From Pseudomonas chlororaphis subsp. chlororaphis (GTDB lineage Bacteria; Pseudomonadota; Gammaproteobacteria; Pseudomonadales; Pseudomonadaceae), in contig NZ_CP027712.1 in NCBI RefSeq assembly GCF_003945765.1, positions 4,154,001-4,218,000 of the forward strand: a DNA stretch of 64,000 nt, written 5' to 3'. Under the pieces are notes generated by a model that saw only the letters and a program-made list of their open reading frames with translations, did no database searches and was not told where the DNA came from. The position numbers and the translations under genes are program-made. Shown here one piece after another: positions 1 through 64,000 of this stretch (position 1 is its first letter; each line of letters begins with the position of its first letter).

Positions 1-848
1 CTACGCCGACCAAATACCAGTAAGTCAGGGGAAACACCCAGAGGCTGATGGTCGGTCGCTACAAACACAAGACGACCATTAGGCTTGAGACCCAAGGTCA
101 GATCCACCTGTGCTGCGCCTGATCCTACCGTTGAGAGCACTACTGTCGCTCCACCTAAACGTGCGAGGGCCTCCCCTGCACTCCCCTCAGTACTGTCGAT
201 GTATTCGTCAGCTCCAAGCTTGCGGGCCAGGGCTTCCTTGGCGCGACCACGGCTCACCGCTACCGTGCGGAACCCCATTTTATTCGCAAACTGAACGGCA
301 AGATGGCCTAACCCTCCCACGCCATGAATCGCAACCGTATCGCCCGGACGAGCGCCAGAATGACGTAACGCGTTGAATGTTGTAATACCCGCACACATCA
401 GCGGAGCAGCCTCCGCAAAAGACAGCACATTGGGAATCCGCGCTAGAGCATCTTGCGGTACCACCATATATTCGGCATACCCTCCATCGTAACTCGCCCC
501 CACGATCATACGGTCGGTGCAGTTGGTGAAGTCGCCCTGACGGCAATACTCACAGTTAGAACAACTCCCCCCGTGCCAGCCAACTCCCACACGGTCTCCA
601 GGTTTCCAGGTCGTCACCTCGGCGCCTACCGAGTCGATCTCACCGGCCACTTCATGCCCAGGTACTCGGGGATAAGTCACACCCAGCATGCCCATTCGAG
701 CAATATTTTCCCCAGCACAGACGCCACACGCATGTACTTTGACCCTAACCTGTCGTGGACCAGGTACGGGTACGGGAACCTGGGACACGACGAAAGTTCC
801 CCCTACCTCTACGGCCTGTACCGCCTTCATTAGCATTGTCTCAGTCAT
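1..848 (-). CDS. Zinc-dependent alcohol dehydrogenase (partial, C-terminus outside window)
   Basis: Medium-chain dehydrogenase/reductase that would oxidise an alcohol or reduce an aldehyde with NAD(P). I translated 282 codons without a stop. The N-terminal GroES-like domain shows the catalytic-zinc region (HACGVCAGEN near residues 38-47, then PGHEVAGEI near 64) and the four structural-zinc cysteines in the CSNCEYC...C cluster near 95-108. The Rossmann motif GVGGLGHLAVQFA follows near residue 180. The ATG at 848 has GGAGGTG a few bases upstream. The gene runs off the window start. The SDR gene lies 56 bases upstream on the same strand, so the two are probably one redox operon. Substrate is unknown. 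Confidence 0.9.
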   Translation of the reverse strand, partial: MTETMLMKAVQAVEVGGTFVVSQVPVPVPGPRQVRVKVHACGVCAGENIARMGMLGVTYPRVPGHEVAGEIDSVGAEVTTWKPGDRVGVGWHGGSCSNCEYCRQGDFTNCTDRMIVGASYDGGYAEYMVVPQDALARIPNVLSFAEAAPLMCAGITTFNALRHSGARPGDTVAIHGVGGLGHLAVQFANKMGFRTVAVSRGRAKEALARKLGADEYIDSTEGSAGEALARLGGATVVLSTVGSGAAQVDLTLGLKPNGRLVFVATDHQPLGVSPDLLVFGRR

Positions 849-904
849 TACACACCTCCCAATTAGAGGGCAATAGAAACCGGATGCGGTTTCGTTTGCC
901 CGAT

Positions 905-1654
905 TCAGTTGCTTGAGCCGCCATTCATCAGAATTTCTTCACCGGTAATGAAGAACGATTGGTCGCTGGCGAGAAATTCCGCGATATCAGCGACATCTTG
1001 TGCCTTTGCGAGCCTCCCAATCGGGATCGTCTCGAGCAAACTCTTTTTGTAAGGATCGTCGTCACCGACTCCGGTGAAGATGCCGGCGCCGTCGATCGGG
1101 CCAGGGACAAGTGAATTGACGGTGACTTTGCGATGACCGATTTCCTGGGCTAACACCCGCACGAGATATTTCGGCGCGGATTTGCTAGTCCCGTAAAGAC
1201 CAAGTCCTGGTTGCGGGCGCGATGTCGAGCTGGAGGCAATATTGATGATTCGGCCGCCATCAGCGATGTGGCGAGCTGCAGCCTGCATGACGAAGTAGGG
1301 ACCCTTGGTATTAACGCGAAAGAGTAGATCAAAGTCCTCCTCGGTCACGTCGACCACCTGAATGTTGACCTTTTCTATGCCCGCGTTGGCCACGACAATA
1401 TCGATTTTGCCGAATGTCCTGAGCCCGGCCTGAAACAACGCTTCAATTTCAACAACGTTGGACACATCTGCTTGTACGCTGATCGCCTTGACACCTTCAG
1501 CTATCGCCGCAGCCACTACTTCATCAGCAGGTGCTTTGTCTCTCGAGTAATTGATCACGACATTGGCACCGCGTTCGGCCAGGCGTAGCACAATGGCGCG
1601 CCCGAGCCCCTTGGACGATCCCGTGACTATTGCAACTTTTCCTTGCAAACTCAT
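905..1654 (-). CDS. SDR family NAD(P)-dependent oxidoreductase
   Basis: Classical short-chain dehydrogenase of 249 residues, the usual family length. It has the cofactor glycine motif TGSSKGLG near residues 11-18, the NAG motif (VANAGIE) near 88, a catalytic serine in the IASSSTS stretch, and YGTSK (Tyr-xxx-Lys) near 154-158. The C-terminal NGG tail matches 3-oxoacyl-reductase or glucose-dehydrogenase-like members. AGGAG precedes the ATG by about nine bases. The alcohol dehydrogenase gene follows 56 bases downstream on the same strand. The substrate cannot be read from the sequence. Confidence 0.9.
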   Translation of the reverse strand: MSLQGKVAIVTGSSKGLGRAIVLRLAERGANVVINYSRDKAPADEVVAAAIAEGVKAISVQADVSNVVEIEALFQAGLRTFGKIDIVVANAGIEKVNIQVVDVTEEDFDLLFRVNTKGPYFVMQAAARHIADGGRIINIASSSTSRPQPGLGLYGTSKSAPKYLVRVLAQEIGHRKVTVNSLVPGPIDGAGIFTGVGDDDPYKKSLLETIPIGRLAKAQDVADIAEFLASDQSFFITGEEILMNGGSSN

Positions 1655-2298
1655 GACTGCATACTCCTGTTAATTAACTGCGTTGAATAAAACTGGAGGC
1701 GTGGGGTATGTGAGTGTATTCGACGAAGTCGTCGATCAAGGTCATCCTGTTTACAGCTAGATAGTCCTCTATGTCTGAAGATTAAGTGTAATTAATCGGA
1801 CCTCAATGGAAAGCCCATAAAATCCAGACAAACAATCCAGGAAACACGTCCAATCCCTTGCGGATACTGCTTGTACAGCTTGGCAACCGTTTCTGGCTTC
1901 GAGGCGTCAAGTTCTATGACCTCAACTTGATAGGCTGGTTGATAGATCGCTTTATTCGAAGTGGCAAACCTCTCCGTGTTTGTTACTGTTCGTCTCTGAA
2001 CATCAGAATCAGCAAGTGTCTATCGGTCTGGATAACGGCCACAGCGACTGACACTCCTCCTGCACATATATAGATGAGACGACCACATCGGTCCGACCAC
2101 CCTCCAGGACTTCAACTTCGATACAAATATTGCGCCCTTGCATAGCGCCTCCGACATTGGCGAAGTACTGGAGATCAAGCTGATGACCGGCCATAGTTAT
2201 AACGTGGAGGTGGCCAGTAACTTCATTCCGCCCAATCTGATCAAGGCCGAGGCAAAGTCCGCGCCGCGAGTGGCGGATGCTGAACGAACATGAGCGGA
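1655..2298. other. Gene-poor interval with a possible coding remnant
   Basis: No intact gene is evident. From 2078 to 2293 the plus strand is open for about 71 codons, starting directly after an in-frame stop at 2075-2077 and ending at TGA 2291-2293. It has ordinary codon use and a plausible soluble composition (...GEVLEIKLMTGHSYNVEV...). It lacks a start codon with a ribosome binding site, so I read it as the 3' end of a lost gene of unknown identity. The rest (1655-2077) should hold the promoter of the SDR operon. I see nothing else in it. Confidence 0.35.
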
Positions 2299-3216
2299 TC
2301 AGAGCGAATCCGGAGACTCAAGAGATGACAGCATCAACACCTCAAACCATTCGATGAACGCATTGAGCCGACGCGAGCGTTGGCGTCGATGTGGGTACAG
2401 CAGCGAGACAGGCATCGACGCGGCCCGAAACTCGGGCATGACTTCCACCAGTTGCCTGGAATCGAGCAGGTGTTGCACATCGAACCGGGGGATCTGAATC
2501 AACCCCATTCCCGCCATGCAGCAGGCGATATAGCTCTCGGCATTATTGACGATCACCCAGCTGGGTACTGCCACCTCATGGGTCTTGCCATCGCTTACAT
2601 ACTCCCAAGGTAACTCACGACCGTTATTCGGCGAGGCATACCCTACCGAGAAATGCCCATGTGTCAGGTCTCCCGGCTCCTTCGGGGTGCCATGCTGGCG
2701 AAGATAATCAACAGAGGCACAGTTGATCAGCGCGATATGCCCGATCGTCCGGGCGAACAGACTGCTGTCGAGCAGATGGCCAACGCGGACGACGCAGTCG
2801 ACCCCTTCCTGCACCAGATCGATAGCGCGATCTGTGGAGCCCAAGGCGAGCTGCAGTTCTGGATAGCTGCGCTTGAGAGTCGGCAGGGCCGGTGCGATCA
2901 GCCTTCGGGCGATACGGCTGGGAACATTGATGTTCAAGCGTCCAGAGACCTGGTGTTGATGCAGCTGAAACAGCCGCTGGATGTCGTCAGCATCCGCCAG
3001 TAGCCGTCGTACCCGCTCCAGCAACTGAGTGCCATCGGCGGTCAATTGCACCCGTCGTGTCGTTCGATGCAATAGCCGTACGCCCAGATCTGTCTCCAAC
3101 TCCTGAATAGCGGCAGATACCGAAGCCCGCGGCAATTCGAGCATGTGGGCCGCCTTGATGAAGCTGCCCATTTCGGAGACCTGAATGAAAATACGGTACT
3201 GGATAAGCTTGTCCAT
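2299..3216 (-). CDS. LysR family transcriptional regulator
   Basis: A 305-residue protein of standard LysR length. The N-terminal winged helix-turn-helix covers residues 1-60 (GSFIKAAHMLELPRASVSAAIQELE, then LGVRLLHRTTRRV). A periplasmic-binding-protein-like effector domain fills the rest, with the VPSRIARRLIAPALPTL stretch typical of the CrgA/AaeR-like branch. It is the last gene of a minus-strand run, starting eight bases after the DUF924 stop, so it is probably co-transcribed with the Kef antiporter genes. Its target and inducer are unknown. Confidence 0.9.
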   Translation of the reverse strand: MDKLIQYRIFIQVSEMGSFIKAAHMLELPRASVSAAIQELETDLGVRLLHRTTRRVQLTADGTQLLERVRRLLADADDIQRLFQLHQHQVSGRLNINVPSRIARRLIAPALPTLKRSYPELQLALGSTDRAIDLVQEGVDCVVRVGHLLDSSLFARTIGHIALINCASVDYLRQHGTPKEPGDLTHGHFSVGYASPNNGRELPWEYVSDGKTHEVAVPSWVIVNNAESYIACCMAGMGLIQIPRFDVQHLLDSRQLVEVMPEFRAASMPVSLLYPHRRQRSRRLNAFIEWFEVLMLSSLESPDSL

Positions 3217-3224
3217 AATAATGC

Positions 3225-3776
3225 CTAACCGGCGAAGCCCCCCTCCTCCAGAAAACGCTTTTCCTCAGGCGTACTCTCGCGTCCGAGCAGCCGATTGCGA
3301 TGGGGGAAACGAGCAAATCGGCGGATGACGTCCCGATGCCCTTCGGCATGGGCGAGCCAGGGTTGCCCCAATCGAGTATTGAGCAGGACCGAAAAGTCCT
3401 GGTCGACGAGGTCCTCGGAATGGGCAAAGGGCAGGCAGAAGAACAGCCTCAGGTCAGCATCGACCGCCTCCATATACCCCGCTGCCTGCGCCAGGCGGGC
3501 GACATGTCGGGCCAGGGTGTCCGTTGCGTACATGTCCGCGGTGCCACGAAAGGCGTTGCGCGGAAACTGGTCGAGCAGGATCAGCAGCGCCAGCGCGCCC
3601 TCGGGGGTATCCAGCCAAGCGTCGCGTTCACCGCGAACCACCGACCGATGCAGGTCGAGAAAACGCTCGCGAAAGCGTCGGTCGAACGCTGGGTCCTTGG
3701 CGAACCACTGATTGGCGCCCGCCTCCCGCCAGAACCGGACGACGGCAGTTGCCTGCGTGTCGATGATAGAGGCCAT
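3225..3776 (-). CDS. DUF924 family protein
   Basis: A 183-residue soluble protein of the DUF924 family. Typical motifs are WF.KDPAFDRRFRERF near residues 24-41, LILLDQFPRNAFRGTADMYATD near 66-87, and the FFCLPFAHSEDL region near 113. The family is alpha-helical and resembles TPR folds; its biochemical role is not established. A start at 3782 overlaps the antiporter stop as ATGA, but the ATG at 3776 sits nine bases from AAGGA and is preferred. The tight packing implies translational coupling with the upstream antiporter gene. Confidence 0.8.
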   Translation of the reverse strand: MASIIDTQATAVVRFWREAGANQWFAKDPAFDRRFRERFLDLHRSVVRGERDAWLDTPEGALALLILLDQFPRNAFRGTADMYATDTLARHVARLAQAAGYMEAVDADLRLFFCLPFAHSEDLVDQDFSVLLNTRLGQPWLAHAEGHRDVIRRFARFPHRNRLLGRESTPEEKRFLEEGGFAG

Positions 3777-3778
3777 GA

Positions 3779-5533
3779 TCATCGGTCCTTGGCGACCGCA
3801 TTGCCCAGGATCATGGACTTGCCGGCATAAATGCCACCCGCTACCTCCAGCGCCAGACGCTCGGCGTCCTTGCGGCGTAGATCGGCGGCAATCTCCTCGG
3901 CCCCATCGGGTGTCGCGCCCAGCACCTTCGATGCCTCTTGCCCAAAGGTCATGGCCGACTCGAAGGTGACGCGGATCTGGTAATCCACATCGGCGTTGAT
4001 CAGTTCGATAGCGTGCTCCCGGTCGAGTGCGCGTGCCAGCACACGGGCATGGGGGAACCGGGTCTTGGCATACTCGACGATTCGCGTGGCGGCCTTGCGG
4101 TCGTCGACGCATACCAGGATGGCGCGGGCGTGGTGCGCCCCGGCGGCATGCAATATGTCGGGGTAGGTGCCGTCGCCGTAGTACACCTTGAAGCCGAAAT
4201 CCTTGGCGTCGCGTATAACCTGAGGCTGGTTGTCGATGATGGAGATATCGGCGCCCATCGCCAGCACATGCTGACTCACGATCTGCCCAAAACGGCCAAA
4301 GCCGATGATCAGCACGCTGCCGGCCAGATTCTCCGGCGCCTGCGTGCCTTCCAGGGAGGCTCCGTGCTTGGGTCCCCAACGCCGGTAGACGATGACCACC
4401 AACGGCGTCAGAGCCATGGAGAGCACGACCACGGCAGTCATGTTGGCGTTGACCTGCGGGGCTATCACCCCACTGGCCAAGGCGGCGCCAAAGAGCACAA
4501 AGGCGAACTCACCGCCCTGGGCCATCAGCACGGCCCGGTCCATGGCATCGGCGTGGGAACTCCTCGTCAACCGCGCCAGGCTGTAGATACACAGTGACTT
4601 GACGGCCATCATCGCCAGCACGCCGGCGACGATGAGCGGCCAATTGCGTGCGACCACCGTCAAGTCCAGCGACATCCCGACGCCCAGGAAGAACAGCCCC
4701 AGCAGCAAACCACGGAAGGGTTCGATATCCGCCTCGAGCTGGTGACGGAAAGTCGACTCCGACAACAGCACCCCGGCGAGGAAGGCCCCCATGGCCATGG
4801 ACAGACCGCCCAGTTGCATCAACAGTGCCGCGCCCAGCACCACCAGCAATGCGGCCGCGGTCATCACCTCGCGCGCCCTGGAGTTGGCCAGGATGTAAAA
4901 CAACGGGTTGAGCAGCCAGGTCCCCACGGCGACCAGCGCCGCGAGTGAACCTGCCGCGATGCCGATACTGGCCCAGCGCGAGTCGGCAACCGGCGCAGAA
5001 GGATCGAGAGGGGCGATAAACGCCACCAGCGCCAACAGCGGTACGATCAACAGGTCTTCGAAAAGCAGTATCGCCACGATTTTCTGCCCGCGTGCCGCGG
5101 CAATGTCGCCACGCTCGCCCAACAACTGCATGACGATGGCGGTGGACGTGAGCACAAATCCCATCGCGCTGACGAAAGACACCGCCAGCGGAAAACCGAA
5201 CGCCAACCCTACCCCGGTCAGCAACACACCGCAGGTCAGTGTCTGCAGACTGCCCAGGCCGAAGATGTCGCGCCGCATGCTCCACAGATGAGAGGGGCGC
5301 ATTTCCAGCCCGATGACAAAGAGAAACATCACCACCCCTAACTCGGCGGTGTGCAAGATGGTCTGCGGGTCGTTGAACAGGCCCAGCCCGAAGGGACCGA
5401 TCACCAGCCCCGCCGCCAGATAGCCCAGTACGGAGCCCAGGCCCAGGCGTTTGAACAGGGGCACTGCCACCACCGCCGCCCCCAGTAAGGTCACGACCTT
5501 GACCAGATCACCCGCGCTGCCCTCTACCGACAT
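3779..5533 (-). CDS. Kef-type cation:proton antiporter (CPA2) with TrkA-N domain
   Basis: Inner-membrane CPA2 antiporter of 584 residues, likely K+/H+ exchange or K+ efflux. The N-terminal half has about 12 hydrophobic segments, including the CPA2 stretch VLTSTAIVMQLL near residue 127 and FEDLLIVPLLALVAF near 160. A cytosolic RCK/TrkA-N domain begins with the nucleotide motif GSVLIIGFGRFGQ near 405, followed by YYGDGTYPDIL near 453, a pattern of KefB/KefC-like proteins. ATG 5533 was chosen over 5554 because GGGAG lies seven bases before it. It follows a small membrane-protein gene by 27 bases and overlaps or abuts the DUF924 gene. Glutathione gating is possible but not shown. Confidence 0.88.
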   Translation of the reverse strand: MSVEGSAGDLVKVVTLLGAAVVAVPLFKRLGLGSVLGYLAAGLVIGPFGLGLFNDPQTILHTAELGVVMFLFVIGLEMRPSHLWSMRRDIFGLGSLQTLTCGVLLTGVGLAFGFPLAVSFVSAMGFVLTSTAIVMQLLGERGDIAAARGQKIVAILLFEDLLIVPLLALVAFIAPLDPSAPVADSRWASIGIAAGSLAALVAVGTWLLNPLFYILANSRAREVMTAAALLVVLGAALLMQLGGLSMAMGAFLAGVLLSESTFRHQLEADIEPFRGLLLGLFFLGVGMSLDLTVVARNWPLIVAGVLAMMAVKSLCIYSLARLTRSSHADAMDRAVLMAQGGEFAFVLFGAALASGVIAPQVNANMTAVVVLSMALTPLVVIVYRRWGPKHGASLEGTQAPENLAGSVLIIGFGRFGQIVSQHVLAMGADISIIDNQPQVIRDAKDFGFKVYYGDGTYPDILHAAGAHHARAILVCVDDRKAATRIVEYAKTRFPHARVLARALDREHAIELINADVDYQIRVTFESAMTFGQEASKVLGATPDGAEEIAADLRRKDAERLALEVAGGIYAGKSMILGNAVAKDR

Positions 5534-5560
5534 AAATGAATCTCCCGTATCCAAGGCATG

Positions 5561-5830
5561 TCAGGCACGGGCGAACTGCCAGAGAGCAATGCCCGCGGCC
5601 AGGGTAGGCATGGCGAAGACCAGCAACAGGATAGGTAACTCTTGGCGCACGCTATACCCCGCGTAGGTGACACCCACCCACATATTGATGCCTGCCATCA
5701 GCAGCCAGAAAGGGACAAAGGCCTTGGTCGCCAGTGCCATGCCCAGGCTGTCCCCGCCCCAAAGCCAGCCGAACAGAATAAACACCAACAGAAGGAGCAG
5801 ACCTCCCGCCATGACCATCAGTACATGCAT
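5561..5830 (-). CDS. Small three-helix membrane protein
   Basis: An 89-residue hydrophobic protein with three predicted membrane segments, near residues 4-26, 36-57 and 66-85. The ATG at 5830 has an excellent AGGAGG seven bases upstream, which fixes the start even though the frame stays open further upstream. It is the first gene of the run leading to the Kef antiporter, DUF924 protein and LysR regulator. An ancillary or stabilising role for the antiporter is plausible from position only. I do not recognise a named family. Confidence 0.7.
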   Translation of the reverse strand: MHVLMVMAGGLLLLLVFILFGWLWGGDSLGMALATKAFVPFWLLMAGINMWVGVTYAGYSVRQELPILLLVFAMPTLAAGIALWQFARA

Positions 5831-6559
5831 GTCCAACCTCCTGGTTCGCGCAACGTCAGGCTGGGCAAAACGCCCTGCCCCGACAAGCCTCGCGCAATAA
5901 GCAAAAAAACGCTGTTGCGCCTCGCGGGCACAGGCGAAAATACCGATGTTGAGAAGCCACACACCGCCCATGCATCGGGTGCGCTGTCCTGCATGGGCAA
6001 TCGAAAGGGAGCTGCGGCGCTTCGCGTAGAATCGCCCCCCTGCAAGACTGTGCCCTACCGCAGGAACCGCGACGACAGACCCATAGGCGTACAGCTCTGT
6101 TGCAGTCAGCGAAACCATCTGGTTCAGGTCGCGTGCAAGCAGACCACCCAAGACCCTGGCCTCACTACCGGCGAGAAATACAATTGCTCCAGTGACAGAA
6201 TGGCGACCATGGGAAATATCCGCCCTGCCTGCTGGATAGCGTTGAAGTCTAGGTAAGAGGGACTGACAGATAAACTCGCCCAATCTGGATAGACAATCCC
6301 AAAATTCCGCCCAGTTCAAACTGCCTTTTTCATAAAAGACAACAGCTTGATGTCAGCCATATGTCATCGAGCATTTTTCTGTTTGGCTATCGGCCACCGT
6401 GCCCGCCACTGCGCACAGTAATCAGCGGTGACATGCTGTACTCGCCGATCCAGATTCCATTTTGGCAATGGAGGACGCTTTCGGGATGACAACCAAGCTA
6501 CGCCCTTCCTCGTATAATCCGCATTCTCGAATTCGACCCTCCTTGCACAAGGTGATCTG
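5831..6559. other. Divergent intergenic region with candidate promoter
   Basis: This 729-base region separates the minus-strand Kef operon from the plus-strand YdcF-like gene. A consensus -10 hexamer TATAAT lies at 6513-6518, about 42 bases before the YdcF start, without a clear -35 at normal spacing. The minus-strand frame upstream of the small membrane protein stays open to 6319, but it has no homologous look and no ribosome site. I see no RNA gene or mobile element here. Confidence 0.4.
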
Positions 6560-7183
6560 ATGACGAACGAAGAGCTGCAGGCGATCGGTGACTACGTAAT
6601 GCCGGAGATACCGGCCACCCGTTCCGATCTGGCATTGATCTTTGGCACGCGGCACGGCGTTGAAGAGTTCTGCGCGGAGATCGCTACCCTGTGGCACGCT
6701 CAGATGTTTCTGCGGGCTATCGTCTCGGGCGGCCAAACTGGAGAGTTCTCCACCATCGAGGCGCGCGTCATCGCGAGCCGGCTGATGGAACTCGGCATTC
6801 CGGAGACCGCCCTCCTCATAGAGCCCACAGCCACGAACACCGGCGAGAACGTTCGCTTTGCGCGTGCGCTGGCGCAATCGCAACTTGCTCCCGAAGAGTG
6901 GCGCAGCGTCCTTGTCGTCGGCAAGGTTTGCTCGGCGCGGCGATACCTGATGACGCTGCGGCGCCACTGGCCCGAACCCTCGATAAGTGCGCGGTGGATC
7001 AATTATTTCTGCGTCGACAAATCCAGTTGGCATCAAGACCCTGAGTTCTACGCGCGAGTGCTGGGTGAGTATCGAAAGATTCCTGGCTACATCGACAGCG
7101 GACTCCTGCGGGAGCTTGAAGAGCTTGGGCCGTATCCAGAAATTCCTGGTTCAAGCCTGGATCGCATCGATCCAGCGAAATAG
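6560..7183 (+). CDS. YdcF/SanA/ElyC-like DUF218 protein
   Basis: A 207-residue protein resembling cytosolic YdcF-type DUF218 members. The alternation of an acidic/Ser-rich strand (LRAIVSGGQTGEF near residues 51-63), E.TA.NTGENVRFA near 87-102, and VVGKVCSARRYLMTLRRHWP near 118-137 matches the family pattern of nucleotide-like binding loops. No signal peptide or membrane segment is present, unlike SanA and ElyC. AAGGTG lies five bases before the ATG. The gene stands alone. Function in the family is unclear. Confidence 0.75.
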   Translation: MTNEELQAIGDYVMPEIPATRSDLALIFGTRHGVEEFCAEIATLWHAQMFLRAIVSGGQTGEFSTIEARVIASRLMELGIPETALLIEPTATNTGENVRFARALAQSQLAPEEWRSVLVVGKVCSARRYLMTLRRHWPEPSISARWINYFCVDKSSWHQDPEFYARVLGEYRKIPGYIDSGLLRELEELGPYPEIPGSSLDRIDPAK

Positions 7184-8154
7184 AATCCGCCGACAACAGA
7201 GCCGGGTTCCGTCATCTGACAGAAATACTTGTCGACATCTTGGCATCACCGACTGGCGTGCAGGCAGCACGACGTTCTGAAAAGACGCAGTCCGCGGCGG
7301 AGAACACCCTCGCAACTTCCTGCAAGATAGGAAGGTCAAGTTGGTAGTGACGATAAGGTCGTGCCAGTGATGGACCTCTTGCATGCCTGGATGATCGCCC
7401 AGAGCCAGCTCGTACACGGCGGCTCGGTTATTAGCAAAGCGCTGGATTACAGTCTCAAATGCTACGAACTTATTAAAATCGTTTAACCCATTACCCCTCA
7501 TGTCGATCCAGCGGGCAAGTGATATTGCCAAGTCGCTCCCCTCATAGATGGGAGCCGGTTTAAGTGTGCGGGACCGGATGTTCGGAGGCATACTTTCATT
7601 GTTCAGAAATCAAGGATTGTCTATCCATAAATGGCTAGCTTATTTTTAAATTCGAACGTTTTAAAGTAAGCGATATCTCCTGCCACCAGGAGCAGGCCAT
7701 GTAGCAGGCTACTCGATCAAAAGTGAAATTATTTTCATCGACAGGGGAGCAGAAAACAGGTGGATTGATTCCTCGCGACTTGGCACAACAGGGAAGCACA
7801 CTAGTGATTCACTGCAACAGTGCATCGAGTAAAAGCGATCCAGGTACGACTATTTGTTGAGTATCAAAACCTTGGATGCCGAAGAGGTATCCCAGGCAAT
7901 ACCTGCTCTATCGTCACCTCATGCTTTGGCGCTTTGTAGGCACGTCTATTGTCTTACAGTTACCTGGTCATCACCCGTTGATTCCGAGTTGCAGGCACAT
8001 GCTTGGCTTTAATACCACCACGTTACCCGCTCGAGAAACCAGGCCGTAGGGTGCCTACTTCTACTATATCCGCGCCACTCTTGCCACCGGCATCATCGCT
8101 ACAGCCGTAGGTGAGATTGCTCCATATTTTTCCGTCCAATAAAGAGGGAATATC
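7184..8154. other. Gene-poor interval with probable gene decay
   Basis: A 971-base stretch with no convincing intact gene. From about 8050 to 8142 the plus strand encodes a short hydrophobic tail (AYFYYIRATLATGIIATAVGE...) that ends in a stop 12 bases before the next gene and is preceded by an in-frame stop. It looks like the last helix of a lost membrane transporter. A minus-strand ORF (7591-7151) lacks a ribosome site and is not supported. The promoter of the molybdenum hydroxylase operon must lie here, but I cannot place it. Confidence 0.35.
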
Positions 8155-8613
8155 ATGGCTAAGATTAAAGTTAATGGAGATTGGCGAGAAGTTGACGCCT
8201 CGAATGGTCGTCCTCTTTTATGGGCATTACGTGAAGACTTGCAACTCACGGGAACCAAGTTTGGTTGCGGTGCGGCGCTGTGCGGTGCCTGCACCGTGCT
8301 TCTCGATGGCATACCCGTTAGATCCTGCGTGACGCCTGCCGAAGTTGTGACAGGCAGGTCCATCACCACCATCGAAGCGATGGGGAGTTCTAATATTGGC
8401 AAGCGTGTGCAGAAGGCATGGACGGACCTCAATGTCCCCCAATGCGGTTACTGTCAATCGGGTCAAGTAATGGCCGCGGTGGCATTACTTACACAAATAC
8501 CGAAGCCCACCGACCCTGATATTGATCAGGCCATGTCAGGCAACATCTGTCGATGTGGGATGTACCCGCGTATTCGGGCAGCCATTCACCAGATTGCGGA
8601 GAGCCTGGCATGA
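8155..8613 (+). CDS. Molybdenum hydroxylase small subunit, 2Fe-2S (IorA/NicA-like)
   Basis: A 152-residue iron-sulfur subunit of a xanthine-oxidase-family hydroxylase. It carries the plant-type ferredoxin cysteines (FGCGAALCGACTVLLDG, residues 38-54) and the all-helical second cluster domain (QCGYCQSGQ near 101-109, CRCGMYPR near 132-139). Two [2Fe-2S] clusters would carry electrons from the molybdenum centre. GAGG lies eight bases before the ATG. Its stop overlaps the start of the large subunit (ATGA). The closest named relatives are isoquinoline 1-oxidoreductase IorA and nicotinate dehydrogenase NicA; the substrate here is unknown. Confidence 0.92.
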   Translation: MAKIKVNGDWREVDASNGRPLLWALREDLQLTGTKFGCGAALCGACTVLLDGIPVRSCVTPAEVVTGRSITTIEAMGSSNIGKRVQKAWTDLNVPQCGYCQSGQVMAAVALLTQIPKPTDPDIDQAMSGNICRCGMYPRIRAAIHQIAESLA

Positions 8614-10811
8614 AGCGCATTCTGGATACCTTTGAAACGAAGCACTCTGCCTCAGTCACAGGCCTTAGTCGGCGACATTTTCTTCAATTAAGCGCAATTG
8701 CCAGTGGCGGGATCATGGTGGGTTTTCATTTACCCGAAGTGATGGCAGGTACCCCTGTACAGATGCCCCATAAAACTGTGCAGCCTAATGCTTTTGTACG
8801 TATCACTGCTGACAACTGGATCACGGTAATTGTGGGTCATACCGAAATGGGGCAAGGCGTCACAACCATAATCCCAATGCTGGTTGCCGAGGAAATGGAC
8901 GCTGATTGGCAACGTGTGCGTTGGGAGCAGGCACCCACGGCACCCGCCTATCAGAACCCTCTAATGCATCAGCAACTTACGGGTGGCAGCCTGACGACAA
9001 TCGCCCAATACGAGCCTCAGCGTAAAGCCGGTGCCGCTGTCCGCGAAGTGATGCTAGCTGCCGCCGCAAAGCGCTGGCACGTCGATGTGTCATCACTGCG
9101 TACCGACACCGGCCGCGTGATCCACGACGCGAGCGATCGTAGCGCCACTTACGGTGAGCTAGCAGTCGATGCCGTGGGTATTGAGCCGCCAGCAAATCCA
9201 AAGCTCAAGGACCCGAAGAACTTCAAGATCATCGGCAAACCACTCCGCCGTATCGACGCCATGACCAAGGTCGACGGTTCGGGCAAGTTTGGCATGGATG
9301 CCTATGTACCTGGCATGCTCATCGCGGTGCTCGCGCGCCCGCCGCTTTTCGGTGGCAAAATCTCCCATGTCGACGCCACAGTGGCCAAGGCTATGCCCAA
9401 TGTCGTCGGTGTCTATGAAACGCCGCAGGGGGTCGCTGTGGTGGCCAAGGATTTCTGGTCGGCAAAGCGAGCTCGTGATGCCCTCGTTCTGATGTATAGC
9501 GATGTGATTGGCGAGCGCGTTTCGACGGATGAACAGCGCATTATGTATCGTCATCTGATGTCACTTGAAGGAACGGTGGCACGTAGCACTGGCGATATAG
9601 AATTGGCACAACGGAGCGCCGCGAAAACATTCACCGCCGACTACTGGTTTCCTTACCTCACCCACGCGCCGATGGAGCCACTCAATGCCACCATCGATTA
9701 TCGCGGAGGAAACACTGCTGAAGTATGGATGAGCACGCAATGGCCCGAAGGTGACCAACATGCGGCGGCCTCGGTACTTGGGCTGAAACCGGAGCAGGTA
9801 AAACTCCATACCCTGTTGACCGGCGGTGGATTTGGTCGACGCTCTTCGCTCGGTTTCGACGTCATCATCGCGGCCGCGCACATCGCCAAGGCAGTTCGTC
9901 GGCCGGTCAAGATGATCTGGACACGCGATCAAGATATCCAGGGCGGTTATTATCGTCCCAGTGCCTACCATCGGCTCAGTGCGACTCTTGACTCTCAGGG
10001 CACTATTACCTCTTGGACCAACCGTATCGCCGTGCAGTCGATCGGTACGGGCACAGTGATGGAACGCTTCATTGTCAAAAACGGCATTGACTCGCTCTCG
10101 GTTGAAGGAGCTGAAGATATTCCTTACGCCATCCCGAATCTGCGAGTCGACTTGCACACGCCACGCTTCCAGGTTCCCGTATTGTGGATGCGCTCAGTGG
10201 GGCACTCGCATACAGCCTTCGCCGTTGAGCACTTTCTTGAAGAGATTGCGCATGGGATAGGCAAGGATCCTTACCAAATGCGTCGTGAACTGCTGCAAGA
10301 AAAGCCGCGTCACCTTGCCACACTCGATGCAGTGGCCAAGTTGGCCAATTGGTCGACGCAACCGAAAGCAGGCGTATTCCGAGGCATTGTGGTCCACGAG
10401 TCATACGGTAGTTTTGTAGGGACCGTGGTCGAGGCTAGCGTCGCGACTGATCAAACGCTTACCGTGCATAAGGTGTACTCCGTCATTGACTGCGGCGTGG
10501 CGGTTAATCCCGACCTGGTCAAGGCGCAGATGGAGTCGAGCATTGCTTTTGGTCTCTCGTCAGCGCTGTATGGCGAAATTACCCTGAACAAAGGCGAGGT
10601 ACAGCAGGGCAACTACGATGACTATCCAGTCGTCCGCATGAGTCAGATGCCGCAGATCGAAACGATGGTAGTAGAAAGCGCCGAGTCTCCCGGTGGCGCT
10701 GGGGAGCCTGGCGTTGCTGGCGTGGCTCCAGCGCTGGCCAACGCAATCCTATGGGCGACCGGGCAGCCAGTACGATCGCTACCGCTACGCCATTCCTTTC
10801 GTGTTGTCTAA
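8610..10811 (+). CDS. Molybdenum hydroxylase large subunit (IorB-like, molybdopterin-binding)
   Basis: A 733-residue xanthine-dehydrogenase-family molybdopterin subunit. Residues 20-45 hold a Tat-like signal (SRRHFLQLSAIASGG) indicating export in folded form. GHTEMGQGVTT near 78, GGGFGRRS near 407 and the GGAGEPG motif with the catalytic glutamate near 698 are family marks. ATG 8610 overlaps the small-subunit stop (ATGA), so translation is coupled. Unlike NicB, no cytochrome domain is fused at the C-terminus; that function is in the next gene. No FAD subunit or cofactor-insertion (XdhC-like) gene is seen nearby. It would hydroxylate an N-heterocycle or oxidise an aldehyde. Confidence 0.92.
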   Translation: MKRILDTFETKHSASVTGLSRRHFLQLSAIASGGIMVGFHLPEVMAGTPVQMPHKTVQPNAFVRITADNWITVIVGHTEMGQGVTTIIPMLVAEEMDADWQRVRWEQAPTAPAYQNPLMHQQLTGGSLTTIAQYEPQRKAGAAVREVMLAAAAKRWHVDVSSLRTDTGRVIHDASDRSATYGELAVDAVGIEPPANPKLKDPKNFKIIGKPLRRIDAMTKVDGSGKFGMDAYVPGMLIAVLARPPLFGGKISHVDATVAKAMPNVVGVYETPQGVAVVAKDFWSAKRARDALVLMYSDVIGERVSTDEQRIMYRHLMSLEGTVARSTGDIELAQRSAAKTFTADYWFPYLTHAPMEPLNATIDYRGGNTAEVWMSTQWPEGDQHAAASVLGLKPEQVKLHTLLTGGGFGRRSSLGFDVIIAAAHIAKAVRRPVKMIWTRDQDIQGGYYRPSAYHRLSATLDSQGTITSWTNRIAVQSIGTGTVMERFIVKNGIDSLSVEGAEDIPYAIPNLRVDLHTPRFQVPVLWMRSVGHSHTAFAVEHFLEEIAHGIGKDPYQMRRELLQEKPRHLATLDAVAKLANWSTQPKAGVFRGIVVHESYGSFVGTVVEASVATDQTLTVHKVYSVIDCGVAVNPDLVKAQMESSIAFGLSSALYGEITLNKGEVQQGNYDDYPVVRMSQMPQIETMVVESAESPGGAGEPGVAGVAPALANAILWATGQPVRSLPLRHSFRVV

Positions 10812-10822
10812 GGTAACCTGAC

Positions 10823-11392
10823 ATGTACATCACAAGAGCGACGATTCTGCGGCTGTCTGCCGCGCTGAGTATTATGTCATTCGACGCACAGGCTCAGGAG
10901 CCCAACGCTTATCAATTGTTCGATCCAGTCGTGAGCGTCTTACAAAGCCCCCGCTGTATGAACTGCCATCAGAGTGCACGGCCGACCCAAAAAGATTCGA
11001 TGATTGCTCATATCCAGAATGTAGTGCGTGGCACGGCAGGTCTGGGAGCACCCACGATGCAATGTATTGCCTGCCATCAAGAGAAGAACACCGCCGACGG
11101 CAAGGTGCCAGGTGCTCGCGGGTGGCATATGCCACCGTTGCCTATGGTCTGGGAGGGGCTGACCAGTGCGCAGATATGCCATCAAATGCAGGACCCCAAA
11201 CGCAATGGCAATCGTAAAACACCCGAAGAAGTCATCGAACATATGAGAACTGATCCGCTGGTGCTATGGGCTTGGGATCCCGGTGCTGGTCGATCCACGC
11301 CAAGCATCACACACGATCAGTTTATCGAGCGATTGGAGCTCTGGGCCAAGGCTGGGATGCCATGCCCGGACGAGCAAGCAGCGGCACGCTGA
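10823..11392 (+). CDS. Periplasmic di-haem cytochrome c-like protein
   Basis: A 189-residue protein with an N-terminal signal peptide (cleavage near DAQAQEP, residues 22-26) and two c-type haem motifs, CMNCH near residues 46-50 and CIACH near 78-82. It starts 11 bases after the large molybdenum-hydroxylase subunit. Position and haem content suggest it takes electrons from the Fe-S subunit to the respiratory chain, as the separate cytochromes of IorAB-like enzymes are thought to do. It is the last gene of the operon before decayed mobile-element DNA. Confidence 0.85.
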   Translation: MYITRATILRLSAALSIMSFDAQAQEPNAYQLFDPVVSVLQSPRCMNCHQSARPTQKDSMIAHIQNVVRGTAGLGAPTMQCIACHQEKNTADGKVPGARGWHMPPLPMVWEGLTSAQICHQMQDPKRNGNRKTPEEVIEHMRTDPLVLWAWDPGAGRSTPSITHDQFIERLELWAKAGMPCPDEQAAAR

Positions 11393-11654
11393 GCGTGACG
11401 ATCAACACATGACGACGCTGCTGGTTAACGTCATTGGCCTATCGACGTCTGCGACTCAAGGCATGCTGCGCTGGAGAGCTAACCTCGCCGCTGAACGCGT
11501 CGAATAGGACCGCAAGGCAGCAACGGGTCAAGGCCAGGGTATTGGCATCAGCCCTTTGGCAGCTTTGCGCCTAGGCGGTTGAGGTCTCAATCGAGCATAG
11601 CGAGATCCATATCCATACCCGCCGCGTGGTCTGTGTGATTGACTGCGGTACTCC

Positions 11655-11850
11655 GTTAACCAAAAGAGCGACGGCCGAATGGTTGGATATCCCGAACATT
11701 TTGAGTCGGGAGTTCGATGTGCCGGCACCCAACCAGGTGTGGTGCGGGGACATCACTTACATCTTGGCCCAGGATAAATGACACTATCTGGCGGTTGTGC
11801 TGGATCCGCAGGACCTACTGTTTCACTCGGATCAGGGGTCAAAGCGCCGG
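11655..11850 (+). pseudogene. IS3-family transposase remnant (rve domain)
   Basis: A decayed fragment of an IS3-family OrfB transposase. In one frame it reads LDIPNILSREF, PNQVWCGDITYI, then HYLAVVLD and LLFHSDQGS, all standard stretches of the integrase core around the first and second catalytic aspartates. A TGA at 11779-11781 replaces the usual Trp before HYLAVVLD, and the roughly 40 residues normally between VVLD and the LFHSDQGS block are deleted. No flanking inverted repeats were recognised. It marks past mobile activity between the molybdenum hydroxylase operon and the tRNA-Gly gene. Confidence 0.85.
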
Positions 11851-11906
11851 ATTAATGTACTAAAAAATCGTGGCTGCTAGTACTTTCGAGAAGAACTTAC
11901 TGGAAC

Positions 11907-11929
11907 GAAAAAAGAGGCCGAAGCCTCTT
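11907..11929 (-). terminator. Rho-independent terminator after tRNA-Gly
   Basis: On the minus strand a perfect 7-bp stem (AAGAGGC/GCCTCTT) with a TTCG tetraloop is followed by a run of T. It lies about 47 bases beyond the tRNA 3' end and fits termination of the pgsA/tRNA transcript. Confidence 0.85.
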
Positions 11930-11975
11930 ATTTTCAGTTTCTGCAGACTTCAATAGAAGCCTGTAGAACAATAAT

Positions 11976-12051
<76 letters not shown>

Positions 12052-12114
12052 GTCTTGGTGGTGTGCATTCTATAGAAATTCGAAACTGCGTCAACCCCTT
12101 GATTCAAAAAAGTT

Positions 12115-12675
12115 TTATTTCTTTTCCACATCGGTCTTCAGATGCGGCCAAGCGGCGCGCAGGTACTGCAGCATGGACCACAGGGTCAGGCCTCCCGCGA
12201 TCAGCAGCAAGGCATAACCCAGCAGCACCCAGAAGGTGAAGGCCGGCGGGTTGGCCAGCAGGATCACCAGCGCCAGCATCTGCGCGGCGGTTTTCCATTT
12301 GCCCATGTTGGACACCGCCACCTGGGCGCGGGCACCCAGTTCGGCCATCCACTCGCGGAGGGCGGAGACGACGATTTCACGTCCGATGATCACCGCCGCC
12401 GGCAGGGTCAGCCACAGGTTGCCGTGCTCTTGCACCAGCAGCACCAGGGCCACCGCCACCATCAATTTGTCGGCCACCGGATCGAGGAAGGCCCCGAACG
12501 GCGTGCTTTGCTCCAGGCGGCGCGCCAGGTAACCATCGAGCCAGTCGGTGGCCGCAGCGAACGCGAAGACAGAACTGGCAGCGATGTAGCTCCAGGAGTA
12601 AGGCAGGTAAAACAGCAAAATGAAGATTGGGATGAGCAGAACGCGTAGAACGGTGATCAGATTAGGGATATTCAT
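12115..12675 (-). CDS. pgsA: CDP-diacylglycerol--glycerol-3-phosphate 3-phosphatidyltransferase
   Basis: Membrane enzyme that makes phosphatidylglycerophosphate, the committed step to phosphatidylglycerol and cardiolipin. The 186-residue product has the CDP-alcohol phosphatidyltransferase signature [27 protein letters not shown] around residues 54-80, with its aspartates that bind Mg2+ and CDP-diacylglycerol, and several membrane helices. ATG 12675 gives the usual N-terminus [12 protein letters not shown]; a GTG two codons upstream is less likely. In most Pseudomonas pgsA directly follows uvrC; here about 560 bases of foreign-looking DNA separate them. Confidence 0.96.
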
Positions 12676-12775
12676 CGGCACAACTGGCTACGAGGTGAGT
12701 TGGCAATCTACTCGAAAAAGACAGCAGATGAGGTAGGCACGGCCATTCTACGGGCTTCTCGCACAGCGTGTCTAA

Positions 12776-12961
12776 CACTGTTCCAAGACTTTGAGCGCCT
12801 CGAAAGAGCAACTGAATGGTCGTCCCATGGCTCACCTGGGCAGCCCGACCAGCCACGGCGGGACAATCATCACCGGGTCGGGTGACACCTTCGGCGGTGT
12901 TGTCTTGGGCCCACTCCAAGTGGGCTTTCTGAGAGTGTCTTATTGGACGGTGCTGGTGTAG
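12776..12961 (+). pseudogene. PAAR-motif protein remnant (T6SS spike tip type)
   Basis: The plus strand is open from the stop at 12773-12775 to TAG 12959-12961. It encodes LNGRPMAHLGSPTSHGGTI and then ITGSGDTFGG, which matches the repeating pattern of PAAR proteins that cap VgrG spikes (NGRP.A..GSPTSHGG...I.GS.DTF). After GDTFGG the sequence departs from the family, and a full second repeat is absent, so it is probably a truncated or frameshifted remnant. ATG 12827 is the only in-frame ATG and lies inside the motif. It sits on the strand opposite pgsA and uvrC. Confidence 0.55.
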
Positions 12962-13031
12962 GGCAAATCGGATCAGACACTTGGCGCGTCATCAAAAACC
13001 CTAAGAGACTTGATACCGGGTGAGACAACCT

Positions 13032-13229
13032 ATGATACAGGGCACATTTCCCCCCGATTGGTGGGCCGATACGCCCCCGGCCCGGTGCATCTACATCACG
13101 CCAAAACGGTGGAGAACAATGGGCATTTACCTTGATGGGAGCGCTAAGATCGACATCACTAAAACAGCCCCTGATGTTATTGCCCGCCTGAAACAGTGCC
13201 CCGGTCAGCCTGACCCTTTCAGGCCCTGA
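13032..13229 (+). CDS. Hypothetical small protein between PAAR remnant and uvrC
   Basis: A 65-residue ORF (GTG alternative at 13020) with no family I recognise. Its C-terminal half (MGIYLDGSAKIDITKTAPDV...) is plausible soluble protein sequence. The ribosome site is weak. It shares strand and location with the PAAR remnant and may be part of the same insertion, possibly the end of a fused or neighbouring effector-related gene. It could also be chance. The stop lies eight bases before the convergent uvrC stop. Confidence 0.35.
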   Translation: MIQGTFPPDWWADTPPARCIYITPKRWRTMGIYLDGSAKIDITKTAPDVIARLKQCPGQPDPFRP

Positions 13230-13237
13230 GCTCTCCC

Positions 13238-15061
13238 CTACTCACTATGCAAGTTCGCATAAATCAGTTCAGCGAGCTTTTTACTGATCCCCGGCGCCTT
13301 GGCGATCTCCTCGATGCTGGCGCGAGACAGTTCCTGCAATCCGCCAAAGTGTTTCAGCAGGTCGCGGCGGCGCTTGGGGCCGACGCCGGCCACGCCTTCG
13401 AGGGTCGAAGTGCGGCGGGTCTTGCCGCGACGCGCGCGGTGGCCGGTGATGGCGAAACGGTGAGCCTCGTCGCGGATCTGCTGGATCAGGTGCAGCGCCG
13501 GTGAGTCGCCCTTGAGGGTGAACTCATGGGCCGCATCGTTGAGGTAGAGGGTCTCGAAGCCGGCCTTGCGCGTCGCGCCCTTGGCCACCCCCAAGAGGAT
13601 CAGGTCGGGCACCGCCAGCTCGTTGAGCACGTCGCGGGCCATGGACAGCTGGCCCTTGCCGCCGTCCACCAACAGGATGTCCGGCAGCTTGCCCTCACCG
13701 TCCTTGAGTTTGCTGAAGCGCCGGGTCAGGGCCTGGTGCATCGCCGCATAGTCGTCGCCGGCGGTGACGCCTTCGATGTTGTAGCGCCGGTAATCGGACT
13801 TCAGCGGACCTTCCGGGCCAAATACCACGCAGGACGCCACGGTCGCCTCGCCGCTGGAGTGACTGATGTCGTAACACTCCAGGCGTTGCGGCGGCTCGTC
13901 CAGGTTCAGCACTTCGGCCAGGGCTTCGAAACGTGCGGCCACATGCTGCCGATTGGCCAGCCGCGCGCTCAGGGCCTGCTCGGCGTTGGTCACCGCCAGC
14001 TGCTGCCAGCGCGCCCGCGTGCCGCGCACCCGGTGGCTGATGCTCAGCTCGCGACCGCGCAAGGCCTGGATCGCGGTGATCAGGGTCGGGAAATCTTCAT
14101 GGACCACGTTGACGATCAGCTCGCTGGGCAGGTCGCGCTCCGGGCTGCTGAGAAAGTACTGGCCAAGGAATGCCGACATGACCTCGGCCACCTCTTCCTC
14201 GATACCCACCTGGGGAAAGAAGTTCTTGCTGCCCAGCACCCGGCCGCCACGCACGCTGATCAGGTGCACACAGGCGCCGCCCGGGTTGACGAAAGCCGCC
14301 ACCACATCGACGTCGCCGCTGCCGCCTTCCATGCTCTGCTGGTCCTGCACCCGCCGCAGCAGGGAAATCTGGTCGCGCAGCTCGGCGGCCTTCTCGAAGT
14401 CCAGGGTGCTGGCCGCCTGCTCCATGCCCGCCGACAGTTCGTCGGTCAGGGCATTGCTGCGGCCTTCGAGGAACATCACCGAGTGGCGCACATCCTCGGC
14501 ATACACCTCGGCCTCCACCAGGCCGACGCACGGCGCCTTGCAGCGCTTGATCTGATATTGCAGGCACGGCCGGGTGCGGTTCTTGTAGTAGCTGTCCTCG
14601 CACTGGCGGACCATGAAGGTCTTTTGCAGCAGGCTCAGGCTCTCGCGAATCGCCCCGGCGCTGGGGTACGGCCCGAAGTACTTGCCCTTTTGCTTCTTCG
14701 CCCCGCGATGGATGCTGAAACGCGGAAACTCGCCGTCCGACAGAAACACATAGGGATAGGACTTATCGTCGCGCAACAGGATGTTGTACGGCGGCCGCCA
14801 TTCCTTGATCAGCGTCTGCTCCAGCAGCAGGGCTTCGGTTTCGTTGGCGGTGATGGTGGTTTCGATCTGCGCGATGCGCCCCACCAGGGCAGCGGTCTTC
14901 GGCGCCAGGCCGGTCTTGCGAAAGTAGCTGGCCAGGCGGCTCTTCAGGTTCTTGGCTTTACCGACGTAAAGCAGACGTGCATCGCCGTCGAACATGCGAT
15001 ACACGCCAGGACGGCCACTGCAGGTGGAAAGAAAAGCACTGGGATCAAACGGGTCGGTCAT
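13238..15061 (-). CDS. uvrC: Excinuclease ABC subunit C
   Basis: Dual-incision nuclease of nucleotide excision repair, 607 residues, standard length. The GIY-YIG domain is at residues 15-95 ([21 protein letters not shown]). A cysteine cluster follows ([15 protein letters not shown] near 165), then the UVR motif near 205-240 ([28 protein letters not shown]). The RNase H-like UvrC C-terminal domain includes [10 protein letters not shown] and [11 protein letters not shown], and tandem helix-hairpin-helix motifs end the protein ([19 protein letters not shown]). The ATG lies two bases after the gacA stop, the classic gacA-uvrC operon. Confidence 0.98.
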
Positions 15062-15063
15062 TG

Positions 15064-15705
15064 TCAGGCGCTGGCATCGACCATGCCGTGGCGAACCGCC
15101 AGCAACGTCAGTTCGACATCACTGCTGATCGAGAGCTTCTCGAAGATACGGTAACGGTAGGTATTCACGGTTTTCGGAGACAGGCACAACTTGTCGGAGA
15201 TGATCTGCACTTTCTGGCAGCCGACAATCATCAGCGCAATCTGGATCTCGCGCTCCGACAAGGCGTCGAACGGTGAATCACTGGACGGCTGGAATGACTT
15301 GAACACCAGTTGCTGGGCAATCTGCGGGCTGATGTAACGCTGGCCGGCAAACACCAGGCGGATGGCCTGCACCATTTCGTTGAGACCCGCGCCCTTGGTC
15401 AGGTAACCCGCCGCACCGGCTTGCAGCAAGCGGGTCGGGAACGGATCTTCTTCACACACGGTGACGGCCACGACTTTGATATCCGGGTGACTGCGCAATA
15501 ACTTGCGCGTGGCTTCAAGACCGCCGATCCCGGGCATCTTGACGTCCATGAGGACCACATCGGGTTTCAATTCCCGGGCCTTGAGCAGGGATTCCTCCCC
15601 TGATTCGGCCTGACCGACCACTTGCAGGCCATCGATGTCAGCCAGCATTCGTGTAATACCTGTATGAACGAGATCATGGTCATCGACTACTAGCACCCTA
15701 ATCAA
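15064..15705 (-). CDS. gacA: Response regulator GacA (UvrY)
   Basis: Global two-component regulator partnered by the GacS kinase. It activates the Rsm small RNAs and so secondary metabolism, exoenzymes and biocontrol traits. The 213-residue product has a receiver domain (D8-D9, phosphoacceptor D54 in [10 protein letters not shown]82, K104) and a LuxR-type helix-turn-helix ([10 protein letters not shown] to [13 protein letters not shown], residues 149-190). The start is the TTG at 15705, with GAGGTG five bases upstream, as in other Pseudomonas; an upstream ATG at 15798 is in frame but not used by the family. Residue 14 is His (CAT) where I recall Arg in orthologues. Confidence 0.97.
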
Positions 15706-15850
15706 GCAGACACCTCGCGATTTGGTCTTATAGGTTGCCGGACACCTTAGCAAAAAAGCAGCGTGCTGACCTAATGACAAACACCATATAAAAAGCACTT
15801 GTTCACCAGGGGTATCCGGTGGATGGTTGATGCGCTGCGAACGCCCTGCC

Positions 15851-16216
15851 CTAAGGCTCTCGGGCGTCCGCCTTTCTTTTCATGAGGCTGGAAACCGAAA
15901 GCTCGGCAAGGGTATGGGTCAGGTGCCGGATCGCGTCCTGATCTTCCTTGTACAAAGCCCGATAACTGACGAGGATTCTCTCTTCGCTCTGGCTGAGGTT
16001 ATCGGCCCTGGTCGGGGTCCGCCTGCCGGTCACTATATAAAGGACATCGACCCCTTTTGCCGCCACCCGGGACAAGTAATCCGCCTTGGGCACACGGTCT
16101 CCACTTTCATATCTGCCTTGGGCATTGGCTTCCACGCCGCCAACTTCACCAAATTTTTTCTGCGACAACCCCAGGCGTTCCCTTTCCTGTCTTAACCGCG
16201 AACCGATTCCACTCAT
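15851..16216 (-). CDS. XRE-family helix-turn-helix regulator
   Basis: A 121-residue Cro/CI-type DNA-binding protein. The helix-turn-helix is at residues 3-60 (IGSRLRQERERLGLSQKKFGEVGGV, then GRYESGDRVPKADYLSRVAA), followed by GVDVLYIVTGRRTP, a pattern common in phage-type repressors of Pseudomonas. ATG 16216 was chosen as the first Met giving a normal N-terminus; the longer upstream frame has no family support. It is divergent from a second small DNA-binding protein, 81 bases apart, a layout like a phage repressor/Cro switch. It lies just upstream of gacA on the same strand. Confidence 0.8.
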   Translation of the reverse strand: MSGIGSRLRQERERLGLSQKKFGEVGGVEANAQGRYESGDRVPKADYLSRVAAKGVDVLYIVTGRRTPTRADNLSQSEERILVSYRALYKEDQDAIRHLTHTLAELSVSSLMKRKADAREP

Positions 16217-16297
16217 TTGGATGTATGATCCTTTTTTATGCACCCCTAGGGGTGTTACACCCTTCAAGCATTGAACAAATTTGAACGGTTTTGAACT

Positions 16298-16528
16298 ATG
16301 CCCGGTATCCGCACTGCCGCACAAGCCAAGGCCTGGCTTGAACATCAAGGTAAATCGGTTCAACAGTTCGCCCGTGAACACGGGGTCGACCCAGCCACCA
16401 CCTACCAGGTATTGGCCGGCCGCAAGAAAGGACGACGCGGAGAGGCGCACAAGGTGGCCGTATTGCTGGGTATGAAAGACGGCATCATCCTGGCCGAGCC
16501 GGAGGATCCCGGTCAGGCGCCCGCCTGA
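16298..16528 (+). CDS. Small DNA-binding protein (Cro-like, phage-associated type)
   Basis: A 76-residue basic protein with a helix-turn-helix-like core (VQQFAREHGVDPATTYQVLAGRKKGRRGEAHKVAVLLGMKDG, residues 21-62). It matches the small phage-associated DNA-binding proteins found beside XRE repressors in Pseudomonas. The shared intergenic region (16217-16297) should contain both promoters and operators. This is an isolated switch pair without obvious phage structural genes, so it may be a domesticated phage remnant or a hotspot marker. Confidence 0.65.
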   Translation: MPGIRTAAQAKAWLEHQGKSVQQFAREHGVDPATTYQVLAGRKKGRRGEAHKVAVLLGMKDGIILAEPEDPGQAPA

Positions 16529-16585
16529 TCCTCGACTGTCGCCACACTGCTCGGGACAACCGCCGTCCCACACAAAAACCAGCGG

Positions 16586-17032
16586 CTACGCATCCGCGGC
16601 GCTGCTTCGCTCCATCCGTAGAAAGCACTCGTCTTCCCCGACCACCTTCAGCCCCATGCGCCCATAGAGCGCCTGCGCCGGGTTGTCCTTGAACACCGTC
16701 AGCCGCAGCAGCCCACGCCGTTCACCACGCGCCATCGCCAACACCTGTTCGATGGTCCAGGCCCCGGCACCTTGCCCGCGAAACGCCTCGAGCACATGCA
16801 ACTCGCGAATATACAAGGCCCTGGAATCGCGACTCAGGCTGACGAATCCCAGCACCTCGGCACCCTGGCAGATCAGCAGGTTCTCCCGCCCGGCCCAGGC
16901 CACATCGAAGGCTTCGTCCAGCCACAACAGGTCGTGACGGATGTAATAGCCCAGCATGGTGCTGCGGGTCAGGTCGCGGGCGAACAGCAGATCCTCCGAG
17001 GTGCTGGCCGGACGCAGTTGGAAACCGTTCAA
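16586..17032 (-). CDS. GNAT family N-acetyltransferase
   Basis: A 148-residue acetyltransferase-like protein. The GNAT core is visible as LYIRELHVLEAFRGQGAGAWTIEQV near residues 77-101 (acetyl-CoA-binding R/QxxGxG/A loop) and LRLTVFKDNPAQALYGRMGLKVVGED near 113-138. The likely start is the TTG at 17032, which overlaps the nitrilase stop as TTGA; no upstream ATG fits. It therefore appears translationally coupled to the carbon-nitrogen hydrolase gene. Substrate unknown. Confidence 0.8.
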   Translation of the reverse strand: MNGFQLRPASTSEDLLFARDLTRSTMLGYYIRHDLLWLDEAFDVAWAGRENLLICQGAEVLGFVSLSRDSRALYIRELHVLEAFRGQGAGAWTIEQVLAMARGERRGLLRLTVFKDNPAQALYGRMGLKVVGEDECFLRMERSSAADA

Positions 17033-17787
17033 GGCGCTTCGACCGTCACTTGTTGACCACTCCAGCGACCGGCGTCGCGCCGGGCGATCAGCAACTCGTC
17101 GCCACAGCCTGCGGCGGCCACGATCAACCCGCCATCCGGCCCCCAGATCGCGCTGCGGCCCGCCGACACCCAGCCCCCGGTCGGTCCGCCGTGGTTGGCC
17201 ATCAGCACCAGCATTGCATGCTCTGCGGCATAGCCCTGCAACAAGGTACTGTCCGCGGCGTAGCCGTTTTCGCTGATCAGCACGCCGGCGGCATAGATGC
17301 CGGCGCCGGACTGCGCCGCCGCACGTGCATGGCTGGCCTGGGAGAAATCGGCGCACACCGCCAGGGCCACCCGGTCCTCGGCGAACCTCAGGTTCGCGCC
17401 ACCCGTGCCTGGGCTGAACACCAACTCCTCGCCGGCATGCAGATGCTGCTTGCTATAGACCGCCAACGAACCATCGGCTGCCAGCACCAGGGCGCCGATC
17501 AACAACGGCCCCTCGGCCGACAGGCGAATGGGCATGCCCACCACCGCCGTCACCCCCAGCTCCCGGGCCAGGTCGCGTAACGGTTGCAACAACGGGCTTT
17601 GGGGCAAGACCGCCAGCTCGGCCGCCAGCGTGGGCTCGTAACCGGTCAGGGACAACTCGGGAAACACCAACAATTGCACGCCCCGCTCCACCGCGGCGCG
17701 GATAAAGGCCTGGTGCCGGGCGATATTGCCCGGCAGGTCTCCGGCAACGGAAATCGATTGGGCGGCGGCAAGGGTCAGGGAGGTCAT
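17029..17787 (-). CDS. Carbon-nitrogen hydrolase (nitrilase superfamily)
   Basis: A 252-residue nitrilase-superfamily amidase. The catalytic triad is readable as Glu in LLVFPELSLTGYEP near residue 44, Lys in VYSKQHLH near 113, and Cys in LAVCADFSQ near 145. The family cleaves amides, N-carbamoyl compounds or nitriles. The AVCADFS active-site context resembles uncharacterised amidases near acetyltransferases. It overlaps the downstream GNAT gene by four bases and is divergent from the aromatic leader/DAHP synthase transcript. Confidence 0.88.
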   Translation of the reverse strand: MTSLTLAAAQSISVAGDLPGNIARHQAFIRAAVERGVQLLVFPELSLTGYEPTLAAELAVLPQSPLLQPLRDLARELGVTAVVGMPIRLSAEGPLLIGALVLAADGSLAVYSKQHLHAGEELVFSPGTGGANLRFAEDRVALAVCADFSQASHARAAAQSGAGIYAAGVLISENGYAADSTLLQGYAAEHAMLVLMANHGGPTGGWVSAGRSAIWGPDGGLIVAAAGCGDELLIARRDAGRWSGQQVTVEAP

Positions 17788-17891
17788 GATTCGTCCTGAA
17801 TGAACACAAATGAGGGCGTGGCGAGTGTGTCATAAAACTTCAAAGCGCTTCACTCATAGGCACTTACTGGCCAGGTAATAGGAATTTCTGA

Positions 17892-17921
17892 TTGAACCGC
17901 CACCCCGGCCTCTAGTAAGCT
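17892..17921 (+). promoter_or_regulatory. Candidate sigma-70 promoter for aromatic leader transcript
   Basis: TTGAAC at 17892-17897 is a fair -35 match, followed at 17-18 bases by a GTAAGC/TAAGCT element as a weak -10. It is placed about 25-30 bases upstream of the leader ribosome site. This is a visual match only. Confidence 0.3.
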
Positions 17922-17945
17922 CGGCCCACTTCACGGAGAAACAGC

Positions 17946-18080
17946 ATGTCGTCCCTCACCCTTTCCATGCATCGTCACACTGCCAGCGCCTCGCGCGTCG
18001 GTGCGGCTGCCTGGGTGAAAAACGCCTGCGCGACCGTGAGCTTTTATTTTGGGTATTGGTTTAGCCACTGGCGCGCCTGA
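17946..18080 (+). CDS. Aromatic-rich leader peptide (attenuator) upstream of DAHP synthase
   Basis: A 44-codon ORF with GGAG seven bases upstream of its ATG. It encodes MSSLTLSMHRHTASASRVGA at the start and FYFGYWFSHWRA at the end. Eight of the last twelve residues are Phe, Tyr, Trp or His, the signature of a leader peptide that senses charged aromatic tRNAs. It ends 49 bases before a strong intrinsic terminator, and the next long gene on this strand is a class I DAHP synthase, the entry enzyme of aromatic biosynthesis. Ribosome stalling at the aromatic codons would be expected to favour readthrough. Family-level knowledge: leader peptides of this design control trp, phe and his operons in Proteobacteria. 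Confidence 0.85.
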   Translation: MSSLTLSMHRHTASASRVGAAAWVKNACATVSFYFGYWFSHWRA

Positions 18081-18088
18081 TACCCAAA
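18048..18088 (+). promoter_or_regulatory. Attenuator control stem (1:2 pairing)
   Basis: TTTGGGTAT at 18048-18056 is perfectly complementary to ATACCCAAA at 18080-18088. The left arm covers the Phe-Gly-Tyr control codons of the leader peptide and the right arm begins at its stop codon. A ribosome stalled on these codons would open this stem and free the right arm and downstream bases for alternative pairing. A possible antiterminator contact is GGGT (18105-18108) with ACCC at the start of the terminator arm (18129-18132), which is weak by eye. Confidence 0.6.
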
Positions 18089-18129
18089 CGGCGCCCACTT
18101 GAACGGGTCGCCTACCAGAGAAAATCTCA

Positions 18130-18165
18130 CCCCCGGTCGGCCTCCCGACCGGGGGTTTTGTTTTT
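18130..18165 (+). terminator. Intrinsic terminator of the aromatic attenuator
   Basis: A perfect 11-bp GC-rich stem (CCCCCGGTCGG at 18130-18140 with CCGACCGGGGG at 18145-18155), a CCTC loop and the T-rich tract TTTTGTTTTT at 18156-18165. It lies between the leader peptide and the second short ORF, so all transcription into the DAHP synthase from the leader promoter must pass it. Confidence 0.92.
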
Positions 18166-18228
18166 CTGGGCCAACGATTTTTAACCACGACTTTCAGCAA
18201 CACACCGAACTTACCGAGGATTGAAACC

Positions 18229-18381
18229 ATGAACTACGCCACCTATTACCGTTACGACACTTGCACCACCTGGCGATTTAGCAGCCTCCGTTCGGGACAG
18301 CCTGCCGCCTCCGATCGGTCACCTACTGGTGGCAAACACACCTGCACAGCCAATCCGGCCAATTGTCGAACACCCCAGTAG
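18229..18381 (+). CDS. Second short aromatic-rich ORF (possible second leader peptide)
   Basis: A 50-codon ORF with GAGG eight bases before its ATG. Its start reads MNYATYYRYDTCTTWRFSS: four Tyr, one Trp and one Phe within 17 residues. It lies after the attenuator terminator and ends 47 bases before the DAHP synthase start, in a different frame. No second U-tract terminator follows, so if it regulates it would act through translation (coupling, or sequestration of the synthase ribosome site) or Rho access. A chance ORF is possible, but the ribosome site and the Tyr clustering argue against it. Confidence 0.6.
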   Translation: MNYATYYRYDTCTTWRFSSLRSGQPAASDRSPTGGKHTCTANPANCRTPQ

Positions 18382-18428
18382 GGCCGCGCGCGGGACACTG
18401 CCCGCCGCCTGCCCAGGAAGCCTTGAAC

Positions 18429-19520
18429 ATGAACTCGTCCGTATCCGCTCTGCCGCTGTCCACCCGCAACTGCGCCAACGAAGCCCTGAGCCAGCGCCTG
18501 CCCAGCTCGCTGGAGCTCAAGCAGCAACTGCCGCTCAGCCCGACCCTCGGCCAGCAAGTCACCGCCCATCGCCAGGCGGTGCGCGCCATCCTCAACGGTG
18601 AAGACTCCCGTTTGCTGGTCGTCGTCGGCCCCTGCTCGATCCACGATCCCCAGTCCGCCCTGGAATACGCCAGCAACCTGGCCAGCCTGGCCGCCGAGGT
18701 CAGCGACGACCTGCTGCTGGTAATGCGTGCCTACGTCGAAAAACCGCGCACCACCGTCGGCTGGAAAGGCCTGGCCTACGACCCGCGCCTGGATGGCAGT
18801 GACGACATGGCCGGCGGCCTGACCCTGTCCCGTGAACTGATGCGCGAAATCCTCCGCCTGGGCCTGCCGATCGCCACCGAGCTGCTGCAACCCATGGCCG
18901 CCGGCTACTTCGACGACCTGCTGAGCTGGGTCGCCATTGGCGCGCGCACCACCGAATCGCAGATCCACCGGGAAATGGCCAGCGGCCTGGGCATGCCCGT
19001 GGGCTTCAAGAACGGCACCGACGGCGGCGTCGGCATCGCCTGCGACGCCATGCGCTCGGCGGCGCACCCGCACCGCCACTTCGGCGTCGACAGCCAGGGC
19101 CATCCGGCGGTGATCCAGACCCCGGGCAACCCCGATACTCACCTGGTGCTGCGTGGCGGCCATCGCGGCCCGAACTACGATCGCCAGAGCGTGGCCCAGG
19201 TCCAGCACGACTTGCAGAAACTGAAGATCCCGGCGCGGATCATGGTCGATTGCAGCCATGCCAACAGCGGCAAGGACCCGTTGCGCCAACCGGCGGTGTT
19301 CGGCGAGGTCCTGGAGCAGCGCCTGCTGGGCGATTCGTCCCTGGTCGGGGTGATGCTGGAGAGCCATCTGTTCGAGGGTTGCCAACCCCTGAGCCCGACG
19401 CTGCGCTACGGGGTTTCGGTGACGGACGGTTGCCTGGGCTGGGACGCCACCGAGCAGCTGCTGCGCAATGCCGCCCGGCAACTGCGCAACAGCCGGCAAG
19501 CCATTCCGGCTTCCGCCTGA
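18429..19520 (+). CDS. 3-deoxy-7-phosphoheptulonate synthase, class I (AroFGH type)
   Basis: Condenses phosphoenolpyruvate and erythrose 4-phosphate to DAHP, the first step of the shikimate pathway. The 363-residue product has the class I marks VVGPCSIHDPQSALEYA near residue 64, MRAYVEKPRTTVGWKG near 100, PIATELLQP near 146, GARTTESQIHREMASGL near 175, HLVLRGG near 238 and the metal-binding DCSHANSGKDP near 275. ATG 18429 has AGGAAG eight bases upstream. Whether it is Tyr-, Phe- or Trp-sensitive cannot be told from sequence alone. It is preceded by an aromatic attenuator, so transcription probably responds to aromatic amino acid supply. Confidence 0.93.
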   Translation: MNSSVSALPLSTRNCANEALSQRLPSSLELKQQLPLSPTLGQQVTAHRQAVRAILNGEDSRLLVVVGPCSIHDPQSALEYASNLASLAAEVSDDLLLVMRAYVEKPRTTVGWKGLAYDPRLDGSDDMAGGLTLSRELMREILRLGLPIATELLQPMAAGYFDDLLSWVAIGARTTESQIHREMASGLGMPVGFKNGTDGGVGIACDAMRSAAHPHRHFGVDSQGHPAVIQTPGNPDTHLVLRGGHRGPNYDRQSVAQVQHDLQKLKIPARIMVDCSHANSGKDPLRQPAVFGEVLEQRLLGDSSLVGVMLESHLFEGCQPLSPTLRYGVSVTDGCLGWDATEQLLRNAARQLRNSRQAIPASA

Positions 19521-19530
19521 ACCTGCCCCC

Positions 19531-19617
19531 GTAGGAGCGAGGCTTGCCCGCGATACAGGCGACGCGGCAAGTCAGGTACACCGCGTCATCGTTATCGCGG
19601 GCAAGCCTCGCTCCTAC
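19531..19617. repeat. REP pair, family A (inverted)
   Basis: Two copies of the GTAGGAGCGAGGCTTGCCCG-type REP face each other, forming a long imperfect hairpin just after the DAHP synthase stop. It probably also protects or ends that transcript. Confidence 0.85.
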
Positions 19618-19732
19618 AGAATAAATGCCATCGACCGACCATCCCTTGCTGCAATGCCTTGACGGAACTTTGACGAGAAATAGGCTACACAATCCGGTAG
19701 GCTCACCACTTTCTTGAAAGGAGCAACTCCCC

Positions 19733-20014
19733 ATGGCCAAAGCCACTGCCCGTCACATCCTCGTTGCCAGCGAAGCCAAGTGCAACGAACTGAAAGCCGA
19801 AATCGAAGCCGGCGCCGACTTCGCCGAAGTCGCCAAGAAGAACTCCACTTGCCCATCCAGCCGTGACGGCGGCAACCTCGGCTCGTTCGGCCCAGGCCAG
19901 ATGGTCAAGGAATTCGACACCGTGGTGTTCAGCGCCCCGGTCAATGTCGTGCAAGGCCCGGTGAAAACCCAGTTCGGTTATCACCTGCTGGAAGTGACCA
20001 GCCGCCAGGACTGA
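19733..20014 (+). CDS. ppiC: Small stand-alone parvulin peptidyl-prolyl isomerase (PpiC type)
   Basis: A 93-residue cytosolic parvulin consisting only of the isomerase domain. RHILVASEAKCNEL (residues 7-20), FAEVAKKNSTCPS..GGNLGSFGPGQMV near 33-63, and FGYHLLEVTSR at the end are the family core; there is no signal peptide. It catalyses cis-trans isomerisation of peptidyl-prolyl bonds. AAAGGAG precedes the ATG by nine bases. The gene is monocistronic, bounded by a REP pair before it and an intrinsic terminator after it. A related 91-residue copy lies at 34900-35175. Confidence 0.93.
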   Translation: MAKATARHILVASEAKCNELKAEIEAGADFAEVAKKNSTCPSSRDGGNLGSFGPGQMVKEFDTVVFSAPVNVVQGPVKTQFGYHLLEVTSRQD

Positions 20015-20037
20015 CCCTGTCGCGATTTGCGTGAACG

Positions 20038-20068
20038 ACGGCCCGCCCTTTGGTGGGCCGTTGTGTTT
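20038..20068 (+). terminator. Rho-independent terminator after ppiC
   Basis: A ten-base stem ACGGCCCGCC/GGTGGGCCGT (one G-T wobble) with a four-base loop CTTT, followed by TGTGTTT. It lies 24 bases after the ppiC stop. Confidence 0.75.
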
Positions 20069-20149
20069 GGGCTACGGCCCGCGCTGGTCAGCAGCGCGCC
20101 GGTAGCGTACAAATCGTGATCATCGATCACCCGGCTCTTAAGGCTGACA

Positions 20150-22018
20150 ATGCGACTGCTTTTCCCCTCCCTGCTCTTCACCACCCTGGCCCTGCTGCTG
20201 GGCACCGCGAGTGCCGACGCCGCACCGCAACACGCCTTGACCGTCTATGGCGAACCGGCCAAGTACCCCGCCGGCTTCAGCCACTTCGCCTACACCAACC
20301 CACAGGCGCCCAAGGGCGGGAGCATGCGCCGCTCGGCCATCGAGATCGGCCGCTTCGACCATGTGTTGCCCTACATCGACAAAGGCATCGGCGTCTCGCA
20401 ACTCGACGGCTATATCTATTCCCCCCTGGCCCAGCGTTCGCTGGACGAGCCCTACACCGTGTACGGCCTGGTGGCACAAAAGATGGAGCGCGCCGACGAC
20501 GGCCTGTGGCTGCGTTTCTACCTCAACCCCAAGGCGCGCTTCGCCGACGGCCAGCCGATCACCGCCGAAGACGTGCGCTACACCTACAACCTGCTGATGA
20601 CCCAGGGCAGCCTGCGTTATCGCACCCAGTTCGCCGACGTCAAGGACGTCGAAGTCGAGTCGCCGCGGGTGATCCGCTTCGACTTCAAGAGCAATGAAAA
20701 CCGCACCCTGCCCCTGGATATCGCGACCCTGCCGGTACTGCCCGAGCACTGGTGGAAGAGTCGCGACTTCGCCGGCGGCGGTGGTTACGAAGCGCCCCTG
20801 GGCAGCGGCCCGTACAAGGTGAGCAAGGTCGATAACGGCAACAGCATCACCTTCACCCGCGATGCCGACTGGTGGGGCAAGGACCTGCCGGTCAGCCGCG
20901 GCCTGTACAACTTCGACCGCTTCAGCATCGAGTACTTCGGCGACACCGACGTCGCCCGCCAGGTACTGCGCGGCGGCGCCTACGATTACAACCGCGAGTT
21001 CTCCGCCACCGGTTTCTCCATCGGTTACGACAGCCCGGCCCTGAGCGATGGCCGCCTGCAAAAGGCCCACCTGGCCAAGCAGGCGCCGCAACCGGCCCAG
21101 GGCTTCGTGTTCAACCTGCAAAAGCCGATGTTCCAGGACCGCCGCGTGCGCCAGGCCCTGGCCATGCTCTGGGACTTCGAGTGGAGCAACCGGCAGATGA
21201 TGCGCGACCTGTACATCCGCCAGCAGAGCTTCTTCTCCAACAGCGCCCTGGCCGCGCGGGCGCTGCCGGATGCCGAAGAACTGAAGATCCTCGAACCGTT
21301 GCGCGGGCAGGTTCCCGACGAAGTCTTCACCCAGGTCTTCGAAGCGCCGAAAACCGACGGTAGCGGCCTGATCCGCGATAAACAGCTGCAAGCCCTGGCC
21401 CTGCTCGAAGCGGCCGGCTGGAAACCCGACGGCGACCAGCTGGTCAACGCCGACGGCGAGCCGCTGCGCTTCACCTTCCTCAACAGCCAGAACGGCATCG
21501 AACGCCTGCTGCTGCCCTACAAGCGCAACCTGGCGCAGATAGGCATCACCCTGGAAATCCGCCGCATCGACGCTTCGCAGTACGTCAACCGGCTGATGGC
21601 CCGCGACTACGACATGATCGTCACCGGCTACCCGGTGACCACCTCGCCGGGGCTGGAGCTGTACAACTACTTCGGCTCGGCGGCGGCCAACGACCCTGGT
21701 TCCAGCAACCTGATGGTGCTGAAAAACCCGGCGGTGGACAGCCTGATCAGCGGCCTGGTCAAGGCCACCAGCCAGCCACAGATGCTGAGTTACGCCCACG
21801 CCCTGGACCGGGTGCTGCAATGGAATTACTACTGGATCCCCAACTACTACCCGCCGGGCACCTCAACCGTGTGGTGGAACCGCTTCGGCATGCCGGCCAT
21901 TCCCGCCAGCAATGACGAAGCCATCGAAAGCTGGTGGGAAATGAGCCGCACGCCCCTGACCAACGAGCAAATGGCTGCCGAGCGCGTCCAGCGCGGCAAG
22001 CCCGGAGGGCCGCACTGA
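20150..22018 (+). CDS. yejA: Periplasmic peptide-binding protein (family 5, YejA-like)
   Basis: A 622-residue solute-binding protein with a signal peptide (residues 1-23, ...ASADAAPQ). It has family 5 features such as [10 protein letters not shown] near 57, [14 protein letters not shown] near 205, [26 protein letters not shown] near 318, and the C-terminal [21 protein letters not shown] near 560. This last stretch is characteristic of the YejA/microcin C-uptake branch. It delivers oligopeptides to the YejBEF transporter. It overlaps yejB (TGATG) and heads a four-gene ABC operon. Confidence 0.93.
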
Positions 22019-23079
22019 TGCTGGCGTATATCCTGCGGCGCCTGCTGCTGATCATCCCGACCCTGCTGATCATCCTGCTGGTCAACTTCGCCATCGTCCA
22101 GGCCGCCCCCGGCGGCCCGGTGGAACAGGCCATCGCTCGCCTGCAAGGCATAGGCAGTGGCGGCAACCTCGGTGGTTCGAGCGACGGCGTCAGCGGCAAC
22201 TCGCAGGCCAGCCGTGGCCTCGATCCGCAGCTGATCAAGGACATCGAGAAACAGTACGGTTTCGACAAGCCGGCCCACGAGCGCCTGTGGCTGATGCTCA
22301 AGAGCTACGCGCAGCTGGACTTCGGCAAGAGCTTCTTCCGCGGCGCCACGGTCACCGAGCTGATCCTGCAGAAAATGCCGGTGACCATTTCCCTCGGGCT
22401 CTGGGCGACGCTGATCACCTACCTGGTGTCGATCCCCCTGGGGATTCGCAAGGCGGTGCACCACGGCAGCCATTTCGATATCTGGAGCAGCACCGCGATC
22501 ATCATCGGCTACGCCATGCCGGCCTTCCTGTTCGCCATGTTCCTGATCGTGGTCTTTGCCGGCGGCACCTCGCTGAACTGGTTCCCGGTGCGCGGGCTGG
22601 TCTCGGAGAACTTCGAGCAACTGAGCACCCTGGGCAAGGTCGTCGACTACTTCTGGCACCTGGTGCTGCCGGTGACCTCCCTGGTGATCGGCGGTTTCGC
22701 CACCCTGACCATCCTCACCAAGAACTCGTTCCTCAACGAGATCACCCGCCAGTACGTGGTCACCGCCCGGGCCAAGGGCCTGAGCGAGCGCCGGGTGCTC
22801 TACGGCCATGTGTTCCGCAACGCCATGCTGCTGGTGGTCTCGGGCATTCCCCAGGCCTTTATCAGCGTGTTCTTCGCCGGCTCCTTGCTGATCGAGGTGA
22901 TCTTCTCCCTCGACGGCCTCGGCCGCATGAGCTACGAGGCCGCGGTGTCGCGGGACTATCCGGTGGTGTTCGGCTCGCTGTTCATCTTCACCCTGTTCGG
23001 CCTGCTGATAAAACTCATCGGCGACCTCTGCTACACCCTGGTCGATCCGCGTATCGACTTCGCCGCGAGGAACGCCTGA
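22018..23079 (+). CDS. yejB: Peptide ABC transporter permease YejB
   Basis: A 353-residue inner-membrane permease of the oligopeptide (DppB/YejB) family. The N-terminal helix is [24 protein letters not shown]. The long glycine-rich loop after it and the ABC permease motif near [21 protein letters not shown] (residues 246-266), which contacts the ATPase, match YejB. Its start overlaps the yejA stop and its stop overlaps the yejE start (TGATG at both), indicating coupled translation. Confidence 0.94.
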
Positions 23080-24101
23080 TGCTCAAGCTCTCCCCGCTGG
23101 CGCGCCGGCGCTTCGAGCGCTTCAAGAAAAACCGCCGTGGCTGGTGGTCGCTGTGGCTGTTTATCGGCCTGTTCATCCTCACCCTCGGCGGTGAGCTGAT
23201 CGCCAACGACAAACCGCTGGTGGTCAGCTACCAGGGCTCGCTGTATTTCCCGGTGCTCAAGCGCTACACCGAGCAGGAGTTCGGCGGGCAGCTGCCGTTC
23301 CAGGCCGACTACCGCAGCGACTACGTGCAGCAGCTGATCCGCCAGGACGGTGGCTGGTTGCTGTTCCCGCCGATCCCGTTCAGCGAAGACACGCCCAACT
23401 ACGACCTCAGCCGCCCGGCCCCAAGCCCGCCGACCGCGGTCAACTGGCTAGGCACCGACGACCAGGCCCGTGACGTACTGGCCCGGGTGATCTACGGCGC
23501 CCGGGTGTCGATCCTGTTCGCCCTGGCCCTGACCTTTATCAGCGCCCTGATCGGCATCGCCGCCGGTGCCCTGCAGGGCTATTACGGCGGCTGGGTCGAT
23601 CTGCTGGGCCAGCGCCTGCTGGAAGTCTGGTCGGGGCTGCCGGTGCTGTACCTGCTGATCATCCTTTCCGGTTTCGTCGAGCCGAACTTCTGGTGGCTGC
23701 TGGGGATCATGGCGCTGTTCTCCTGGCTGGCCCTGGTGGACGTGGTGCGCGCCGAGTTCCTGCGCGGACGCAACCTGGAATACGTCAAGGCCGCCCGGGC
23801 CCTGGGCCTCAACGACCGCAAGGTGATCGTGCGGCACATCCTGCCCAACGCGATGAACGCCACCCTGAGCTACCTGCCGTTCATTCTCACCGGGGCGATT
23901 TCCACCCTCACCGCCCTGGACTTCCTCGGCTTCGGCATGCCCGCCGGCAGCGCCTCCCTGGGCGAGCTGATCGGCCAGGGCAAGCAGAACCTGCAAGCGC
24001 CCTGGCTGGGCCTGACGGCGTTTTTCACCCTGGCGCTGATCCTCTCGCTGCTGGTGTTTATCGGCGAGGCGTTGCGCGATGCCTTCGATCCACGTTCCTG
24101 A
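23079..24101 (+). CDS. yejE: Peptide ABC transporter permease YejE
   Basis: A 340-residue permease of the DppC/YejE family with the RR..RF.KNRRGWWSL N-terminus. It also has a periplasmic loop containing GTDDQARDVLARVIYGARVS near residues 123-142, typical of this family, and the coupling motif KAARALGLNDRKVIVRHILPNAMNA near 235-259. It pairs with YejB to form the channel. The gene overlaps yejB and is followed after 17 bases by the ATPase gene. Confidence 0.94.
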   Translation: MLKLSPLARRRFERFKKNRRGWWSLWLFIGLFILTLGGELIANDKPLVVSYQGSLYFPVLKRYTEQEFGGQLPFQADYRSDYVQQLIRQDGGWLLFPPIPFSEDTPNYDLSRPAPSPPTAVNWLGTDDQARDVLARVIYGARVSILFALALTFISALIGIAAGALQGYYGGWVDLLGQRLLEVWSGLPVLYLLIILSGFVEPNFWWLLGIMALFSWLALVDVVRAEFLRGRNLEYVKAARALGLNDRKVIVRHILPNAMNATLSYLPFILTGAISTLTALDFLGFGMPAGSASLGELIGQGKQNLQAPWLGLTAFFTLALILSLLVFIGEALRDAFDPRS

Positions 24102-24118
24102 ATCAAGCGGACTGTTAA

Positions 24119-25693
<1,575 letters not shown>

Positions 25694-25702
25694 CCCTGTT
25701 CC

Positions 25703-25917
25703 GTAGGAGCGAGGCTTGCCCGCGATAGGTTCGACGCGGTGTACTTGCAGTACCGCAGCGCCTATATCGCGGGCAAGAACTGGGCGTCCCCCCTGCTCCT
25801 ACAGAAGCCCCCTGTAGCCTCTGCCGCAGGCTGCGATCGACCGGAACGGTCGTGGCGATATCACTGACGCCGGAAGCCCCTGCGGGTCTTATCGCAGCCT
25901 GCGGCAGCGGCTACAGG
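25703..25917. repeat. REP pairs, family A then family B
   Basis: 25703-25802 is an inverted pair of the GTAGGAGCGAGGCTTGCCCG family, with the right arm diverged. 25813-25917 is an inverted pair of the TGTAGCCGCTGCCGCAGGCT family (the left copy has CCTCTGCC). Together they fill almost the whole space between yejF and the sigma-54 regulator. Confidence 0.85.
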
Positions 25918-25997
25918 GATAGCGTCAACCCTGATGGTCGCGTCGCTGTGAAGATTCCCGGCATAATCGGCGCCGCGCTCCCTTCAGGACCTCCCCC

Positions 25998-27416
<1,419 letters not shown>

Positions 27417-27463
27417 AGAGATATCAATCTCCATGTAGAGACAGCCTTGAGCGCTTCGCGCTC

Positions 27464-27529
27464 ATCGCGAGCAAGCTCGCTCCTACAGGGGTTTGCAGCG
27501 TACCTGTAGGAGCGAGCTTGCTCGCGATA
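27464..27529. repeat. REP pair, family A variant (inverted)
   Basis: Inverted pair of the variant CTGTAGGAGCGAGCTTGCTC, separated by about 16 bases. It lies after the sigma-54 regulator gene and upstream of the -24/-12 promoter. Confidence 0.85.
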
Positions 27530-27627
27530 GAAATTTCCCGGCCAACACGTCCCGGATCAGAGACAAAAATCCTAAAAGCCTTCTAATAAAAATAATAATA
27601 ACCTTATAAATCAAATACTTAACCATC

Positions 27628-27643
27628 TGGCACAAAACTCGCT
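27628..27643 (+). promoter_or_regulatory. Sigma-54 (RpoN) promoter, -24/-12
   Basis: TGGCAC-AAAAC-TCGCT has the invariant GG and GC separated by exactly ten bases (GG 27629-27630, GC 27641-27642) and matches the TGGCAC-N5-TTGCW consensus with one mismatch. It lies about 60 bases before the permease start and downstream of a sigma-54 activator gene. Confidence 0.8.
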
Positions 27644-27701
27644 ATAGCCCCTCCCACACCCGCAACACCCTACAAAAATAACAATCCTGGAGAGACACAC
27701 C

Positions 27702-29093
27702 ATGAGTGTGATCATTGCCCTAGCGGCCCTCGCGCTGCTGATGTTGGCTGCTTACCGTGGCTACAGCGTTATCCTCTTTGCCCCCATCGCCGCCCTCGGC
27801 GCCGTCCTGCTCACCGACCCGTCCGCCGTGGCGCCCGCCTTCACCGGCGTGTTCATGGAGAAGATGGTCGGCTTCATCAAACTCTACTTCCCGGTGTTCC
27901 TGCTCGGCGCGGTGTTCGGCAAGCTGATCGAGCTGTCGGGCTTCTCCCGCTCCATCGTCGCGGCGGCCATCCGCCTGCTCGGCACGCGCCAGGCGATGCT
28001 GGTGATCGTGCTGGTCTGCGCCCTGCTGACCTACGGCGGCGTGTCGCTGTTCGTGGTGGTGTTCGCGGTCTACCCGTTCGCCGCGGAGATGTTCCGCCAG
28101 AGCAATATCCCCAAGCGCCTGATCCCGGCGACCATCGCCCTCGGCGCGTTCTCCTTCACCATGGACGCCCTGCCCGGCACCCCGCAGATCCAGAACATCA
28201 TCCCCAGCACCTTCTTCAACACCACCGCCTGGGCCGCGCCCTGGCTGGGGGTGATCGGCACCATTTTCGTGTTCTGCGCCGGCATGCTGTTCCTCCAGCG
28301 CCAGCGCAACAAGGCGCACAAAGCTGGTGAAGGCTACGGCAGCGACCTGCGCAACGAGCCGGAAACCGCCGCCGACATCCAGTTGCCCAACCCCTGGATC
28401 GCCCTGTCGCCGCTGCTGCTGGTGGGCCTGATGAACCTGCTGTTCACCCACTGGATTCCCCAATGGTACGGCAAGACCCACAGCCTGGCCCTGGCCGGCA
28501 TGGCCGCCCCGGTGCAGACCGACGTCGCCAAGCTCACCGCCATCTGGGCAGTCCAGGCCGCCCTGCTGGTGGGCATCATCATGGTCCTGGTGTTTGGCTT
28601 CTCGGCCATTCGCGGCAGGCTCGCCGAGGGCAGCAAAAGCGCGGTCAGCGGCGCCCTGCTGGCGGCGATGAACACTGCTTCGGAATACGGTTTCGGCGCG
28701 GTGATCGCCTCCTTGCCGGGTTTCCTGGTGCTGTCGGACTGGCTGAAAAGCATCCCCAACCCGCTGGTCAACGAGGCCATTACCGTGACCCTGCTGGCCG
28801 GCATCACCGGCTCCGCCTCGGGCGGCATGAGCATCGCCCTGGCGGCCATGTCGGAGACCTTCATCAGCGCCGCCCATGCCGCCAACATCCCGCTGGAAGT
28901 GCTGCACCGCGTCGCCGCCATGGCCAGCGGCGGCATGGACACCCTGCCGCACAACGGCGCGGTGATCACCCTGCTGGCGGTCACCGGGCTGACCCACCGC
29001 CAAGCCTACAAGGACATTTTCTGCATTACGCTGATCAAGACCCTGGCCGTCTTCGTCGTGATCGCCACTTTCTACGCCACCGGCATTGTGTGA
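27702..29093 (+). CDS. GntP family H+ symporter (probable 3-hydroxybutyrate/acetoacetate permease)
   Basis: A 463-residue inner-membrane carrier with about 12-14 hydrophobic segments and GntP-family stretches such as YGGVSLFVVVFAVYPFA near residue 109 and ITGSASGGMSIALAAM near 368. GntP members carry gluconate and other small organic acids. Here the next genes degrade 3-hydroxybutyrate and acetoacetate, so uptake of these is the best guess. GGAGAG precedes the ATG. The stop is followed after seven bases by the dehydrogenase start, whose GAGG ribosome site abuts the stop codon. Confidence 0.88.
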   Translation: MSVIIALAALALLMLAAYRGYSVILFAPIAALGAVLLTDPSAVAPAFTGVFMEKMVGFIKLYFPVFLLGAVFGKLIELSGFSRSIVAAAIRLLGTRQAMLVIVLVCALLTYGGVSLFVVVFAVYPFAAEMFRQSNIPKRLIPATIALGAFSFTMDALPGTPQIQNIIPSTFFNTTAWAAPWLGVIGTIFVFCAGMLFLQRQRNKAHKAGEGYGSDLRNEPETAADIQLPNPWIALSPLLLVGLMNLLFTHWIPQWYGKTHSLALAGMAAPVQTDVAKLTAIWAVQAALLVGIIMVLVFGFSAIRGRLAEGSKSAVSGALLAAMNTASEYGFGAVIASLPGFLVLSDWLKSIPNPLVNEAITVTLLAGITGSASGGMSIALAAMSETFISAAHAANIPLEVLHRVAAMASGGMDTLPHNGAVITLLAVTGLTHRQAYKDIFCITLIKTLAVFVVIATFYATGIV

Positions 29094-29100
29094 GGTATTC

Positions 29101-29886
29101 ATGAGCAATCTTGCGGGCAAGACCGCCCTCGTCACCGGCTCCACCAGCGGCATCGGCTTAGGGATCGCCCTGAGCCTGGCCAAGGCCGGCGCCAACCTGA
29201 TCCTCAACGGCTTCGGCGATGCCTCGACGGTGCTCGCCGAGGTCGCGCGCCTCAATAAAGACAGCGGCGGCAAGGTCGGCCATCACCCGGCCGACGTCAG
29301 CGACCCGGCGCAGATCGCCGACATGCTGGCCTACGCCGAGCGCGAGTTCGGCGGCGTCGACATCCTGGTCAACAACGCCGGCATCCAGCATGTGGCGGCG
29401 GTCGAGGAATTCCCGGTGGAGCGCTGGGACTCGATCATCGCCATCAACCTGTCGTCGGTGTTCCACAGCACCCGCCTGAGCCTGCCCGGCATGCGCGCCA
29501 AGGGCTGGGGGCGGATCGTCAACATCGCCTCGGTGCATGGCCAGGTCGGCTCGGTGGGCAAGGCCGCCTATGTGGCGGCCAAGCACGGGGTGATCGGCCT
29601 GACCAAGGTGGTCGGCCTGGAGACCGCCACCAGCAACGTCACCTGCAACGCCATCTGCCCGGGCTGGGTCCTGACCCCACTGGTGCAAAAGCAGATCGAC
29701 GACCGCATCGCCGCGGGGGTCGACCCGCAGCAGGCGCAGCATGACCTGCTGGCGGAAAAACAGCCGTCCCTGGAGTTCGTCACGCCTTCGCAGCTGGGCG
29801 AGTTGGTCCTATTCTTGTGCAGTGAGGCCGGCAGCCAGGTGCGTGGCGCGGCGTGGAATATCGACGGTGGCTGGCTGGCGCAGTAA
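29101..29886 (+). CDS. 3-hydroxybutyrate dehydrogenase
   Basis: A 261-residue SDR enzyme that oxidises (R)-3-hydroxybutyrate to acetoacetate with NAD+. The cofactor motif TGSTSGIG is at residues 11-18, NNAGIQHVAAVEEFP near 91-105 and the catalytic YVAAK near 157-161. ASVHGQVGSVGKAAYVAAKHGV, CPGWVLTPLV and QPS.EFVTP are hallmarks of the bacterial PHB-type dehydrogenase. ATG 29101 was preferred over the upstream in-frame start at 29086 because of GAGG. It lies between its permease and an acetoacetyl-CoA synthetase. Confidence 0.93.
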   Translation: MSNLAGKTALVTGSTSGIGLGIALSLAKAGANLILNGFGDASTVLAEVARLNKDSGGKVGHHPADVSDPAQIADMLAYAEREFGGVDILVNNAGIQHVAAVEEFPVERWDSIIAINLSSVFHSTRLSLPGMRAKGWGRIVNIASVHGQVGSVGKAAYVAAKHGVIGLTKVVGLETATSNVTCNAICPGWVLTPLVQKQIDDRIAAGVDPQQAQHDLLAEKQPSLEFVTPSQLGELVLFLCSEAGSQVRGAAWNIDGGWLAQ

Positions 29887-29891
29887 GCCGT

Positions 29892-29996
29892 TGTAGCCGC
29901 TGCCGCAGGCTGCGATAAGACCCGAAGGGTCTTTCAGCGCCAGTGATATCGCCACGACCGTTCCGGTCGATCGCAGCCTTCGGCAGCGGCAACAGG
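29892..29996. repeat. REP pair, family B (inverted)
   Basis: Inverted pair of the TGTAGCCGCTGCCGCAGGCT family between the dehydrogenase and acetoacetyl-CoA synthetase genes, inside the presumed operon. It may adjust relative expression of the two sides. Confidence 0.85.
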
Positions 29997-30049
29997 TAGA
30001 GTTGGACCCGCTTTGTGTGTGTGTGCAGCAGAAAAACAAGAGGCCACCC

Positions 30050-32005
<1,956 letters not shown>

Positions 32006-32015
32006 TCGTTGCCCC

Positions 32016-32275
32016 TGTAGCCGCTGCCGCAGGCTGCGAACGACCCGCAGGAGCGCGATCTCAGGACCGCTGAAGGCCCTGCGGGCCTTTACGCAGCCTC
32101 GCAGGCTCGGCAGCGGCTACAAGGGCTGGGCGCAGTGCCAGTTGTAGCCGCTGCCGCAGGCTGCGATCGGCACCGCAGGGGCCGCAAACCGGACAACCCG
32201 GTCCACCTGCTGGATCGGGAAAACCGCCCTTGCGCCGGCTACGCCGTCGATCGCAGCCTGCGGCAGCGGCTACAA
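32016..32275. repeat. Two tandem REP pairs, family B
   Basis: Two successive inverted pairs of the TGTAGCCGCTGCCGCAGGCT family, 32016-32123 and 32143-32275, fill the gap before the hybrid kinase. The last arm ends about ten bases before the first possible kinase start, leaving little room for a promoter downstream of it. Confidence 0.85.
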
Positions 32276-32309
32276 TGCCGGCGTGATGCACGCTCAGGAC
32301 ACCCCCGAC

Positions 32310-34847
32310 ATGAACGCCTCTCCCTCCGGCAGCGAAGCCGAAACCCTGATTGCCCGGCTGGACTGGGCCGCCACGCCGCTGGGCGCGGTCGACCACTGGC
32401 CGCAGAGCCTGCGCACCGCGGTGGACATCGTGATTCACTCGCCAATGCCGATGCTGCTGTTGTGGGGCGCGCAACTGACACAGATCTACAACGACGGTTT
32501 CGCCCTGCTGGCCGGCAACAAGCACCCTGGCGCCTTCGGCCAGTCGACCCACCTGACCTGGCCGGAACTCCAGGACTTCACCGCGCCGATCTACCAAGCC
32601 GTGCTGCAAGGCCAGGTGCGCACCTTCAGCGAAAAACCCTTCACCCTGCTGCGCCACGGCCGCGAGTCGGACGTCTGGCTGGACCTGACCTACAGCCCGA
32701 TCCGCGACGAAAGCGGCGAAGTCGCCGGGATCCTGGTCACCAGCATCGAAACCAACGAGCGCCGGCGCATCGCCCTGGAACTGGAGCAGCGCTCGGCGGC
32801 CAGCCTCAAGGCCCAGCACGAAACCGAAGAGCGCCTGCAACTGGCGCTGGCAGCGACCGACGCGGTCGGCACCTGGGACTGGGACATCGGCGACGACCGC
32901 TTTATCGCCGACGCCCACTTCGCCCAGCTGCACAGCATCGACCCGGCCCTGGCCGGGCAACTGCCCATCAGCAACTACCTCAAGGGCGTGCACCCGGAAG
33001 ACCGCGGCATGGTGGCGCGCAGCATCAAGCACTGCATCACCCACGGCACCGAATACGCCGAGGAATACCGCCTGCAACAGCCCGACGGGCAGATCCGCTG
33101 GGTCTTCGCCCGCGGGCGCTGCTACAAGGATCACCACGGCCGGCCGGTGCGCTTCCTCGGCGCCGCCCTGGACCTGACCGACCGCAAGCAGATGGAACAG
33201 GCGCTGCGCCAGAGCCAGACCGAGTTGCAGTTGATCATCAACGCCATGCCGGTGCTGATCGGCTACGTCGACCACGAAGAGCGCTTTCGCCTGAACAACA
33301 GCGCCTACCTCGACTGGTACGGCCTGACCCCGCAGGAGCTGTACGGGCGGACCATCCGCGAAGTGGTGGGGGACGAGATCTACGCCACCCGCGCCGACAA
33401 GATCGCCGCCGCCCTGGCCGGCAAACCCTGCAGCTTCGAAGCCAACTCGCCGCACCGCGACGGGCGCGCGCGGCACGCGCTGATGAAGTACCTGCCGCGC
33501 TACGGCGCCGACGGCGCGATCAATGGTTTCTACATCTTCGTGATCGACGAAACCGAGCGCAAACAGACCGAGGAAGCCCTGCGCAACCTCAACGAAACCC
33601 TGGAAGAACGAGTGGCCGAGCGCACCCAGGCGCTGGCCGCCGCCAACCAGCGCCTGCAGAGCGAGATGTTCGAACGCGAACGCGCCGAAAACGCCCTGCG
33701 CCATGCGCAGAAGATGGAAGCCGTAGGCCAGCTCACCGGCGGCATCGCCCACGACTTCAACAACATGCTCACCGGCATCATCGGCAGCCTGGAGCTGATG
33801 CAGCGCTACATCGACGCCGACCGCAGCGCGGAAATCGGCCGCTTCACCGAAGCAGCGATGTCCTCGGCCAAGCGCGCGGCCGCCCTCACCCACCGCCTGC
33901 TGGCGTTCTCCCGACGCCAGTCGCTGGACCGCCGGCCGCTGGAACCGAACCAGCTGGTGCGTTCGCTGCAGGACCTGTTCAACCACACCAAGGGCGAACA
34001 TATCGAGCTGAAGATGAACCTGGGCGCCAACGTCTGGTCGATCAACAGCGACGCCAGCCAGCTGGAAAACGCCCTGCTCAACCTGGTGATCAACGCCCGC
34101 GACGCCATGCCCGACGGCGGCGTGCTGACCATCGAGACCGCCAACAGCTACCTCAACGGCAGCGACCTGGGCACTCTGGAACCGGTCAAGGCCGGCGACT
34201 ACGTGATGCTCGGCGTCAGCGACAACGGCGCCGGCATGACCCCGCGAGTGCTGGCCAAGGCCTTCGATCCGTTCTTCACCACCAAGCCCATCGGCCAGGG
34301 CACGGGCCTGGGGCTGTCGATGATCTACGGCTTCGCCCAGCAATCCGGCGGCCACCTGACCATCAGCAGCGAACCGGGCCAGGGCACCTGCGTGCGCCTG
34401 TACCTGCCGCGCCTGTACAGCGGTGCCCAAACCGCCAGCCCGGCACCGGCCAGCGTCGAAGCGCCGTACGCGGTGGCCGGCGAATCGGTGATGCTGGTGG
34501 AGGACGACCCGGCGGTGCGCATGCTGGTGCTCAACGTGCTGAGCGAACTCGGCTACAGCGCCTTCGAGGCCGAGGATGCCAAGAGCGCCTTGCCGTTGCT
34601 GGAGTCCGAGCGGCGCGTCGACCTGCTGGTGACCGACGTCGGCCTGCCGGGCATGAACGGCCGGCAACTGGCGGAGATCGCCCGCCAGCAGCGGCCGGAA
34701 CTCAAGGTGCTGTTCATGACCGGTTACGCGGAAACAGCCGCCGAGCGCCAGGGCTTTCTCGACGCCGGCATGGACCTGATCGCCAAGCCGTTTTCCATCG
34801 AGGCGCTGGCCCAGAAGATTCGTCAGATGATCGGCCGGCAGGGCTGA
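32310..34847 (+). CDS. Hybrid sensor histidine kinase (triple PAS, HisKA, HATPase, receiver)
   Basis: An 845-residue soluble hybrid kinase. Three PAS-like domains cover about residues 15-150, 170-300 and 305-420. A coiled linker ([20 protein letters not shown]) leads to the phosphoacceptor helix [16 protein letters not shown] with His481. The ATPase boxes are [22 protein letters not shown] and GTGLGLS. A C-terminal receiver carries Asp776 in [10 protein letters not shown]. No membrane helix is seen, so it senses a cytosolic signal. Start choice is uncertain (32286 or 32310; AGGA precedes the latter). No partner regulator lies beside it. Confidence 0.9.
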
Positions 34848-34899
34848 TTTCAGGCATAATCCGCCCCCGCCGTCCGCACCGTTCCAAGGTAATTGCCCC

Positions 34900-35175
34900 A
34901 TGAAAGCCCAAGCCCGCCACATCCTGGTGAAAACCGCCGAAGAGGCCGAACAGCTCAAGCAGCGCATCGCCAAGGGCGAAGCCTTCGACGTGCTGGCGAA
35001 GAAGTACTCCACCTGCCCCTCCGGCAAACGCGGCGGCGACCTGGGTGAAGTACGGCCGGGGCAGATGGTCGGGGCCATCGACCAGGTGATCTTCAAAAAG
35101 CCCCTGCGCACCGTACACGGGCCGATCAAGAGCAAGTTCGGTTACCACCTGGTGCAAGTGTTCTACCGCGATTGA
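34900..35175 (+). CDS. Second small parvulin peptidyl-prolyl isomerase
   Basis: A 91-residue stand-alone parvulin, related to the one at 19733-20014. Shared marks are ARHILVKTAEEAEQL near residue 5, FDVLAKKYSTCPSGK.GGDLGEVRPGQMV near 29-57 and the end KFGYHLVQVFYRD. It is cytosolic with no signal peptide. It follows the hybrid kinase by 52 bases and is bounded by a REP pair downstream. Confidence 0.9.
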   Translation: MKAQARHILVKTAEEAEQLKQRIAKGEAFDVLAKKYSTCPSGKRGGDLGEVRPGQMVGAIDQVIFKKPLRTVHGPIKSKFGYHLVQVFYRD

Positions 35176-35216
35176 GGTCTCCACTCGTGACCGCTACGTC
35201 GTCGCGACTGCAACCC

Positions 35217-35323
35217 TGTAGCCGCTGCCGTAGGCTGCGATAAGACCCGCAGGGTCTTCCAGCGGTCTTCGGATCGTCACGGCCGTTCCGGCCGATCGCA
35301 GCCTTCGGCAGCGGCTACAGGGG
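35217..35323. repeat. REP pair, family B (inverted)
   Basis: Inverted TGTAGCCGCTGCCG...CGGCAGCGGCTACAG pair between the convergent parvulin and sugar-kinase genes. The hairpin can serve both transcripts. Confidence 0.85.
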
Positions 35324-35328
35324 TTGCC

Positions 35329-36246
35329 TCAGGGTCTTGGGATCAACGCCCCCGGCACCTGGATCACCCGGCTCGCCAAACGATGCCCGGCCTGCGCCGC
35401 CTGCTGCGGATTGCCGCCCTTTAGTCGACACGCCAGATACGCCGCACTGAACGAATCCCCCGCCGCCGTGGTGTCCACCACCTGCTCCACCCGCTGCGCC
35501 GGCACCTCGAACGACTCGCCGCCACAGCGGATCAGGCACGCTTCGGCGCCCCGCTTGAGCACCACTTCCGGGGTGTCCGCGTAGGCCGCCAATACCGCCT
35601 GACTGTCGGCATAACCGAACAGCGCCTGCTCGTCATCCACCGTCAGCAGCGCCAGATCGACATAGGCCAGCGCCTCGCGATAAGCCGCCTGCGCCTGCTC
35701 CACCGAGGCCCAGAGCCGTGGCCGGTAGTTGTTATCGAAGACGATCTGCGCCCCACGCTTGCGTGCTTCAACCAAGGTCTCGATCAGCTTCTTGCGCCCC
35801 AACTCACCGAGCACCGCCAGGGTGATGCCGCTGAAATACAGCACCGCGTAGGCCGGCAGCGCCGCGAGGATCGGCTCGGCCGCGGGGGTGGTGAAACAGT
35901 CGCGCACCGCCGCTTCGTTGCGCCAGTAAAGAAAGCGCCGCTCGCCCTTGGCGTCGGTCTGGATGCAATACAACCCGGGCAAGCGCCCCGGCAGGCGCTG
36001 GACCATGCCCAGGCCGATGCCTTCCTCGGCCCAGCTGTAGCACATGGCGTCGCTGAAGCTGTCGTCACCGAGGGCGGTGACATAGTCGACATGGGCGCCC
36101 TCGCCCAGTTCACGGGCCAGGTACACCGCGGTGTTCAGGGTATCGCCGCCGAAGCTCTGTTGCAGGCTGCCGTCGGCGCGGTGTTGCAGTTCGATCATGC
36201 ATTCGCCGATCAGGGCGATGCGTTTCCCGGTGCTGGAAGTGTTCAT
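35329..36246 (-). CDS. PfkB family sugar kinase, 2-keto-3-deoxygluconate kinase-like
   Basis: A 305-residue ribokinase/PfkB-family kinase. The N-terminal IALIGECMIELQ with FGGDTLNTAVYLARE near residue 32 is typical of KDG kinase (KdgK). The second PfkB signature DTTAAGDSFSAAYL near 258 holds the catalytic Asp and the anion hole. It would phosphorylate 2-keto-3-deoxygluconate to KDPG for the Entner-Doudoroff aldolase. It is the last of four minus-strand genes with RidA, an IclR regulator and a PLP dehydratase. Together these suggest that the keto-deoxy acid is formed from an amino sugar acid. Confidence 0.88.
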   Translation of the reverse strand: MNTSSTGKRIALIGECMIELQHRADGSLQQSFGGDTLNTAVYLARELGEGAHVDYVTALGDDSFSDAMCYSWAEEGIGLGMVQRLPGRLPGLYCIQTDAKGERRFLYWRNEAAVRDCFTTPAAEPILAALPAYAVLYFSGITLAVLGELGRKKLIETLVEARKRGAQIVFDNNYRPRLWASVEQAQAAYREALAYVDLALLTVDDEQALFGYADSQAVLAAYADTPEVVLKRGAEACLIRCGGESFEVPAQRVEQVVDTTAAGDSFSAAYLACRLKGGNPQQAAQAGHRLASRVIQVPGALIPRP

Positions 36247-36287
36247 GGAGGTGTCTCTGACGATTTTTTATTGTTGGAAAGGACGTC

Positions 36288-36343
36288 ATCGCGGGCAAGC
36301 CCCGCTCCTACGGAAATCTGTAGGAGCGAGGCTTGCCCGCGAT
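36288..36343. repeat. REP pair, family A (inverted)
   Basis: Close inverted pair of GTAGGAGCGAGGCTTGCCCG-type repeats with only a short spacer, located between the PLP dehydratase and kinase genes of the same operon. Confidence 0.85.
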
Positions 36344-36371
36344 CACCTGCGCAGCAGGTGCCAGCCCCACC

Positions 36372-37589
36372 CTAGAAACAGGTCTCCATGCTCTCCAGCA
36401 CATCCAGCCACTCATCCACCAGCAATCCGGTGCGCCACTTATCAAAGGTCAAACACGGGTGCGAAGTACCAAAAGCAATAATGTCCCCCACCCGCAACTC
36501 AACCCCCGGCGCCACCGTCATGAACGCATGCTGGTCCATCACCGCCGTGACCTTGCAGGCACTGACATCATCGCCCCTGGCCGGCAGCACGCCCTGCTTG
36601 TAGCGCAGCAACGGCACCGGCAAGCCGGCGTCATAGGCCACGTCGCGCTTGCCCAGGGCGATCACCGCGAACCCCGGCTCCGGCAGGGACTGCACATGGG
36701 CCCAGACTTCCAGCGCCGGGCGCAGGCCTTCGTGCAGGTCGCTGCGCCGGTCGAGCACGCAGCACTGCGCCTCTTTATAGATGCCATGGTCGTGGGCCAC
36801 GTAACTGCCGGGGCGCAGCACGCTGAGGAAACGCCCCTGGGCGTTCTGCGCCTCGAAGGACTCGGCGATCAGGTCATACCAGGCCGACCCCGAGGCGGTG
36901 ATGATCGGCTTATCGATGGCGAACAGCCCGTCGTCCTGCAACTGCACCGCCAGGCGCACCAGGGACCCGGCAAACTCCCGAATGCCACTCACCGCGTGAT
37001 CGCCATGGATCACCCCTTCGTAGCCCTCGATGCCGCACAAGGCCAGGGCCGGTTGCGCCTGGATCGCCTGCGCCAGCGCCAGTACTTCCTGCTCGCTGCG
37101 GCAACCACAACGGCCACCGACCACGCCGTACTCGATCATCACGTTCAGGCGCACCCCGCGCGCGGCGAAGAATTGCCCGAGGTCGGCGACGTTGTCCGGG
37201 TGATCGACCATGCAATAGAAGTCGAACGTCGGGTCGGCCAGCAGCTCGGCGATCAGCCCCATGTTCGGCGTACCCACCAGCTGGTTGGCCATCAGCACCC
37301 GGCGCACACCGTGAGCATAGGCCGCGCGGGTCTGCACCGCGGTAGCCAGGGTGATACCCCAGGCACCCGCCTCCAGCTGCCGACGGAACAGCGCCGGGGT
37401 CATGCTGGTCTTGCCGTGGGGCGCCAGCTCGGCGCCGCTGTCGCTGACGAACTTCTGCATCCAGCGGATGTTGTGTTCCAGCGCCGCGCGGTGCAGCACC
37501 AGGGCCGGCAGGCTGACATCGCGCACCAGGCTGACACCCGGTTGGGCGGCGCCCTTTTCCACCGCGGCATTGATCAAGGCAGAAGACAT
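36372..37589 (-). CDS. Fold-type III PLP amino acid deaminase (D-serine/D-glucosaminate dehydratase-like)
   Basis: A 405-residue alanine-racemase-fold PLP enzyme. The N-terminal barrel carries the Lys Schiff base in ELAPHGKTSMTP near residue 60. The C-terminal domain ends with SHPCLTFDKW near 382, the His-Cys metal site of DSD1-type D-serine dehydratases and D-threonine aldolase relatives. D-glucosaminate dehydratase of Pseudomonas is a PLP/Mn2+ enzyme of similar size that forms 2-keto-3-deoxygluconate, which would suit the neighbouring KDG kinase. That substrate is an inference; D-Ser or D-Thr are alternatives. AAGGAG lies nine bases before the ATG. Confidence 0.88.
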   Translation of the reverse strand: MSSALINAAVEKGAAQPGVSLVRDVSLPALVLHRAALEHNIRWMQKFVSDSGAELAPHGKTSMTPALFRRQLEAGAWGITLATAVQTRAAYAHGVRRVLMANQLVGTPNMGLIAELLADPTFDFYCMVDHPDNVADLGQFFAARGVRLNVMIEYGVVGGRCGCRSEQEVLALAQAIQAQPALALCGIEGYEGVIHGDHAVSGIREFAGSLVRLAVQLQDDGLFAIDKPIITASGSAWYDLIAESFEAQNAQGRFLSVLRPGSYVAHDHGIYKEAQCCVLDRRSDLHEGLRPALEVWAHVQSLPEPGFAVIALGKRDVAYDAGLPVPLLRYKQGVLPARGDDVSACKVTAVMDQHAFMTVAPGVELRVGDIIAFGTSHPCLTFDKWRTGLLVDEWLDVLESMETCF

Positions 37590-37626
37590 ATTCGAACTCC
37601 TTACGGCGCAGCCACAGGGGCTGGCA

Positions 37627-38391
37627 TTAGTCGTTGATGCGACGGGCCAGGCGATTCGCGCTGTCGATCAGCACCCGGCGGTAGTCGGCGTAATGGTTCT
37701 GGGCATCGGCCCGTGGCGCGACGATGCACAGGGTGCAGATGCACACCCCGCGCTCGTCCCGCACCGGGGCAGCGAAGCAATGGGTAAAGGTGTCGGCCAC
37801 GCTGTCGAAGGAGAAGAAACCGTCCTGCGTGGCCTGGCGGATTTCCTTCAAGAAGGTCGCCACAGGCAGACGCTCCCCGTCAGGGAGAATGAAGTCGCGC
37901 TCGTCGATCAACTCGACGATCTGCTCATCGCTCAAATGCCCCAGCAGCAGCCGCCCGGAAGCGGTCCAGGGAATCGGCGCGTTCTCGCCGATATTCGAGG
38001 AAATGCGAAAATGCCGCTCGCCCTCCTTCATCAGTGCCACCGTGTATTTGCGCCCGTTGAGCAGGCACATCTGCGCGGTCTCGCGGGTCTGGCTGACGAT
38101 CTCCTGCAAGGCCGAGTCGGCCTCGCGGGTCAGGTCGAAATGGCGCAGATGGGCCTGACCCAGGAAGTACAGCTGACGCCCCAGGTACACATGCCCATCC
38201 TGCCCCACCGGCTCCAGAACCCGCCGCTCCAGCAAGGACGCCACCAGCTCGTACACCGTGGACTTGGGGCTGCCGATCCCCTTGGCGATATCGTGGGGCC
38301 GCAGCGGCTGGCCGATCTCCTTGAGGAAATCGAGAATATCGAACGCCCGGTCCAGCCCCTTGGCCCGGCGCTTGATGGTGTCTTCGGTCAT
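37627..38391 (-). CDS. IclR family transcriptional regulator
   Basis: A 254-residue IclR-type regulator. The winged helix-turn-helix is at residues 10-75 (LDRAFDILDFLKEIGQPL, HDIAKGIGSPKSTVYELVASL). The GAF-like effector domain follows, with SGRLLLGHLSDEQIVELI near 144 and the conserved CAAPVRDERGVCICTLCIVAP near 205. It lies in the same orientation between ridA and the PLP dehydratase gene. It probably controls this small catabolic cluster, with a sugar acid or its amine as effector. Confidence 0.92.
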   Translation of the reverse strand: MTEDTIKRRAKGLDRAFDILDFLKEIGQPLRPHDIAKGIGSPKSTVYELVASLLERRVLEPVGQDGHVYLGRQLYFLGQAHLRHFDLTREADSALQEIVSQTRETAQMCLLNGRKYTVALMKEGERHFRISSNIGENAPIPWTASGRLLLGHLSDEQIVELIDERDFILPDGERLPVATFLKEIRQATQDGFFSFDSVADTFTHCFAAPVRDERGVCICTLCIVAPRADAQNHYADYRRVLIDSANRLARRIND

Positions 38392-38459
38392 GTCTGTGCC
38401 TTTTGCAAAAAACTGCGAAATTTCCGGCGCCCCAAAACCCCGGCATTGCCCCTATCCCC

Positions 38460-38614
38460 GTAGCCGCTGCCGAGCCCGCGAGGCTGCGATCGACCGCAAC
38501 GCGGGCGCAGGCTCTTGAGATCGTCGCGCCCCCTGCGGGGTCGATCGCAGCCTCGCCAAAGCTCGGCAGCGGCTACAACGAACCCGCCCCTGTAGGAGCG
38601 AGTTTGCTTGTGAT
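38460..38614. repeat. REP pair family B plus single family A copy
   Basis: 38460-38577 is an inverted family B pair in which both arms carry the extra CGCGAGG/CTCG variation. 38592-38614 is a lone, diverged family A copy. They separate ridA from the IclR gene. Confidence 0.8.
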
Positions 38615-38629
38615 CAGCGGCCTACAGCC

Positions 38630-39016
38630 CTACTTCTTCTTGTAAGCCACACAATCAATCTCAACCTTGCAATCCACCATCATGCTGGCCTGCACACAGG
38701 CCCGCGCCGGCGCATGCTCCGGCTTGAAATACTCACCGAACACCTTGTTGAAACTCCAGAAATCCCGCGGATCCTCCAACCACACCCCAACCCGCACCAC
38801 ATCCTCCAGCCCGTACCCCGCCTCCTCCAGAATCGCCACCACATTGCGCATCGTCTGATGGGTCTGCTCAACGATCCCGCCATGAATAATTTCACCATCC
38901 AGTGCCGGCACCTGACCGGACACATACAACCAGCCATCGGCCTCAACGGCACGAGCGAAAGGACGAGGCTGGCCACCGCCGGCGGTGCTGCCGGTGCCGT
39001 AGCGGGTGATGCTCAT
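38630..39016 (-). CDS. RidA family protein (enamine/imine deaminase)
   Basis: A 128-residue YjgF/YER057c/UK114-family protein. It hydrolyses reactive enamine/imine intermediates released by PLP dehydratases. Family marks are GWLYVSGQVPALDG near residue 28, IVEQTHQTMRNVVAILEEAGYGLEDVVRV near 48 and the C-terminal RACVQASMMVDCKVEIDCVAY. The Arg in PARACVQ is the usual substrate-carboxylate ligand. AGGAG precedes the ATG. Its presence beside a PLP dehydratase is chemically consistent. Confidence 0.93.
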   Translation of the reverse strand: MSITRYGTGSTAGGGQPRPFARAVEADGWLYVSGQVPALDGEIIHGGIVEQTHQTMRNVVAILEEAGYGLEDVVRVGVWLEDPRDFWSFNKVFGEYFKPEHAPARACVQASMMVDCKVEIDCVAYKKK

Positions 39017-39472
39017 AAGAAGTTCTCCTGAATGGACGAATGAAAGTTACCCGCAAAAAATTTTGAAATGCCGCGTCGCATAGCTGCTACCAGCCCTTCA
39101 AAACCTACATCTGCTATCCGACTGGCCGTCGCTGTCTAAGCGGCATCTCTGGAGGAGGCTAGCGCCCGAAAACACGCCCCATATCGCAAGAAATCATGGA
39201 GAACGATTAAAGCTCCAGCCAACCAAAATTCCGTTATAACAGACAAGAATTCGCAACAACAGAATAGATGACATGAAGTTTGCCATAGCGAGAGAGGAGA
39301 TAAAAGAGGAGTCAGAAAGTTTTTAAAAGCCGAGAGGATAGAGGGTGTGGATCAAGATCTAAAGATGTGGCTAAAGTGATAAAACGGCAACGAAAGCCGA
39401 GCGAATTAAAACAGTGCGCAAACCTAAATTTACGCACCACCACTACAAAAAATCATCTACTAGGACTTAAAA
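39017..39472. other. AT-rich gene-free interval
   Basis: A 456-base stretch clearly lower in GC than the neighbouring operons. I find no ORF with a ribosome site, no tRNA and no clear hairpin terminator. The right end borders the AT-rich coiled-coil gene, so the drop in GC marks the left edge of an acquired islet. Confidence 0.5.
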
Positions 39473-39907
39473 TCAGACAAACTCCCAAACTGCATACTCA
39501 ATTATCTTTGCCCTTGGAGAACTCTGCTTCATATTAGTCAATAGCAAAATATCAGCTTCAACAAACTCCCTTTTCCTCAAGAGCTTCTCCTTTCGCGAAC
39601 TAAAATCATTCAAGCGTGAATTAAGCTCTCCCAGACGAGCCTCAGCCTCAGCGACAATCTCACTCGCAGTATTCAATGCGATCCCATAATCCCAATCAGA
39701 GGAAAAAACTTTCTTAAAAACCTCCCTCCTCTCTGACTGCAATTCATGGAATTTAACAAATGACTCTACCGCTTGTTTTTCACTTTCAAGATAAGCAATT
39801 TCCTCTAGGGTTCCCCGAAGAAGATGCTCTATCTTTCCAAGCTCTTCCTTAGCGGAAATGATCATATTCTCAACAGCAGGAACATTGACCCCAAAAGTTG
39901 ATCCCAT
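39473..39907 (-). CDS. Orphan coiled-coil protein, low GC
   Basis: A 144-residue protein I do not recognise. Residues 10-60 and 75-125 are strongly helical with heptad character (ENMIISAKEELGKIEHLLRG, SEIVAEAEARLGELNSRLND), and no signal peptide or membrane segment is present. AGGGG eight bases before the ATG supports expression. Codon use is AT-rich, unlike the surrounding Pseudomonas genes, suggesting horizontal acquisition. It could be a toxin or immunity component or a phage-derived structural protein, but nothing in the sequence proves either. Confidence 0.65.
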   Translation of the reverse strand: MGSTFGVNVPAVENMIISAKEELGKIEHLLRGTLEEIAYLESEKQAVESFVKFHELQSERREVFKKVFSSDWDYGIALNTASEIVAEAEARLGELNSRLNDFSSRKEKLLRKREFVEADILLLTNMKQSSPRAKIIEYAVWEFV

Positions 39908-40094
39908 AATAGTTACCCCTTTTTTTCAAAATCAACAACCGGATACAAATCACTTGACAGCCAAACCAATAGCTTTACAAGAATTCATCCTAGCCCTCAA
40001 AAGAGCTAGAAAAACTCCTGCACGGTTATATGACATTTATGCATATGCACTCAAGCTATTCACAATTAACCTCTACCTCACGACCAGTCGTCCC

Positions 40095-40340
40095 ACGCTC
40101 ACCCTTAGCGAGCTAAGGGGAATGGCGCGCAGCGCCCCTCGACGCAGTCGAGGACATCGTATGGAGGTTGAAGCGAAGCCAACCGGAGAGCGATGCCCCC
40201 TGAGGGACACTGGAGAGAAAGCCATACGCAGGGGCAAGCCCTTTTGGTTACTTTTGGCTGGGCCGGCATTCCGGGCGTTTGGTAAAAGTGCCCCGCCATA
40301 AGGGCGAAACCATAAACCGCCGTGACCGAAGGAATGGATA
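40095..40340. repeat. Probable dispersed Pseudomonas intergenic repeat
   Basis: The stretch containing CTTTTGGTTACTTTTGGCTG and TAAAAGTGCCCCGCCATAAG resembles a GC-rich non-coding element scattered through fluorescent Pseudomonas genomes, as I recall it. The ORFs across it on both strands look like read-through, not genes. Only one copy is seen in this window. Confidence 0.45.
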
Positions 40341-40342
40341 TG

Positions 40343-40366
40343 TGTCGATTGAAAACTGACCCAGGG
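40343..40366. repeat. Candidate IS21-family terminal inverted repeat
   Basis: TGTCGATTGAAAACTGACCC at 40343 begins with TG and matches the style of IS21-family ends. It lies about 115 bases beyond the C-terminal end of an istB remnant, where such an end would be expected. No opposite end was found. Confidence 0.45.
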
Positions 40367-40480
40367 CGGATTGCTGATTTTGGCATCAGCAATTGTGGAC
40401 AAGCTTAGCAGTCGTGCCCTGGCGGGCGAGGCATCAAGCCCCACCGCATGTAGGCATGCGGCAGGTATTTTCGGTGCAGA

Positions 40481-40652
40481 TCAAAACGGCTCATCGTCCT
40501 CGCTACCGTCATCGTCCTTGCGCTTTCGTTCACGTGATTTGAGCTTTGTCTGGGCGACCAAGCTGCTGTGTTGCAGGCGGTAGGACTCGTTGCCCGTTTC
40601 GACGATGCGGCAGTGGTGTCAGCCGATTCAGCAACACCGTGGTCATCTTGTT
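40481..40652 (-). pseudogene. istB remnant (IS21-family helper ATPase, C-terminus)
   Basis: The minus strand encodes NKMTTVLLNRLT and, after a frameshift, HCRIVETGNESYRLQHSS followed by a basic/acidic tail to TGA 40481-40483. This is the C-terminal end of IstB, the ATPase helper of IS21-family transposition. Everything upstream of it (the AAA+ core and istA) is missing, so the element is dead. It marks an old insertion next to the AT-rich islet. Confidence 0.75.
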
Positions 40653-40736
40653 AAGGTTGCACGCCTAATGTGAACCCACCTGCGGCCGATAGCATGCAAG
40701 GACCACCAGTATCGACGTCTTATTTCAGGGTTATCA

Positions 40737-41528
40737 ATGGAAATTCCATACAGCGTCAGACTTTCATTTTTTGATTTCTGGAAGGGGCTCTTCAAAGGCA
40801 CGCTTTTCATCCAGAAGCGTTTGCGAGGGCATTTGAAAGAGCAGCAGAAGAACTGGCCAAAGAAGCAACAATACAGCCAAGGATATTTCTACCAAGGCTT
40901 GGAAGAACTGGGAATCACAGGCCTGAAGCCTACGGGCTTTCGGTTCAAGCAATACGCCATCGATGAAGAATTGAAGGGCGCTGACGTACTGGACATCGGC
41001 AGCAACTGCGGTTTTGTCTCAGCCTATTGTTCGCGACTGGCGAAATCCGTGACAGCCGTCGAACTCAACCCTTTTCTCAATAAAGTGGCGAAGGATACCG
41101 CGCGTTATTTAAAGCGCGACAATATAGAGTTTATAGAAAGCGATTTTTCGGTATTTGCTACAGATAAAAAATTTGATGTGGTGCTGTCGTTTTCCAATCA
41201 TCACACCATTGATGGCAACCTCAATATGGGGTTTGAAAACTACATGAAGCGCCTGGTGTCGTTTCTAAAGCCGGGTGGCTACCTACTGTTTGAAAGCCAC
41301 AATGTTTTCGGGCCAGGTGCTGGCAACGTAGGCGATGACGGTGATATGGACGAAAAAATCAAAATAATGAACACCTATTTCGCCATAGAACGCTATCGAA
41401 TGGTCAACTGTTACATGCGACACATGGTCGATGATGTCGATAAGCTCTTCATTGTTGCGCGGCTCGTGGACAATCCTCCGAAGACTGAATTCCGTCTTGA
41501 ACAAGCAATCCGTCGTTATCATTATTGA
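40737..41528 (+). CDS. Class I SAM-dependent methyltransferase
   Basis: A 263-residue protein with a Rossmann-type SAM-binding domain. Motif I is ADVLDIGSNCGFVSAYCS near residues 81-98, an acidic loop SVTAVELNPF follows near 103, IEFIESDFSVFA is near 129 and FDVVLSFSNHH is near 144. The FLKPGGYLLFESHNV stretch near 174 is the usual post-III region. The N-terminal 60 residues are basic and helical without a recognised domain. It stands alone beside an IS21 remnant with mid-range GC, so acquisition is likely. The methyl acceptor is unknown. Confidence 0.85.
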   Translation: MEIPYSVRLSFFDFWKGLFKGTLFIQKRLRGHLKEQQKNWPKKQQYSQGYFYQGLEELGITGLKPTGFRFKQYAIDEELKGADVLDIGSNCGFVSAYCSRLAKSVTAVELNPFLNKVAKDTARYLKRDNIEFIESDFSVFATDKKFDVVLSFSNHHTIDGNLNMGFENYMKRLVSFLKPGGYLLFESHNVFGPGAGNVGDDGDMDEKIKIMNTYFAIERYRMVNCYMRHMVDDVDKLFIVARLVDNPPKTEFRLEQAIRRYHY

Positions 41529-42013
41529 CCCTGCGTTCAATTTTTTTGGCCACCTATGACACCGTCCAAAAACGGCAGCGCGAGCACGGACGCTATCGCG
41601 AGCAAGCTCGCTCCTACAGGTCGGTGTCATGCAAAGAAACAGTCGCTACCGTAGCGCCCCCACCGTTCAAATCGTCGATCAGGTTTGGCAGGCGCAAGCG
41701 CCTGATCGCAGCCTGCGGCAGCGGCTACAGAGTTCGCGGTATTACCGATAGGCGTGAACGAATCTGCTCCCCATGCGCGTGAACTCGGCAGGGTTGTTAG
41801 CCCTGACTGCAACCAAAGCGACTCACCGTTGAATAGCAAGCGCTAGGTATCGCCCTCTCCCCACTCATTATTGCAATCCCCACAACAGCTCATTGCAAAA
41901 GATAGCTAGCTAACTATCAAGACTTCTTATTACCCTCCGATCTCCAGCCAAATACTGTCCGTGGGGCTCTAGCCTGCCTATCCGGACAGCATCGATTACT
42001 GATGAGGTCACCC
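41529..42013. other. Intergenic region with two single REP copies
   Basis: Contains a single family A repeat (41594-41619) and a single family B repeat arm (41704-41730), each without an inverted partner. The remainder, about 41740-42000, should hold the thioesterase promoter. No gene or RNA is evident. Confidence 0.6.
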
Positions 42014-42496
42014 ATGGAACCAGGCAGTTATCAATTGAGCATGAGCGTGCTCATGACGCCCGACAAAGCCAATTTCTCCGGCAACGTGCACGGCGGCGCC
42101 CTGCTGAAGCTGCTCGACGAGGTGGCCTTCGCCTGCGCCAAGCGCTACGCCGGGCGCTATGTGGTCACGCTGTCGGTGGATCAGGTGATCTTCAAGGAGC
42201 CGATCCATGTCGGCGAACTGGTGACCTTCCTCGCCTCGGTCAATTACACCGGGCGCACCTCGATGGAGGTCGGGGTCAAGGTGATGACCGAGAACATCCA
42301 CGAACGCACGGTGCGCCACACCAACAGTTGTTACTTCACCATGGTCGCCGTCGACCCCGACGGGCGCCCGCACCCGGTGCGCGCCTTCGTGCCGGAAACC
42401 GCCACCGAACAACGCCGCTACGCCCAGGGTCTGCTGCGCAAACAGCAGCGCCAGGAGCTGCAGGAGCGCTATCGGCAGATCCGCAACGCGGATTGA
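42014..42496 (+). CDS. Acyl-CoA thioesterase (hotdog fold, YciA/BACH-like)
   Basis: A 160-residue hotdog-fold thioesterase that hydrolyses acyl-CoA esters. Family marks are ANFSGNVHGGALLKLLDEVAFACA near residues 19-42, VVTLSVDQVIFKEPIHVGELV near 51-71 and the GRTSMEVGVKV strand near 82. ATG 42014 was preferred over 42002 because GAGGT is placed six bases before it. The FMN enzyme gene follows 52 bases downstream on the same strand. Confidence 0.92.
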   Translation: MEPGSYQLSMSVLMTPDKANFSGNVHGGALLKLLDEVAFACAKRYAGRYVVTLSVDQVIFKEPIHVGELVTFLASVNYTGRTSMEVGVKVMTENIHERTVRHTNSCYFTMVAVDPDGRPHPVRAFVPETATEQRRYAQGLLRKQQRQELQERYRQIRNAD

Positions 42497-42548
42497 GCCC
42501 GCCCTGACCGCCTGAACCCATGTCTTGCGATTTGCCCAAGGAACGACC

Positions 42549-44198
42549 ATGAAGATATCGCTGCTCAGTCGCTACGCGACCCTGATCCTTTGCCTTGCCC
42601 TTACCTTGTTCGGCCTGTTGTTCTGGCCCGCCAGCCTCTGGGGCCAGGGGCTGATCGTGCTGGCCGGGGTGCTCAGCCTGGTCGGCCTCAACGACCTGCT
42701 GCAAAGCCACCATGCGGTGCGCCGCAACTACCCGATCATCGGCAATATCCGTTACCTGATCGAGTCGATTCGCCCGGAGATCCGCCAGTACCTGCTGGAA
42801 GGCGACGACGAGAAGCTGCCCTTCTCCCGCTCGCAGCGTTCGATGGTCTACGCCCGCGCCAAGAACCAGCCCGCGGAGAAGGCCTTTGGCACCCTGGCCG
42901 ACGTCTATCAGCCCGGCTTCGAATTCATCAGCCACTCCATGGTCCCGGGCGATGCCTGCGACCCCAGCCAGTTCCGCGTGGTGGTGGGCGGGCCGGATTG
43001 CCAGCAGCCCTACAGCGCCTCGGTGTTCAACATCTCGGCCATGAGCTTCGGCGCGCTGAGCGCCAACGCCATCCGCGCCCTGAACAAAGGCGCCCGGCTC
43101 GGCGGCTTCGCCCACGACACCGGGGAGGGCAGCATCAGCCCCTATCACCAGGAATTCGCCGGCGACCTGATCTGGGAAATCGGCAGCGGCTACTTCGGTT
43201 GCCGCACCCTGGACGGCCATTTCGATGCCCAGCGCTTCTCCGAGCAGGCCAGCCATCCGCAGGTGAAGATGATCGAGATCAAGCTCAGCCAGGGCGCCAA
43301 GCCGGGGCATGGCGGCATCCTGCCCAAGCACAAGGTCACCGCCGAAATCGCCAAGACCCGAGGCGTGCAGATGGGCCACGACTGCGTATCGCCGGCGCGG
43401 CACTCGGAGTTCAGCACGCCCCTGCAACTGCTGGAGTTCATCGTCAAGCTGCGCAACCTGTCCGGTGGCAAGCCGGTGGGCTTCAAGTTCTGCGTGGGTC
43501 ATCCCTGGGAGTTCATGGCCATCGTCAAGGCCATGCTCGAGACCGGCATCCAGCCGGACTTTATCGTGGTCGACGGCAAGGAAGGCGGCACCGGCGCCGC
43601 GCCTCGCGAGTTCACCGACAACATCGGCATGCCCATGCGCGAGGGCCTGCTGTTCGTGCATAACACCCTGGTCGGCGCCGGCCTGCGTTCGCAGATCAAA
43701 CTGGGCGCCAGCGGCAAGGTGATCAGTGCCTTCGACATCGCCAGCGTGCTGACCATCGGCGCCGACTGGGTCAACGCCGCGCGCGGTTTCATGTTCGCCA
43801 TCGGCTGCATCCAGTCGCAAAGCTGCCACACCAACAAATGTCCCACCGGCGTCGCCACCCAGGACCCGCTGCGCCAGAAAGCGCTGCAGGTCACGGACAA
43901 GGCCGAGCGGGTGCACAACTTCCATCGCAATACCCTGGTCGCCCTCGGCGAAATGCTCAGCGCCGCCGGCCTCGACCACCCGGCACAGTTGCAGGCCAAG
44001 CATCTGGTGCGGCGTCTGACCACCACCGAGGTCCGGCTGTTCTCGCAGATCCACGTGTTCCTCGAACCCGGCGAGCTATTGCAACGCCCTATCAGTTCGG
44101 AGTTCTACGCGCGCATGTGGAACATGGCCCAACCCCACAGCTTCGCGCCACTGGCCGTGGCCGCGCCATCCAAGGCCGAGCGGCTGACGCCGGCTTAG
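42549..44198 (+). CDS. FMN-binding glutamate synthase family protein
   Basis: A 549-residue protein made of the FMN/alpha-beta-barrel (central and synthase) domain of glutamate synthase without the amidotransferase domain. Two N-terminal hydrophobic segments (about residues 8-28 and 32-50) suggest membrane anchoring. NISAMSFGALSANAIRALN near 166, KPGHGGILPKHKVT near 255, VDGKEGGTGAAP near 340 and the cysteine cluster CIQSQSCHTNKCPTGVATQDP near 423-443 fit an FMN and iron-sulfur oxidoreductase. Its natural substrate is not established. AAGGA precedes ATG 42549. Confidence 0.9.
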   Translation: MKISLLSRYATLILCLALTLFGLLFWPASLWGQGLIVLAGVLSLVGLNDLLQSHHAVRRNYPIIGNIRYLIESIRPEIRQYLLEGDDEKLPFSRSQRSMVYARAKNQPAEKAFGTLADVYQPGFEFISHSMVPGDACDPSQFRVVVGGPDCQQPYSASVFNISAMSFGALSANAIRALNKGARLGGFAHDTGEGSISPYHQEFAGDLIWEIGSGYFGCRTLDGHFDAQRFSEQASHPQVKMIEIKLSQGAKPGHGGILPKHKVTAEIAKTRGVQMGHDCVSPARHSEFSTPLQLLEFIVKLRNLSGGKPVGFKFCVGHPWEFMAIVKAMLETGIQPDFIVVDGKEGGTGAAPREFTDNIGMPMREGLLFVHNTLVGAGLRSQIKLGASGKVISAFDIASVLTIGADWVNAARGFMFAIGCIQSQSCHTNKCPTGVATQDPLRQKALQVTDKAERVHNFHRNTLVALGEMLSAAGLDHPAQLQAKHLVRRLTTTEVRLFSQIHVFLEPGELLQRPISSEFYARMWNMAQPHSFAPLAVAAPSKAERLTPA

Positions 44199-44288
44199 AC
44201 CAATGCTGGTTGAGCTTCTGGATATAACGCCTGTAAGAGCGCAGGCGTTGCCCGGTGGCCCGGGATGCCGCAGGTGAACGTTATGCCG

Positions 44289-44609
44289 CTACTGATCCTG
44301 GATTGGCCGAAACGAAAGATCAGGCTTGATAGCAGCGAAGAGCTTGCTCAGCAACTCATCGCCGGAGTAGGAATCTGACTGCAGATAGTCTCCATCAGCC
44401 CAATGGCTCCACCCGGCCTTGAGTAGCAAGCTGTCACGCTGAAAGGACTTAACGATACCTTCATCCCAACCATCGAAGGTCTCGCCGCGTCGATCGAAAC
44501 CCAACACATCCTCAAGATAAGCGCCGACAGCGCGCCAGAGATCACTGTCGTAAGCATCGAACTCCAAGGTGAGATGACCATTGGCCATTTTGAAGAGTCT
44601 GGGCTGCAT
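44289..44609 (-). CDS. Hypothetical protein, 106 residues
   Basis: A small acidic soluble protein rich in aromatic residues (LEFDAYDSDLWRAVGAYLED, LLLKAGWSHWADGDYLQSDS). I do not recognise the family; size and composition resemble small immunity-type proteins, which is only an impression. GGGGGAT sits about seven bases before ATG 44609. It lies 21 bases after the AraC regulator gene on the same strand and may be co-transcribed with it. Confidence 0.6.
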   Translation of the reverse strand: MQPRLFKMANGHLTLEFDAYDSDLWRAVGAYLEDVLGFDRRGETFDGWDEGIVKSFQRDSLLLKAGWSHWADGDYLQSDSYSGDELLSKLFAAIKPDLSFRPIQDQ

Positions 44610-44630
44610 GAGATATCCCCCTGGCTGTAT

Positions 44631-45419
44631 CTACCGGAAAAACTCCCCGGGCGTCGCATCGAACTGCTGGCGGAACGCGGCGATAAAAGCTGAGGTCGAG
44701 TCGTAGCCGCAGGCCAGTGCCACATCCGTCACCCGCTCGCCGTTCTCCAGGGGCGTCAGGGCGCCCAGCAGGCGCAGGCGCTGGCGCCAGGCGCGGAAGG
44801 TCAGGCCAGTGTCGTGCAGGAACAGGCGGCTCAGGGTTTTCTCCGTCACGCCCAATTTCTCGCTCCACTGCCCCAGGGTGGTCGGCTGGTCCGGGTGCGC
44901 TTGCAGGCTGCGGTAGATCTGTCGCAGGCGCGGGTCCTGGGGCAGCGGCAACATCAGGTCCAGTTGCGGCGCGGCGGCCAGTTGATCCAGCAGGACCTGG
45001 GCCAGGCGCCCGTCGGCGCCATTTTCGGCGTATTCCACCGGCAGCTCGCTGAAGGCGCGGATCAATTCGCGCAGCAGGCTGCTCACCGCCAGCACCTGGC
45101 AGGTTTCGCCGGCCCAGGCGGTGACACGGCAATCCAGGTACAGGCTGCGCATTTCAGTGCGCGGTGAGCTGAACACCTTGTGCGGCATGCCAGCGGGAAT
45201 CCACACCGCCCGTTGCGGCGGGGCGATGAAACGCCCGACGCTGGTCTGCACTTCCAGCACGCCCTGGATGGCGTAGGACAATTGCACCCAAGGGTGGCTG
45301 TGGCGCCGGGTCAGCGCCCGGTTGGGCAGGGATTCGGTGCGCCCGTACACCGGTCGAGGCAGGCTCGGCAGACCGGGAATACTGCGTTGGACGATCTTTT
45401 CATGTCCTTTAGGCGGCAT
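44631..45419 (-). CDS. AraC family transcriptional regulator
   Basis: A 262-residue AraC/XylS regulator. The N-terminal cupin-like sensor occupies residues 20-140 (HSHPWVQLSYAIQGVLEVQT, IPAGMPHKV). Two helix-turn-helix units fill the C-terminus (LGQWSEKLGVTEKTLSRLFLHDTGLTF and VTDVALACGYDSTSAFIAAFRQQFDATPGEFFR). It is divergent from the bile-acid-symporter-type gene, 84 bases apart, so it most likely regulates that transporter. Confidence 0.92.
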   Translation of the reverse strand: MPPKGHEKIVQRSIPGLPSLPRPVYGRTESLPNRALTRRHSHPWVQLSYAIQGVLEVQTSVGRFIAPPQRAVWIPAGMPHKVFSSPRTEMRSLYLDCRVTAWAGETCQVLAVSSLLRELIRAFSELPVEYAENGADGRLAQVLLDQLAAAPQLDLMLPLPQDPRLRQIYRSLQAHPDQPTTLGQWSEKLGVTEKTLSRLFLHDTGLTFRAWRQRLRLLGALTPLENGERVTDVALACGYDSTSAFIAAFRQQFDATPGEFFR

Positions 45420-45503
45420 TTACTGGCTCATTGGCGTTAGTCGGCAGTCCATCATCACGTTAGAGTCGGCCAACCGCTCTGGCAACCCTTGGATGGTCCC
45501 ATT

Positions 45504-46502
45504 ATGAGTCGCTCACGTCTTTTGCCCGACAATTTCACCCTGACCCTGATCGGCGTGGTGCTGCTGGCCAGCTTCCTGCCCGCCAGCGGCCAGGTGGCGC
45601 TAGGCTTCGGCTGGCTGACCAACGCCGCCATCGCCCTGCTGTTCTTCCTCCACGGCGCCAAGCTGTCGCGCGAGGCGATCATTGCCGGGGCGGGCCATTG
45701 GCGCCTGCACCTGCTGATCTTCAGCCTGACCTTCGTGCTGTTCCCGATCCTCGGGCTGGCGCTCAAACCGCTGCTGTCGCCGCTGATCGGCAACGACCTG
45801 TACCTGGGCATGCTCTACCTCTGCGCCCTGCCCGCCACCGTGCAGTCGGCGATTGCCTTCACTTCGCTGGCGCGGGGCAACGTGCCGGCGGCGATCTGCA
45901 GCGCCGCGGCGTCCAGCCTGTTCGGGATTTTCCTCACGCCATTGCTGGTGACCCTGCTGCTGAATGTACACGGCGATGCCGGCTCGACCGTGGATGCCAT
46001 CGTCAAGATCAGCGTGCAATTGCTGCTGCCCTTCATTGCCGGGCAGATCGCCCGCCGCTGGATCGGCGCCTGGGTCGGCCGCAACAAGAACTGGCTGAAA
46101 TTCGTCGACCAGGGCTCGATCCTGCTGGTGGTCTACGGCGCCTTCAGCGAGGCGGTGAACGAAGGCATCTGGCACCAGATTCCGTTGTGGAACCTGGGCG
46201 GGCTGGTCTTGGCCTGCTGCGTGCTGTTGGCGCTGGCGCTGCTGGCCTCCAGCCTGCTGAGCAAGCTGTTCGGCTTCAACCAGGAAGACCGCATCACCAT
46301 CCTCTTCTGCGGCTCGAAGAAAAGCCTGGCCACCGGCGTGCCCATGGCCCAGGTGCTGTTCGCCGGCAGCACCATGGGCGTGCTGATCCTGCCACTGATG
46401 TTGTTCCATCAGATCCAGCTGATGGTCTGCGCGGTGCTGGCCCAGCGTTATGCCAAACGCCCCGAGTCGGTGCCGGAGTTGATGGCCCAGGTCGATCCCT
46501 GA
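45504..46502 (+). CDS. Bile acid:sodium symporter family transporter
   Basis: A 332-residue inner-membrane carrier with about ten hydrophobic segments. Family stretches include FLHGAKLSREAIIAGAGHWRLHL near residue 51, YLCALPATVQSAIAFTSLARGNVPAAICSAAASSL near 111, and FCGSKKSLATGVPMAQVLF near 269, typical of the SBF-like branch. Substrates of bacterial members include organic anions and are unknown here. ATG 45504 gives the normal N-terminus. It is transcribed away from the AraC gene. Confidence 0.9.
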   Translation: MSRSRLLPDNFTLTLIGVVLLASFLPASGQVALGFGWLTNAAIALLFFLHGAKLSREAIIAGAGHWRLHLLIFSLTFVLFPILGLALKPLLSPLIGNDLYLGMLYLCALPATVQSAIAFTSLARGNVPAAICSAAASSLFGIFLTPLLVTLLLNVHGDAGSTVDAIVKISVQLLLPFIAGQIARRWIGAWVGRNKNWLKFVDQGSILLVVYGAFSEAVNEGIWHQIPLWNLGGLVLACCVLLALALLASSLLSKLFGFNQEDRITILFCGSKKSLATGVPMAQVLFAGSTMGVLILPLMLFHQIQLMVCAVLAQRYAKRPESVPELMAQVDP

Positions 46503-46717
46503 AGCACCCGCAACAGCCCTTGCAGGAGCAGGGGCTTGTGCTTTTGTCGGGACGGCAAGCCAATGGCATACTGCCAGCCCTTTGCCGCCCAACAACCCTA
46601 CATGGAAGTTTTTATGCGTTTCCCGCTCGTGCCTCACGCTTTGCCCCTCCTCGCTGGTTGCCACCTCAGACAAGCGCCCACTCCCGCCAAACTCAGTGCT
46701 GTTCAGGAGTGAAAAGC

Positions 46718-48480
46718 ATGACGCTTACCGCCGATCGGGTACTCCAGCACTACCTGCCCTTGAACCCGGTGGAAAAAAAGCTGCTGGCTTACGGCGCCAC
46801 AGGAGCGCGGTTCAGTATCGCCAAGCAAAGGCCTGTAGCCGGCACTGCGGAAAACACCATTCGCGCCAGTTTCCTGAGGTTCCTGATACTGGGCGGCGAT
46901 GACAAGAACCCAATAGATCTGAACGGGGTTCACCTCGAAGGCGCATTCATCCAGGGCTCCCTGCATCTCAGTTCCGCCACCATCGCCACCAACGTCAGCT
47001 TGACCCATTGTCTGTGCGACAAGGACCTGCGGCTTGAAAACACGGTCATCGACGGCTGGCTTGATTTGAACGGCAGCCAGTTTTCCGGCGTTGCAGCCCA
47101 GTATCTTCGCGTGTGCTCATCGGTCCAGATGAAAGCGTTCCATTCCCAGGGAACCATTTGCCTGATCGGAGCAAAAATCGCGGGGTCGCTGATATTCAGC
47201 GCAGCTCAACTCGATGGTCTGGGGAACAATGCTCTGGAGGCAGACCGCTGTGTAATCGACGCAAACATCATCTTTGACGAAGGGTTCAAGTCTCTGGGTG
47301 AAGTGCGATTGAACAGCGCAACCATGAAAAGCTTGAATTGCTCGAACTGCACCTTTACCGCCACCACCGGCATTGCCTTGAATGCTGACAAAGCCCGTGT
47401 GAGTGGCAGTGTATTTCTCTCTACCGGCTTCCACTCCATAGGTACCGTGCGCCTCACAGCCGCGCAGATCGACGGACAACTGAGCCTGAAAGGTTCACAT
47501 CATCTGGATGGCAACGGCGGCTTTTCCTTGCTCGCGCAAAACATGATCGTCGGTAGAACACTGATGCTCACCCATCTGGAGCATCCTTTACAGAATGCGG
47601 CTTTCAGCGGCTCTCACGTCAAAACCTTGACGACGACTCAAAGACCTGGGGCAAGGAGCTGGGCCTTAACGGCTTTACCTACGACTTCCTGACCACCGAC
47701 TCCCCCTTGAGGGCCAAGGATCGTATCGCCTGGCTCGACTCACAGCTGCCATCCAGCACCGGCGACGATGGCCTCAAAGGTTCCGAGAGTGGATTCCTGC
47801 CACAGCCCTGGCTCCAGCTGAAGCACGTCTTTGAAAAGATGGGCCACTTCGAAGAGGCACGCGAGGTCGGCATTGCTTTCGAACAGCGTCTACGCAAGGT
47901 CGGCATGGTGGGCCATCGCACAGCCAAATGGATATGGGGAACCCGTTGGCTCGGCAAGGTCCCCCACGTGCTCTATGGCGCTCTCACCGGCTACGGCTAT
48001 CGCCCCATGCGGCTGCTGGCCTGGATACTGGGCATCTGGCTGTTGTTCACCAGCGTCTACTGGTACGCCGCCGTCAATCACAAGGTCTTCGCCCCCAGCA
48101 ACCCACTGGTGTTCCAGAACGAGGCCTACGCCAGTTGTACCCCTGAATATGGCGATGCCTGGCAACGGCAGCACCCCGATACCGAACGCCCTGCCGAGAT
48201 CGGCAACTGGTACACCTGCAAGGCCTTGCGCGGTGAGTACACCGGTTTCAGCCCCGGCGCGTATTCGCTGGACATCCTGCTGTCGCTGGTCGATCTGCAG
48301 CAGGAGAAGGACTGGGGGCCGATCACACCGACGCCCTTCCCCAGCTATTGGGATGAACTGAAGAATCTCGAATGGGGCCACGGCATCCGCCTGCTGATCT
48401 GGCTCGAAACCCTGATCGGCTGGGGCATCAGCCTGTTGCTGGTGGCGATTGTCTCCGGCCTGACTCGGCGCAAGGAATAA
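46718..48480 (+). pseudogene. Large membrane-anchored protein split by a one-base frameshift
   Basis: Two ORFs belong to one gene. The first starts at 46718 with AGGAG eight bases upstream and encodes a beta-helix-like repeat region (IRASFLRFLILGG, ...LSSATIATNVSL..., ...VLNSAT-type turns) to about residue 300. Near 47621-47624 a run of four A (GTC AAAA CC) would restore the frame if it had five, giving VKNLDDDSKTWGKELGLNGF and continuing to 48480. The distal part has two membrane segments (LLAWILGIWLLFTSVYWYA, LLIWLETLIGWGISLLLVAIV). The repaired product would be about 587 residues. It resembles membrane-associated proteins often named oxidoreductases without proof. Real mutation, slippage or sequencing error cannot be separated here. 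Confidence 0.8.
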
Positions 48481-48552
48481 GCGTCTATACCTGCACGGGC
48501 CTCGAACGGGGCCTGTTCGACACCCTTCACGGTTCAAACAAGGAAGCTTTAC

Positions 48553-49014
48553 ATGAGCGCCATCGGCAATTTTCTGTGGTTTATCCTCGGCGGCATTTTC
48601 ATGGGCCTGTGCTGGTGGCTGTGGGGCATCCTGGCCTTTATCAGCATCGTCGGCATCCCTTGGGGTCGGGCCTGTTTCGTGATTGGCGCCTTCTCGTTTT
48701 TTCCGTTCGGCAAGGAGGCGATCAGCCGGCACGAGCTGAACAACAAGGACGATATCGGCACCAGCGGCCTGGGGGTGATCGGCAATGTGCTGTGGTTCGT
48801 GTTCGGCGGGATCTGGCTGGCGCTGGGGCATGTGATGTCGGCGCTGCTGTGCTTTATCACCATCATCGGCATTCCCTTCGGCATCCAGCACCTGAAGCTG
48901 GCGGGCATCGCCCTGGCGCCGATCGGCAAGACCATCGTGCGCAAGGAAGTGGCCGCCGCGGCGCGTACTTTCAATGCCCAGGATGCGGCGCTGAAACAGC
49001 GTCAGCCGGGCTGA
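48553..49014 (+). CDS. yccF: YccF domain-containing inner-membrane protein
   Basis: A 153-residue membrane protein with two repeats of the YccF domain: NFLWFILGGIFMGLCWWLWGILAFISIVGIPWG (residues 6-38) and NVLWFVFGGIWLALGHVMSALLCFITIIGIPFG (77-109). Each has the terminal GIP.G motif. Function is unknown. AAGGAAG lies six bases before the ATG. It follows the frameshifted membrane-protein gene by 72 bases. Confidence 0.93.
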   Translation: MSAIGNFLWFILGGIFMGLCWWLWGILAFISIVGIPWGRACFVIGAFSFFPFGKEAISRHELNNKDDIGTSGLGVIGNVLWFVFGGIWLALGHVMSALLCFITIIGIPFGIQHLKLAGIALAPIGKTIVRKEVAAAARTFNAQDAALKQRQPG

Positions 49015-49322
49015 GCCAAGGCGCCGAGGTCTCGTCGAGGCCTCTGCTGCTGCGCATGCCGACCGGCATGCTCCGCGCGCTTGCGCGCTCCGACAGCGGC
49101 CATCACGCATCGGGGCCGCCCTCAAGCACGTAACCTGAGCGCCAAGCCACCCCACCTTGAACAAACCGCACCACTACGTTGAAGGACGCCCACACCGGCG
49201 CCCGCCGCGGTTGGACAAGTCCCACGCCCACTGCTTTCATTCAGCCCCGAGGCCCTGCGCAGTCCGCGCGCTCGCCAGGAGGCTTATCGCTCCCGTCCAC
49301 CCGTTCACGCCCAAGGCCCGTA
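49015..49322. other. Intergenic region before the diguanylate cyclase
   Basis: A 308-base GC-rich interval. It holds a short palindrome around GCGCGCTTGCGCGC near 49075-49088. The diguanylate cyclase frame stays open through it back to 49179, but only ATG 49323 has a ribosome site. I see no gene. Confidence 0.4.
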
Positions 49323-50399
49323 ATGCTCAAGACCATTGAAGCGCAAGTGCTGAAACAGGCCACGCCGCCGGCCCTCAAGGCCGAGTTCGCCCAGTACGAC
49401 TTCGAACGGCTGCACGGTTTCTGCCTGCTGATCTACGTCGCCAGCATCAGCATCTGGCTGCTGTTCAACCTGATCGTCAGCTTCCCCGGCAAGCAGGGCT
49501 TCACCCTGTACTCGATGGCGTTCCTGGTCGCCCTGGCGATCAACGCGATCATGCTGGCCTTCATCAAGAACGCCCGGTACTTCCAGTGGCTCAACCTGCT
49601 TTTCGTGCTGATCATCGGCGCGGGTATCCGCCTGGTGATCGAAGGCATGCCGCTGGACCTGCGCCCCGACTGGCTGATCCTCGGCGCCTCGAGCATTCTC
49701 TACAGCGCCTCGGTGCTGCCCCTGCGGCGCTGGTCGTTCTTCGCCACCCTCGTGCTGACCTGGGTGGTGCTCGACCCGTTCATCATGACCCAGACCTCGG
49801 TGCTGGAACTCAAGGGCGCCATGCTGCTGATCTACGCGCTGTTCCTCACCGCCCTGACCCTCTACAGCTTCATCAAGCTGCGCCAGGCCAAGCTGCACAC
49901 CTACATCATGTCCAAGCTGTTGCTGGAACAGGCCTACAACGACAGCCTGACCGGCATCCCCAACCGCCGCTCGTTCATGGCCCGCGCCGGCGAGCAACTG
50001 GCGGCGCAGCCCCGGGAGCATGACCACTACCTGGCGATGATCGACGTCGACAACTTCAAGAAAATCAACGACCTGTACGGCCATGACATCGGCGACGAGG
50101 TGCTCAAGCGGGTGGCCACGGATATCCGCACGGTCATGGCCGGCTTCGATTACGCGCGCCTGGGCGGCGAAGAGTTCGCCATCTACCTGGGCGGGGTACG
50201 GCGCGACGACGTCGAGCAACTGGCCGAACGCCTGTGCCAGGTGGTGCGCCAAGCCCGGGCCCGATACCCGGTGACCGTCAGCATCGGCCTGGCCCGGGTC
50301 GAGGACGACGACAGCCTGAACCAGGCACTGCTCAAGGCCGACAAGGCGCTGTACCAGTCCAAGCACACGGGCAAGGATCGCTACACCTTTCACCCGTGA
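49323..50399 (+). CDS. Membrane-bound diguanylate cyclase (GGDEF)
   Basis: A 358-residue enzyme that makes the second messenger c-di-GMP. About six hydrophobic segments occupy residues 35-190. The GGDEF domain covers about 200-355, with DSLTGIPNRRSF near 206, MIDVDNFKKINDLYGHDIGDEVLK near 239 and the active-site GGEEF near 281. An RxxD-type inhibitory site upstream of it is not obvious. AAGG precedes ATG 49323; the frame is open further upstream but without a start signal. It borders the fit locus and is transcribed towards fitH. Confidence 0.93.
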   Translation: MLKTIEAQVLKQATPPALKAEFAQYDFERLHGFCLLIYVASISIWLLFNLIVSFPGKQGFTLYSMAFLVALAINAIMLAFIKNARYFQWLNLLFVLIIGAGIRLVIEGMPLDLRPDWLILGASSILYSASVLPLRRWSFFATLVLTWVVLDPFIMTQTSVLELKGAMLLIYALFLTALTLYSFIKLRQAKLHTYIMSKLLLEQAYNDSLTGIPNRRSFMARAGEQLAAQPREHDHYLAMIDVDNFKKINDLYGHDIGDEVLKRVATDIRTVMAGFDYARLGGEEFAIYLGGVRRDDVEQLAERLCQVVRQARARYPVTVSIGLARVEDDDSLNQALLKADKALYQSKHTGKDRYTFHP

Positions 50400-50478
50400 C
50401 CCCTGCGGCAACGCACCAGCGCGACCGGCCGATCAAATAAGATAAACTGCCGCCCTCTCTTGATCAGGCGCCCCCGTC

Positions 50479-51453
50479 ATGCCCGCAGAGCACGCCCCCA
50501 AGCCCTATACCCTCCTGGCAATCGACGACGACCCGCAGTCGTTGATCGTGCTCTCGAAAACCCTGACGAGCGAATATGAAGTGCTGCTGGCGAAGAACAG
50601 CGAGCGTGGCCTGGCCCTGGCCCGCAGCGCCAGCCCCGACCTGATCATCCTCGACATCCTGATGCCCGAGATGGACGGCTTCCAGGTGCTCAGCGAACTC
50701 AAGAGCCACCCGGCGACCGCGGCCATCCCGGTGATTTTCCTGACCTCGCGCAGCAGCGTCGAAGACGAACGCCTGGGCCTGCTGCTCGGCGCCGCCGACT
50801 ACATCGCCAAGCCGATTTCGCCGCCGGTGGTGCTGGCCCGGGTGGCGACGCAACTGGGTTACCGCGACAAACCCCTGCACAGCCCGCAACCGGCGGCCGA
50901 GCCCTCGGCCGGCAGCGACATGCGCGACGGCTTCATCGGCGCCCTGGCCTTGCAGCTGGCCGGCAACCCGCGGATCCGCCTCGAGGCGCTGCTCAACACC
51001 CTGTCGATCCTGCTCGACAGCGGTGTGACCCAGAGCGACCCTGCGGCGTTTCGCAGCGCCGCCTGCCTGGCCCTGATGGGCCTCAACCAGCCCGGCGGCA
51101 GCATCGGCCAGGCCCTGGCCCACAGCCGAGTGCTGATCGAGGAGATTCTCGCCCACGCCGACCCGGAAGACCGCATCCTCAACCTCGCCTGGAAAATCAC
51201 CCATGCCGAGGCGCTGCTCCAGGGCGACCGCAGCCCGGCAAGCCTCGATCTCCCGCTCTCGGCCCGCCTGTTCGCCCTGGCGCTGGACTACCACCTGAGC
51301 CTGCTGCAACCCGGCGGCGACCTTCCCGGCCGGCACGCCCAGGCCATGGCGCGGATGTATGAACAGCCGGGGTTCGAGCAATGCATCGCCTGCGGCCCGG
51401 CGTCGCTCTCGGCGGCCTTGCTGAGTTCGTCACAGAGCTTTTTCAGCCCGTGA
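50479..51453 (+). CDS. fitH: Response regulator FitH of the insect toxin locus
   Basis: A 324-residue protein with an N-terminal receiver (D16-D18, phosphoacceptor D59 in LIILDILMPEMDGF, Lys near 110 in YIAKPISPP). The C-terminal region has no DNA-binding motif I recognise. Gene order fitD-fitE-fitF on one strand with fitG-fitH on the other identifies it. In P. protegens FitH is reported to hold back toxin expression by antagonising FitG, with control by the FitF kinase. It lies 20 bases upstream of fitG and is probably co-transcribed. Confidence 0.88.
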   Translation: MPAEHAPKPYTLLAIDDDPQSLIVLSKTLTSEYEVLLAKNSERGLALARSASPDLIILDILMPEMDGFQVLSELKSHPATAAIPVIFLTSRSSVEDERLGLLLGAADYIAKPISPPVVLARVATQLGYRDKPLHSPQPAAEPSAGSDMRDGFIGALALQLAGNPRIRLEALLNTLSILLDSGVTQSDPAAFRSAACLALMGLNQPGGSIGQALAHSRVLIEEILAHADPEDRILNLAWKITHAEALLQGDRSPASLDLPLSARLFALALDYHLSLLQPGGDLPGRHAQAMARMYEQPGFEQCIACGPASLSAALLSSSQSFFSP

Positions 51454-51473
51454 ACGGACAGTGAGCCTTGCCC

Positions 51474-52391
51474 ATGCCTAACCTCGCCGACCTGGAACTG
51501 TTCGTGCTGATTGCCGAGCTGCAGGGCCTGTCGCCCGCCGCGCGCATCATGTCGATCACCCCGGCCGCCGCCAGCCTGGCGCTCAAGCGCCTGGAAAACC
51601 GTCTCGGCGTGCGCCTGTTCACCCGCTCAACGCGCACCCTGAAACTCACCCCCGAGGGCGTGCGTTACCTGGAAAGCGCGCAGCACGCCCTGAAGATCCT
51701 GGCCAACGGCAAGCGCTCGTTGACCCACGACGACGGCATGCTGGAGCTCACGGTGTCTTCCGACCTGGGCCGCAACCTGCTGCTGGACCTGCTCGCCCGG
51801 CTCAAGCAGGAACGCCCGCGGCTGTATATCAAGCTGGCCCTGAGCGACAAGGAAGAGGACCTGCTCAAGGGCCGCTTCGACGCGGCGCTGCGCTACGGCA
51901 AAAGCCTGGCGCTGGACCTGGTCGAACTACCGGTGCTCAAGCAGCACCACTTCATCGCCTGCGCCGCGCCCGGCTACCTGGCCGAACATGGCACGCCCGA
52001 GTCGCCGGAACAGCTGAGCGAGCACGAGTGCATCATCTGCCACAGCATTGGCCGGCCAGAGAGCCGCTGGCGTTTCCACGCGCCGGGCCAGGTCGAGGAT
52101 GTGCGGGTGCAGGGGCACTTCTGCTGCGACGATGGCGATGCCGCGCGGCGCTGGGCGGTGGCCGGCCACGGCGTGGTCTACCTGCCGCTGTTGAACGTGG
52201 TCGAGGACCTGCTCGCCGGGCGCCTGCTGCCCCTGCTCCCCGGCTGGCAGGCCGACGCCGCGCCGCTGAGCCTGGTGGTATCGCACCGTTCGCAAATCAC
52301 CGAGTCGCTGCGGGCCCTGCACCAGTGCCTGGTGGAGCACTGCACGGACCGGATGGCCCGCTACCTCGAACTGACCCGCGCCGGGCGCTAG
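51474..52391 (+). CDS. fitG: LysR family activator FitG
   Basis: A 305-residue LysR regulator. The helix-turn-helix is at residues 1-60 (LADLELFVLIAELQGLSPAARIMSITPAAASLALKRLENRLG) and the effector domain follows. In P. protegens FitG is the activator of the fitABCDE toxin operon. ATG 51474 was chosen over a TTG two codons upstream. The gene is convergent with fitF, and the two stop codons share the palindrome CTAG at 52388-52391. Confidence 0.9.
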   Translation: MPNLADLELFVLIAELQGLSPAARIMSITPAAASLALKRLENRLGVRLFTRSTRTLKLTPEGVRYLESAQHALKILANGKRSLTHDDGMLELTVSSDLGRNLLLDLLARLKQERPRLYIKLALSDKEEDLLKGRFDAALRYGKSLALDLVELPVLKQHHFIACAAPGYLAEHGTPESPEQLSEHECIICHSIGRPESRWRFHAPGQVEDVRVQGHFCCDDGDAARRWAVAGHGVVYLPLLNVVEDLLAGRLLPLLPGWQADAAPLSLVVSHRSQITESLRALHQCLVEHCTDRMARYLELTRAGR

Positions 52392-55300
52392 CCCTGGGCC
52401 GCGCGCAACTCGACCAGCAGCGCATAGGCCTGCTGGAACTCCAGCCGGTAGATCCGCTCCTGAATCGCCCGCAAGGCGCCGCTACGGCTCTGCTCGCACA
52501 ACTCATCGATCAGCGCCAGGGCCTGCGCATTATGGTTGTGCAGCAGCTTGGCCAGCCGCTCCAGTTTTAACAGCTGCTCACTGCCCAGTGCCTCGTTCTC
52601 CCGGACCGGAGGCTCGGCACCCGCCGTTGGCAAGCCCACCAGGCTGGCCAGCAGCGGTTCCAGGCACTGCGCCAGCTGGCGGATCAAGGGCGCAAGATCA
52701 GCCTGCCCGGCACACTGCTCCTCCAGTTCCCTGGCGGCCTGCCGGACCGCGGTGGCGCCGACATTGCCGGCCGCTCCCTGCAGGCTGTGGGCCAGAAAGC
52801 CGATGGCCTGCAGGTCCTCGGTGGCATGGGCCAGCCACAGGCGCTCGATGACCTGCTGCTGGTCATCGCGAAAATCCGCCAGCAGCTTCTGGTGCAGCGC
52901 CAGGTCCTGGTTCACCACCGCCAACCCCAGCGCCGAGTCGATGCCCTCGTAGCCCGGGGTCGAGACGCCGCTGGGCAGGCTTGTCGCAATCTCCCCCGGT
53001 GGCAGTTCCAGGTGCTTGATCCAACGCACCAGGGTCCGATAGAAGGCCGTGACCTCCAGCGGCTTGCTTACCAGGTCGCTCATGCCGGCGGCCAGCACCC
53101 GGCCCTGGATATCGGCCTGGCTGCTGGCGGTCACCGCGATGATCGGCAGCGAGCGCAGGTGCGGGTAACCGCGGATCTTGCGCGTGGTGCCGTAGCCGTC
53201 CATGACCGGCATCTGGCAATCCATCAGCACCCCGTCGAAGCGCCCGTCCTCGAGCAATCGCTGCAAGGCCTCGGCGCCATTGGCGGCCAGCACCACCTGG
53301 ACCCCGGCGCGCTGCAACAGCCCCTGCAACACATCCTGGTTCAGCCGGTTGTCCTCGACCACCAGCACCCGCGTCCCCGCCAGCAACCGCGCATAGTCGT
53401 TGACCGTGCACAGCCCCGCCGCGCCGGCCACCGATGGCGTGGCCGGCGCGCTGCAACTCGCCGCGGGCAAGGCCTGCGGCCGCTGTTGCGGCACGTTCAA
53501 CTGCACGGTGAATTTGAACACTGCGCCCTGCCCCGGCTTGCTGTGCACCCAGATGTCGCCCTGCATCATCTGCACGATTTTTTTTGAGATGGTCAGCCCC
53601 AGGCCGCTGCCGCCGTAACGCCGGCTGATCGACAGGTCGGCCTGGACAAAGGCATTGAACAGCCGCGCCTGCTGCTCGTCGCTGATGCCCACCCCGGTGT
53701 CGGTGACGCTGAAGCACAGCAGGGCCTTGTCGTTCCACTGGCGCACCAGGCACACGCCGATGCACACATGGCCGGCCTCGGTGAACTTGATCGAGTTGTC
53801 CACCAGGTTGGTCAGCACCTGGGCCAGGCGCAGCGGATCGCCGACATAGCTGCGCGGCAGCAGGGCCGGAATGTCCAGGCGCAGCTGCAGCGCCTGCTCT
53901 TCCGCGCGCTGGCGCACCAGCAGCAACACATCGTCCACCAGTTCGCGCAGGTCGAAGCAGACCTGTTCCATGCTCAGCTTGCCGGCTTCGATCTTCGACA
54001 GGTCGAGCACGCCATTGATGGTGCCCACCAGGTTTCTCGCCGCGCGGTCGATCTTCTCGATGTAGTCGCGCTGCACCCGCTCCAGGGGCATGTCCTGCAC
54101 TAGGTGGGCCATGCCGATGATCGCGTTCAGCGGCGTGCGGATTTCATGGGACATGCTGTCGAGAAACTCCGACTTGGCCTGGGTCGCCAGCTCGGCGTCG
54201 CGCCGCGATTGCTGGACCTGGGCTTCCACCGCCTTGCGCTCGCTGATGTCGAAAATCACCCCGTCCAGGTACTGCGGCACCCCGTCCACGACAATGGTCT
54301 GGCCCTTGTCGTAGACCCAGCGCACCTCCTGGCTGGCGGTGATGATCCGGTATTCGAGCATGTAGCTGGCGCTGCCCAGGCAGCCGGCGAAGATCTCCAG
54401 GTCATCGGGGTGGACCAGGTTGCGATAGCTGTGCCCGGCGAGGAAATGCGCCGCCGCAAAACCGCTCAGGCCCTCGATGGCCTCGCTGACGAACACCATG
54501 GTCCGCGAGGCGTCCGGCAGGCTGCGAAACACCACCCCCGGAATGTTGGCGATCATTGATTGCAACTTGGTCTGGCTGTCGACGATCGACTGCTGCACCT
54601 CGACCGCCTGGGTGATGTCCTGCAGCACGCCGGTGACCCGCGTCGGCGTGCCATCAGCATCGCGCTGCATGACCCGGCCGATGTCCAGCACCCACAACCA
54701 GCGCCCGCTTTTGCTGCGCATGCGGTACTCGGCGCGGTACTCCTCGACTTCGTTGTTCAGGTGCGCCCTGAGCCTGGCCATGACCGGCTCATGGTCCTGG
54801 GGATGAACCAGGCAGGCCCAGCGATCCAGGCCATTGCCAAAGGTCTGGTCCAGCTCCTCCTTGCTGTAGCCGAGGATCCGCAGCCAGACATCGTTATTGA
54901 TGACGATCCCCAGGCTGACGTTCCAGTCCCACAGCCCCAGCGCGCCGCTTTGCAGGGCCATGTCCAGGCGTCGCTCGCTTTGCTCGATCCGCGCCACATC
55001 GGCCTTGTGCCGCCGGGCATCGGCCAGGCGTCGCAGGCCGCCCCACAGCAACAGCAGGAACACCACCGCGCTCAAGCCCTTGATCAGCAGCACCTGCTCG
55101 GCCGGCAGCACCGTATCCAGGTCGCCCAGGGTGACCAGGGTCCAGGGACCGCTGGGATCATTCCAGTCGAAATCGACCCGGGACAGGCTGTAGCGCCGGC
55201 CGTCCAGCTTGACCTGCGGCTGACGGGTATCGAACGGCAAGCGCTCGGGCACCCCGTGGGCGAACGGGTAGTCGCCGAACTGGCGGCGGATCTCGCCGCC

Positions 55301-56020
55301 GAATTCACGCAGCGACCAGGCGCGATCGGCCTTGAGCAGAAAATCCGGGGTGCTGGCGGCCAGCACCACGCCGCTGGGCGACAGGATCATTTTCAGGTCG
55401 TCGCCATACTGCTTGCTCAGGTTGGTGTCGAGCATCTTGCCGTCGAAACGCGCCACCAGGACCCCGATCACCTGGTCCTGGCGCGTGCGCGACTCGTAGA
55501 CCGGGACCGCCATGTAGAACATGCGGGTGCCGGTGGTGACGCTGATCGCGCCATAGACGCTGCTGCCGCCGTTGAGCGCCACCTTGAAGTACGGCCGGAA
55601 GGCCACATTCAGCCCCAGCGGCGCCTGGCCCTGGTGATCGTGGGCCGCCACCACCACCCCGTCGCGGTTGAGGACAAAGGCGTGGTTGGCGCCCACCACC
55701 ATCGACAGCGTCTTCAACGGGATCGCCGCCTGCGCCATCAATTCCGCGGAGGGCTCGCGCTCCAGGATCACCCGTTTCAGCGAGGGGTTGTGGCGCCCCA
55801 GGATCGACAGCGCGCCAATGGCAAAACCGTCGGACTTCCACTGCTGCAGATCCGCCGCGTACTCCTGGGTCTGCATCTCGATACTGGCCTGGTAGACGTC
55901 CTCGACCTGCAGGCGGTAGTAGTTGCCCAGCGCCACCGCGGCACCGACCGCGAGCACCACGCCCAGGGCGTAGCAACACCGTCTGTGGCTGTCGAAGAAG
56001 TTGGTTAGCCTGTGCAACAC
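52388..56020 (-). CDS. fitF: Hybrid sensor kinase FitF
   Basis: A 1210-residue inner-membrane hybrid kinase. A membrane helix near residues 17-34 and a second near 312-330 bracket a large periplasmic double-Cache-like sensor. Two PAS domains (about 345-475 and 480-605) lead to HisKA with His625 in SHEIRTPLNAIIGMAHL, the ATPase boxes TDTGVGIS and GGSGLGLT, a receiver with Asp934 in VLMDCQMPVMDGYG, and an Hpt domain with His1078 in AHSLQGAAGNVGA. Known biology: FitF senses the host environment and switches toxin production on in insects. The start is GTG 56020 (or TTG 56017); no ATG is present. It follows fitE by 55 bases. Confidence 0.92.
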   Translation of the reverse strand: MLHRLTNFFDSHRRCCYALGVVLAVGAAVALGNYYRLQVEDVYQASIEMQTQEYAADLQQWKSDGFAIGALSILGRHNPSLKRVILEREPSAELMAQAAIPLKTLSMVVGANHAFVLNRDGVVVAAHDHQGQAPLGLNVAFRPYFKVALNGGSSVYGAISVTTGTRMFYMAVPVYESRTRQDQVIGVLVARFDGKMLDTNLSKQYGDDLKMILSPSGVVLAASTPDFLLKADRAWSLREFGGEIRRQFGDYPFAHGVPERLPFDTRQPQVKLDGRRYSLSRVDFDWNDPSGPWTLVTLGDLDTVLPAEQVLLIKGLSAVVFLLLLWGGLRRLADARRHKADVARIEQSERRLDMALQSGALGLWDWNVSLGIVINNDVWLRILGYSKEELDQTFGNGLDRWACLVHPQDHEPVMARLRAHLNNEVEEYRAEYRMRSKSGRWLWVLDIGRVMQRDADGTPTRVTGVLQDITQAVEVQQSIVDSQTKLQSMIANIPGVVFRSLPDASRTMVFVSEAIEGLSGFAAAHFLAGHSYRNLVHPDDLEIFAGCLGSASYMLEYRIITASQEVRWVYDKGQTIVVDGVPQYLDGVIFDISERKAVEAQVQQSRRDAELATQAKSEFLDSMSHEIRTPLNAIIGMAHLVQDMPLERVQRDYIEKIDRAARNLVGTINGVLDLSKIEAGKLSMEQVCFDLRELVDDVLLLVRQRAEEQALQLRLDIPALLPRSYVGDPLRLAQVLTNLVDNSIKFTEAGHVCIGVCLVRQWNDKALLCFSVTDTGVGISDEQQARLFNAFVQADLSISRRYGGSGLGLTISKKIVQMMQGDIWVHSKPGQGAVFKFTVQLNVPQQRPQALPAASCSAPATPSVAGAAGLCTVNDYARLLAGTRVLVVEDNRLNQDVLQGLLQRAGVQVVLAANGAEALQRLLEDGRFDGVLMDCQMPVMDGYGTTRKIRGYPHLRSLPIIAVTASSQADIQGRVLAAGMSDLVSKPLEVTAFYRTLVRWIKHLELPPGEIATSLPSGVSTPGYEGIDSALGLAVVNQDLALHQKLLADFRDDQQQVIERLWLAHATEDLQAIGFLAHSLQGAAGNVGATAVRQAARELEEQCAGQADLAPLIRQLAQCLEPLLASLVGLPTAGAEPPVRENEALGSEQLLKLERLAKLLHNHNAQALALIDELCEQSRSGALRAIQERIYRLEFQQAYALLVELRAAQG

Positions 56021-56075
56021 CTCGCCCCTTTACCTGATAAACCCGTGCGCATACGCCTGTGCCCTGACAAACAGC

Positions 56076-57533
56076 TCAACGCGCCGCCAGCCGGCGTGGA
56101 AACTCCGGCGGCAGGAAATCGCGGTCGGGATCGTAGTCGGCCTTGAGGTAATCACCAAGCGCCTTGAGGTCCTGGGGCGACAAGGTTCCCACCGACTGCT
56201 TGAGCCGCAGGGTGTCGAGAATGTAGTCATAACGGCTGTCGTTGTACTGGCGCACGGCGTTATACAACTGGCGCTGGGCTTCCAGCACATCGACGATATT
56301 GCGGGTGCCGACCTGGAAGCCCAGCTGCGAGGCCAGCACCGCGCCCTGGTTGGAGATGATCGACTGGCGCCGGGCCTTGACCTGATCGACGCCGCTGTTG
56401 AGGCCGCGATGCAGGTTGCGGGTCTGCTCCACCACCTGGCGCCGCAGGTTGTCGTTGAGGTACTCGCGCTGGTTCATCCGCTGGTGGGCCTCGCGCACCT
56501 GGGAAGAGGTCTGGCCGCCGCTGAACAACGGAATGTTCAACTGCAGGCCGACGGAGCGCTGCTCGACATTGCCGCCGTAGCCGCTGCCACGGATATCGCT
56601 GTTGCCATACCCCAGGTTGTCGTTGTCGCCGGTCTGGTAACGCAGCACCGCGTCCAGGGTCGGCGCGTGCCCGGCCTTGCGCGCGCTCAGGGTCTGCTGC
56701 GTCGCGTCCAGGGCTTGCTGGCTGGCCAGCAGGGTCAGGTTCTGGCGCACCGCGGTATCGACCCAGCGCCGGGCATCGTTGGGCTCGGGCAACAAGATCG
56801 GCATGTCATGCCGCACGCCCTGGATCGCCGCGTATTGCTGGTGCGTCAGGGTGTCCAGGGCTTCGAAGGCATCGTCGGTGCGCTTCTGCGCGACGATCCG
56901 GTTGGCCCGCGCGGTGTCATGCCCGGCCTCGGCCTGGAGCACATCGGTACGGTCCGACAGGCCCAGCTGCAAACCCTTCTCGGCCAGTTCCAGCTGGCGC
57001 TTGAGCGCCGCCTCTTCCGCCTTGGCCGCCGCCAGGGCGTCCTGGGCCTTGAGCAGGCCGAAATAGGCCTGGGCGCTGTCGAGCATCAGTTTCTGTTCGG
57101 CTGCCGCCAGCTCCAGCTGGGCCTGCTGGTCCTCGGCTTCAGCGGCCTTGAGGCTGAACCAGCGATCGGCACGGAAGATCGGCTGGTTCAGCACCGCCTG
57201 GTAGCTGGTGCCGCTGCGCCGGGTGTCCTGCCGTGGCTGTTGCAGGGAGGTGCTGGTGCCGTTCAGCTCGGCGCTGGCCGACAGCGTGGGCAGCAGCCCG
57301 GCCCGGGCCTGGGGCACCGCCTCGGCGCGGGCGGCCTGGTCGGCACGGGCCGCCGCCAGCTCGCTGTTGTTGTGCTGGGCATCCAGGTACACCCGCCACA
57401 GGTCGCTGGGCAGGGCCTGGCGCGGCTGTTCGGCGGCCACCGCCAGGGAGGCCGCCGGCAACGCGGCCAGCGATAGCAGGACGGGCAGCCAGCCGGCAAG
57501 GGCTCGCTGCCGCGAAATCATGGGGTTGGTCAT
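56076..57533 (-). CDS. fitE: TolC-type outer membrane efflux protein FitE
   Basis: A 485-residue outer-membrane channel of the TolC family. It has a signal peptide (residues 1-34, ...LPAASLAVAAEQ) and two outer-membrane-efflux repeats separated near residue 240, with helical AAEAEDQQAQLELAAAEQKLML and EAHQRMNQREYLNDNLRRQVVEQTRN stretches. ILDTLRLKQSVGTLSPQDL near the C-terminus resembles type I secretion outer proteins such as AprF/PrtF. It should complete the FitABC-type exporter for the FitD toxin, whose gene lies 79 bases upstream. The ribosome site is weak. Confidence 0.92.
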   Translation of the reverse strand: MTNPMISRQRALAGWLPVLLSLAALPAASLAVAAEQPRQALPSDLWRVYLDAQHNNSELAAARADQAARAEAVPQARAGLLPTLSASAELNGTSTSLQQPRQDTRRSGTSYQAVLNQPIFRADRWFSLKAAEAEDQQAQLELAAAEQKLMLDSAQAYFGLLKAQDALAAAKAEEAALKRQLELAEKGLQLGLSDRTDVLQAEAGHDTARANRIVAQKRTDDAFEALDTLTHQQYAAIQGVRHDMPILLPEPNDARRWVDTAVRQNLTLLASQQALDATQQTLSARKAGHAPTLDAVLRYQTGDNDNLGYGNSDIRGSGYGGNVEQRSVGLQLNIPLFSGGQTSSQVREAHQRMNQREYLNDNLRRQVVEQTRNLHRGLNSGVDQVKARRQSIISNQGAVLASQLGFQVGTRNIVDVLEAQRQLYNAVRQYNDSRYDYILDTLRLKQSVGTLSPQDLKALGDYLKADYDPDRDFLPPEFPRRLAAR

Positions 57534-57612
57534 GGTCTGTTTCTGTTTCCAAACAAGGTGGGCCAGGAGACAGGAGAGGCTTGGCGCCCCTCCTGTGGTT
57601 GCTCCCGCGTGG

Positions 57613-60600
57613 TCAGGTCAGTGAAGGCACCAGCACCGCCTGGGCGGCCTGACGGTTTTGCGGCAGGTGCTCACGCGCCCCGCCGGTGTCGGCGAAGGCC
57701 GCCATGGCCCCGCTCAGTTTGGCCAGGCTGGACCCCTCGGCCTCCGTCACCGAGGCGATGTCGTTCGCCGTCGGCACGGCCTGGCGCTCGCGCGAGGACA
57801 GCTCGAACAAAGCGTCCTTGGCCGATCCCGCCTGGGCAAAGCCCTTCACCAGATGATCGACACTGATCACCGACGAGTCGCCTTGCAGCTCGATCTGCAG
57901 ATGCCGGTGCGCCGCAGCCTCACTGCCCAACACCTGGCGCAGCACCAAGGCCCTGCCAGAGCCAGCGTCGGTCAGCAGCACATCCTCGCCCCGACGGCTG
58001 ACGAGGATGTTCTTGCCATCGGCCACCGGCAGGATCAGGCGGTCCAGGGCCTGGCCCGGGTCATCGTTGTCGATCACCACCGTGCGGTAATGCGCCCACA
58101 TCGCCGGGCTGAAGCGGTAGGTGTCGCTGGCACCGCCGCCATGCAGTACCACGCTGTCGACCCCGGCGATCTGCGGCGGCGCCAGTTCGTCCTGACGACC
58201 GCCGCCGCCCTGTAGCAGCAGCGAGGAACCGATACGCTCGACATTGGCGTACTGGCCGAGTTTCTGCGCAGCCCCTTCCTTGACCTTGTACAGCGCCTGT
58301 TCCGTCGGGCTGTAAACGTACGCCGAGCGCTGCGATTCGGCGGCCACCCCGATAAAACGCAGGTCGCTCGCGGCGGGAATGCCGGTGCTGGCGAACATCC
58401 GCCCGCTGGCGACATCGAACCAGCCCAGGCTCTCAGCGCCTTGCAAGGTCAGCACGCCTTTGGCTCGCCACTGCTCAGCCACTTGCGCCAGCGCCTGGGA
58501 CAGATTGCCCAGGTGTTGCTGCTGCCAGCCCTTGTCGAGCGCCACCAGCTGCACATCGCCGTTATTGGCGCGCAGCAGGATTTCACCCTGCACCGTCGTC
58601 AACCGCAGCCCGGCATCCACCTGGACCGCCGAGCGCAGTTGCACCTCGGGCATCGGCAGCGTGGCGGCGGGCAGTTGCGCCGAGGCCTCAAGCACCTCGT
58701 CGCCGCCGAACGCGGTCGCCAGCGCCTCGGACGTCATCGGTGCCTGGAGGTAGAGCTTGCCGCTCTCGGGCTCGAACAGCCGCGCGCTGGAGCTGGCGCT
58801 GTCGAAGCCGAGAAATTGCAGCGGCTTGCCTTGCAGCGAGGAAGACGCCACGACCACCTGGCCGTTGTGGTACCACACCGGCAGCGCACTTTTGCCGTCG
58901 GCGGCCTTGACCCCGAATACCGCCAGGGTGGCGTTGCTGCCGTTGACACTGGCCAGGTCCTGCCACCAGGTGCTGCGGCCCTTGAGCCAATGCTCGTTGA
59001 CCGCTTCATAACTCAGGCGCCCTGTCGCTTCGATCCGCGCGACCCGCCCGTCCTCGGTCACGGCCAGCAGATGGCCGTTGAGTTCGAGCACATTGGCCAG
59101 GGTCGGCGTGGCCAGGCGCAAGGCGCTCGGCTGGCTGCCGTCGAGGACTTTCTGCCCCGGCCCTTCCTGGCGGAACAGCACCTTCTGCTTCTGGCTGTAG
59201 AAGAAAAACACTTCCTGGCCAGCCGGCTGCGGCATGCTGCCGGCGAACACCAGGTCCGCCGGAATCGGCCAGGCGCTCTGGGGCTTGCCCTGGGCATCCA
59301 CTGGCGGCTGCTGACCCGCCGGGGGCGCCAGGTTCGGCTTGATCACCGTGCCGTCGCTGGTGCGCACCCAGTAGCGGTGCGCGACTTTCGCGCTATCCAG
59401 GCCAAACACCGTCACCAGCGCCGCGGCGCTCGGCTCCATCATCGGCGCGCCCAGGCTGTACACCGGGGTGGCCCGCTGCGTGGCCTGGCTCTGGTAGCCC
59501 TGGAGCAGGGTCTTGAGCGCATCGCCATGCTGGTCGGTACGGGCCGACAGTTGCAGCAATGTGTCATCGCCGACCACCCCGACCAGCTCCATCCGGTCAC
59601 CGAGGATGCGGAAGTTCAGCTCGGCCTCGCGCTCCTTGAGCTGATAACGACGGGCCAGGTAGACCGCCTCGCCCTCTTGCCAGAATCGGCTGATCCGGCC
59701 CGCGCTCTGGTTGAACGACGGGGCGAACTGCGCGTCGACCTTGCCGGTGGCAATCTCGACCCGCCACGCCGCGGCGTTCTCGGCGTCGACGAAGTAGGCA
59801 TGTTCGCCGATGACCGCCCCCAACTGGGCGTTCCTGGCCTGCTCCACCTGGGTGTCGGTGAACAGCATGCGCTTGTTGGCGACGTCGTAGAACGCCCGGC
59901 CGACATTACGTCCTTCGTGGCGGTAGTTATCGACGACCACGTACTGACCGTGCAGCTGATGGGCCTTGGCCAGCTCGCTCAGGTGCTGTTCGATACGCTG
60001 GCCAGGCAGCTGCCATTTGCTCGCGTCTTCCTCCACCACCCGGGCGCTCATGTCGGCGAAATCGACTTCACGCACCTCGCCCTTGGCGTTGACCACCAGC
60101 ACCTGGCCGTTGCTCGCCGGGTCGAGCTTGACCACCACGCCGCCGACCACCATCTGGTCTTTCGACACACTGATGCTGTCGCTCTCGAGCTGGCTGGTAT
60201 CGATGATCCAGCGTGACGGCGTGCCTGCCTCGCTGGCGAGATCGACCCGGGTGCCCTCATTGAGCCCCACCAGATAGCGCCCGCCCGCGCCCTTGATCTG
60301 GTAGTTCAGATAGCCGTGCAGCTCCTTGGGCAGCTCGGGTATCACCAGTTGCCGGTCACGCGAGTCGAGCAGCACCTCGATCGGGGTCTCGACATATTCC
60401 TGGCGAATCCGCCGGATCGTCTCCTCGCTCGGGAAGATGTAGAAGTCGTAGTCGAAGCGCCGGTCCTCCTCGAGCCGGCGGATCACATCGAAACCGGTGT
60501 CATGCCGGGTGGTGGACCCCGGCAGGATCATGTACTCGTAGCTGATGTAGGACTTGGGCGTGCCCGGCAGGATCACCGCCGTGCTGTCGCCATGCTCAAG

Positions 60601-63600
60601 CGTGCGCGTGGCGTCCTTGTAGCCGATACCGCTGCGCACCTCGATTGCCTGGCCACGGTCGTGGATCATCCGCGGGAAATCCCCGGCCCAGAAGAAGTAG
60701 TTGATCGCCCCGGAACCGGTGGAGCCGTGGTGGGTGCGGTAAATGTACTGGCTGTCGAAACCGATCTGGTTGTTGCGCAGGTCCAGGCGCTTGACCACCG
60801 CGCCGGCCAGCGGCACCAGCACCTTCTTCTCCGCGTCATAACGGTAGCCATTGCCTTTGTAGGCCTTGTCGACCGTATCAAAGTAACGCCCGACCGCCTT
60901 GGCGTCTTCAGCCACCGCGCCAAAGGCCTGGGCCAGCGCGGTGAAGCCCACCGCCAGACCGCCGAGGATCACCCCCGCGCCGCCGAGCACCGCGGCCGCC
61001 GTCGAGGCACCGAGCAGTCCGGCGCCGACTCCGGCTGCGCCGGTGACGAAACTGGCCGAATCGAAGGCCAGCTGGGTGCCGAACACCGCCTTCTGCACAT
61101 CGTTCTCGGCATGGGCCAGTTCATAGGCATCGAGGCCGACCATGGCCCCGCCAAACAGCACGCCCGCGCCTTCGTTGACGGTGTGGCCCAGGGTCGAGGC
61201 AAAGTCCTTGAGCGAGGTTTCGGCGGCCATGGCTTCGCCGCGCAACGCGGTTTGCACCAGTTCGGTGACCTTGGCCACGTCCTGCAAGGTGCCATGGCCG
61301 ATCTGCGCCAGGCCCAGGTAGCTGTGGATCTTCAGCGCAGTGGCCAGGTCCGGCGAAACCGTGCCCTGGGCTGTGTCCTTGCGGTTCTTGTCGGCGAACC
61401 ACTGGATCAGCGTCTGCACCGCGAAGCCGGCGTTCAAGCCATCCACCGGCGATGCTTCGCTAACGCCGGCACGCGGCCGTATCTGTCCGTGCTCCAGGGT
61501 GAAGTGCTGGTTGAACACCCGCATGTGCTCGTCGACGAAACGCCGGAACTCGACAAAGGTGCCATCGTCGGTGGCCAGCCAGCGGGTCTGCTCGGGCTGG
61601 TCACGGTTGATGAACTGGACCCGATAGCCGCCCTCCTGCTGTGCCTCGATGTTGGCAATGATCGGTATCCATTGGCTGCCCAACTGGTGCTCCCGGGCCA
61701 GCCGGGTGCTGGCGACTTCGAAGCGCGCGCCCCACTGCTCGGCGTCGAAGGTGGTCAACGCCGCCCCCAGGCGCAGGTCTTCGCTGACGCGCTGCCGGGC
61801 GCCCACCGCCTGCTCGACCTGGCGGCGCTGGCCGATGACTACGGCCAGTTCCTCGGGCCGCGACAGATCGGCCACATTCAGCCCGTTGCCCACCGGCACC
61901 TCGGCCATCTTGCCGGTATCGATCTCGATCAGGTTGAACGCCGGCAGCGACTTTGTGCCGAACGAGCCATAGTGCGCGGCCAGGTTGCGCGTCACCAGGT
62001 GCTGCTGCATGGCCTTGGTCAAGCCCTTGCTGGAGTCGAAGGCGAAGATCCCCACGTTCGGGTCATAGAAGTAGTAGCGACGGCCCTCGGCGGTCTGTGT
62101 GCTGCCCACCATCATCGAGTGGTTCTGGGTGTTGAGGGCGAACATCGAGGTGCCGCTGCTGGCGGCCAGCCGCGACACCACCTCGGACAACTTGACCTGC
62201 CCCAGCTCCCTGGAAGCCTGGACCGCTTCGACATTGGAATGCAGGCGGATCAGGCTGTTCTTGAGCAGCGTCGAGCTGCCCGCTTGAGGGTCGGCGGAGG
62301 CCAGGAACAGCTTCTGTACCAGGCTGTTGACGCCCGCCTCGCCACCGCTGGCCAGGGCCACGGCCATCGCCCGGACCAGGGGGTAGCAACGGCCGCCGGA
62401 GCGGTCGCCCACCAGCGACAGGTAGAAGTCCTGCGGCGCCAGCCGGTCGAAGACACTGCCGGCCTTGTGGAAGTCTTCACTGAACACCGCGGTCTGGCGC
62501 AGCACCTTGTCAATGTACTCGGCCTGGGCGGTTTCCGTGATGCGCCCGCTCAGGGCGCCACGCTCGCGGGGCGTGAGGGTGCCGTCGAGAAACAGCTGCT
62601 TCATCTTCAGGGCCGACATCCGGTCGTCCACCCCGGGAATCTTGATCTCGCGGAAATCCCGCAAGCCGTCGCTGAACGCCGTGCCCCGCGCGCCGCGCTG
62701 ATAGGCCTCGGCAATCGCATAACGCTCGCCGACGCTGCTGGCGCGCTCCTCGCCTGCGCCCTGGATCGCCGTATCGTCGGTGCGCACCACCGCGGCGCTA
62801 CCGTCCTTGGCCTTGATCTGCTGCCAGAGCCAGGTCTTTTCCACCGAGCCGGCTTCGCGCAACACCGGGTCGTACTGCGCCCGGTAGTAGTCCTGGGTGA
62901 GGTTGAGCTGCTTGATCTGCTGGTCGATCAGGCCCTTGTCGCTGGCCCCGCGCCGGTCTTGCTGGAGTTGGTAGCGCTTGTCGGCCAGCTGTTGGATATC
63001 GGCGTTGACCTTGACCTGGACCGCTTCGCGCAGTTGGTTCCAGGCGGCGATCGCCGGATGCTCGGGAGAAAAGGCGCCATCGCGGTAGACACCGTCGGCC
63101 ACCCCGTCGACCGACACCCCGAACTGGGTCGCGACTTTCTTCAGGTTCTGGTGCACCTGCTCGCGGTAGGCGGCGAACTCGGCCCGGTTGCGTTCCACCA
63201 CCTGAGGGTCGGCGTTCTGGATCTGCAGGGGTTGCGCGCCGTCGCGCAGCTTCGGCCAGACCATCTGGCCGTCGCGCTGGTACTCCTGGCGCTGGAACAC
63301 CAGCTGCCACTGGCCGTCGACGTACTGCATGTAGGCCGCGGCCAGGCCCTCGGCGGTGCCGGCGACCTGATAGTCCTTGTAGTCGACCGCCATCACCACG
63401 TTGTCGTACAGCAGCGAGCTGTTGACCCGACCGTCGTGGTAGACCCGGAAGGTATTGGCGTCCAGGCTGGTCACCACCAGCGAGCAGCCCGACAAGGTGC
63501 CGGTGAAGAGGAAGCTGCCCGCGGCCGCGTGCTTGGGAATGTCCACATAGGCCGGCGCGGCATTGGCCTGGTTCGGCCCGTTGTAGCCTAGAAAATACGC

Positions 63601-64000
63601 CGGCACGCTGTCGACGCCGCTGCCGGCAATGTCATTGGCGCTGTGCTCGGTGTATTCGAGCTCGTACAGGTTCGGCGCGACCTTGACCAACTGCACGTTG
63701 CCCTGGGCCGGCAGGCGTCCCGACTTGACCAGGGCCTCGGCACTCAGGGTATGGGTCTTGGCGAACTGCACAGGGTCGGCGGCGAACTGCTGGATGTCGG
63801 CGCTGCCCTGGCGCGGTTCGAACCCGGCGCCCAGGGACGCCAGCCCGGTCTTGAGCTGCAGGTCTTTGGCCGCCTGCCCCAGCAGCGCGGGCAGCGGGCC
63901 AACGCTGGTGAAACGCGGCGGATGGAACTCCTCGGCCGCCGGCAAGCCTTGGTTGACGATGGGCAGCACACGGGCCATCACCCCGTCGTACAGCTCGCCG
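57613..64000 (-). CDS. fitD: Insect toxin FitD, Mcf-like (partial, N-terminus outside window)
   Basis: About 2128 C-terminal residues of the FitD/Makes-caterpillars-floppy toxin; the frame is open to the window edge and FitD is about 3000 residues. Numbering from codon 63999: a cysteine-protease-like region carries Cys538 in GGRCYPLVRAM, His627 in NTQNHSMMVG and Asp646 in YYFYDPNVG. A TcdA/TcdB-like pore region follows, with hydrophobic hairpins (VLFGGAMVGLDAYELAH, GAAGVGAGLLGASTAAAVLGGAGVILGG) near 945-1030, then YEYMILPGSTTRHDTGFDVI near 1155. The C-terminal 900 residues are beta-rich repeats. FitD causes oral and injectable toxicity to insects. fitE lies downstream in the same orientation. 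Confidence 0.95.
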   Translation of the reverse strand, partial: GELYDGVMARVLPIVNQGLPAAEEFHPPRFTSVGPLPALLGQAAKDLQLKTGLASLGAGFEPRQGSADIQQFAADPVQFAKTHTLSAEALVKSGRLPAQGNVQLVKVAPNLYELEYTEHSANDIAGSGVDSVPAYFLGYNGPNQANAAPAYVDIPKHAAAGSFLFTGTLSGCSLVVTSLDANTFRVYHDGRVNSSLLYDNVVMAVDYKDYQVAGTAEGLAAAYMQYVDGQWQLVFQRQEYQRDGQMVWPKLRDGAQPLQIQNADPQVVERNRAEFAAYREQVHQNLKKVATQFGVSVDGVADGVYRDGAFSPEHPAIAAWNQLREAVQVKVNADIQQLADKRYQLQQDRRGASDKGLIDQQIKQLNLTQDYYRAQYDPVLREAGSVEKTWLWQQIKAKDGSAAVVRTDDTAIQGAGEERASSVGERYAIAEAYQRGARGTAFSDGLRDFREIKIPGVDDRMSALKMKQLFLDGTLTPRERGALSGRITETAQAEYIDKVLRQTAVFSEDFHKAGSVFDRLAPQDFYLSLVGDRSGGRCYPLVRAMAVALASGGEAGVNSLVQKLFLASADPQAGSSTLLKNSLIRLHSNVEAVQASRELGQVKLSEVVSRLAASSGTSMFALNTQNHSMMVGSTQTAEGRRYYFYDPNVGIFAFDSSKGLTKAMQQHLVTRNLAAHYGSFGTKSLPAFNLIEIDTGKMAEVPVGNGLNVADLSRPEELAVVIGQRRQVEQAVGARQRVSEDLRLGAALTTFDAEQWGARFEVASTRLAREHQLGSQWIPIIANIEAQQEGGYRVQFINRDQPEQTRWLATDDGTFVEFRRFVDEHMRVFNQHFTLEHGQIRPRAGVSEASPVDGLNAGFAVQTLIQWFADKNRKDTAQGTVSPDLATALKIHSYLGLAQIGHGTLQDVAKVTELVQTALRGEAMAAETSLKDFASTLGHTVNEGAGVLFGGAMVGLDAYELAHAENDVQKAVFGTQLAFDSASFVTGAAGVGAGLLGASTAAAVLGGAGVILGGLAVGFTALAQAFGAVAEDAKAVGRYFDTVDKAYKGNGYRYDAEKKVLVPLAGAVVKRLDLRNNQIGFDSQYIYRTHHGSTGSGAINYFFWAGDFPRMIHDRGQAIEVRSGIGYKDATRTLEHGDSTAVILPGTPKSYISYEYMILPGSTTRHDTGFDVIRRLEEDRRFDYDFYIFPSEETIRRIRQEYVETPIEVLLDSRDRQLVIPELPKELHGYLNYQIKGAGGRYLVGLNEGTRVDLASEAGTPSRWIIDTSQLESDSISVSKDQMVVGGVVVKLDPASNGQVLVVNAKGEVREVDFADMSARVVEEDASKWQLPGQRIEQHLSELAKAHQLHGQYVVVDNYRHEGRNVGRAFYDVANKRMLFTDTQVEQARNAQLGAVIGEHAYFVDAENAAAWRVEIATGKVDAQFAPSFNQSAGRISRFWQEGEAVYLARRYQLKEREAELNFRILGDRMELVGVVGDDTLLQLSARTDQHGDALKTLLQGYQSQATQRATPVYSLGAPMMEPSAAALVTVFGLDSAKVAHRYWVRTSDGTVIKPNLAPPAGQQPPVDAQGKPQSAWPIPADLVFAGSMPQPAGQEVFFFYSQKQKVLFRQEGPGQKVLDGSQPSALRLATPTLANVLELNGHLLAVTEDGRVARIEATGRLSYEAVNEHWLKGRSTWWQDLASVNGSNATLAVFGVKAADGKSALPVWYHNGQVVVASSSLQGKPLQFLGFDSASSSARLFEPESGKLYLQAPMTSEALATAFGGDEVLEASAQLPAATLPMPEVQLRSAVQVDAGLRLTTVQGEILLRANNGDVQLVALDKGWQQQHLGNLSQALAQVAEQWRAKGVLTLQGAESLGWFDVASGRMFASTGIPAASDLRFIGVAAESQRSAYVYSPTEQALYKVKEGAAQKLGQYANVERIGSSLLLQGGGGRQDELAPPQIAGVDSVVLHGGGASDTYRFSPAMWAHYRTVVIDNDDPGQALDRLILPVADGKNILVSRRGEDVLLTDAGSGRALVLRQVLGSEAAAHRHLQIELQGDSSVISVDHLVKGFAQAGSAKDALFELSSRERQAVPTANDIASVTEAEGSSLAKLSGAMAAFADTGGAREHLPQNRQAAQAVLVPSLT

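Follow-up and report, generated by a model that had tools for sequence, protein, structure and literature searches.

Two short open reading frames rich in aromatic codons, ORF1 and ORF2, lie in tandem upstream of a type-I DAHP synthase gene in the window (the whole 64,000-nt stretch of DNA analysed here), and from their sequence and conservation they are likely to form a two-leader control segment, with one gate at each leader, for the class of DAHP synthase that follows the Rfam element P15. The first leader very probably acts as an attenuator with mixed aromatic control codons, and the stretch catalogued as P15 fits a ribosome-mediated transcription attenuator of the his type better than an sRNA. 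For the second leader, a role as a sensing gate for aromatic supply is close to an even call. The elements of the segment are collected in Table 1.

Table 1. Elements of the segment between the candidate promoter and the DAHP synthase gene, in window coordinates.
Feature	Position	Strand	Evidence
Candidate promoter: TTGAAC (17892-17897), 18 nt, TAAGCT (17916-17921)	17892-17921	+	upstream conservation
ORF1 ribosome site GGAGA	17935-17939	+	sequence; GGAG before the ORF1 start in 22/23 loci inspected
ORF1, putative leader peptide, 44 codons, ending FYFGYWFSHWRA	17946-18080	+	last 12 residues identical in 78/80 named loci
Rfam P15 (RF00627), full-length match, candidate attenuator body	18038-18155	+	126.1 bits; gathering score 70
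ORF1 candidate control codons TTT TAT TTT GGG TAT TGG TTT AGC CAC TGG	18042-18071	+	near-invariant codons
Stem A:B (18048-18060 / 18075-18088), over control codons and stop codon	18048-18088	+	folding; 52-row alignment
Alternative stem B:C, forms with arm A masked	18069-18097	+	folding; 52-row alignment
Stem C:D (18090-18096 with 18105-18112)	18090-18112	+	folding; 52-row alignment
Alternative stem D:E (candidate antiterminator), takes the terminator 5′ side	18105-18143	+	folding; 52-row alignment
Intrinsic terminator: perfect GC stem 18129-18156, T-rich tract 18157-18165	18129-18165	+	folding; alignment; terminator scan
ORF2 ribosome site GAGGA	18216-18220	+	4 or 5 of 6 matches to AGGAGG in 59/59 loci, the ORF2 start being chosen partly by this score
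ORF2, Tyr-rich putative second leader, long form, 50 codons, begins MNYATYYRYDTCTTWRF	18229-18381	+	in 59/59 family loci
ORF2 core TGG CGA TTT AGC (WRFS)	18271-18282	+	CGA-TTT near-fixed
GC hairpin between ORF2 stop and synthase ribosome site	18381-18414	+	pairs; arm swapping
Type-I DAHP synthase, candidate regulated gene, ATG at 18429	18429-19520	+	NCBIfam PRK12755, aroFGH

An earlier note on this DNA had described a 44-codon leader with a stem over its control codons, a GC stem with a T-rich tract behind it, and a second short ORF with a ribosome site of its own ahead of the synthase, all of which were found at or near where it had placed them. Its reading of the control codons as a mixture of Phe, Tyr and Trp also held, the last 12 codons of ORF1 containing three Phe, two Tyr and two Trp codons. 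By that count ORF1 is not Phe/Trp-biased, so the proposed split between a Phe/Trp leader and a Tyr leader had to be given up; ORF2 is rich in Tyr and has Trp and Phe as well. Among the 734 short ORFs of the window (12-70 aa, both strands), ORF1 is the only one with at least six F/Y/W within 12 residues (it has seven), and seven, ORF2 included, have at least five. The last 12 codons of ORF1 are near-frozen (pS 0.021, pN 0.027 in the 76 closest loci, 56 of them distinct), and the eight codons preceding them vary freely (pS 0.587, pN 0.294 in the same 76). Across genera, ORF1 ends in variations on [YF][FY]GYWFS plus a few residues, with GYWYRHRRA at one locus (L147). Both ORFs have the codons UUU AGC shortly after a Trp codon (18057-18065; 18271-18282).

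Upstream of ORF1, the TTGA of the candidate promoter is kept in 20 of the 23 loci inspected and TAAGCT in 10 of them, and a sigma-70 consensus scan of 17700-18450 found no promoter. The promoter region of the leader is a divergent intergenic stretch, since a carbon-nitrogen hydrolase (PF00795) at 17029-17787 on the minus strand points away from it.

Folding energy for 18030-18170 lies 6 sd below that of shuffled sequences, none of 200 of which folds as well. When arm A is masked in the window, A:B and C:D are replaced cleanly by B:C and D:E. Conservation of the two sets of stems was read from an alignment (A1) of 52 of 59 loci, which leaves out L145, L168, L175, L189, L194 and L198, where the terminator pattern was unmatched, and L164, which equals L162. 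Measured against shuffled and slid controls, which do not remove the relatedness among the 52 rows, both sets score higher in cells paired, in cells changed on both sides and in covariation. The set A:B + C:D + E:F has 90.8% of its cells paired and a covariation of 0.062 (0.032 shuffled, reached by 0 of 500; at most 0.021 slid), and B:C + D:E has 85.5% paired and a covariation of 0.110 (0.066 shuffled, reached by 0 of 500; at most 0.050 slid). On two of the five pair measures neither set exceeds the shuffles: pairs changed on both sides number four in the first set (reached by 89 of 500 shuffles) and two in the second (reached by 497 of 500), and pair types are matched by 333 and 272 of 500 shuffles, respectively.

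The individual stems are kept unevenly. The three outermost pairs of A:B are poorly kept, being paired in 4, 31 and 15 of the 52 rows. The outer pair of B:C compensates (AU in 15 rows, GC in 14, UA in 5, unpaired in 16), and in D:E the inner six pairs are each present in 51 or 52 rows and the outer two in 13 and 29. In a crude lowest-energy test of the 59 loci, C:D formed without D:E in 40 with A free, D:E formed with at least four pairs in 15 with A masked, and the full clean switch was seen in 11, the window among them. Because the controls keep relatedness and just 11 of 59 loci switch cleanly, the fold evidence for exclusive stems, though good in the window, is suggestive across the family. 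Folding and alignment, two of the checks that the earlier note had named, both favour its attenuator: antiterminator and terminator stems are mutually exclusive in the window, the aromatic codons are conserved, and both stem sets are kept across the 52 aligned loci.

ORF1 is thus a candidate leader with a ribosome site and clustered codons for products of the pathway; the stems that follow are mutually exclusive and conserved, and an intrinsic terminator stands ahead of a structural gene, as attenuators require. The conservation of codons, stems and location makes the attenuator reading of the first gate, already put forward in the note, a well supported one. E. coli hisL is a ribosome-mediated transcription attenuator with a leader ORF. 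The segment shares with the hisL type a leader ORF with control codons, three stems, the alternatives B:C and D:E, and an intrinsic terminator, but hisL answers to a single amino acid, whereas the codons here are mixed Phe/Tyr/Trp and a second aromatic ORF lies past the terminator. On the hisL pattern, transcription would begin just upstream of ORF1, and a ribosome stalled at the Phe, Tyr or Trp codons would hide arm A, so that B:C and D:E form and polymerase reads through. A ribosome reaching the ORF1 stop codon would instead favour C:D and the terminator form, ending the transcript near 18160, and the short RNA so released would be what was catalogued as P15.

The match to P15 covers model positions 1-119 of 119. 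Rfam types RF00627 as a gene, a Pseudomonas sRNA, whereas in the reading given here the same stretch holds an attenuator together with the last part of a leader ORF and the control codons in it; the model does not extend to ORF2. The earlier note knew of no such described system in Pseudomonas; its first half had in fact been catalogued, as sRNA P15. P15 has reportedly been detected by Northern blot. A passage of PMC2375449 places P15 among the sRNAs detected by Livny et al. and not identified in the study reported there. Searches of open-access literature on P15, DAHP synthase, leaders and transcript ends in Pseudomonas gave no description of P15 as an attenuator or cis element, or of ORF2; a prior description is possible. 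The main text of a study that mapped 3′ ends in P. aeruginosa has no P15, DAHP, PA1750 or leader peptide (Konikkat, 2021; PMC8297930), and neither DAHP, aroF, aromatic nor tyrosine occurs in that of Naville and Gautheret (2010; PMC2965389).

P15 is present in 361 of 398 genomes of the genus and in 156 of 198 genomes of the family, spanning 14 of its 19 genera. Across the order it was found in 15 of 194 genomes (eight of the same family, five of family f43 and two, weakly, in f36), and across the class in four of 229 (two of the same family, one in f207 at 69.8 bits and one at 28 bits); scans of 14 control genomes gave no matches. Within f43, 37 of 46 genomes have a match, and eight exceed the cut-off. 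The f207 locus (L292 in G974), well outside the order, has a P15-like leader ending YFYGYWFSRYGV (MHSEHDNNLSIARGAQARVASMYFYGYWFSRYGV) before a 60%-identical synthase, and the 28-bit match (L293), with no synthase in its vicinity, is probably due to chance. Within the window, an Rfam scan of 15000-22000 up to E = 1 returned only P15 and a weak shadow on the antisense of the terminator (18130-18228, minus strand, 25.4 bits), and no T-box or riboswitch. This weak antisense score accounts for most apparent second copies of P15 in the genome scans. A second copy per genome was accordingly rejected: in the 13 two-match genomes seen, 12 of the second matches are antisense terminator shadows, and the sole other one is a 29.8-bit match elsewhere in genome G550.

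The synthase protein exceeds the cut-offs of both NCBIfam models in Table 1, and its top solved matches by sequence, 6agl and 6agm, are named as Tyr-sensitive aldolases. A DAHP synthase lies downstream of P15 in 58 of 58 usable family loci; in a survey of 37 loci from outside the family, for which 35 of the 37 f43 genomes with P15 were read, a synthase match was present in 36, the exception being L293. The 28 tested genomes that lack P15 all have a type-I synthase, and in 27 of them it is only of a class 50-56% identical to that of the window. The remaining genome (G206) has a P15-class gene at a contig edge, which would cut off the leader. Upstream of the other class, the ORF1/ORF2 core motif occurs in none of the 28 loci that have 100 nt or more of upstream sequence, and a short ORF with four aromatics within 12 residues is present in one of the 28. 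The genome of the window has one synthase gene per class, and its second type-I DAHP synthase (L261, G000:C1:4908742-4909788), 52% identical to the first, has no aromatic leader in the 360 nt upstream. Right after the stop codon of the window's synthase, at about 19530-19620, stands the inverted pair TAGGAGCGAGGCTTGCCCGCGAT / ATCGCGGGCAAGCCTCGCTCCTA, which presumably resembles a Pseudomonas REP pair.

The two consecutive aromatic leaders that the earlier note saw are a conserved arrangement, ORF2 being found at every one of the family loci (Table 1). Its length in the family is 27-36 residues at 52 of the 59 loci and 48-50 at seven, which all belong to the window's genus. Tyr makes up 22% of residues 2-17 and F/Y/W together 35%, with Trp and Phe beside Tyr. 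The core is recognised at all loci but two (L147, L166), and 56 of these 57 have CGA-TTT; in the 23 long ORFs of the window, CGA makes up 10% of the Arg codons and TTT 22% of the Phe codons. Substitution was measured in 77 of 85 long-form loci (74 named loci, the window, L195 and L198), after dropping five internal-ATG picks and three loci of other length; ORF1 was read in 76 of these, and the synthase yardstick in a random 30 of the 77. The largest synonymous excess is in the frame of ORF2 itself (pS 0.169, pN 0.087, against 0.090/0.112 and 0.138/0.094 in the other frames). As its pS is far below the 0.480 of the synthase, the RNA or the codon identity of ORF2 is constrained as well. The last 16 codons have no synonymous excess (0.112/0.120). 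The long form has an extra stretch, RSGQPAASDRSPxGG (RSGQPAASDRSP; 18283-18345 in the window), that is kept in frame with little synonymous change (pS 0.125, against the same 0.480) and has a CACCnnnnGGUG hairpin in most printed rows; it looks like an added RNA element.

Outside the family, both f36 loci keep the WRF core with CGA-TTT although the peptide differs. Of the 35 f43 loci read, 19 have ORF2: all 15 of genus g110 and four of the 13 of g61. Of these 19, 16 retain CGA-TTT; L273, L274 and L284 have lost it. The g110 peptide is mostly MYRY...RF..W, with the MYRY start in 14 of 15 loci and CGA-TTT in 12 of 15; L279, where MYRY comes from an inner start, fell outside the position filter of the recount and is included from direct reading of the locus. 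In g61 the four ORF2s read MNRYYRNFALFCYWRFS or a close variant, and at a fifth locus (L269) the place is taken by another, longer ORF that lacks CGA-TTT. P15 and the synthase are kept without ORF2 in 15 of the 35 f43 loci (all seven of g106 and eight of the 13 of g61: L262-L266, L294, L295, L271, L272, L275, L276, L280, L282, L285 and L289), where just 105-146 nt separate the ORF1 stop from the synthase, so ORF2 is not indispensable. No ORF2 was found at the f207 locus either. Present in f36 and f43 yet absent from some f43 loci and from L292, ORF2 is old and separable, and P15 does not require it.

In a read-through RNA, the Tyr-rich ORF2, with its presumably slow CGA-UUU core, would be translated up to the hairpin next to the synthase ribosome site; the progress of ribosomes through ORF2 would set translation of the synthase. 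A scan of 18158-18450 found no terminator-like site after ORF2, and the fold of 18170-18450 is not unusual (z +0.44); with neither terminator nor unusual fold, ORF2 as a second intrinsic attenuator was rejected. RNAalifold found hardly any consensus structure in the alignment of short-form ORF2s. We hold that ORF2 probably controls synthase translation, by coupling, by attenuation, or by both in different lineages, because of the hairpin, the core pairing and the effect of masks described below, the last two of which are seen in part of the loci and not in the window.

One reading of ORF2 is that it is a plain translational coupler: ribosomes finishing it would melt the hairpin and re-start at the synthase, with no sensing, and the aromatic codons would be incidental or set a fixed pace. 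This is possible, if well short of probable. The distance from the ORF2 stop to the synthase start, 35-48 nt at 59 of 59 family loci, suits it, and so does the hairpin before the ribosome site, which has at least eight pairs in 51 of 52 distinct stretches and whose arms covary, the own arms beating arms swapped between genera in 45 of the 52, though not in the window. Arm swapping was used here because gaps in the alignment of this region (A2) scatter the arms in column-wise counting; A2 and the arm-swap set comprise 52 of the 59 loci once identical stretches are removed, and the synthase start of L146 is 48 nt off everywhere save in A2, the arm swapping and the final recount. Folding of the hairpin beats shuffles at 0.05 in 24 of 59 loci. 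Coupling through rare-codon uORFs in bacteria, P. aeruginosa among them, is covered in a passage of a review (PMC11550727). A coupler pure and simple sits less easily with an aromatic content of about a third at positions 2-17, or with g110, where the peptide differs and yet the MYRY start and CGA-TTT persist at most loci.

A second reading makes ORF2 a translational attenuator: base-pairing with the WRF core would close the synthase ribosome site until a ribosome halted at Tyr, Trp or Phe codons released it. As an account of ORF2 it is slightly less likely than plain coupling. The core pairs with the synthase ribosome site beyond shuffles (p < 0.05) in 20 of 59 loci, most strongly in L160 (-27.5 kcal/mol) and L161. 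Masking ORF2 at its last Tyr, Trp or Phe codon raises access to the synthase site by more than 0.1 in 23, 25 and 23 of 59 loci and lowers it in 1, 2 and 1, respectively, whereas control masks raise it in seven loci at the ORF2 start (lowering it in three) and in one at the stop (lowering it in four). The pairing is absent from the other 39 loci, which rules it out as a general rule; in the window it has no effect (z -0.33), and masks in ORF2 change access to the synthase site there by at most +0.09. Nor can the pairing explain the fixed core, as the core stays fixed where its partner changes. Pairing of the core with arm D of P15 (GGGUCGCC) was dropped by similar reasoning on the sequences, since D changes (GGGCCGCC, GGGACGCC) while the core stays. 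The two-step sensor of the earlier note therefore stands in its conserved tandem leaders; its second step, lacking a terminator after ORF2 and paired at only a minority of loci, is no firmer than the near-even call given above.

Very improbable, by comparison with the attenuator reading of the first gate, is that P15 is an independent trans-acting sRNA with the nearby synthase and the aromatic ORF secondary. Rfam's typing of P15 as an sRNA gene would agree with it, and PMC7298713 reports a trp attenuator leader peptide acting in trans in S. meliloti, but the aromatic codons, part of an ORF that has a ribosome site to itself, are the most strongly constrained, a DAHP synthase follows at every usable family locus, that synthase class is missing from all but one of the tested genomes without P15, and two exclusive folds are conserved. 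Still less probable is that the product of ORF2 is a small protein with an independent function. Its conservation in frame, which extends to the RSGQPAASDRSP stretch of the long form, would fit a protein, but it varies from 27 to 50 residues within the family, the ORF2s of other families share little with it beyond Tyr and RF, the window's ORF2 has no match in Pfam or NCBIfam, and its synonymous sites are constrained relative to those of the synthase. The weakest proposal, that ORF2 keeps Rho off the mRNA and that a rut-like region is exposed when it goes untranslated, draws on ORF2 filling much of the more than 250 nt otherwise untranslated between terminator and synthase, but ORF2 as a Rho/rut element was rejected for want of a C-over-G excess beyond that of the synthase start (C/G above 2 in 10 of 59 ORF2s against 14 of 59 synthase starts), and starvation would then lower expression.

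The proposed two-leader control segment can be set beside known leaders. E. coli trpL and pheL are aromatic leader peptides for a single amino acid each, standing before terminal branches; they share leader-peptide sensing of aromatics with the segment proposed here but are not placed before the entry enzyme. Corynebacterium glutamicum belongs to a different phylum from Pseudomonas. Its aroF, a DAHP synthase gene, has ahead of it a putative leader peptide with Phe-Tyr-Phe, as described in a passage of PMC4046766, but that passage names no Trp codons and no second ORF. In Salmonella, the mgtCBR leader has tandem attenuators, mgtM and mgtP, two short ORFs whose translation is thought to steer stem-loops according to PMC3641672; that operon, however, serves Mg transport and virulence, whereas here both ORFs are aromatic and a terminator follows the first only.

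Taken at its fullest, the two-leader reading would place two gates in series before the shikimate pathway's entry enzyme, the first acting on transcription and the second, separately, on translation, with P15 as the attenuated end. Each gate would have an aromatic ORF drawing on Phe, Tyr and Trp, and the segment would be common to at least three families of one order; we offer this tentatively, as a proposal falling just short of even. It would give an RNA now listed among the sRNAs a cis function, and a testable one. It would also provide a conserved natural case of two serial aromatic leader ORFs, the second with a near-fixed CGA-UUU core and no terminator, and would help to explain how aromatic synthesis is tuned in this Pseudomonas, in whose genome a leader-controlled and a leaderless type-I DAHP synthase occur together.
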